In this document: positions 1 to 37,298 of the stretch, in pieces | How positions within the stretch are numbered: position 1 is the stretch's first letter | Layout: each line of letters opens with the position of its first letter | Assembly: GCA_903843045.1 (NCBI GenBank) | Contig: CAIMOJ010000037.1 | Span: forward strand, 1 to 37,298 | Origin: Candidatus Uhrbacteria bacterium | Lineage (GTDB): Bacteria > Patescibacteriota > Patescibacteriia > UBA9934 > GWF2-40-263 | DNA length: 37,298 nt | Direction of reading: 5' to 3' | Notes under the pieces: generated by a model | The model's input: only the letters and a program-made list of their open reading frames with translations | Told to the model about the DNA's origin: nothing | Databases searched by the model: none | Position numbers and translations under genes: made by a program

Positions 1-4
1 CCCC

Positions 5-670
5 ATGCGCCCCATTGAAATCATCCCTTCCCTCCTCGTCGAGTCCGCGGCCGAGTTCGAGCGAAAACTGCGCCTCGTCGAGAACGACTGCGAGACGGTA
101 CACGTCGACGTTCTCGACGGATCGATGTTCGGAAACACCTCGTGGCACGACGCGCGGGCCGTGGCGGCGATGCGGACGAACGTGAAATACGAGCTGCACC
201 TGATGGTTGAGAATCCGCTGCCCATCGTCGAGGCGTGGCACGAGCACGTGAAGAACACCGTCCGCGCGATCATCCACGCGGAAATCTCGCGGCCGGTCGG
301 GGCTGTGCTGGAACACGTGCGCGAGTTCCTCAAGCTCGAGGGCGGCATCGCGATCAACCCGGAGACGCCGCTGAAGGACATCGAAAGCGTCCTGCACCAC
401 ATCGACGCGCTCCTGGTCATGGGAGTTCATCCGGGAGCCTCCGGAAAACCGTATGTCGGCGACTATCTCTTGGAGAAAATCCGCGCGGCGCGCAACCATC
501 GGGCCGATTTGGCGATAGAGATAGACGGGGGCGTGACGCTCGAGCGGTTGCCGAGCCTTGTCGCGGCCGGGGCGACCCGATGCTGCGCGGCATCCGCGAT
601 CTTCGGCGATTCCGATCCCGTGGCCGCCTTGAGACGGCTCAGGAATCGTGCTATTATCCAAGCATCCTAA
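5..670 (+). CDS. rpe: Ribulose-phosphate 3-epimerase family protein
   Basis: 221-aa ORF; N-term IIPSLL, VHVDVLDGSMF, ELHLMVENP, LVMGVHPGASGKPY, IEIDGGV and GAT..CAASAIF match the epimerase TIM-barrel motifs. Confidence 0.85.
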   Translation: MRPIEIIPSLLVESAAEFERKLRLVENDCETVHVDVLDGSMFGNTSWHDARAVAAMRTNVKYELHLMVENPLPIVEAWHEHVKNTVRAIIHAEISRPVGAVLEHVREFLKLEGGIAINPETPLKDIESVLHHIDALLVMGVHPGASGKPYVGDYLLEKIRAARNHRADLAIEIDGGVTLERLPSLVAAGATRCCAASAIFGDSDPVAALRRLRNRAIIQAS

Positions 671-686
671 TCCGCGAACAAACGCT

Positions 687-1472
687 ATGAAGAAATTCCT
701 CTCCGTCTTCGCCATCGTCGGCCTCCTGGCCGGCTTCGGCGTCCCGGTCCACGCGGCCACCACGGCGCTCACCAGCCTGCACTCGGGCGACCTGATCCGC
801 GGGACGTCCTTCAACGCCGTGTACTACTACGGCGTGGACGGATTCCGCTACGTGTTCCCGAACGACAAGACGTACTTCACCTGGTATTCCAACTTCGACA
901 CGGTAAAGACGATCTCGGACGCCGACCTTGGCACGATCCAGATCGGCGGGAACGCGACGTACAAGCCGGGATCCAGGATGGTCAAGATCAACTCGGACCC
1001 GAAGACGTACGCGGTCGATGAGAACGGAACGCTTCGCTGGGTCACCTCCGAGACGGTCGCCATCGCCATGTTCGGATCGAACTGGAACACGAAGATCGAC
1101 GACGTCGCGGACGCATTCTTCGGCAACTACCAGAAGGGGGCCGACATCGAGGCCTCCGACGACTTCGTCCCGGCCGACGCCTTTGCCGGAGCCGCGGACA
1201 TCAACCATGACAAGAGCCTGAAGGCCCCGACAATCGTGGACATTTCGGACAGCAGCTATGCCAAGTCATCCTACACGATCCAGGCGGGAACGGCCGTCCG
1301 CTTCGTGAACAGTGGCGCCACGAGCCATACGGCCACGGCGGACGACGAGTCCTGGGGCACGGGAACGCTGACCGCGGGCCAGTCGTTCACCAAGTACTTC
1401 AAGGCCTCGGGAGAATGGAGCTTCCACTGCAACTATCATTCCTCGATGACCAGCGACCTGATCGTCGAATAG
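687..1472 (+). CDS. Secreted protein with C-terminal cupredoxin (type 1 copper) domain, paralogue A
   Basis: Signal peptide MKKFLSVFAIVGLLAGFGVPVHA; C-term SHTATADDESWGTGTL...FHCNYHSSM retains His and C-x2-H-x2-M ligand pattern. Confidence 0.8.
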   Translation: MKKFLSVFAIVGLLAGFGVPVHAATTALTSLHSGDLIRGTSFNAVYYYGVDGFRYVFPNDKTYFTWYSNFDTVKTISDADLGTIQIGGNATYKPGSRMVKINSDPKTYAVDENGTLRWVTSETVAIAMFGSNWNTKIDDVADAFFGNYQKGADIEASDDFVPADAFAGAADINHDKSLKAPTIVDISDSSYAKSSYTIQAGTAVRFVNSGATSHTATADDESWGTGTLTAGQSFTKYFKASGEWSFHCNYHSSMTSDLIVE

Positions 1473-1495
1473 TCCGAAGGATGCGGCCAGGCGGA

Positions 1496-1520
1496 AAAAC
1501 GGGGCCTTGTGCCCCGTTTT
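1496..1520 (+). terminator. Rho-independent terminator
   Basis: AAAACGGGGC-CTTGT-GCCCCGTTTT. Confidence 0.8.
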
Positions 1521-1555
1521 CGTTTGGCCGGCCAAATGATATACTAGGATTGCCT

Positions 1556-2347
1556 ATGAAACGATTCCCCGCTTTTCTTGCAATTTCTGCGATTCTTGTC
1601 AGTTTCATTCCCTCTTTTGCATTTGCCGCGACCGTCACCCCGATCGTCCAGATCCAGCCAGGAAGCCTGATTCGGGGAACGACCTTTGCCGCCGTCTACT
1701 ACCTTGGCCGCGACGGGTACCGCTACGTGTTCCCGAACGACAAGACGTACTTCACCTGGTACGCGAACTTCGCGTCCGTAAAGTTCGTGAGCGACGCCGA
1801 CCTGTCGAAGATCCAGATCGGAGGGAACGTCACGTACAAGCCGGGGGCGCGCATGGTAAAAATAAACTCGGACCCTAAGGTATACGCGGTCGACGAGAGC
1901 GGATCGCTGCGCTGGGTGACGACCGAGGATCTGGCGATCGCGATGTATGGCTCCGACTGGAACACGAAGATCGACGACGTGCCCGATGCCTTCTTCGGCA
2001 ACTACCGCACCGGATCGAACATCGAGACGTCAACGGACTTCGTTCCCGCGTCCGTTTCCGCGTCCACGGCCAGCATTGACGAGGACAAGCGACTGAAGCC
2101 GGCAACCGTCCTCAACGTCTCCGACGACTTCTACGACAACGCGTCCGTCACCATCAAGGCGGGAACGGCCGTCCGCTGGTACAACAATGGTGCCAACAAG
2201 CACACGGCCACCGCCACCGACCTTTCCTGGGGAACGGGAACGATCCAGTCCGGGGGCAACTTCGCCCGCTATTTCAACGTCGCCGGGACGTACACGTACT
2301 TCTGCAGCTACCATCCGGAGATGAAGGCGACGATCATCGTGGAATAG
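1556..2347 (+). CDS. Secreted protein with C-terminal cupredoxin domain, paralogue B
   Basis: Signal peptide; extensive identity with the preceding gene (GYRYVFPNDKTYFTWYANF...MVKINSDPKVYAVDESGSLRWV); KHTATATDLSWGTG...YFCSYHPEM. Confidence 0.8.
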   Translation: MKRFPAFLAISAILVSFIPSFAFAATVTPIVQIQPGSLIRGTTFAAVYYLGRDGYRYVFPNDKTYFTWYANFASVKFVSDADLSKIQIGGNVTYKPGARMVKINSDPKVYAVDESGSLRWVTTEDLAIAMYGSDWNTKIDDVPDAFFGNYRTGSNIETSTDFVPASVSASTASIDEDKRLKPATVLNVSDDFYDNASVTIKAGTAVRWYNNGANKHTATATDLSWGTGTIQSGGNFARYFNVAGTYTYFCSYHPEMKATIIVE

Positions 2348-2379
2348 AAACCTGGCTCGTGTATCGAGCCAGGTTTTTT
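2348..2379 (+). terminator. Rho-independent terminator
   Basis: AAACCTGGCTCG-TGTAT-CGAGCCAGGTTTTTT. Confidence 0.85.
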
Positions 2380-2399
2380 CTTGGTATAATCGACGCACT

Positions 2400-3299
2400 A
2401 TGCCGAACCTCACCCTTGGCCCCAAAGTCCGCAACGACCTTCACCTGCACGACCGCAAGCTCAAGCAGCTCGAGGAGCGCGCCACCACGATCCGCGAGGA
2501 CATTATCGACATGCTGGTCGAGGCCGGAAGCGGACACTCGGCCGGTCCGCTCGGAATGGCCGACGTGTTCGCGGCGCTGTACTTCCACGTGATGGTCCAC
2601 GATCCGAAGAAGCCAAACTGGAAGGACCGGGACCGCCTCGTCCTCTCGAACGGCCACATCTGCCCGGTTCAGTATGCCGCGCTCGCCCACGCCGGGTATT
2701 TCCCGAAGGCGGAGATGATGACCCTCCGCAAGCTCGGTTCCCGCCTCCAGGGACACCCCGACCGCGCGGCCCTTCCCGGCGTCGAGAACACGGCGGGTCC
2801 GCTCGGCGACGGGTCGAGCCAGGCCGTCGGTCTCGCCTACGCCGCCCTGCTCGACCGCTCCCCGTGGCGCGTCTACTGCGTGATGTCCGACGGCGAACTC
2901 GGATGCGGGATCACCTGGGAGGCGATGCTCTTCGCGGGCCGCAACAGGCTGTACAACCTCACGTTCATCGTCGACCGCAACAACATCCAGATCGACGGAA
3001 CTACCGAGGAGATCATGCCTCTCGAGCCGCTCGCCGCCAAGTTCGAATCGTTCGGCCTGCACGTGGAGCGCTGCGCGGGGAACTCGATCCGAGACTTCGT
3101 CACCGCCATCGAGCGGGCGCACGGGGTCTCCGAGAAGCCGACGGTCATCCTGGCGGACACGATTCCGGGATACGGCGTCGAGTTCATGGAGTACGACTTC
3201 CGCTGGCACGGCATGCCGCCGAAGGCCGGGGGAGAATCCAGCATGGCGATAGACCAGATCCGCACGCTTGGAGGGAAGATTCGAAGCGAGCACGAATAA
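2400..3299 (+). CDS. Transketolase, N-terminal (TPP-binding) subunit
   Basis: 299 aa; GSGHSAGPLGMADVFAALYF, LVLSNGH, GPLGDGSSQAVGLA, VMSDGELGCGITWEA, FIVDRNNIQIDG. Confidence 0.93.
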   Translation: MPNLTLGPKVRNDLHLHDRKLKQLEERATTIREDIIDMLVEAGSGHSAGPLGMADVFAALYFHVMVHDPKKPNWKDRDRLVLSNGHICPVQYAALAHAGYFPKAEMMTLRKLGSRLQGHPDRAALPGVENTAGPLGDGSSQAVGLAYAALLDRSPWRVYCVMSDGELGCGITWEAMLFAGRNRLYNLTFIVDRNNIQIDGTTEEIMPLEPLAAKFESFGLHVERCAGNSIRDFVTAIERAHGVSEKPTVILADTIPGYGVEFMEYDFRWHGMPPKAGGESSMAIDQIRTLGGKIRSEHE

Positions 3300-3306
3300 T
3301 TCACCC

Positions 3307-3376
3307 GTCATTGCGAGGCCATAGCCGAAGCAGTCCCTTACGAGAGATTGCTTCGCTCTGAGGAGCTCGCAATGAC
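3307..3376. repeat. Dispersed palindromic REP-like element
   Basis: GTCATTGCGAG (3307-3317) and CTCGCAATGAC (3366-3376) are perfect reverse complements around inner CGAAGCAGTC/GATTGCTTCG arms. Confidence 0.8.
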
Positions 3377-3387
3377 AAGATATTTCT

Positions 3388-4365
3388 ATGCAAAAGCAAA
3401 CCGTCGCCTGGATCGCCGCCGGAGCCGTCGTCGTCATCCTGTCCACCCTACTCCTTCTCACAACATCCTCGACCGTCAACCTTCCGTTCGGGATGATGAA
3501 CAAGCTCTCGACCTCGTCCGTCGCCCCGATGATGTTCGGCTCGTCGGCGGGCGCTCCGGAATTCGCGGTCACGCAGGACTATGCGTCGACGGCGGACACG
3601 GCCCTAACCGCGCCCAGAATGATGCGCTTCGCCCCGCCGGAGGTTCCGCCGACCGCCGGACAGACCGCGGCCGAGGTCGACCAGAAGATCATCAAGACCG
3701 GATCGCTCAGCCTGACCGTCGCCAGCGTTGCGGAAACCTCGCCGAAGATCGTCGACCTCGCGACCAAAGCCGGCGGATACGCGCAGAACTCGAGCGTTTC
3801 CGAGGACCAGGACGGGACGCACGCCGGCTACGTGACCGTCCGCGTCCCCTCCGATACGTTCGAGGCGACCGTGACCGCCATCAAGGCGCTCGCGACGGTC
3901 GTCAACGTCGAGTCGACGAACGGCCAGGACGTCACCGAGCAGTACACGGACCTTGAGGCTCAGCTCCGCAACGCCCAGGCGCAGGAAATCCAGTACCTCG
4001 AGATCCTGAAGCAGGCCAAGACGGTCGACGAGACCCTGAGCGTCCAGCAGTACCTGTCGAACGTCCGCGGAACGATCGAGTCGCTCCAGGGACGCATCAA
4101 ATACCTGTCGAACGCGACCACCTACTCGACGATCGACGTCGACCTCACCGAGAAGCCGACCATCTACGCCCCGACCAAGGGATTCGACCTCGTCTCGACG
4201 GCCAAGGAGGCAGCCCAGGCACTCGTCGCCATCGTCCAGAACTTCGGCGTGGCTATTGTCTGGATCCTGATCGTGGGCGGTGGAATCCTGTTGCCAATCG
4301 CACTCATCGTCTGGGGAATCGTCGCGATCGTTCGCAAGGCGAATGGCAAGAACAAGAAACGCTAA
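3388..4365 (+). CDS. DUF4349 domain-containing membrane protein
   Basis: N-term TM, IIKTGSLSLTVASVAETSPKIVDLATKAGGY, VTVRVPSDTFEATVTAIK, QYTDLEAQLRNAQAQE..YLEIL, C-term TM and basic tail. Confidence 0.85.
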   Translation: MQKQTVAWIAAGAVVVILSTLLLLTTSSTVNLPFGMMNKLSTSSVAPMMFGSSAGAPEFAVTQDYASTADTALTAPRMMRFAPPEVPPTAGQTAAEVDQKIIKTGSLSLTVASVAETSPKIVDLATKAGGYAQNSSVSEDQDGTHAGYVTVRVPSDTFEATVTAIKALATVVNVESTNGQDVTEQYTDLEAQLRNAQAQEIQYLEILKQAKTVDETLSVQQYLSNVRGTIESLQGRIKYLSNATTYSTIDVDLTEKPTIYAPTKGFDLVSTAKEAAQALVAIVQNFGVAIVWILIVGGGILLPIALIVWGIVAIVRKANGKNKKR

Positions 4366-4382
4366 CGTACTTGCAACCCATT

Positions 4383-4823
4383 ATGGAACGAGGTCTGAAA
4401 ACGGCACGGATGGCACAGGAAAATCCGGTGTTTACCGATGAACAGACACAAAAAACGGCCTTCGATAGCCGTTCCTATTCCTCGGCTTCCCTTGTGTATC
4501 TCGGTCGCGTTCTCCAGACAGCCCGCGGTGCGACGGCGTTTACTTTCTCAGAGCATGCTCCCGCGGACATATGGAAGCTTTTGGAAGATCCAACTGTCAA
4601 AGGAATGATTGAACGAGCTTTGAATGAAGCCATTGGAAACCCAAAAGTTGATGAGGAACTTCATCGACAAGGATATCTTTATTTGACCGGAACAACCGGC
4701 GGCCGATACCACCCCTCTGAGCTGATGAGCGGCTATCACAGCGCGCTATTGGACAAAGGCAGGGATACTAATTACTGGGAGGCCCTCGCGAGAGTCGTTT
4801 CAACAGTAGGAAAATCGATCTAG
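4383..4823 (+). CDS. Hypothetical protein between transketolase subunits
   Basis: Open frame in tandem with flanking genes; visibly more A/T-rich codon usage than neighbours; no family recognised. Confidence 0.6.
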   Translation: MERGLKTARMAQENPVFTDEQTQKTAFDSRSYSSASLVYLGRVLQTARGATAFTFSEHAPADIWKLLEDPTVKGMIERALNEAIGNPKVDEELHRQGYLYLTGTTGGRYHPSELMSGYHSALLDKGRDTNYWEALARVVSTVGKSI

Positions 4824-4828
4824 ATTTT

Positions 4829-5989
4829 ATGAGCAACCAAAAACCCGGGATCAACCGCGAGGCATTCCTCGTCCGAGATCTCTTCGACAAGGAGATCGAG
4901 CAGAAGCCGACGCGCGATGGGTTCGGGCTCGGGGTCGTCGACGCGGCAAAGCTCGACGAGAACGTCGTCGTTCTCTGCGCCGACCTCACCGAGTCGACGC
5001 GGGCGCTGTGGTTCAAGGAAAAATTTCCGAACCGGTTCGTGCAGATGGGCGTGTCCGAGCAGTCGATGGCGGCAATCGCGGCCGGGATGGCGATGGCCGG
5101 AAAGGTTCCGTTCATCGCAAGCTACGCGGCCTTCTCCCCGGGAAGGAACTGGGAGCAGATCCGTACCACCGCGTCGCTTTCCGACACCAACATGAAGATC
5201 GTCGGAGCCCACGCGGGAGTCTCGGTCGGTCCGGACGGGGCTACGCACCAGATGACCGAGGATATCGCCATCATGCGCGTCCTTCCGAACATGATCGTCG
5301 TGTCGCCGTGCGACGCGGTCGAGGCCAAGAAGGCAACGATGGCGGGCGCGAAGGTCGTCGGGCCGGTATACCTACGCTTCGCCCGCGAGAAATCGCCGGT
5401 ATTCACCACCAACAAGACCCCGTTCAAGCTCGGCCGCGCCGAGACGTTCCGATTCGGCGACGATCTCACGATCATCGCGACCGGTCCCCTTCTCTACGAG
5501 GCGCTCCTTGCCGCCGAGCAGCTGTCGAAGCGCGGCATCGAGGCCCGCGTGCTCAACGTCCACACGATCAAGCCGCTCGACACGAAGGCGATCGCCCTCG
5601 CCGCGAAGGAAACGGGCGCGATCGTGACGGTCGAGGAGGCACAGGCGGCCGGCGGCCTTGGCGGAGTCGTCTGCGAGACCGTCGCGTCGCTCTGCCCCGT
5701 CCCGGTCGAGCGCGTCGGCATGCCGGACCGCTTCGGCGAGTCGGGAGAGCCGAAGGAACTGCTCGAGGCGTTTGGGATGACCGCGCCGTACATCGCGATG
5801 GCCGCGGAACGGGTGCTGCGACGAAAGCGCGGAGAGAAGGTCGAGGCGACCCTGCCGTTCGTCACGGCGGCCGCGGAGAAGATCGTCGAGATGCGCGCGG
5901 CGGTGATGAAGGAAGCGTTAGGCCGGGCTCCGCGGAAGTGGGGCGGGAATAAGTCGGACTTGTCGCTGAAGTCGAGGACGAAGAAATAG
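4829..5989 (+). CDS. Transketolase, C-terminal subunit
   Basis: VVLCADLTESTRALWF, RFVQMGVSEQSMAAIAAGMAMAGKVPFIASYAAFSPGRNWEQIR, VTVEEAQAAGGLGGVV. Confidence 0.93.
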   Translation: MSNQKPGINREAFLVRDLFDKEIEQKPTRDGFGLGVVDAAKLDENVVVLCADLTESTRALWFKEKFPNRFVQMGVSEQSMAAIAAGMAMAGKVPFIASYAAFSPGRNWEQIRTTASLSDTNMKIVGAHAGVSVGPDGATHQMTEDIAIMRVLPNMIVVSPCDAVEAKKATMAGAKVVGPVYLRFAREKSPVFTTNKTPFKLGRAETFRFGDDLTIIATGPLLYEALLAAEQLSKRGIEARVLNVHTIKPLDTKAIALAAKETGAIVTVEEAQAAGGLGGVVCETVASLCPVPVERVGMPDRFGESGEPKELLEAFGMTAPYIAMAAERVLRRKRGEKVEATLPFVTAAAEKIVEMRAAVMKEALGRAPRKWGGNKSDLSLKSRTKK

Positions 5990-5991
5990 AC

Positions 5992-6027
5992 GAACGAAAA
6001 AACTGGCATCTGCCAGTTTTTTCGTTC
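5992..6027. terminator. Bidirectional terminator between convergent genes
   Basis: GAACGAAAAAACTGGCA-TC-TGCCAGTTTTTTCGTTC, perfect 17-bp arms with T runs on both strands. Confidence 0.9.
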
Positions 6028-6040
6028 CGTGTCTCCAAAA

Positions 6041-6871
6041 CTACTGAGTCTTTTCTGATTTCTGCACTTTGATAAACCCGTGCGTGTCCCAATGGCGCGC
6101 TTCCATCGAGCCGACGGTAGAATCGGCCTTGTACGATTCCGAGTTGATGATCGCTGGAAAGGCCGGCGCATTCTCTCCCGGAAAGATCGTCAGGACGGTC
6201 GGGCGGCCGGATGCCTTGTCCTTTTGGAGGATGAGCGTGACCTTGTCCGTCGCGGACGCACGCTTGAACTCCCCTTCCGGCACGAGAATCAGGTTTCCGA
6301 GCGGCTCGAACTTTCCGTGCGGATTCTTCACGGCTCCGTTCTCGTCCAGCGCGACCGAAAACTTGCCGGACGCGTCCCTCGCGGTCTCGGGATACCAGGC
6401 GCCCTCGATCCCGTTCTCCGTGGCCAGTTCCCCGCCAGGAAAGCGCATTTTCTTTTCAACGATCGCCCCCGGAAACTGGTCCTGGATTCCCTCGAGGCTT
6501 CGAACTCCGGACCAGCCGACAGGCTTGCCGTCCGCGCGCGCGATTCCGACGGTAATTTCCGCGCGGCCATGCTGGTCGTACGAGAGATTTTCTGGCAGGA
6601 CGGCCTTCAGGAGGTCCCGGATCTCATCCGGGCTCTTGACGACGTCCCCGTTGAAGACGCTCCCGGCGACGTCGCCGCCATGATGGACCTTCAGGTGCTG
6701 CAGAGAGGCGCCAAAGTCAATGTCCTCCCTTGAGAATGCCTCGCCAAGCTCCACGCTGCCGTCGCCGCGCGTGGAAGCCTGCTCCATGGAGCCAAGCGAA
6801 CACTCGGCCAGGCGAGCCTCAACCTCCGCGCGATGCGCGGCCTCCTCCGGGCTCAAGCCGTCTGTTGCCAT
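6041..6871 (-). CDS. Orphan protein with GRAEITVGIARADG and TVLTIFPGENAP motifs
   Basis: Open frame with own promoter and leader; weak motif-level similarity to the 11830-12621 product. Confidence 0.7.
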   Translation of the reverse strand: MATDGLSPEEAAHRAEVEARLAECSLGSMEQASTRGDGSVELGEAFSREDIDFGASLQHLKVHHGGDVAGSVFNGDVVKSPDEIRDLLKAVLPENLSYDQHGRAEITVGIARADGKPVGWSGVRSLEGIQDQFPGAIVEKKMRFPGGELATENGIEGAWYPETARDASGKFSVALDENGAVKNPHGKFEPLGNLILVPEGEFKRASATDKVTLILQKDKASGRPTVLTIFPGENAPAFPAIINSESYKADSTVGSMEARHWDTHGFIKVQKSEKTQ

Positions 6872-6908
6872 ATCGTCTGATTCGTTTCTTAGCCGCGATA
6901 AAACAAAA

Positions 6909-6936
6909 TGGGACGCCGAAAATTCTCGGTGCCCCA
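6909..6936 (-). promoter_or_regulatory. 5' leader hairpin, locus A
   Basis: Minus strand TGGGGCACCGAGAATTTTCGGCGTCCCA followed by TTTTGTTTT; same fold and near-identical sequence at 13583-13610. Confidence 0.75.
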
Positions 6937-6950
6937 CGTCTCATAAGAAC

Positions 6951-6979
6951 AGTGTATCATTTTTTCGACGCGACGTCAA
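6951..6979 (-). promoter_or_regulatory. Promoter A
   Basis: Minus strand TTGACG-17 nt-TACACT. Confidence 0.75.
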
Positions 6980-7073
6980 ACGAAGATCGGGCGGAACGTG
7001 CCGCGCGAAGAAGCATGACACGAGGCAATCCCTGTGAGACAATGAACATATAGTTTTTGGAACCCCTTCGCGT

Positions 7074-7268
7074 ATGTCCATGACGGAAGAGCAGCGAAAC
7101 GAGATCCGTAAGGATCTCAAGACGGAGCTTGCAAGGGCCGAGAAGCGGCATGCGCGAATCGTTTCCGACGTGCAGAAAATAGACGGGGCGCTCAAGAGGC
7201 AGCAGGGCGAGAACACGCAGGTTGAGATCGACCAGCTCAGGAGGAAAATAGCCGAGATGCCCATATGA
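7074..7268 (+). CDS. Small coiled-coil protein
   Basis: 64 aa, charged heptad-like sequence; 4-nt ATGA overlap with the next gene. Confidence 0.65.
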   Translation: MSMTEEQRNEIRKDLKTELARAEKRHARIVSDVQKIDGALKRQQGENTQVEIDQLRRKIAEMPI

Positions 7269-9844
7269 GCAGCGGAAACGTGGACGTTCCCGTCCCAACC
7301 GAGATCGAAAAGCGGCCCGAGGCCCCGAAGGCGGACCGCGAGCCGGCCAAGCCCGAGGCGGAAACGATCGAATCGCTCAAGGAAGCCATCGACCGGCTCG
7401 ACCGGGCGGATTTGGGATTGGTTCGGAGCACGCTCGACCGGGTGGTGACGCAAAGAAACAAGCTGATCGAACTGATCAAGAACGCGAAAAGCGGAGAGGA
7501 GCGGGCGCTGGTCATTGCCAACAAAAAGGAGATCGACTCCATTTGGAACCGCCTGGGCGCGATGGAGGCCGAGCTCACGAAAGAGGATCCAATCGCAAAG
7601 ATTCCGCGCGAGAAGGAACGCCGGGTTTTTTCCGCGCTCGTCGACTCGCTTCCGACGCAGGCGCTGAGGGACGTCTACAAGAAAAATCTGGAACTGCTGC
7701 TCCTCCAGCCGAACGACGTCAAGGTCACGACGGGAGTGCAGGGCCTCATCTTCGAACTGATGCGAATCGCGATCGCAAAGGAGCAGGGGCTGGAAACGGT
7801 AAGCTGGGCCGCGTCGGTCGATTCGGGAAACGAGACCTATCCCGCGATGAGGACCGAGAGGAAGAAGGGCGGGCTCGCGACGGCGACGAACGAAATCGTG
7901 GACAGGCCCATCGGAACGATTCAGCTCGACGTCCCGATCGTCCGGACGGGCGACGACGGAATCGACCGGGTATTCGTGTATGAGACGAAATCCTCCCCGA
8001 GGATGCAATACGGAAGCGATGCCGAACAACGAAACCAGCTGATAAAATACCAGGAGGCCGTCCGCAAGAACCTGGTCGCAGGCGCGGTCGTGGAGATTAG
8101 CGGTCGAATCGACCCGACTTTTCTCAAGTGGGCGCTTGGAACGGGCATCGAAGGTCTTGGGCCGATCCCGAACGTCGAGATCGTCTATACCCTGCCGCTT
8201 CCCAGCGGAAAGGAATATCGCTTCCCTCTCAAGCAAGCCCCGCAGGATGGCGGAAACCTTCGATTCGCGAACGACGACGTCTCCTATTCGGACGCTGATC
8301 GGCGCGTCATCGCAGGCTTGCAGTACGCGCTCAAGGACAGGGCAAAGGAACTCGTGGTGAGGGTGCTTACCGAAACGAACATAGAGAATCCCTCGGCCGC
8401 GCTTGCCGGGCAGCTGGGCGACCCCCAACAGATAACCGACCTGGCCGTATTCGGCGAATACGAGCAGAAACGGCTTGAGGGAATCTTCCGGACGATCGAG
8501 GCAATCTCGCAGCGACCAGTCGTGAACGAGACGGACAAGGATGCCGCGTACCGAGCGGAGGTCGACCGGCCCTACATCGAAAAGATGGTTCGGCAATATC
8601 AGGAGTTCCTTCGGGAGAACCCGTCCATCGCGAAGGCGAAAAAGACATACGTCCTTCCGGGAAAGGCCGGGTCCGAGATCTTTGAGGCAAGCATCGCCCG
8701 AACGGTCGATCACATGGCGGCCCAGGTGGAAAAGATTCGGGCGAACGAGCAGGAGCGGGCCCAGTCCGAGGAGGAACGGGCAAGGCGTGCCGAGCGCATC
8801 GCGCTCGGATACGACGGTCCGCCGGAGGGAGTTGCCCTCGACCTGGACCACGTGATGCTGGACGCCATCCAGGAGCTGTTCCAGGGAGAAGGAAAGAAGG
8901 GACGGTCGTATGAGAATCCCGAGTCGCGGTTTTTCAACCCCGGGAAGCTGAGGGAATTCCTCGCGAACCCGGCGCTCGACCGCCGGTACCGGGAACTGTC
9001 GATCCAAGACCCGCTCGCCGGAGCCGAGGATCAACGAGTCCAACAACGAAAGGACCTCGGGGACCAGAGCATCCGTCAGATTGAAAACGGCTTAATCGTG
9101 GAAAATTTGAAGCGCGCGGACAAGATCCTCCTGGCCAATTCAGCGAGGAAGGACGAACTGCGTGCAAAGCAGGACCTGACGCCGGAAGAGACGCTCGAGC
9201 TGCGACGTTTGGACAAACAGGGAAAAACGGAGCAACTCGAACAAAAAAATATCCTTGCGCTCAAGGAAAAGATCCAGGCGCTTCCGAAGCAGAAGGGCGA
9301 TACGCTGAGGCAAACGACCGACAACGCGGCGAAGCAGTCGATCGCCGCGGAGTTCGACGCGCAAATCCTCGACGCCCGAACGAGCCTGACGGAAGCTTAC
9401 AAGAAGATCATTGGCAAAAAGGAATGGGACGAGTCGGCGCTCAAGATCCGCGACCGCGTAGACCGCAACGTCATCAAGTTCATCTACGTCGTGACGAACA
9501 CGGGCGACGTGCGATTCGACGAGGAGAAGTTCGGCGGACCCGTCACGGGAAGGGCGGCACACTCCGAGCTTGCAGCCGGAGAAAACGTGTACGGCGGCGG
9601 TGAGATTGCGTTCGAGAAGCAGAAGGACGGCACCTGGAAGATGACGGAGATCAACAATGGTTCCGGCCATTACCGACCGAGCGGAAAGACGCTGGACTAC
9701 GTGAAGTCATCGCTGGGAAGAGCGGGATTCGACGTGAAGAACGCGCGAAGAATCGACGCGCTCATGCGCATTGACCTGGAGGCCGGGCAGGAGCTCGCGC
9801 CGACCGTTAGGGAGGACATTCAGGATCTCTCGCTCGTGGCATAA
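7265..9844 (+). CDS. 859-aa multidomain protein; possible PD-(D/E)XK-like motif and polymorphic-toxin-like C-terminal module
   Basis: Full-length ORF; DDGIDRVFVYETKSSPRMQ...QRNQLIKYQEAV; C-term TGRAAHSELAAGENVYGGGEI...INNGSGHYRPSGKTL. Confidence 0.8.
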   Translation: MSSGNVDVPVPTEIEKRPEAPKADREPAKPEAETIESLKEAIDRLDRADLGLVRSTLDRVVTQRNKLIELIKNAKSGEERALVIANKKEIDSIWNRLGAMEAELTKEDPIAKIPREKERRVFSALVDSLPTQALRDVYKKNLELLLLQPNDVKVTTGVQGLIFELMRIAIAKEQGLETVSWAASVDSGNETYPAMRTERKKGGLATATNEIVDRPIGTIQLDVPIVRTGDDGIDRVFVYETKSSPRMQYGSDAEQRNQLIKYQEAVRKNLVAGAVVEISGRIDPTFLKWALGTGIEGLGPIPNVEIVYTLPLPSGKEYRFPLKQAPQDGGNLRFANDDVSYSDADRRVIAGLQYALKDRAKELVVRVLTETNIENPSAALAGQLGDPQQITDLAVFGEYEQKRLEGIFRTIEAISQRPVVNETDKDAAYRAEVDRPYIEKMVRQYQEFLRENPSIAKAKKTYVLPGKAGSEIFEASIARTVDHMAAQVEKIRANEQERAQSEEERARRAERIALGYDGPPEGVALDLDHVMLDAIQELFQGEGKKGRSYENPESRFFNPGKLREFLANPALDRRYRELSIQDPLAGAEDQRVQQRKDLGDQSIRQIENGLIVENLKRADKILLANSARKDELRAKQDLTPEETLELRRLDKQGKTEQLEQKNILALKEKIQALPKQKGDTLRQTTDNAAKQSIAAEFDAQILDARTSLTEAYKKIIGKKEWDESALKIRDRVDRNVIKFIYVVTNTGDVRFDEEKFGGPVTGRAAHSELAAGENVYGGGEIAFEKQKDGTWKMTEINNGSGHYRPSGKTLDYVKSSLGRAGFDVKNARRIDALMRIDLEAGQELAPTVREDIQDLSLVA

Positions 9845-9862
9845 GGACAGGGAATCCAAACG

Positions 9863-9890
9863 AAAAGACTGGCCAAACGGCCAGTCTTTT
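9863..9890. terminator. Bidirectional terminator
   Basis: AAAAGACTGGCC-AAAC-GGCCAGTCTTTT between convergent genes. Confidence 0.9.
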
Positions 9891-9905
9891 TATTATTGCA
9901 TTATT

Positions 9906-10283
9906 CTACTCCTCAAAGACAGCCAAACGCTCGTGATAGACCCCTTCCATCCGCGCGACCGCATTCTTCTTCGCGCGTTCCAACGCGCTCGCAAATTCGT
10001 CGCCCGACGCGTTGAGCTTTGAGATTTCGATCGCGAACTCACGAACGATCCTCGTCAGGTCGAGTTTCATTCCCATGGTTATGGTCATCTTGGCAAAGAT
10101 CTCCCTTTCCTTCGACGCGATCGCGTCCAGGGCCTGCTTTCTCGCGAGTGCGCGCTGAGCCTCGCCGTCCGTGGTTTTCTCGCGACCCATGCCTCCACGG
10201 TGCTGCTCGCCCAACGCAATGCCGAGCACGGAAGGAGGAATCTTGCCCGCATGCTCGTGTCCGACGGATGTTTCTGGAGACAT
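9906..10283 (-). CDS. Hypothetical protein (last gene of five-gene operon)
   Basis: 125-aa ORF closely following 10293-10979. Confidence 0.55.
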   Translation of the reverse strand: MSPETSVGHEHAGKIPPSVLGIALGEQHRGGMGREKTTDGEAQRALARKQALDAIASKEREIFAKMTITMGMKLDLTRIVREFAIEISKLNASGDEFASALERAKKNAVARMEGVYHERLAVFEE

Positions 10284-10292
10284 AGGATATTC

Positions 10293-10979
10293 TTAGGTGA
10301 GTATCTTTTCCTTCGGCAGCGGCCGCGCCTCGATCTTCGGATACACGTCCCCGCGCAACTGGGCCTCGTAGTCCTTGATCCCGATCCCGAGGCCAGTCGC
10401 GTCGCCGTTGTCCTTCACGTACAGCGTCACGTGCGCGGCCGGGTGGCCGAGGTCGATTCCAAGTTCGGCACGAAGCTTGTCGTAGAACGCCACCATTCCG
10501 GGCATGTGGACGTCCATGACAACCGACTTCTCGGACGTGTGCTGCTTTCTGCCAACCTTGGAACGCACGGCATCCGCGTCGTACTCGAGGTTCGTCACGA
10601 CCTTCGCGCTGGTCGGATCGATCTCGAACGAGAAGTCCGTCTCCGACAGCAGCTCGTTGATCCGGCCCGTGACCGCGGCTTGATCGCCCCCGCGCTCAGC
10701 GGCGACCGCTCTCACAAGTTCCGCCCCGTCAAAGCCGATGGCCGTGACATGGAACTCCTTCTTTCTTTGAAACGATCCTTCCGGAAGGACAACCGTCGTT
10801 CTCAAGGCAAGCGCCCGCTCGATCGCGGGAGTGACGGGAAGAATGTACGTCAGATCCTTCTTCCCTCCTTCCTCAATAAGTCGTCGGGACTCCGGTGGAA
10901 CGGAAACGACAAGACGCGCGGATTTCTCCCGAATCTCGCCGATCAGTTCGGTCGGGTCGATTGGTTGGGATTCGCTCAT
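10293..10979 (-). CDS. 2H phosphoesterase-like protein
   Basis: Two HxT motifs: KKEFHVTAIGF and HPAAHVTLYVK. Confidence 0.65.
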   Translation of the reverse strand: MSESQPIDPTELIGEIREKSARLVVSVPPESRRLIEEGGKKDLTYILPVTPAIERALALRTTVVLPEGSFQRKKEFHVTAIGFDGAELVRAVAAERGGDQAAVTGRINELLSETDFSFEIDPTSAKVVTNLEYDADAVRSKVGRKQHTSEKSVVMDVHMPGMVAFYDKLRAELGIDLGHPAAHVTLYVKDNGDATGLGIGIKDYEAQLRGDVYPKIEARPLPKEKILT

Positions 10980-11824
10980 ACGAGTGCTTCACGAACGATT
11001 TTTAGAAACGCCTGCCGATTTTGCTCGCGTTCCTCCTCCCCCTGCTCGAAGTCGAACAAGCCGAAGGTGTGACCCGCTCCCGGAATCGTGACGCGACGGA
11101 CGCTCTGCGCGACCGACTGGAACGCCTGCGCCTCGTCCTCGGTCGTGACCTCGTCGCGGTCGCCTCGGATGACCACGGTCTTTCCCTTGAATACCGAGAG
11201 CGGACCGAGAAATGCGACGGAATCCGGGACCGAGTCGAGAATCGGCTTGCGTGCCGCGGGATCGTCGGATGGGACCTTGGCGGACGGCGACGCAAGAACG
11301 AGGCGGTCGGTCGACTCATTATACCTGGAGGAAAGCTGGGCCGCGATGGTCGCGCCGAGCGAGGTGCCGAGGATATCGAGGCGAACCTTGTCGCGCGAGA
11401 CGCCGAACAGCTCCGGAGCGCGATCAAGGACGGCGTCGATCGCCCGCTGAAAATCCTCGACCTCCATGTCGTACGTCTTTCCCGCGAACCCTGACGTCAT
11501 GAAATCATCGCCGCCGTCCTCGCTCATGAACGGCTTCTCGCCGTCCGGGTCGAAGTTCTCGTGCCGCGACGACGTGACCAGCACGACGCTTTCGGAAGAA
11601 TCGCCTAGCGCCTCGGCAACGTCGACGTATTCGGACGACGACGAGTGGCTGCCGTGCAGGCAAACAAGGACGCGCGCATCCTTCCCGATCTTTCGCGCCT
11701 TCGCGTCAATTTCGACGCGGACCGGAAGATCCCCCGGCGCGCAGAGCGTGCCGGGGATTTCTAGCTGGATCTTGCGCCGGGACTCGAATTGAATCTCGGG
11801 GTTTTCACGGGATGGGTCGGACAT
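10976..11824 (-). CDS. Alpha/beta hydrolase fold protein
   Basis: VLVCLHGSHSSSSE, LDILGTSLGATIAAQLS (GxSxG), VVIRGDRDEVT, IPGAGHTFGLF. Confidence 0.85.
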   Translation of the reverse strand: MSDPSRENPEIQFESRRKIQLEIPGTLCAPGDLPVRVEIDAKARKIGKDARVLVCLHGSHSSSSEYVDVAEALGDSSESVVLVTSSRHENFDPDGEKPFMSEDGGDDFMTSGFAGKTYDMEVEDFQRAIDAVLDRAPELFGVSRDKVRLDILGTSLGATIAAQLSSRYNESTDRLVLASPSAKVPSDDPAARKPILDSVPDSVAFLGPLSVFKGKTVVIRGDRDEVTTEDEAQAFQSVAQSVRRVTIPGAGHTFGLFDFEQGEEEREQNRQAFLKIVREALV

Positions 11825-11829
11825 ATTTC

Positions 11830-12621
11830 CTAGATTACCTCGTACTTTGAGGAAACTTCATCCAGGTTTCCCGGAACGATCTTCACGTAGTCGTTTTCCG
11901 TCAGGTTTGCCCCGCTCATCACCTCGGCGAGGGTCATCACGCGCGCCGGCTGCTTCTCGCCGGCCGGAACCTCGTCCGGTCCGACGAGGCCCTGCGTGAA
12001 CGAGTACTCGCCGCCGGCCGGACGGATCGGGGCACCCGGATGCACCGTCCACACGCCGTTGTCCTCGCCGGGGGAACGGCCCACGATAATCGTGGCAAAG
12101 TCCGTCTTCGGCATGTCGTCGACCGTTCCGCGAATGACCGTGAACGAGACCGGCACGTAGGTCTTGCGGTCGCTCGGGTCGCTCTTGCCCTTCTCGCGGC
12201 GGACGAAAACGCGGGTGGACGGGTCGAGGTCGCCGACGCGGGCGATGCCGAGGCGGCCCTCGACGTTGTCGACCTTAAAGTAGAGCGCTTCCGGCAAACC
12301 GGCCGGTGCGTCGGTGTCCTTGGTCGCCGGCAAAAATGCGCTCGCCGGAGCTCCCGCCGCAAGCAGCGCCTCGCGGTCGTCCACGCGGTTCGCGACGTCC
12401 TTTCCAAGATCCTGGCGCATGGCGACCACGTCAAAGATATTCCCGACGCGCTCGTCCGTAAACTTAGACCCCCCCTCCCCCGGGCCGCAGTGCATCTGGT
12501 TCGTGGACTCGTAGTAGCCGAGGTTTTCTTCCGGAAGCAACGCCTGAACGTCCTTCGACATCTTCATTCGGGTGTCGCGCAGCGACAGCTTGGCCTCTCC
12601 TTCGCGAATTGGGTCGGACAT
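11830..12621 (-). CDS. Orphan protein, distant paralogue of 6041-6871 product
   Basis: EGRLGIARVGD and GVWTVHPGAPIRP motifs; N-term MSDPIREG like the neighbouring MSDPSREN. Confidence 0.65.
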   Translation of the reverse strand: MSDPIREGEAKLSLRDTRMKMSKDVQALLPEENLGYYESTNQMHCGPGEGGSKFTDERVGNIFDVVAMRQDLGKDVANRVDDREALLAAGAPASAFLPATKDTDAPAGLPEALYFKVDNVEGRLGIARVGDLDPSTRVFVRREKGKSDPSDRKTYVPVSFTVIRGTVDDMPKTDFATIIVGRSPGEDNGVWTVHPGAPIRPAGGEYSFTQGLVGPDEVPAGEKQPARVMTLAEVMSGANLTENDYVKIVPGNLDEVSSKYEVI

Positions 12622-12644
12622 ATTGGTATTTGTTCTATTTATTA

Positions 12645-13544
12645 TTAAATTTTTTCGCTCTTCTTGATCGCGTCCCGCACGCTTCCCATCTCTCCGCGCA
12701 GCTTGCCGCCGAGCTTTCCAACCAGCGGGCCAAGCGCGTCCGAGCCGCCTTTCGCGGCCTCGATGATTTCTTCCCGCATCCCCTTGTGCTCCTCGCGGTT
12801 CAGCGCCGGAACGGTTGCAAGCAGCTCGGTCAATGCCTCAATGTCATACGCGACGCTTTTCTTCGCCTCCGGTGTCGCAACCGGCTTTTCCTGCTTCGCC
12901 TGCTTTTCAGACCCCGACAGCGATCCGAACTTCATTCCGGCCGCCTCGACCATCGGAAGAAGGTCGGCAAACTGCGGATCCGCGACTTTTTCGACGGGTC
13001 CGAGTACCGGCTTACCCTTCTCGTTCGTCCCGGTGATCTGCATATGGAGATCGGCGCCCTCAAAGCCGAGCGTTACGTGCAGGTACTTCGGAGGCAAGCC
13101 GACGGATGCGCGGAACGCCTGCAGCTTCGGCGCGTCCAGCGCGACGAATGCCGCTCGCTTTACCTTGTCTACCTCGCGCACGTTCATCACCGCCCCGTCC
13201 AGGAATCCGATTCCTGCGACCGTGATTCCCTCGCCGCGCTGGAGCTCATCGTTCAGCGCTTCCAGCTCGGCAATCTTCTCCGGAGGAAGCGTCTTGATAA
13301 CGCTGTACTCCGTCGGTCCGACGATCGTCATATGGAATCCGTCCGGCCGCTTTTCCATCTTCAGGCCGAGCCGATCGTTGACCGCCTTCAAGACCGGATC
13401 GAAATCCGCGTGAATCTCCGTCTCGAGCGATGAGAGCGCGGCCAGACGCTCCGGGGTAAGAACGGACGGCGAGCCGGCCTCGACCGTGCATTCGCCGTTG
13501 CGATGGCCTTCCTTTCCGCACACCTTGCACGCTGTCTCCGACAT
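12645..13544 (-). CDS. CCHC zinc-knuckle protein with 2H-phosphoesterase-like domain
   Basis: N-term CKVCGKEGHRNGEC = C-x2-C-x4-H-x4-C; then GFHMTIVG and LHVTLGF (two HxT motifs). Confidence 0.65.
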   Translation of the reverse strand: MSETACKVCGKEGHRNGECTVEAGSPSVLTPERLAALSSLETEIHADFDPVLKAVNDRLGLKMEKRPDGFHMTIVGPTEYSVIKTLPPEKIAELEALNDELQRGEGITVAGIGFLDGAVMNVREVDKVKRAAFVALDAPKLQAFRASVGLPPKYLHVTLGFEGADLHMQITGTNEKGKPVLGPVEKVADPQFADLLPMVEAAGMKFGSLSGSEKQAKQEKPVATPEAKKSVAYDIEALTELLATVPALNREEHKGMREEIIEAAKGGSDALGPLVGKLGGKLRGEMGSVRDAIKKSEKI

Positions 13545-13582
13545 AATATTTCGATTACCGCTTGAAAGAGCGTAAATAAAAA

Positions 13583-13610
13583 TGGGACGCCGGAAAATTC
13601 CGGTGCCCCA
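13583..13610 (-). promoter_or_regulatory. 5' leader hairpin, locus B
   Basis: Minus strand TGGGGCACCGGAATTTTCCGGCGTCCCA followed by TTTTTATTT. Confidence 0.78.
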
Positions 13611-13624
13611 CGTCTCATGAAACT

Positions 13625-13653
13625 AGTATATCATTTTTTTCGACGCGCGTCAA
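13625..13653 (-). promoter_or_regulatory. Promoter B
   Basis: Minus strand TTGACG-17 nt-TATACT. Confidence 0.8.
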
Positions 13654-13675
13654 ACGCTTCGACGATCGAGGTGCA

Positions 13676-15052
13676 TTATTTCGATTCGCTTTCTCGAGCG
13701 GACCCCACGCGCTTCTCAATCTCCGCGCGGATCTCTTCCGATACTCCCGGTGTCTCGCCGAGAAGTCCCGTTTGAACGGCCAGCACGATCTTTTGCTGGA
13801 GCTCCTTGAATCCTTTTCCGGGGACGATCCCCGCGGCGATGAGGCTTTGGCTGTCGAGCCCCGCAGTCACGAGAATGGCGTCCATTCGGTCCTTCTCTTC
13901 CTTTTCTCTCGCCGCAAGCTCGGCCTTCCGCTTGTTCTCGGCGACCCAGGCCGGATGCGCCTCGGCGGCGAGCCAGAAGTTCGTCAGAGGCTCGACGTTG
14001 ACGACGTCGACGCGCTTCTTCGTCTCCGTCTTCTCTTCCGGCTGCTTGAGCGTACCGAGCACTCCATCCACGAGCATTCCCGATTGGAGGACGCGGATGG
14101 CCGTTTCCGGGTCGACGCCCGCGTCCCGCGCCTTCTGGGCGAAAAACTCGTAGTCGGACGGCTCGGCGCGGGTGAACTTGATGAGCGGGTTGATGTGCTG
14201 CTCGATGGCAAACTTGAGCATCGCCTTTTCCGAATCGGTCAGGCCCAGCGTCTCGGTCATCCGCTCGACGACCGCGAGATTGTCGCCGTCATATGCCTGT
14301 TCGGCATGGCCGCGATAGCTGATGGAGATCTTATATTTCTCAAAGAAAGCCGTCTGGAGCGCCTTCGGATCAAGACCGGGATTCTCGGAGGAGAACGCGG
14401 CCACCAGTTCCTCGTGCTTCTTGGCCAGCTCGGCGCGACGGACGGACTGCTCGGCCTTGAACGCGTCGTACGCGTCGCCTCCGGCGTCCTTTGCCTTCGT
14501 CTTGCGCTTCTCCGTCTCCTTGTCCGCCGCCTTGTCCGGAAACCCGAGCGTCACGGCAGGACTTCCTTCGCCGGCAAGGAACCCGATGGTGTCCGGCTTG
14601 GCAACGTCGTGCAGGAACGCGAACGCGATGAGCAAATTCGGATGCTCCTGGGCAATCTTCTCAATCTCACGCCACTGGTCGCGGAATCCCGCGACGGGCA
14701 AAAACTCAACGGCCTTCTCAAACGGCAGCTTTCCATCGCGCAGCAGGATGACGGCGGAAAGAATCGTACGATAATGATCCTCGATCCGCGGCCCTTCCGC
14801 GTGCTTGTCCGGCGACTGCGGGGCGCGAAGGATCTCGACGACCTTCGGCTCGGCCTCGGCAAATTTCAAAAGCAGTTCGTCGGCCTCGCGCGAGACCTCG
14901 GCAATCTCCATGATCGCCTCAAGCACGTCCGCGCTGTCTCGCGGCCCGCCTTCGATTCGCAACGCCTGCCGATAATCACCGGACTCGATGCGATACGCCA
15001 TGCCGAGCTCGCCGCCGCGTCCAAAGGCCGAACCATTTCTTTCCGGAGGCAT
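13676..15052 (-). CDS. HD-domain protein resembling the HD/C-terminal part of CCA-adding enzymes
   Basis: EDHYRTILSA, FAFLHDVAKPDTIGF, YRGHAEQAYDG; C-term SLIAAGIVPGKGFKELQQKI recalls the tRNA nucleotidyltransferase tail. Confidence 0.65.
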   Translation of the reverse strand: MPPERNGSAFGRGGELGMAYRIESGDYRQALRIEGGPRDSADVLEAIMEIAEVSREADELLLKFAEAEPKVVEILRAPQSPDKHAEGPRIEDHYRTILSAVILLRDGKLPFEKAVEFLPVAGFRDQWREIEKIAQEHPNLLIAFAFLHDVAKPDTIGFLAGEGSPAVTLGFPDKAADKETEKRKTKAKDAGGDAYDAFKAEQSVRRAELAKKHEELVAAFSSENPGLDPKALQTAFFEKYKISISYRGHAEQAYDGDNLAVVERMTETLGLTDSEKAMLKFAIEQHINPLIKFTRAEPSDYEFFAQKARDAGVDPETAIRVLQSGMLVDGVLGTLKQPEEKTETKKRVDVVNVEPLTNFWLAAEAHPAWVAENKRKAELAAREKEEKDRMDAILVTAGLDSQSLIAAGIVPGKGFKELQQKIVLAVQTGLLGETPGVSEEIRAEIEKRVGSARESESK

Positions 15053-15094
15053 AATGGGAAGGATCACGAAGTAAATAAAGTCATTACAGATTGC

Positions 15095-15634
15095 CTATTC
15101 CGCCAATCGTTCCGCCCGTTGTTCCTTGTCGGTCCAGACCCAATCGTCCTTCAAAACCTCGTCTCCAATTTGCTCGATCTCTCTCATCACGTCGTTTTTC
15201 AACCAATCGGCCGCGAATGCGAACCGTTCCATTTCCGTCTTTCCGTCGGACCCGCCATCAATGTCGCCGTAATCGATGTTGTAGTCGCCGAGACCGAATC
15301 GTTCCTCCTGATCGGAAGATTCTGACGCGGCGCGACCGATCGCCTTCGCGATGCGGAGTTTCGCGTCGACGGCGGTCGGAGACTGCATGTCATCCAGGCG
15401 GTCTCCGATCAAATTCATCATCTTGGTCGCCGATTCCAACAAATCCTTGCGCATGGCGAGGCGCTCCTTGGCGTCCGCGGCCTTCTGGCGTTCCGCACGC
15501 CGGGCCTTCTCAAGTTTCGCCGCGTCCTTCGCCGCTTCCGCCGCGACCCTGGCCTTCTCCGCGGCATTTCGTTCCATCTGCGCGGCAACCTCCTTCACGA
15601 ATTCAGGGTCGCGTGCCATGTCATGGGAGCCCAT
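15095..15634 (-). CDS. Hypothetical coiled-coil protein
   Basis: 179 aa, Ala/Lys/Glu-rich helix then acidic C-term; follows leader C. Confidence 0.6.
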   Translation of the reverse strand: MGSHDMARDPEFVKEVAAQMERNAAEKARVAAEAAKDAAKLEKARRAERQKAADAKERLAMRKDLLESATKMMNLIGDRLDDMQSPTAVDAKLRIAKAIGRAASESSDQEERFGLGDYNIDYGDIDGGSDGKTEMERFAFAADWLKNDVMREIEQIGDEVLKDDWVWTDKEQRAERLAE

Positions 15635-15663
15635 AGTGAACGTGATCGAGAATAAAAAAAATA

Positions 15664-15691
15664 CGTGAAGCCCGGAACTCCGGGACCCACG
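15664..15691 (-). promoter_or_regulatory. 5' leader hairpin, locus C
   Basis: Minus strand CGTGGGTCCCGGAGTTCCGGGCTTCACG followed by TATTTTTTTTATT. Confidence 0.75.
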
Positions 15692-15704
15692 CCTTCATAA
15701 GACA

Positions 15705-15733
15705 AGTATACCAAAAAATTTCGCTCCCGTCAA
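15705..15733 (-). promoter_or_regulatory. Promoter C
   Basis: Minus strand TTGACG-17 nt-TATACT. Confidence 0.8.
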
Positions 15734-15757
15734 TTTTTTTGGTATCATCTGCTCACT

Positions 15758-16729
15758 ATGCTAGACATGATCACCATCGGAGACACGAAGCTCGACACGT
15801 TCGTCCTTCTCAACAACGCGTCGGTGCAATGCACGCTGAAGATGCCGGAATGCCTGCTTTGCATGGAATACGGCGCAAAGATTGCCGTGGAGGTCGTGCT
15901 TTCGCAGATCGCGGGAACGGCGCCGAACGTGGCGACGGGGCTGGCGAGGATGGGACGGAAGACGGCCGTGATCTCGAACATGGGAAATGACGGGACGTTC
16001 GCGCAGGCGCTGGAAACGTTCAAGCGAGAGGGGGTCTCGTCGCGACTTATCCACATCGTTCCGAAGGAGCCGAGCGCGTACTCGGTCGTGCTGAACTATC
16101 ATGGCGACCGGACGCTGCTTACCTCGCACATCAAGCGTGCCTATCACTTTCCGAAGCCGCTTCCGAAGACGAAGTGGATGTACGTGAGCGAAATGGGGCC
16201 GGGATATGAGACGCTGTACCGCTCCGTGACGGCCTATGCGCGGGCCGACCACACGAAGGTCGTCTTAAACCCGGGAAGCATCCAGATTTCGGAGAAAAAG
16301 AAGTATTTATTCGACCTGATCAAGGTCGTGGACATCCTGTTCGTGAACCTGGAGGAAGCGCAGGCGATCGCGGGCGACAAGACAACGGAGGTTCACAAGC
16401 TCGCGGTGGACCTTTGGAAGCTGGGGGCAAAGCACGTGGTCATCACCGATGGCAAGAACGGCGCGTACAACTTCGACGGCGAGCAGATGGCGCGCATGCC
16501 CATATTCCCGGCCCACGTGGTCGAGACCACCGGCGCCGGCGACGCGTTCTCGACGGGATACCTGGGCGCCCTCATGGCGGGCGAGAGCTATGACACGGCC
16601 CTCCGCTGGGGCGCGGTAAACTCCGCGAGCGTGGTCCAGCACGTCGGGCCCACGAAGGGACTGCTGAACATGACGCAGATCAAGTCGCATCTGAGGAAGC
16701 ATCCGGGGGTGAAGCCGGAAAAGATCTAA
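15758..16729 (+). CDS. PfkB-family carbohydrate kinase (1)
   Basis: GTAPNVATGLARMG, VVLNPGSIQI, LFVNLEEAQAIAG, VVETTGAGDAFSTGYLGALM. Confidence 0.9.
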   Translation: MLDMITIGDTKLDTFVLLNNASVQCTLKMPECLLCMEYGAKIAVEVVLSQIAGTAPNVATGLARMGRKTAVISNMGNDGTFAQALETFKREGVSSRLIHIVPKEPSAYSVVLNYHGDRTLLTSHIKRAYHFPKPLPKTKWMYVSEMGPGYETLYRSVTAYARADHTKVVLNPGSIQISEKKKYLFDLIKVVDILFVNLEEAQAIAGDKTTEVHKLAVDLWKLGAKHVVITDGKNGAYNFDGEQMARMPIFPAHVVETTGAGDAFSTGYLGALMAGESYDTALRWGAVNSASVVQHVGPTKGLLNMTQIKSHLRKHPGVKPEKI

Positions 16730-16733
16730 ATGC

Positions 16734-16764
16734 GAGAGGGGCTGATGCCCCTCTTTTGTTTTTT
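16734..16764 (+). terminator. Rho-independent terminator
   Basis: GAGGGGC-TGAT-GCCCCTCTTTTGTTTTTT. Confidence 0.8.
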
Positions 16765-16789
16765 ATGTGGCTTGCCGCCACACCGCGTC

Positions 16790-17280
16790 ACTTTCTTTCA
16801 GCCGTGAAAGAAAGTAACCAAAGAAAGCGTCCGCCCGGTCTCCATGGCGGGATGGGACGTAAAACTTGGCCTCGGCTGCGGAACTCGCTCGCATCGCCAA
16901 ACGTTGACCCCGGATGCGCTGCTTCGCTCAGACAATCCTCGCCCGTCCTGATGGACCCGGCCAAGTTTTACGTCCCATCTCCCTCCGCCATTCCGACAGG
17001 GCGGGTTATCCGGGCGGAGTTTCGCAATTATTTGTGGCTGATGCCGGAAGGCAAAAAACAAACCTTCCATCCGGTCGCCGCCCTGCCGGAGCGACCCAGC
17101 CGGGGCGTAAAAATCTGACGGCGGCATCAGCCGGGCGAGGATTGTCTGAGCGTACGAGCCCTCAGGCGAGAAGCGAGTTCCGCAGCGAGTCAGATTTTTG
17201 CGTCCTGGCGTAGGAGCGGATGGCCGGGCGGAAGGTTCTCTTTGCCTACTTTCTCTGTCCGCCCTACAGAGAAAGTAGGC
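16790..17280. repeat. Noncoding element of nested inverted repeats
   Basis: Perfect pairs: 16790-16800/16805-16815; 16851-16870/16960-16979; 16926-16945/17132-17151; 16875-16889/17172-17186; 17244-17257/17267-17280. Confidence 0.88.
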
Positions 17281-17332
17281 CGGGTGCAGGGCGGAGCGCC
17301 TGCAAACAGTAGGTTTCCCTACAATTTCCTGC

Positions 17333-17338
17333 TATAAT
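17333..17338 (+). promoter_or_regulatory. -10 box for aldolase gene
   Basis: TATAAT in gctaTAATttcag upstream of ATG 17361. Confidence 0.5.
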
Positions 17339-17360
17339 TTCAGCAAATTAACCCCACTGT

Positions 17361-18284
17361 ATGCTCGTAACCCTCAAGCAAATCCTCGGCAAAGCCCATC
17401 GCGGCCATTACGCGGTCGGCGCGTTCAACGTAAACAACTTGGAGATGATCCAGGCCGTGATGCTCGCCGCCGAGGCCGAGAAATCACCGGCGATTATGTC
17501 CACGTCCGAAGGGGCGATCCATTACGCGGGGATGGAGGAGCTCGGGGCACTGGCGCATCTGGCGGCGAATCGATCGAAGAGGGCGATCACGTTCCATCTC
17601 GACCACGGGAAGAACGTCGATCTGATCAAGACGGCGATCCGGAGCGGCCTGTACGGGAGCGTCATGTTCGACGGGTCTTCCCTGCCCTACGAGGAGAATG
17701 TCGCGACGACGAAGGAACTCGTCGCGCTCGCGCATCAGACGAACGTTTCCGTCGAGGCCGAGCTTGGCGCCATCGCGGGGATCGAGGACTTCGTAAGCGT
17801 GGCAGACCGCGACGCGCACCTGACGGATCCGAAGCAGGCGGTCGATTTCGTGAAGGCGACGGGATGCGACGCGCTTGCCATCGCGGTCGGGACCAAGCAT
17901 GGCGCGTACAAGTTCGCCGGCGACTCCGTCCTCGACTACGCGCGCATCAAGAAGATCGCGTCCGTCGTAAAGATCCCGCTCGTCCTCCACGGCGCGTCCG
18001 GCGTCCCGGAGTCCGTCAAAAAAGTCTGCATCCAGTACGGCTGCGACATCGAGGACGCGAAGGGCGTCTCCGATTCGTCCATCCGCAAGGCCGTCTCGCT
18101 CGGCATCAACAAGGTCAACATCGATACCGACCTCCGCATCGCGTTCGACGCGGGCGTCCGCAAGTTCCTCCACGACAATCCGAAGGTCATCGACCCGCGA
18201 GAGATCCTGAAGCCGGCGACGGAACTGATCGCGAAGGTCGTCAGCCAGAAGATGCGACTGCTTGGATCATCGGGAAAAGCCTAG
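17361..18284 (+). CDS. fba: Fructose-bisphosphate aldolase, class II
   Basis: GAFNVNNLEMIQAV, ITFHLDHGKN, SVMFDGSSLPYEENV, VEAELGAIAGIED, VLHGASGVPE, KVNIDTDLRIAF. Confidence 0.95.
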   Translation: MLVTLKQILGKAHRGHYAVGAFNVNNLEMIQAVMLAAEAEKSPAIMSTSEGAIHYAGMEELGALAHLAANRSKRAITFHLDHGKNVDLIKTAIRSGLYGSVMFDGSSLPYEENVATTKELVALAHQTNVSVEAELGAIAGIEDFVSVADRDAHLTDPKQAVDFVKATGCDALAIAVGTKHGAYKFAGDSVLDYARIKKIASVVKIPLVLHGASGVPESVKKVCIQYGCDIEDAKGVSDSSIRKAVSLGINKVNIDTDLRIAFDAGVRKFLHDNPKVIDPREILKPATELIAKVVSQKMRLLGSSGKA

Positions 18285-18286
18285 AT

Positions 18287-19255
18287 ATGTACGACATCAT
18301 TGCCATCGGCTCCGGGATGCGCGACGTCTTCCTGCTCTCCGACCAATTCAGGCTCATCGCGAACGCAGACTTCGAGGGAGGCAAGGCCGAGTGCGTCGCG
18401 CTTGGGTCGAAGATTGAGGTCAACGACATCGTGCTCACAACGGGAGGCGGCGCGACGAACGCGGCGGTTACGTTCGCGCGGCTGGGGCTGAAGGCCGCGG
18501 CGATCTGCCGGATCGGCGACGACGCGGGAGGCCGCGACGTGATCGAGGACTTGAAAAAGGAAGGGGTCGCGACGGCACTCATCCGCCGCGTCGCGAAGGG
18601 CGTGACGGGATACTCGACGCTTTTGACCGCATCGAACGGCGAGCGGACGGCGCTGACATACCGCGGGGTGTCCGGAACGCTGGGGACGGCCGACGTCCCG
18701 TTTGCGAAGTGCAAGGCAAGGTGGTTCTACGTCACGTCGCTCGCGGGAAACGTCGCGCTCGCGAGAAAAATCGCGACGCACGCGAAATCTTCCGGCGCCT
18801 CCGTCGCCTGGAACCCGGGACGCAAGGAAATCGAGCAGGGTCTCGGCGCGATCAAGGCGATCCTGCCGAACGTCCGCATCCTCCAGCTCAACAAGGAGGA
18901 GGCCGCCGGGCTCACGGGAGCGTCGACGGTCGAAGAGATGTTCGCCGCCCTGGCGACGCCGGGAAACGTCGTCGTCATCACGGACGGTGCCCGTGGCGCG
19001 TTCGTCCAGCGCGACGGGATGACGATCATGTCCCCGGGCTCCGGCAAACAGGCCGTCTCCCAGACCGGCGCCGGCGACGCGTTCGGATCGGGATTCGTCG
19101 CGGGACTCATGAGGACGGACGATCTTCGGACCGCGCTCGCCGTCGGAATGATCAACGCGCAGTCTGTCATCACGAAGGTCGGGGCAAAGGCGGGAATTTT
19201 AAAAAAGTGGCCGACGAACATTCAGCTCAAATCCGTTAACATCGCCAAGGTATGA
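18287..19255 (+). CDS. PfkB-family carbohydrate kinase (2)
   Basis: TTGGGATNAAVTFARLG, VAWNPGRKEI, LQLNKEEAAGLTG, VSQTGAGDAFGSGFVAGLM. Confidence 0.9.
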   Translation: MYDIIAIGSGMRDVFLLSDQFRLIANADFEGGKAECVALGSKIEVNDIVLTTGGGATNAAVTFARLGLKAAAICRIGDDAGGRDVIEDLKKEGVATALIRRVAKGVTGYSTLLTASNGERTALTYRGVSGTLGTADVPFAKCKARWFYVTSLAGNVALARKIATHAKSSGASVAWNPGRKEIEQGLGAIKAILPNVRILQLNKEEAAGLTGASTVEEMFAALATPGNVVVITDGARGAFVQRDGMTIMSPGSGKQAVSQTGAGDAFGSGFVAGLMRTDDLRTALAVGMINAQSVITKVGAKAGILKKWPTNIQLKSVNIAKV

Positions 19256-20223
19256 AACCACGCATCTTCGTCACGCGACCGATTCCCGACGCCGGACTCA
19301 AGCTTCTGAAGAAGGACAAGCGTGTGAGCGTCGACATGTACGAGATCGACCAGATCATCCCGCGCAAGGAACTTTTGAAGCGAGCGAAAGGCGCGACCGC
19401 GATCCTCTCGATCCTCACGGACAAGATGGACGCGCAGCTGTTCGACGCGGCCGGTCCTAGCCTCAAGATGATCGCGAACTACGCGGTCGGGTTCGACAAC
19501 ATCGACCTGAAGGAAGCGGCGAAGCGCGGGATCGTCGTGACGAACACGCCGGGGACGGAAATCGCCGAGACGGTCGCCGAGCACACGATCGCGATGATGT
19601 TCGCCCTCGCGCACAGGCTCATCGAGGCGGACCGGTTCGCTCGCGCCGGAAAGTACATCGGCTGGGGCCCGCAGATGCTGCTTGGGACGGACGTCGTCGG
19701 AAAAACGCTTGGAATCGTGGGTTCCGGACTCATCGGGATGGACCTCGTGGAACGGATGTACGACGGGTTCGGGGTGAAGATCGTCTACACGGACGTGAAG
19801 CGGAACGAGAAGATCGAGAAGGACGAGCTCGCGGAGTTCCTGACGCTCGACGAGCTGCTGAAGCGCTCGGACTTCGTCTCCATCCACGTCCCCCTGCTCC
19901 CGACGACGCGGCACCTGATCGGCGCGAAGCAGCTGCGCGCGATGAAGAAGACGGCGTTCCTCATCAACACCTCCCGCGGCCCGGTCGTGGACGAGGCGGC
20001 GCTCATCGCGGCGCTGCAGAAGAAGCAGATCGCCGGCGCGGGCATCGACGTGTACGAGTTCGAGCCGAAGATCCCGCTCGCGCTGCGCAAGCTCGACAAC
20101 GTGGTGATCACGCCGCACACGGCAAGCGCGACGATCGAGACGCGCCAGGCGATGAGCCGGCGCGCGGCCGAGAACATCGTGGCGTTTCTCGACGGCAAGG
20201 TCCCGCCGAACGCGGTCAAGTAA
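19252..20223 (+). CDS. D-isomer-specific 2-hydroxyacid dehydrogenase (glyoxylate reductase/phosphoglycerate dehydrogenase-like)
   Basis: NYAVGFDNIDL, NTPGTEIAETVAEHTIAMM, GKTLGIVGSGLIG, LINTSRGPVVDEAALIAAL, VITPHTASAT; ATGA overlap with upstream gene. Confidence 0.92.
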   Translation: MKPRIFVTRPIPDAGLKLLKKDKRVSVDMYEIDQIIPRKELLKRAKGATAILSILTDKMDAQLFDAAGPSLKMIANYAVGFDNIDLKEAAKRGIVVTNTPGTEIAETVAEHTIAMMFALAHRLIEADRFARAGKYIGWGPQMLLGTDVVGKTLGIVGSGLIGMDLVERMYDGFGVKIVYTDVKRNEKIEKDELAEFLTLDELLKRSDFVSIHVPLLPTTRHLIGAKQLRAMKKTAFLINTSRGPVVDEAALIAALQKKQIAGAGIDVYEFEPKIPLALRKLDNVVITPHTASATIETRQAMSRRAAENIVAFLDGKVPPNAVK

Positions 20224-20257
20224 TAAAAAGACGGAGTAGAGAGCCTACTCCGTTTTG
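20224..20257. terminator. Terminator between convergent genes
   Basis: CGGAGTAG-AGAGC-CTACTCCGTTTT, A-rich on the other side. Confidence 0.8.
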
Positions 20258-21732
20258 GTTTCCGCGACGACCGGCGGGCTCACGATCGCGGCGACGCGGT
20301 CGTGCGTGGCGCGGTCGAACAACAGCCCGTAGATCTCCTCGTACTTGACGAGGTAGTTGCGCGTCTCGAGCGGAAGGTCGCTGCAGGCGCCGGCTTCCTT
20401 GCCGCACGGCTTCCGCCAGTCGTCGCCGCGGGACTGGATGACCCCGTCCACGAACTCCGCGTTGCAGTTGTACCCGGAGGCGAGCACGAGCCGAAACGCG
20501 GGCGGGTTCGCGATCAGTTCGCCAAGCCGCGCCTTGTTCTGGCCGAACGTCCACAGTTCCGCGTCCGCGTGGATGATCGACAGCTTGAGGGCCTGCTGGT
20601 GGTCGGACCGGTCGAAGTCGTTGAACCCCGCCAGTCCGGCGTCGTCGTACTGGTCGACGATGCCGCTCGCCGTCGCGGGCATCACCTGCGCGATCCCGCT
20701 GGCGCCGACCGCGCTCTGGCTGAAACGGAACGCGCGGCCTCGGTTGGCGCCGAACATGGCCAGCGTGCGCGCGACGAATTCGGCGCGCTCCGCGGCGGTG
20801 CCGGTCACGAACGCCTCCGGATCGCGCACCCACTCGGTCATGACGAGGGCGGCCACGTGGTCGTTCGTGCCGATGTCGGTCACGAGCTTGCCGGGAATGA
20901 ACTTGGACTCCACCTGGCGGGCCTCCAGCTCTCGCGAGGCGGAGGTCAGCATCAGGCCGAGGTACCGCGCCCCTTCCGTCACCAGCTCGTCCGTATTCAG
21001 CGCGGAGCTGTACGGCACGTACGTGTCGGCGACGACGTTCCCGTCCTTGGTGTAGGGGCGGCGGAGTGCCACGACCGTCCAGCCGGGAGGCGAGGAAACG
21101 CGGAAGGCGGTGTTGAACCCCTCGCCCGACTCCCTGTCCACCGAGAAGCTCGGCGGAGTGGAGACGAACGTGCCGTCCGGCTTCCGCATCACGTCGACCT
21201 TCTGCAGCGTGCCGCCCTTGTCGACGGCCGCCAGCAGGTAGCTGCCGAGGCACTTGCGGAACCCCTCTCCCTCGCCCAGGCACTTGTCCTGGTCGAAACT
21301 GGCCTTCCCCATCATGCGCTTGCCTCGCGCGATCGCGCCGAGCAGGTCGGACGGAAGGTCCGGCGACCGGGGAGGCGACGGGGGGACGTACATCTTGATC
21401 CCTCGATCAAGATCGACCGTGACGGGTTTTCGCGAAGCTACCGTGACGGCAACGTCCTTGTCGAGCAGAAAACCAGGCCGGAAGAGCTGGATCGCCTGGG
21501 ACGACACGCCGACGAGCGCCATGCCGTAGATGATCACGAGCCCGCTCTTTCCGACCCCCTTCCGATGGAGCTCGGTCAGCGGCCACGCGTAGAACGCCGA
21601 ACAGGCCGAGAACCCGATGACCGCCGCGAAGGACGCGTAGAGCGCCCATCCGGACTGGGCCGAGGCGAATGCGAGCCCGTTTGAGACGGCGGTCATCCAG
21701 ATGACCGCGGGAAGGAACACGCTTAAAAACAT
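20245..21732 (-). CDS. Membrane-anchored SLT-type lytic transglycosylase
   Basis: N-term TM segments; RFSQSAVGASGIAQVMPATASGIVDQY; ASGYNCN...ETRNYLVKYEEIYGLLF. Confidence 0.75.
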   Translation of the reverse strand: MFLSVFLPAVIWMTAVSNGLAFASAQSGWALYASFAAVIGFSACSAFYAWPLTELHRKGVGKSGLVIIYGMALVGVSSQAIQLFRPGFLLDKDVAVTVASRKPVTVDLDRGIKMYVPPSPPRSPDLPSDLLGAIARGKRMMGKASFDQDKCLGEGEGFRKCLGSYLLAAVDKGGTLQKVDVMRKPDGTFVSTPPSFSVDRESGEGFNTAFRVSSPPGWTVVALRRPYTKDGNVVADTYVPYSSALNTDELVTEGARYLGLMLTSASRELEARQVESKFIPGKLVTDIGTNDHVAALVMTEWVRDPEAFVTGTAAERAEFVARTLAMFGANRGRAFRFSQSAVGASGIAQVMPATASGIVDQYDDAGLAGFNDFDRSDHQQALKLSIIHADAELWTFGQNKARLGELIANPPAFRLVLASGYNCNAEFVDGVIQSRGDDWRKPCGKEAGACSDLPLETRNYLVKYEEIYGLLFDRATHDRVAAIVSPPVVAETKTE

Positions 21733-21743
21733 CGAATCTCCTT

Positions 21744-21764
21744 TCCGGCGTGAAAAATGCCGGA
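21744..21764 (-). promoter_or_regulatory. 5'UTR hairpin of transglycosylase gene
   Basis: Minus strand TCCGGC-ATTTTTCAC-GCCGGA between -10 and the AAGGAG RBS. Confidence 0.6.
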
Positions 21765-21770
21765 GGGCGA

Positions 21771-21799
21771 ATATTAGCTAAAAATTGCCTTTTTGTCAA
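21771..21799 (-). promoter_or_regulatory. Promoter of transglycosylase gene
   Basis: Minus strand TTGACA-17 nt-TAATAT. Confidence 0.85.
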
Positions 21800-21835
21800 T
21801 GGATTGTTATACTCCCGGAACGAAATGAGCGACTT

Positions 21836-21911
21836 GGGCCGTTAGCTCAGTTGGTAGAGCACTGCCTTTGCAAGGCAGGGGTCTAGGGTTCGAATCCCTA
21901 ACGGTCCACCA
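21836..21911 (+). tRNA. tRNA-Ala (anticodon TGC), CCA encoded
   Basis: GGGCCGT/ACGGTCC acceptor with G3-U70, CTGCC-TTTGCAA-GGCAG anticodon arm, TAGGG-TTCGAAT-CCCTA T arm. Confidence 0.97.
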
Positions 21912-21942
21912 AAAAATATCCTAAACAGCGGGATATTTTTTG
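21911..21942 (+). terminator. Terminator after tRNA-Ala
   Basis: AAAAAATATCC-taaacagc-GGGATATTTTTT. Confidence 0.75.
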
Positions 21943-21976
21943 TTTTTAGGCCGAAAAAATGCTATCATTAGCAAGT

Positions 21977-23317
21977 ATGCAGAGAGTATTTGTCGTTCTT
22001 GCGATTCTATCCCTCGTCGTCGCCTCCGTTCCCGTTGAAACCGCCTACGCGAAGAATCGACCGCAGGAAATCATCGTCAGGATCGTGAACCCGGACATGT
22101 CCGTCCGGTCTTCTTTTTCCATGGTTACCGCGAACGACGCGGGAGGGATGAGCGTAGCGGTCGCGGACCTCGGATCCGACGGGATCGCGGAAATCATCCT
22201 CGGGAACGGGCTTGGGAACGAGCCGCGCGTGCACGTGCTTCGCCAGGACGGTTCGGAGGTCGGGTCGTTCCTTGCGTACGACGCGGCGATGGGCGTCGGC
22301 GTGAACGTGGCCGCGTGCGACCTCGACGGCGATGGCACGAATGAGATCGTCACCGTTCCCATGCGCGGAGGGGCATCGCACGTGCGCGTCTTCAATAATT
22401 TCGGAACGCTGATCGACCCGGGATTCTTCGCGTATGACGCGGCGAACGCGAACGGCGTAAACCTCGCGTGCGGCGACATGGACGGCGACGGGCGCGCGGA
22501 ACTCGCGACGCTTCCGGCGGCGGGATCGGGACCGGACATAAAGATTTGGAAACGGACGAACGGGACGATGACGCTCGCGCAAGAATTCTTTTTGTTCGAC
22601 GCGGCGGACACGCGCGGCGTCGTCGGCGCGATCGGAAATAAAATTTTGCGCGTCGCGGCGCAAAAAGGAAAAGACCACGAGACGTTCGACGCAAAGTTAT
22701 CCACAGATAAAAATATCGTCGCCTCGGTCGCGCAGAACGACGACGAGGACGGAGCGACGGGAATGTTTTTCGCGGACGGGCGGACGTACCGAACGACGTC
22801 GAACGCGCAGATCATCGACGCTGACTCATTCGTGAGTTCATCTTACGGGAACGCGCACGGCACCATCGCTGCTGCCGCCGGAGACTTAGACGGAGACGGA
22901 AAGACGGAGATGGTCGTCATCGATTCGCGCGCATTGTACGGAGGAAGCGCGATGGGAAAGTCGATCATGGTCGATCTTTCCGAGCAGCGATTATACGCAT
23001 ATAATAATGGCTTGGTTGACGATAGTTTCCTTGTGTCGACCGCCCGCGCGCCCTATCAGACGCCGCTCGGCGACCACGCGATCATCGCCAAGATTCCACT
23101 CGTCCATTACGCCGGCGGAACGGGAACGGAGGCGTACGATCTCGGTTGGATTCCATGGAACCTACGCTTCGCCGAACACATTTATATCCACTACGCGCCA
23201 TGGAACCACACCTTCGGATACACGCTGAGCCACGGCTGCGTAAACGTCTCGCTCGACGACATCAAATGGATTTACGAGTGGAGCGACGTCGGAATTCCGG
23301 TGACCGTGCAGGCGTAA
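21977..23317 (+). CDS. Secreted FG-GAP/VCBS-like repeat protein with C-terminal L,D-transpeptidase (YkuD) domain
   Basis: Signal peptide; repeats such as DLDGDGTNEIV, DMDGDGRAELA, DLDGDGKTEMV; C-term MVDLSEQRLYAYNNG...HYAPW...LSHGCVNVSLDD. Confidence 0.88.
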   Translation: MQRVFVVLAILSLVVASVPVETAYAKNRPQEIIVRIVNPDMSVRSSFSMVTANDAGGMSVAVADLGSDGIAEIILGNGLGNEPRVHVLRQDGSEVGSFLAYDAAMGVGVNVAACDLDGDGTNEIVTVPMRGGASHVRVFNNFGTLIDPGFFAYDAANANGVNLACGDMDGDGRAELATLPAAGSGPDIKIWKRTNGTMTLAQEFFLFDAADTRGVVGAIGNKILRVAAQKGKDHETFDAKLSTDKNIVASVAQNDDEDGATGMFFADGRTYRTTSNAQIIDADSFVSSSYGNAHGTIAAAAGDLDGDGKTEMVVIDSRALYGGSAMGKSIMVDLSEQRLYAYNNGLVDDSFLVSTARAPYQTPLGDHAIIAKIPLVHYAGGTGTEAYDLGWIPWNLRFAEHIYIHYAPWNHTFGYTLSHGCVNVSLDDIKWIYEWSDVGIPVTVQA

Positions 23318-23352
23318 AAAAAATTTCTGAAAAATAAATTTGCGCAAAACAC

Positions 23353-23381
23353 TTGTTGCAAATTTTTTTTGCGCGTATAAT
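23353..23381 (+). promoter_or_regulatory. Strong promoter upstream of 34-aa basic protein
   Basis: TTGTTG-17 nt-TATAAT. Confidence 0.75.
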
Positions 23382-23467
23382 ATTATTAATCGAGAGTCGC
23401 ATTGCGTCATGCGGTTCCGACCAAGAAAACGTTTTTAAAAAACAGTAAGGTCTCATCGCATAAATAT

Positions 23468-23572
23468 ATGGCAGTCGCAAAGAAAGCCGTGAAGAAGGCC
23501 GTGAAGAAGGTCGTCGCCAAGAAAGCCGTGAAGAAGGCCGTGAAGAAGGTCGTCGCCAAGAAGCGCGCCTAG
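23468..23572 (+). CDS. 34-aa Lys/Ala/Val-rich basic protein (histone H1 C-terminal-tail-like)
   Basis: ATG..TAG: MAVAKKAVKKAVKKVVAKKAVKKAVKKVVAKKRA; two exact 39-nt tandem units (23480-23518, 23519-23557); flanked by promoter and terminator; absent from ORF track. Confidence 0.85.
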   Translation: MAVAKKAVKKAVKKVVAKKAVKKAVKKVVAKKRA

Positions 23573-23600
23573 TCAGTCGGTCAACCGGATAACTCGCAGG

Positions 23601-23627
23601 ACTCCCCGTGACGCGACGGGGAGTTTT
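23601..23627 (+). terminator. Rho-independent terminator
   Basis: ACTCCCCGT-GACGCG-ACGGGGAGTTTT. Confidence 0.8.
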
Positions 23628-23642
23628 GCGTTGCGTGGGTTT

Positions 23643-24905
23643 TTACGTTTCGAACGCGCGAACCGTGCCGAATATTCCGTCGTAGCCGGAAACGAGCTGC
23701 ACATTTCCCTCTCGCACGCGCAGAATCGCCGCGGCGATTCGCGGATCCGTGGATTCCTTCGCGATCGCGGCAATGTCCTTGTCGAGGAGCAGCTCGAACT
23801 CATTCCCGACGCGATCGGTAAGTCTTCCATACTCCGCCGCGACGCGCTTCGACGACGTCGACGCGACGCCAAACACATCCGCGATAATTTCCTTGAGCGG
23901 AACGATGGAATGATAGGGAATTTTCATTCCGGCCACTTTCATGGAGGCTCGGTCGGCGAGTTCGTCAACGCGGTACTGAACCCCGAGCGTCAGCGGCCTT
24001 TTGCACTTCGGACACCGGAGTTCCAGCCGCTTCGATTCTTCCGGGACCGACGAAAACCCGCAGTTCGCGCAGCCGTCGGCGTGATACTTCCCTTCCTCGG
24101 GAAAGAACTCGATCGTCGAGAGGAATCGCGACGCGTCCTTCTCGCGCAAAACGCGGACGAACTCGTCGTACGAGACCGTCTCAAGATCGAACACGTTCGC
24201 CTCGCGCCCCAGCTTGTCGGGCGAATGCGCGTCGGAATTGGAGATGAGAACGACGGAATCCAGCCCGGAAACCCGCCAGTTCATCTTCGGATCCGACGAA
24301 AGACCCGTCTCGATCGCATAGACATACTTTGTCATCTCGCCGAAGCATTCCTCGAGGCTGTCGAACCCCGACTTCGATCCGAATACCGAGTACCACGGCG
24401 TCCACGCGTGCGCCGGCACGACGATGATCCGCTCGTCGATCGACTTCAGAATTCGGTACAGCTCCTCGGAATCCACCCCAAAGATCGGCCTGCCGTCGGA
24501 TCGTCGGTTAAGTCCGCGCCGATCAAGCTCGGCGTTTACCTTCGCGCACGTCTCGAGCGACGGGGAAAAGATGAGGTTATGGATTCTCCGAGTCTTCCCG
24601 CCCTTCGAGTAGATCTGAGAAACCTCCGTGACGAGCATGAACCGCGTCGACGTTCCAACAAGTTTCCCCTGCTCATAGGGAGGAGGGGTCAGGGATGGTC
24701 GTCGCGCGAGCATGTACATTCCTGGCTCCGACTCAATCAAGCTCTCCTGCAGGTGCGCGAACCAAGCCGGGTGTGTCCAGTCCCCCGTCGCGACGACGTC
24801 GATTCCCTTCCGCTCGCACATCGCCGCGATGTTCGGCAGCGTCAGGCTCTGCGAGCAGGCGCGAGAGTATTTGGAATGGACGTGCCAGTCGGTGATGAGG
24901 CGCAT
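23643..24905 (-). CDS. PHP-domain protein, endonuclease Q-like
   Basis: ITDWHVHSKYSRACS, VVATGDWTHPAWF, VVPAHAWTPWYSVFGSKSGFDSL, LISNSDAHSP, zinc ribbon CANCGF..CPKCKRPL. Confidence 0.8.
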   Translation of the reverse strand: MRLITDWHVHSKYSRACSQSLTLPNIAAMCERKGIDVVATGDWTHPAWFAHLQESLIESEPGMYMLARRPSLTPPPYEQGKLVGTSTRFMLVTEVSQIYSKGGKTRRIHNLIFSPSLETCAKVNAELDRRGLNRRSDGRPIFGVDSEELYRILKSIDERIIVVPAHAWTPWYSVFGSKSGFDSLEECFGEMTKYVYAIETGLSSDPKMNWRVSGLDSVVLISNSDAHSPDKLGREANVFDLETVSYDEFVRVLREKDASRFLSTIEFFPEEGKYHADGCANCGFSSVPEESKRLELRCPKCKRPLTLGVQYRVDELADRASMKVAGMKIPYHSIVPLKEIIADVFGVASTSSKRVAAEYGRLTDRVGNEFELLLDKDIAAIAKESTDPRIAAAILRVREGNVQLVSGYDGIFGTVRAFET

Positions 24906-24941
24906 AAAACAAAATGCTCGAAAAAAGATATGGCCGACTTC

Positions 24942-25604
24942 TTATTTTGAAACGACGATGACGGCGACAAGCGCGTCCGCGAATGTCTTTCCGTCTTTTG
25001 GACGAAATCCGTATTCCATCAGGGTATTATTGTTCGCCTTTCTCCAGACGTCCTCGGGAACGCGCTCAATCCTTTCCTGGTCATAGAGATAGATCAGCGC
25101 GGGCTTGTTCCAGGCGGATGGAAGATTCAGTGTCTTCTTTACCCAACCGTTTGTGACATCGACGCAGGTTCCTTCGACGTCACCCGACGCGCCACCCCGC
25201 GTTGGCGTCTCTCTCAGCGCACCGAGCAGCGACGATGAATCTTTAAACGTGACGGCACGCGTTCCCGTTTTCGAGGACGGGACCGCCTGCAATGATTCCA
25301 AGCGGCGCGCAACGGCCGTCATGCGGGCAAATTTGACGTCCGGAGATTTTCCCAAGGATTGCTCGGCCGGCTTCAACGAACGAATGGCATCGTCTTGTAT
25401 CGTGATGGAAGTGGTACGACCGAGTTCCGGGCGCAAGACTCTTTCCCCGTAGTCCTCAATCATCATGTCAAAGGAACCCCGTTCGCTCGACGGAATGACG
25501 ACGCACGGGATCCGACGACCATCGCGCATTTCCAAGCCGTTTTTCTCAATTTCAAGGATATCCTGCTCGGCCGCTTGCTCGGGATTTACGGGACGCTCTG
25601 GCAT
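24942..25604 (-). CDS. Hypothetical protein
   Basis: 220-aa ORF in operon with flanking minus-strand genes. Confidence 0.6.
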   Translation of the reverse strand: MPERPVNPEQAAEQDILEIEKNGLEMRDGRRIPCVVIPSSERGSFDMMIEDYGERVLRPELGRTTSITIQDDAIRSLKPAEQSLGKSPDVKFARMTAVARRLESLQAVPSSKTGTRAVTFKDSSSLLGALRETPTRGGASGDVEGTCVDVTNGWVKKTLNLPSAWNKPALIYLYDQERIERVPEDVWRKANNNTLMEYGFRPKDGKTFADALVAVIVVSK

Positions 25605-25617
25605 ATGCTTCTTAGGG

Positions 25618-26163
25618 TCAAGTCGTGACGAACGCGACGATCTCGTCGTGGCTCACCGCGTCGAGATTCGTCGTATCAACGACGATCGTCCTTGCGCGGA
25701 GCGGGAGCGGAATGAAGGTCTTGTTAAAAAATCGCGCGTCGAACTCGTCCATGACGGACTCGAGCGCGTCGTTGTGGCCGGGATGGCGCGTCGTCTGCGA
25801 GCGAACGATCATTCGCTCGCGCGCGACCCGCGGATCGGCAGTAAGCCAGACCTGGACGATCTCCGCCTCGTATTTTTCCGAAAACTCATGAAGCCAGTCC
25901 GCGTCGGAAACCCAAAGGAACGTCGCGTCCGCGATCACCGAGTCACCGCGCTGCAAATGGAGCTCGATGCAATCCCGAAACGCCGGAAACGCGACGCGGC
26001 CAATCTCCTTCGACCACGCGCGGTCGCGATACCCGACCAAATCGAACAACGCCTCCTTGATCTCGTCGAGCGAAACGCGGGCAAAGCCGGTCTTCTCCGC
26101 GATCAGCGTCGATATCGTCGACTTCCCCGTTGCGAGCGACCCGCCGACGACGACAAGCTTCAT
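25618..26163 (-). CDS. P-loop kinase (polynucleotide kinase/zeta-like AAA_33 type)
   Basis: VVGGSLATGKSTIS Walker A; VIADATFLW; QVWLTADPRVARERMIVR. Confidence 0.8.
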   Translation of the reverse strand: MKLVVVGGSLATGKSTISTLIAEKTGFARVSLDEIKEALFDLVGYRDRAWSKEIGRVAFPAFRDCIELHLQRGDSVIADATFLWVSDADWLHEFSEKYEAEIVQVWLTADPRVARERMIVRSQTTRHPGHNDALESVMDEFDARFFNKTFIPLPLRARTIVVDTTNLDAVSHDEIVAFVTT

Positions 26164-26915
26164 ACCTGGCGGCCGCGGTAGATATTTTCCGCAAGCGCGA
26201 ATTCCTCCGGCGTGTTGACGCCGATCGATTCCTCCGGGAGTATCTCCGACCCCATGATGTCATGGCCCTGCGTAACGGCAAGCTCGATGAGGTCGGTCAG
26301 GTAATATTCCTTCTTCGCGTTCTGATTCCTGACCTGCGAAATATTTTCCCAAAGCCACTTCGCGTCAAAGCAGAACATCGCCGGATTGACCTCGCAGATT
26401 TCGCGCTCCGAATCCATCGCGTCCTTGTATTCACGGATTCCGAAGATATGACCGTTCACGTCGCGCAGGATGCGGCCCCAGTGCAGGAACGCCGAATACC
26501 AGCCGTCGAACGACGGGACGGTCGTGGTCATCATCGTGACGGCCGGGGACGTGGCGGAATGGATCTCGACGAGACGGCGCAAGGCGGCCTGGGAGACGAA
26601 CGGATGGTCGCCATAGAGGACGACCACTGCGTCGGACTCGCCGACCGCGTCCTTTGCGCACATCACCGCGTGGCCCGTGCCAAGCGGCTCTTCCTGGATC
26701 GCATAGTTGCACGCCTCGCCGAACGCCTCGCAGACGCCCGTTCCGCTGTCCGGATTCACGACCACGACCGGAACGCCGTCGATTCCCGACGCCTTGATCG
26801 ACTCAATGAGATGCTGGAGAATCGGCTTTCCGCCGATCGTGAGCAAAACCTTCGGCTTGTCGGATCCCATTCGGGTCCCCTTTCCGGCCGCGAGAATGAC
26901 AGTGCGAAATTTCAT
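26160..26915 (-). CDS. GlmU N-terminal-like nucleotidyltransferase
   Basis: VILAAGKGTRMGSDKPKVLLTIGGKPILQHLIE, EPLGTGHAV, VLYGDHPF, NQNAKKEYYLTDLIELA, ESIGVNTPEE. Confidence 0.88.
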   Translation of the reverse strand: MKFRTVILAAGKGTRMGSDKPKVLLTIGGKPILQHLIESIKASGIDGVPVVVVNPDSGTGVCEAFGEACNYAIQEEPLGTGHAVMCAKDAVGESDAVVVLYGDHPFVSQAALRRLVEIHSATSPAVTMMTTTVPSFDGWYSAFLHWGRILRDVNGHIFGIREYKDAMDSEREICEVNPAMFCFDAKWLWENISQVRNQNAKKEYYLTDLIELAVTQGHDIMGSEILPEESIGVNTPEEFALAENIYRGRQV

Positions 26916-26927
26916 AGTACGGGCAGT

Positions 26928-27029
26928 TTATCCTTTGAACGACATCCAGGCAATGCCAATGACGAATCCGATCGTCATGGAAAAGCCGTACTTCAAAACG
27001 ACGCAAATCCAGCATGTTTCTTCGTCCAT
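26928..27029 (-). CDS. 33-aa putative single-pass membrane protein
   Basis: MDEETCWICVVLKYGFSMTIGFVIGIAWMSFKG; below ORF-track length threshold; directly upstream of GlmU-like gene. Confidence 0.5.
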   Translation of the reverse strand: MDEETCWICVVLKYGFSMTIGFVIGIAWMSFKG

Positions 27030-27055
27030 ACAGAGACAGTTTACACTGGTTCCCT

Positions 27056-27082
27056 AATAAAAACGACCCTCGTGAAAGGGTC
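27056..27082 (-). terminator. Terminator of GNAT gene
   Basis: Minus strand GACCCT-TTCACG-AGGGTCGTTTTTATT. Confidence 0.75.
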
Positions 27083-27923
27083 AGCCAGCGGAACAGTCCA
27101 GCCAGTATGGGATCTCACCCGTTCGGACGAAGCCGAGAGCCCCGTAAGTCTTCAGCGCGGCGGCGTTCTTCTTCGCGACCAGGAGACCGACGTGCGCGCA
27201 TCCGAGGCTGAGCCCCTTGCGAACGAGCTCGCCGACGAGAAGCCGGGCAATCTTTCTTCCGCGGAAAAGCGGGTCGACCACGACGCGCTCGACGCGGCCG
27301 ACGTAGCAGCTCGCGAGTCCCGCGTGCCCGAGGGCAAGCTCGGCATACGCGACGACCTGTCCGGCCTCGGCGACGGCTACCATCGGAAAAAACAGCCCAG
27401 ATTCGACATGGAGCGACACCTCGGACTGGTTCGAGACGTACGGCCCCTGGCTGACGAGGGGAAGGATCGTGTTGCGGATACGCAGGTATTCACTTGGCAT
27501 CATGGAGCGAATTCGAATGTCCGGCACGGAGAACGGGTCGAGGCGCTCATTCCCGCGTCGCATGGCGACGTCGCCTTCGATCCGTGAGAACTTCGCGAAC
27601 CCTGCGGCCGTGCAGAGCTCCGGATGGTACGGGGACGACGTCAAGTAGACGGCGCAGAGCTTGAGCTGGTCCGCGTACTGCCGAAAGGTCGCGAGAAACG
27701 GGCGCAATGCCTTGTCCGGCCCGTATACGAACCGAATGCGCATGGCCGTGCCACGCGTCGGATGGAACTGAAGCGTTCCCTCCGCGAACCCCCAGACCCG
27801 GCCGTCTTCGACGGCAACGAACGGAAAATACCTTCCGGAGCCACGCGCTCGTTCCAGGTATGCTGGCTGAACCAGCATACCGTTCGGCAGGACGTCATCT
27901 TCCTTCAGCTGTCGAATTTCCAC
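27081..27923 (-). CDS. GNAT-family N-acetyltransferase (GTG start)
   Basis: C-term VERVVVDPLFRGRKIARLLVGELVRKGLSLGCAHVGLLVAKKNAAALKTYGALGFVRTG; upstream TTGACG-17-TAAGGT and AAGGA RBS. Confidence 0.8.
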   Translation of the reverse strand: MEIRQLKEDDVLPNGMLVQPAYLERARGSGRYFPFVAVEDGRVWGFAEGTLQFHPTRGTAMRIRFVYGPDKALRPFLATFRQYADQLKLCAVYLTSSPYHPELCTAAGFAKFSRIEGDVAMRRGNERLDPFSVPDIRIRSMMPSEYLRIRNTILPLVSQGPYVSNQSEVSLHVESGLFFPMVAVAEAGQVVAYAELALGHAGLASCYVGRVERVVVDPLFRGRKIARLLVGELVRKGLSLGCAHVGLLVAKKNAAALKTYGALGFVRTGEIPYWLDCSAG

Positions 27924-28007
27924 GTTGGATCCTTGTCGTGAGCATACCTTACCGAACGAAAAATACCCCGTCAATGACGCGGTATCTTCGTTTGAAAGAG
28001 TTTCATT

Positions 28008-28121
28008 GTCCTGGCGCCCACCTACTTTCGCGCAATCGCACTATCATCGGCCCCATGCGGCTTAACTTCTGTGTTCGAGATGGGAACAGGTGTGACCCGT
28101 TGGGAAGTGGCACCAAGACAA
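28008..28121 (-). rRNA. rrf: 5S rRNA
   Basis: Minus strand TTGTCTTGGTGCC...CACACCTGTTCCCATCTCGAACACAGAAGTTAAG...AAAGTAGGTGGGCGCCAGGACAA; ends approximate. Confidence 0.95.
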
Positions 28122-28170
28122 TGGAACCCTTTCTTGTTTGAGTGGAGAGATCTGATCCAAACTGACAGTG

Positions 28171-31232
<3,062 letters not shown>

Positions 31233-31464
31233 AACCACTGTCAATTCAGATCGTGACGGTTAGAAGGTCACGGTCCTCAAACAGGATTGAACGATCAATT
31301 CTTTTTGGATTCTCTATCACTCTCAATTGTGAACGATCGGCCACAGGCGAATTGGATACAAAAACCGCGTTCGAAATCGACTCGCGGCCTTCCCTCCATC
31401 CCATCCAGTTCAATCAGGACATTCTCGGGACACAGAAGGTATCTTTCCCCTTGGTTGTGGCGAA

Positions 31465-31493
31465 ATAATACTTGATGCGGAAAAGCGTGTCAA
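31465..31493 (-). promoter_or_regulatory. Promoter of 23S-5S operon
   Basis: Minus strand TTGACA-17 nt-TATTAT. Confidence 0.85.
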
Positions 31494-31556
31494 GGGGTGC
31501 CGCTGCCGTCTATCCACAGATGGAAGGACCGGGCTGTGGATAACGTGATTTTGCCA

Positions 31557-31581
31557 TAAAAAATAGCCCGTTTAGGGGCTA
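31557..31581 (-). terminator. Terminator of GGDEF gene
   Basis: Minus strand TAGCCC-CTAAAC-GGGCTATTTTTTT. Confidence 0.75.
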
Positions 31582-32304
31582 GGAGAATTCCACGGGGAAC
31601 CGTTCCGCAGTCTTGCGGGTCTTCGCGACATACAACCGTCGATCAGCCTCCCGATACAAGGTCTGCGGAACCTGCGTCATCACGTCAAGCTGGTCATTCG
31701 GCCCAACGTCCTTCCCTGCGACGCTGACGATCCCATCCGCGACCGTCATGCACGCGCCGCCGATGGAGATGGAAATCGCGATGGCGCCCGACCGATGCGT
31801 CAGGGAATTTGCCGCGAGACGCTCCGTGATTCGTCGGATTGCGGCAATTCCATGCTCGACGCCGCAGCCCACCATGATCACGGCGAATTCGTCCCCGCCG
31901 AAGCGGCAGACGGTGTCCGACGCTCGCACTTCCTTGTCGAGCGACTCCGCAATCCGTCGCAGCAGGCTGTCGCCGACCGGGTGGCCGTATGTGTCGTTCA
32001 CGGCCTTGAACCCGTTCGCGTCCATGACAAGGACGGTGAGCGACTCGCCGCTGCGCATCGCATGCGCAACCTTCGCGGCAAGCATGTCGTCGAACATGCG
32101 GCGGTTTCCGACCCCCGTCAGCGGATCGACGTGCACGAGCGGCTCGAGCTCGGCGATCCGCGCGGCCTGCGCGGCAATCTCGCGATCCTTCCCCGCGCCG
32201 GCCCGAGAGTGGAACAGGTGCATGGCAACCAGCATCGGGAACGCGATGACGAGACCGACGGCGATGCCGACAAAAAGCAGTGCATTCGAAAGGAACAGAT
32301 CCAT
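31579..32304 (-). CDS. Membrane-anchored GGDEF diguanylate cyclase
   Basis: N-term TM; DPLTGVGNRRMFDD, DANGFKAVNDTYGHPVGDSLLR, CRFGGDEFAVI; GGAGG RBS before ATG. Confidence 0.92.
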   Translation of the reverse strand: MDLFLSNALLFVGIAVGLVIAFPMLVAMHLFHSRAGAGKDREIAAQAARIAELEPLVHVDPLTGVGNRRMFDDMLAAKVAHAMRSGESLTVLVMDANGFKAVNDTYGHPVGDSLLRRIAESLDKEVRASDTVCRFGGDEFAVIMVGCGVEHGIAAIRRITERLAANSLTHRSGAIAISISIGGACMTVADGIVSVAGKDVGPNDQLDVMTQVPQTLYREADRRLYVAKTRKTAERFPVEFS

Positions 32305-32396
32305 TCCATCCTCCATGGAAGAAAGCAACGCTATCGGAAATCCCGGCGATTGTCAACGACCCCGCGGTCTGGTACGGTTGCAATAGGAGAAATGCC

Positions 32397-32795
32397 ATGA
32401 TCGGAATAATCGAAGAAGTCATCACGACGCGCCTGAACGAGCGCGGCCTCGCCCTGCGGTCGAGGCACGACGCGCTCTACGAGGTTGCCTGCCGCGCCTG
32501 GAACCGGAGTAAGTTCTGGCATACGCTCAGCCGGTTGGGATTCCTCGCGGAACTCGCCCTCGTGTTCCTGACGGGGCTTGTCGCCATAGGATGCGCGATC
32601 TGCTCCGCCACGTCCTTTCTCATCGCGAGCCTCTGGGTGGCCATCGTCCTCTCCAAGGCGTTCCTCTCCTGCTTCTTCGTCGGCATGGCCGTCGCCTGGA
32701 TCATCGAGCGCCCGGCCCGCGCGAACAAGGCCGAGCGGGACCGCATCGACGACGACCTGAGACGACGCGAGTTCTACGAGCCAATCCCAAGCTGA
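32397..32795 (+). CDS. Hypothetical membrane protein
   Basis: Two hydrophobic segments (LALVFLTGLVAIGCAICSATSFLIASLWVAIVL; FLSCFFVGMAVAWII); AGGAG RBS. Confidence 0.7.
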   Translation: MIGIIEEVITTRLNERGLALRSRHDALYEVACRAWNRSKFWHTLSRLGFLAELALVFLTGLVAIGCAICSATSFLIASLWVAIVLSKAFLSCFFVGMAVAWIIERPARANKAERDRIDDDLRRREFYEPIPS

Positions 32796-32803
32796 CCCAC
32801 TCT

Positions 32804-32824
32804 CGCCCAAACGGGCGATTTTTT
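32804..32824 (+). terminator. Rho-independent terminator
   Basis: TCGCCC-AAAC-GGGCGATTTTTT. Confidence 0.8.
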
Positions 32825-32837
32825 GTACACTGCTTCC

Positions 32838-33251
32838 ATGTTCCGCTTCCACATCGTCACCGTCGGCAGCATGAAGAAGGGCCCGCTCGCGGAGCTTGTT
32901 TCGCATTATCAGAAATTGTTGAAAACGTACGCGAGGGTCGAAGGTGCGGAGGTGAAAGAGGTTCGAAGGGTCGCCAAGGACGCGTTCTCCGTGCTGCTGA
33001 CCGAGCACGGCAAGGAATACGATTCCCCGCAGTTCGCCAAGCAGCTCCTCGCCTGGAGCGAGCACGAGACGCGCCCCATCGAGTTCGTCGTCGCCGGCCC
33101 GTTTGGAATGGACGCCGCGACGATCAAGGAATTCGACGCGACACTCTCGCTCTCGAAGCTCACGTTCCCGCACGACGTTGCGACGACGGTGCTGTACGAG
33201 CAGCTGTATCGGGCAATGACGATCGTGGCTGGAAAGACGTACCACTACTAA
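32838..33251 (+). CDS. rlmH: 23S rRNA (pseudouridine1915-N3)-methyltransferase RlmH
   Basis: SPOUT methyltransferase: VVAGPFGMDAATIKEFDATLSLSKLTFPHDVATTVLYEQLYRAMTIVAGKTYHY. Confidence 0.92.
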   Translation: MFRFHIVTVGSMKKGPLAELVSHYQKLLKTYARVEGAEVKEVRRVAKDAFSVLLTEHGKEYDSPQFAKQLLAWSEHETRPIEFVVAGPFGMDAATIKEFDATLSLSKLTFPHDVATTVLYEQLYRAMTIVAGKTYHY

Positions 33252-33295
33252 CGGAACCAAGACAAAAAAAATCCGACGCGAGCGCGTCGGAGAGG

Positions 33296-33883
33296 TCAGG
33301 GCTTGGCGAGGATCTGGAGCGCGGCGTGCGGGAGGAGGCGACGGCCGTCCATGACGGTGCGCCCGGACAGCTTGGGGTCTGACTTCACCGCGTCGTCGTA
33401 GCAGGAACCGCACATGACGACGAGGTTGTTGGAGTACCGTTGCCGTTCGGCAAGGACGGTGTTTCTCGGACCCAGCGCGTTCGGAAAATCTCTTGCAAAG
33501 CAGCTGTCGCCGACCGCGCAGCGACCTTTTTGGTGGCGAAGCGTGTCCACGAGCATCAGCAGGTTGTCGACCGGGGTCGTCTCGACCGCGAGCGGCGACG
33601 CGCGGAAGACGCGAGAGTCATGGACCGCGCTTCCCGCGGCCTGGCGCATGACGACGACATTGTCCTCGAGCGAGAGCTCGTACGTGCAGAATTGCCGAAG
33701 TTTCTGCGCTCGATCGAACAGGCTGGGGTGAGTCCAGAGAACGGGTCCGCCGTCCGTGAGCAACGGACCGAGCGGCGTCTCCCCGCTGCACGCGTTGTCG
33801 ACCTGACCACGGATCGGGCCCATTCCGAGAAGCTCGGCCGTGATCGGCAGTACACGCTGAAGCATTCCAATCTGCAAAGGCAT
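33296..33883 (-). CDS. Hypothetical protein with C-terminal cysteine pairs
   Basis: GGAGG RBS before ATGCCTTTGCAG; C-term CAVGDSC..NLVVMCGSC. Confidence 0.65.
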   Translation of the reverse strand: MPLQIGMLQRVLPITAELLGMGPIRGQVDNACSGETPLGPLLTDGGPVLWTHPSLFDRAQKLRQFCTYELSLEDNVVVMRQAAGSAVHDSRVFRASPLAVETTPVDNLLMLVDTLRHQKGRCAVGDSCFARDFPNALGPRNTVLAERQRYSNNLVVMCGSCYDDAVKSDPKLSGRTVMDGRRLLPHAALQILAKP

Positions 33884-33962
33884 CTTCCACCTCCTGTTGA
33901 AACGGTGGTGCGCAGACCCTAGCGAAAATAGGCGAATATGTAAACCCACGGACCCAATCCCA

Positions 33963-33990
33963 TTGACATTTCCTCAAAAAACCGTACAAT
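33963..33990 (+). promoter_or_regulatory. Promoter of HNH gene
   Basis: TTGACA-16 nt-TACAAT. Confidence 0.7.
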
Positions 33991-34012
33991 CCCCGCAGAC
34001 ATGGAGGCTCTC

Positions 34013-34591
34013 ATGAGCGCGCAATTCAACACGCTCGTCCTGAACGACAAGCTCTTTCCCGTCGGGATCATCGCGTGGCAGCAGGCGGTGCAGATGTGCC
34101 TCGACGGCGGGGCGAGGCGAATACAGGCGTATCCCGGGCGGTTCGTGCGGTCCGCGCGCCTCGACGTTCCGTGGCCGTCGGTCATCCTCGACCCGTCGCG
34201 GACCGTCAGGCTCGGACTTACCGCCAACCGGCGCAACGTCATCGCGCGCGACCGGTTCGCGTGCCAGTACTGCGGCGTTGAGCCGCGCAATGGCGTCGGG
34301 CATCCGAACACGGACCTGCTCACCATCGACCACGTGGTTCCCCGCTGCCAGGCGGAATACGGGTACGTCGAGTCCTGGTACGACGGCGTCTGCGTCCCGG
34401 TCAGCTCTTGGGAAAACCTGGTCGCCGCGTGCGAGCCCTGCAACCTTCGCAAGGCAGGACGAACGCCGGAGGAGGCAGGCATGCCGCTCCTTTCCGTGCC
34501 GACGTCTCCCGGAATCTTCACAAGCATCCGCATCCTGGTCTCTCGGGTGAAGGCAATGCCCGCGACGTGGGAACCGTATCTGGAGCTCTGA
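34013..34591 (+). CDS. HNH endonuclease family protein
   Basis: CQYCGVEPRNG..LTIDHVVPRCQ..WENLVAACEPCNLRKAGRTPEEAGM; GGAGG RBS. Confidence 0.88.
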   Translation: MSAQFNTLVLNDKLFPVGIIAWQQAVQMCLDGGARRIQAYPGRFVRSARLDVPWPSVILDPSRTVRLGLTANRRNVIARDRFACQYCGVEPRNGVGHPNTDLLTIDHVVPRCQAEYGYVESWYDGVCVPVSSWENLVAACEPCNLRKAGRTPEEAGMPLLSVPTSPGIFTSIRILVSRVKAMPATWEPYLEL

Positions 34592-34592
34592 G

Positions 34593-34618
34593 CCGTCACG
34601 ACCGTGGCGGTATTTTTT
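34593..34618 (+). terminator. Rho-independent terminator
   Basis: CCGTCAC-GACC-GTGGCGGTATTTTTT. Confidence 0.7.
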
Positions 34619-34694
34619 ATGCGAACGGGTAGGGCGCGCTTCCCCGAATCGATGACCCACGACGTCGGCATCTTCGTCACCCGGCAAACCTAAA

Positions 34695-34725
34695 CCCCGT
34701 CCCTTTCACAGGACGGGGCTTTTTT
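34695..34725 (+). terminator. Second plus-strand terminator
   Basis: CCCCGTCC-CTTTCACA-GGACGGGGCTTTTTT. Confidence 0.8.
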
Positions 34726-34731
34726 GCGTTG

Positions 34732-36309
34732 CTATTCCTTCTTGCCCGGAACCGCCGCCTCCGGCTTACGGGTCCAGTACTTGTCGCCGCGCATCTCGAA
34801 CTTTCCGTCGGCCGCGTCGCGCAACCACTTCGGGGCGTCCAGAAGGGTCGCGCTGTACTCCGTTCCAACCTTGGCCGTGTCCACGTCGCCGTGGGTCTCC
34901 GCGACCTTCCAGACCTTCATGGACTTCTTGTTCATGCCTTCCGCGAGACGGACGACGCCGCGGCCCGTGCCGACGCGCCGAACCCCGCCGCTGCGCAGGT
35001 TCTCATAGATTCCCGGCGAGACGACCAGTCCGCCGCGCGCGATGATGTCGCGCGCCTTTTCCATGAACTCCGCGTCCTTGCGGCGCGCCTCCTGCGTGCG
35101 CTTCGCTTCCGCGGCGGCCTGCGAGGCTTCGTCGGCAAGATATTTGTCGCGGTTCTTGAACAGCTCCCAGAACGGCCCGGGGACGCCCTTCCCACTCCAG
35201 CGGCTTCCAATCAGCTGACGCAGGGCCTGATGCTCGTCGAGAACGACGGCGCGCTGGGCGATCAGCTTCTTCGCAAGCTCGTCCCCGCCCTCGGCCTGCC
35301 TTCGCAGCGCCTCCTCGGCAAAGGGGGACTTCAGGAAATCCACCGCGTTGGCATAGTCGATCTTCGTCTTCTGCTCCCACGGAACCACCTCGGACGGGTC
35401 CTTGAGGGCCGCCGCGCCCGTTCCGTGCAGAACGGCGTCGCGCATCTTGTTCTTCACGGCCACGAACGCGTCGTTCATCGCCTTCTGGTCGCCGGACTTC
35501 ATCGCGTCCACGAGGGTCTGCCTCACCTTCGCGTCGCCGGCGATCTCTCCGAGGCGCTTGAACGCCGCGTCGTTGCGGGCCGCGATCGACTGGATGTCGC
35601 GGCGGATGCCGTCGTACGCCTCCTTCAGTTCCTTGGAACGCTTTCCTTCGACGGACGCGCGCAGGCTCTTCTCCGTGCGGTCCAGCTTCTCGATGACGCG
35701 CGGGTTCTCCCGCACCGACTTCAGCAGCCCCTCGAGCTCGGCGATCCATTCCACGTAAAACGCCTCCCCGGCCGTCTTCAGCTCGGCGCGGCGCGCGTTG
35801 ATCGGCTCTCGCATCGCCGCGACCTTCGCGTCGATGGCATCCGAAGCCGTATTTATTCGGTTGATATTGGCGTCGCGCAGCTGTTCCGCGGCCGTGGTCA
35901 GGACCTTCGCGGCGAGCATGTCCGACACGCTCTTCTGAAGCGCCTGCAGGCTCTCGACATTCTTTTTGGAAATGACGCCCTCCTCCAACAGCCGATCGAG
36001 CGTCTTGATGGAAAGTCCGGCATACGGGTCGAAGGCCTCCGTCCCCTTTCGGAAAATTTCACGGAACTTCAGCGCCTTCTCGATCTTCTTTTCCGTCGCC
36101 TTCATCTGCGTGATCATGCCGTCCACTTCCTTCTCGGACATGCCCGCCAGCCGAGCAAGCTCCGCGGAGTCCGCCAGCGCCGATTCCGTGGCCGCCTTGA
36201 TTGCCCCGAGATCCAGCCCGTCCAGCCCAAGGTCGATCTCGTCTGCTCCCATCTCTGCCGCCGGCGCTTCCTTTCCCTTTCCTTCCGGAGATCCCTTTGC
36301 GAGCTGCAT
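34732..36309 (-). CDS. Long helical/coiled-coil hypothetical protein
   Basis: Full-length ORF from MQLAKGSPEG; charged, mostly helical sequence. Confidence 0.75.
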   Translation of the reverse strand: MQLAKGSPEGKGKEAPAAEMGADEIDLGLDGLDLGAIKAATESALADSAELARLAGMSEKEVDGMITQMKATEKKIEKALKFREIFRKGTEAFDPYAGLSIKTLDRLLEEGVISKKNVESLQALQKSVSDMLAAKVLTTAAEQLRDANINRINTASDAIDAKVAAMREPINARRAELKTAGEAFYVEWIAELEGLLKSVRENPRVIEKLDRTEKSLRASVEGKRSKELKEAYDGIRRDIQSIAARNDAAFKRLGEIAGDAKVRQTLVDAMKSGDQKAMNDAFVAVKNKMRDAVLHGTGAAALKDPSEVVPWEQKTKIDYANAVDFLKSPFAEEALRRQAEGGDELAKKLIAQRAVVLDEHQALRQLIGSRWSGKGVPGPFWELFKNRDKYLADEASQAAAEAKRTQEARRKDAEFMEKARDIIARGGLVVSPGIYENLRSGGVRRVGTGRGVVRLAEGMNKKSMKVWKVAETHGDVDTAKVGTEYSATLLDAPKWLRDAADGKFEMRGDKYWTRKPEAAVPGKKE

Positions 36310-36348
36310 AGGTTGTGGATAAGTGAATGATCGCACATCATTGTACCA

Positions 36349-36387
36349 AAAACGGACGGTTCGCGTCATGCGCGAACCATCCGTTTT
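36349..36387. terminator. Hairpin terminator between HAD gene and downstream gene
   Basis: AAAACGGACGGTTCGCG-TCATG-CGCGAACCATCCGTTTT. Confidence 0.8.
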
Positions 36388-36388
36388 C

Positions 36389-37006
36389 CTAGTCCAACTC
36401 CCTCAGCGACGCGACGACCTTCCATGCCACGCCGTCGAGCTCGTGCGGCGCGATCGCGAGGGTCTCGCCCGGGCGCATCATGCGTACGATCGTGACCGGG
36501 AGGCCGCTCTGGTGGACGGCCACGAGGTGGTGCGGGTTGTCGTCGACGAACGTGATCGGCGTCGGATCCTCGGCGAGCATCGCGGCCAGCCGTTCGGCCT
36601 TCGATCCGCTCGGCTCCGTGACCACGACGCGCGGCACGAGCAGATCGATCCCGCTCGCGCGCATCTTCTCCCACTGGTGATCCCTGTCTCCCTGCGTCAG
36701 GATCGTCTGGCGGTGCGCGTCCCGGCGGGACTCGACGAACGGCGCCACGTCGTCGAACAGCAGCGACGGGCTGCGGTCCGTCAGCATCGCGCCGAAGCGA
36801 ACGATCAGACAATCCCGAAGCGCGTCGTCCAGGCCAAGCGCGTCGATATGTTTCCTGGGAGAGTATCCGCGCGGCAGGACCTCCTGGTACGAGGCGAACA
36901 CGGACGCCGCGTCGAGCCCCGCGCCAACGAGCATCTCGCTCCACATTTCCCAGACGGCCTGCGTCGCGTACAGCGTCGAATCAAAATCGTAAACGTAGTG
37001 TCGCAT
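36389..37006 (-). CDS. HAD-family hydrolase
   Basis: YVYDFDSTLYAT (DxDxT), TQGD, ITFVDDNPHHL. Confidence 0.8.
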   Translation of the reverse strand: MRHYVYDFDSTLYATQAVWEMWSEMLVGAGLDAASVFASYQEVLPRGYSPRKHIDALGLDDALRDCLIVRFGAMLTDRSPSLLFDDVAPFVESRRDAHRQTILTQGDRDHQWEKMRASGIDLLVPRVVVTEPSGSKAERLAAMLAEDPTPITFVDDNPHHLVAVHQSGLPVTIVRMMRPGETLAIAPHELDGVAWKVVASLRELD

Positions 37007-37010
37007 AGCA

Positions 37011-37298
37011 CTAGGTCATCCAATCCGGCTTCGATCCCGTCGACGGCGCGATTCGGTCCGCCCAGGCCTTGTTCTCATAGTCGTTCGCGAGCGCCATCCC
37101 CGGCGCGTATGGGAACGGCGTCGAGGCTACGGAATCAACGAGATCGAGTAGCTTGGGATATTCCGCGTCCATGAAGTGGCCGTCCGTCTCGGTCGCGACG
37201 AGCGTCGCCTTCAGGAAAGCCGCCAGTTTCTGGCCGTGCTCGAACGGAACGAGCGCATCGTCCTTCGAATGGACCACGAAGAATTCCTTGGCCTTCCA
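37011..37298 (-). CDS. Alpha/beta hydrolase (RBBP9/YdeN-like serine hydrolase), 5' end outside window
   Basis: VVHSKDDALVPFEHGQKLAAFLKATLVATETDGHF; frame open to window edge. Confidence 0.65.
   Translation of the reverse strand, partial: WKAKEFFVVHSKDDALVPFEHGQKLAAFLKATLVATETDGHFMDAEYPKLLDLVDSVASTPFPYAPGMALANDYENKAWADRIAPSTGSKPDWMT

Follow-up and report, generated by a model that had tools for sequence, protein, structure and literature searches.

In Bacillus subtilis, pyrG is controlled by a reiterative-transcription attenuator, in which a short-leader terminator works without a conventional antiterminator and slippage needs a run of identical nucleotides at the transcription start. A hairpin can also act close to the 5' end of an mRNA with no need for a U run, as does the 5'-terminal stabilising stem of Escherichia coli ompA. 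The rimP-leader, an attenuator of rimP-nusA-infB for which NusA has been proposed as regulator, is a short terminator whose 5' arm is rich in G and whose 3' arm is rich in C, with a U stretch; it has no antiterminator and lies 4-130 nt ahead of the gene (Naville and Gautheret 2010; PMC2965389). In GraL, the leader of E. coli greA, an intrinsic terminator begins 19 nt past the start and about two thirds of the transcripts stop there (PMC6829880). In B. subtilis, NusA also helps terminator hairpins that are suboptimal (PMC8060035). Little is known about gene regulation in small-genome, mostly uncultured bacteria such as the Patescibacteria, and our literature search found no papers on leaders in this group.

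The window analysed here, a stretch of 37,298 nt from a Candidatus Uhrbacteria bacterium, carries three minus-strand modules that share one layout: TTGACG, 17 nt, TAYACT, 6 nt, ATGA, a 12-bp hairpin from about +8 and a U run (Table 1). Each of them probably works as an attenuator that has no antiterminator and consists of an intrinsic terminator close to the promoter. The layout, coordinates, spacing and sequences that the original prediction had given for the three loci were all found as described, and so was its claim that hairpin C keeps the fold despite its different sequence, including the 1x1 internal mismatch (A.C in A and B, U.C in C). In the window, the operon start codon lies 25-45 nt beyond each module. 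Modules A and B match at 84% across ~67 nt, and this repeat does not continue past the U run, so that what is conserved is the module itself. No repeats beyond promoter, hairpin and U run were found around the module copies, by which integron-like or mobile ends were rejected. Separately, a GACGCGCGTC palindrome spans the -35 of promoter B (13640-13655), with GACG-TCG-CGTC in A (6965-6980), and a long AT-rich palindrome surrounds promoter C (15708-15745) and is common with the divergent pfkB side.

Table 1. Modules, island and genes in the window (positions in nt)
Feature	Position	Strand	Description
Island	6001-15733		between tktC (4829-5989, +) and pfkB (15758-16729, +)
Module A	6900-6979	-	whole extent
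Promoter A	6951-6979	-	-35 TTGACG 6979-6974, 17 nt, -10 TACACT 6956-6951; predicted start 6944, A of ATG
Hairpin A	6909-6936	-	12 bp, 1x1 mismatch
U run A	6900-6908	-	UUUUGUUUU
Gene A1	6041-6871	-	behind module A; without family match
Module B	13574-13653	-	whole extent
Promoter B	13625-13653	-	-35 TTGACG, 17 nt, -10 TATACT; predicted start 13618
Hairpin B	13583-13610	-	12 bp, 1x1 mismatch
U run B	13574-13582	-	UUUUUAUUU
Gene B1	12645-13544	-	CCHC zinc-knuckle-like N-terminus and 2H phosphoesterase
Gene B2	11830-12621	-	operon B
Gene B3	10976-11824	-	operon B; alpha/beta hydrolase
Gene B4	10293-10979	-	operon B
Gene B5	9906-10283	-	operon B
Operon B terminator	near 9867-9886		
Module C	15654-15733	-	whole extent
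Promoter C	15705-15733	-	-35 TTGACG, 17 nt, -10 TATACT; predicted start 15698; divergent from pfkB
Hairpin C	15664-15691	-	fold as A and B, sequence different
U run C	15654-15661	-	UUUUUUUU
Gene C1	15095-15634	-	behind module C; without family match
Gene C2	13676-15067	-	without family match

The three-copy pattern is not due to chance. The exact TTGACG-N17-TAYACT arrangement occurs at three sites in the window, which are the three modules, and with up to two mismatches there are 7 matches compared with 1.97 expected (sd 1.37), a number reached in none of 100 shuffles. The 60-66 nt stretches of A, B and C fold with -21.9, -23.6 and -18.8 kcal/mol (z-scores against shuffles of -3.0, -4.5 and -2.3). 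In a 286-kb sample of the genome, a terminator-like hairpin beginning within 20 nt of a strong sigma70-type start was found at the three modules only, the chance expectation for such pairings being ~0.36 as calculated from 107 promoters and 108 hairpins. A covariance model search of the whole 1.28-Mb genome likewise returned the three module copies only, and none of the Rfam 15 models, riboswitches included, matched the modules.

Outside this genome, two more species of the genus, represented by the Candidatus Uhrbacteria genomes nzgw368 and RIFOXYB12_FULL_58_10, have the module next to pfkB in the same position. One of these genomes (G001) carries copy C at the same divergent site with changes in loop and stem; in the other (G002), the layout is retained and the stem sequence almost wholly replaced with its pairing kept. 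Since model R1 missed the G002 copy, models R2 and R3 were built, and R2 recovered it (E 3.5e-6 in 50 kb). In the alignment of the five copies, 96.7% of the cells are paired and 7 of the 12 base pairs show compensatory changes on both sides; the covariation score of 0.78 exceeds those of shuffles (0.31) and of slid partners (0.25 at most). This score is somewhat inflated because the alignment (A7) was fitted to the structure, although each stem also folds alone, and the genus copies are few and related to each other, which limits the independent evidence. Every stem contains two to four G-U pairs and is stabler on the transcribed strand, and on these two grounds the hairpin most likely works as RNA. 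Thus, covarying copies, whose absence from related genomes would have contradicted the original prediction, do exist in two other species, in agreement with its proposal of a cis-regulatory RNA element.

The close sequence family is narrow. A pattern scan of 85,462 genomes found relatives of the module in the two Uhrbacteria only; its other matches were a single unrelated site in a Zixiibacteriota MAG and tRNA promoters of Latescibacterota and of a Gemmatimonadota MAG. In each of the three species, the pfkB-side module is followed by a different first gene. As a side observation, that of G001 has a run of 12 G just past its ATG (L014:871-884) and a zinc-knuckle frame one base off the ATG frame; this tract could be either phase-variable or a homopolymer error.

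The position of the hairpin depends on where transcription starts. In the 286-kb sample, from which our start rule was derived, 13 of the 31 TATACT boxes have an ATG 6-10 nt downstream, and genes with an ATG 8-9 nt from the -10 mostly show a purine at 7 nt past the -10 with a pyrimidine before it. As every -10 box of the five copies is followed by an ATG exactly 6 nt further on, this purine-after-pyrimidine rule predicts in all five a start at or next to the A of ATGA, 7 nt past the -10, and a hairpin beginning ~8 nt after the start, within the ten or so nucleotides originally proposed. On contigs C46, C27 and C37 of G000, ATG is strongly enriched 5-10 nt past TATACT/TATAAT boxes, which suggests that this genome has many leaderless or near-leaderless genes.

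While the sequence family is confined to the genus, the architecture extends across the order. Outside the genus, R3 gave 26 weak matches at E<=0.05 in 383 genomes of the class, roughly the chance number (~19 expected); they were taken as leads only and led to nusA and comM. Orthologues of both genes were searched in 73 genomes of the order, and the upstream DNA of the best 30 loci each was read (L159-L188 for nusA, L189-L218 for comM). At 25/27 promoter-scored nusA loci and 27/28 comM loci, the promoter is followed by a hairpin that folds at -9 kcal/mol or lower and begins no later than +14, compared with 13% and 5% of shuffled leaders, respectively, with some selection possible since the start is chosen by the promoter search itself. 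The -35 boxes are mostly exact TTGACA, and the stems are unrelated to those of the modules. The nusA stem is well conserved (ACCUGUC...GACGGGU, with U-G/U-A exchange), and the U content past it falls from 65% in the first four nt to 15% at nt 9-12. The comM stem is highly variable, yet a hairpin is found at the same place, with the comM start codon directly at the U run; its automatic alignment was too loose for covariation scoring. The genome studied here has both leaders, that of comM (L203) and that of nusA (L185), which lies far upstream of the ATG and was found by eye. General promoters carry such a hairpin at a lower rate than nusA and comM (4/13 in this genome, 14/66 in G007), and Rfam gave no match for those nusA and comM loci that were tested as representatives. 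In genus g25, five genomes (L068, L070, L073, L075, L079) have an AUG at the leaderless position ahead of the hairpin that is in frame with the gene downstream, and the hairpin may there be inside the coding region.

How would such a module act? Transcription would start on the A of the ATG or on a neighbouring nucleotide, and the first ~40 nt would form a strong hairpin and a U run, i.e., an intrinsic terminator met essentially only by transcripts of its own promoter. This reading is suggested by the U run on every stem (0-3 nt past it in all five copies), from the short fixed distance to the start, and from the lack of a same-strand gene upstream of A and C, whose neighbours are divergent and leave no other same-strand transcript to terminate. 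The hairpin and U run lie on the transcribed strand between the promoter and the first gene, where a promoter-proximal attenuator is expected. An ordinary gene-end terminator was ruled out for A and C by the divergent neighbours; module B follows operon C and could also end it. Part of the polymerase would stop at about +45 and release short RNAs, and the remainder would read through into the operon. As fewer than 10 nt precede the stem, there is no room for a classical upstream antiterminator, so that read-through would depend on a trans-acting factor, on polymerase or elongation-complex state, or on a ribosome at the 5' AUG. NusA is our first candidate regulator, since nusA itself is preceded by the same layout. 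The terminator scores of d'Aubenton-Carafa are moderate and count against termination: 11-32 for A and B, 2-9 for C and the G001 copy and negative for G002, compared with 22-50 for most gene-end terminators of this genome.

These modest scores of C, G001 and G002 are among the points in favour of the main rival, a 5'-terminal stem that blocks 5'-end-dependent decay or keeps a start region without Shine-Dalgarno sequence open, with no termination involved. We consider it a possible but rather unlikely alternative. A strong stem within ~8 nt of the 5' end in every copy, kept through sequence change, speaks for it; however, it does not need the U run present in all five modules, U enrichment is also seen after the nusA stem, and with 6-7 unpaired nucleotides in front of the stem the 5' end would stay accessible. 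The original prediction had left attenuator, stabilising stem and protein-binding site side by side; the attenuator fits best, given the U run and the lack of a same-strand gene upstream of A and C. Markedly less probable is a switch in which a 70S ribosome on the 5' AUG covers the 5' arm of the stem and stops termination, so that the operon reports ribosome availability. The ATG placed exactly at the predicted start in 5/5 copies and the frequency of leaderless-type genes in this genome speak for it, but its reading frame is conserved neither in length nor in frame (41, 76, 25, 63 and 19 codons) and most nusA and comM leaders have no initial AUG. We give very little credit to a DNA operator, an inverted repeat from +8 to +37 bound by a repressor as duplex: operators are typically placed right behind the start and three copies lie within one island, but the G-U pairs, the greater stability of the transcribed strand and the exchanged but still paired stem of G002 all argue for RNA. 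Equally hard to sustain is the view of the module as a ~45-nt sRNA gene with a terminator that lies before an operon by coincidence, for although GraL is both leader and sRNA (PMC6829880) and units of like layout without ORF exist in other families, an operon follows 25-45 nt behind every copy in the window, and neither loop nor stem shows the conservation expected of a pairing seed. Those units (L093, L096, L100 and L109, from four genomes of three families) consist of a promoter, a ACUAAACGUGGAGCGGAUAUUUCGUAUGUCCGCUC-type hairpin and a U run; no 60-codon ORF begins within 330 nt, and they possibly represent a tiny RNA gene of ~45 nt.

The modules serve a variable island. Other members of the family, G004 and G005 among them, have the transketolase gene tktC directly next to pfkB and no module, which identifies 6001-15733 as an insertion. 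Nearly all the downstream genes are orphans, as the original prediction had it, the exceptions being the 2H phosphoesterase of B1 and the alpha/beta hydrolase of B3. Gene B4 has a homologue in G001 (57% identity), gene A1 has none in the 73 genomes of the order, and outside the genus a single island-gene homologue was found, in G028, without a module. In B4, two HxT motifs suggest a second 2H enzyme in operon B. A viral origin was rejected, as the exact pattern is absent from viral contigs and the island proteins have no PHROG or PADLOC match. From the shared sequence, co-regulation of the three operons is plausible. The proposed regulon of the island's orphan genes is only partly borne out: the close sequence family is limited to genus and locus, but the architecture recurs order-wide at nusA and comM. 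Going further, hairpin terminators at the start site could serve throughout this order of Patescibacteria as a general layer of control, in which nusA, comM and accessory operons would have in common a leader consisting solely of promoter, terminator from a few nucleotides past the start and short spacer, the island modules being a recruited and duplicated version, and one signal (NusA level or ribosomes on the 5' AUG) would set a dispersed regulon without DNA-binding regulators. We regard this extension as speculative and rather improbable.

Taken together, our results describe a type of leader that can be recognised from its layout and is maintained through compensating changes, found order-wide at nusA and comM and reused for a variable island; it predicts short RNAs of ~40-50 nt and a requirement for an elongation factor that all these leaders would share. 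Among known systems, the stem of ompA lies near the 5' end like that of the modules, which differ in keeping a U run in all copies. A pyrG-type mechanism would require a run of identical nucleotides at the start, whereas the predicted start is AUGA in 5/5 modules. The rimP-leader is alike in being a short terminator leader without antiterminator. However, its stem model (GGGc...gCCC) differs from the module stems, the B. subtilis leader is 180 nt long while the module stem begins ~8 nt past the predicted start, and it precedes rimP, nusA or infB, not island genes; its covariance model found no match in the window from 5900 to 16000 (E<=5) or at the nusA and comM loci (E<=1). GraL shares the succession of promoter and intrinsic terminator, the module stem being even nearer to the start, but it controls greA through GreA, while the modules have no greA downstream and no sequence in common with it. 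These two precedents, together with the aid that NusA brings to suboptimal hairpins, make an attenuator set by NusA or by the elongation complex our preferred reading.
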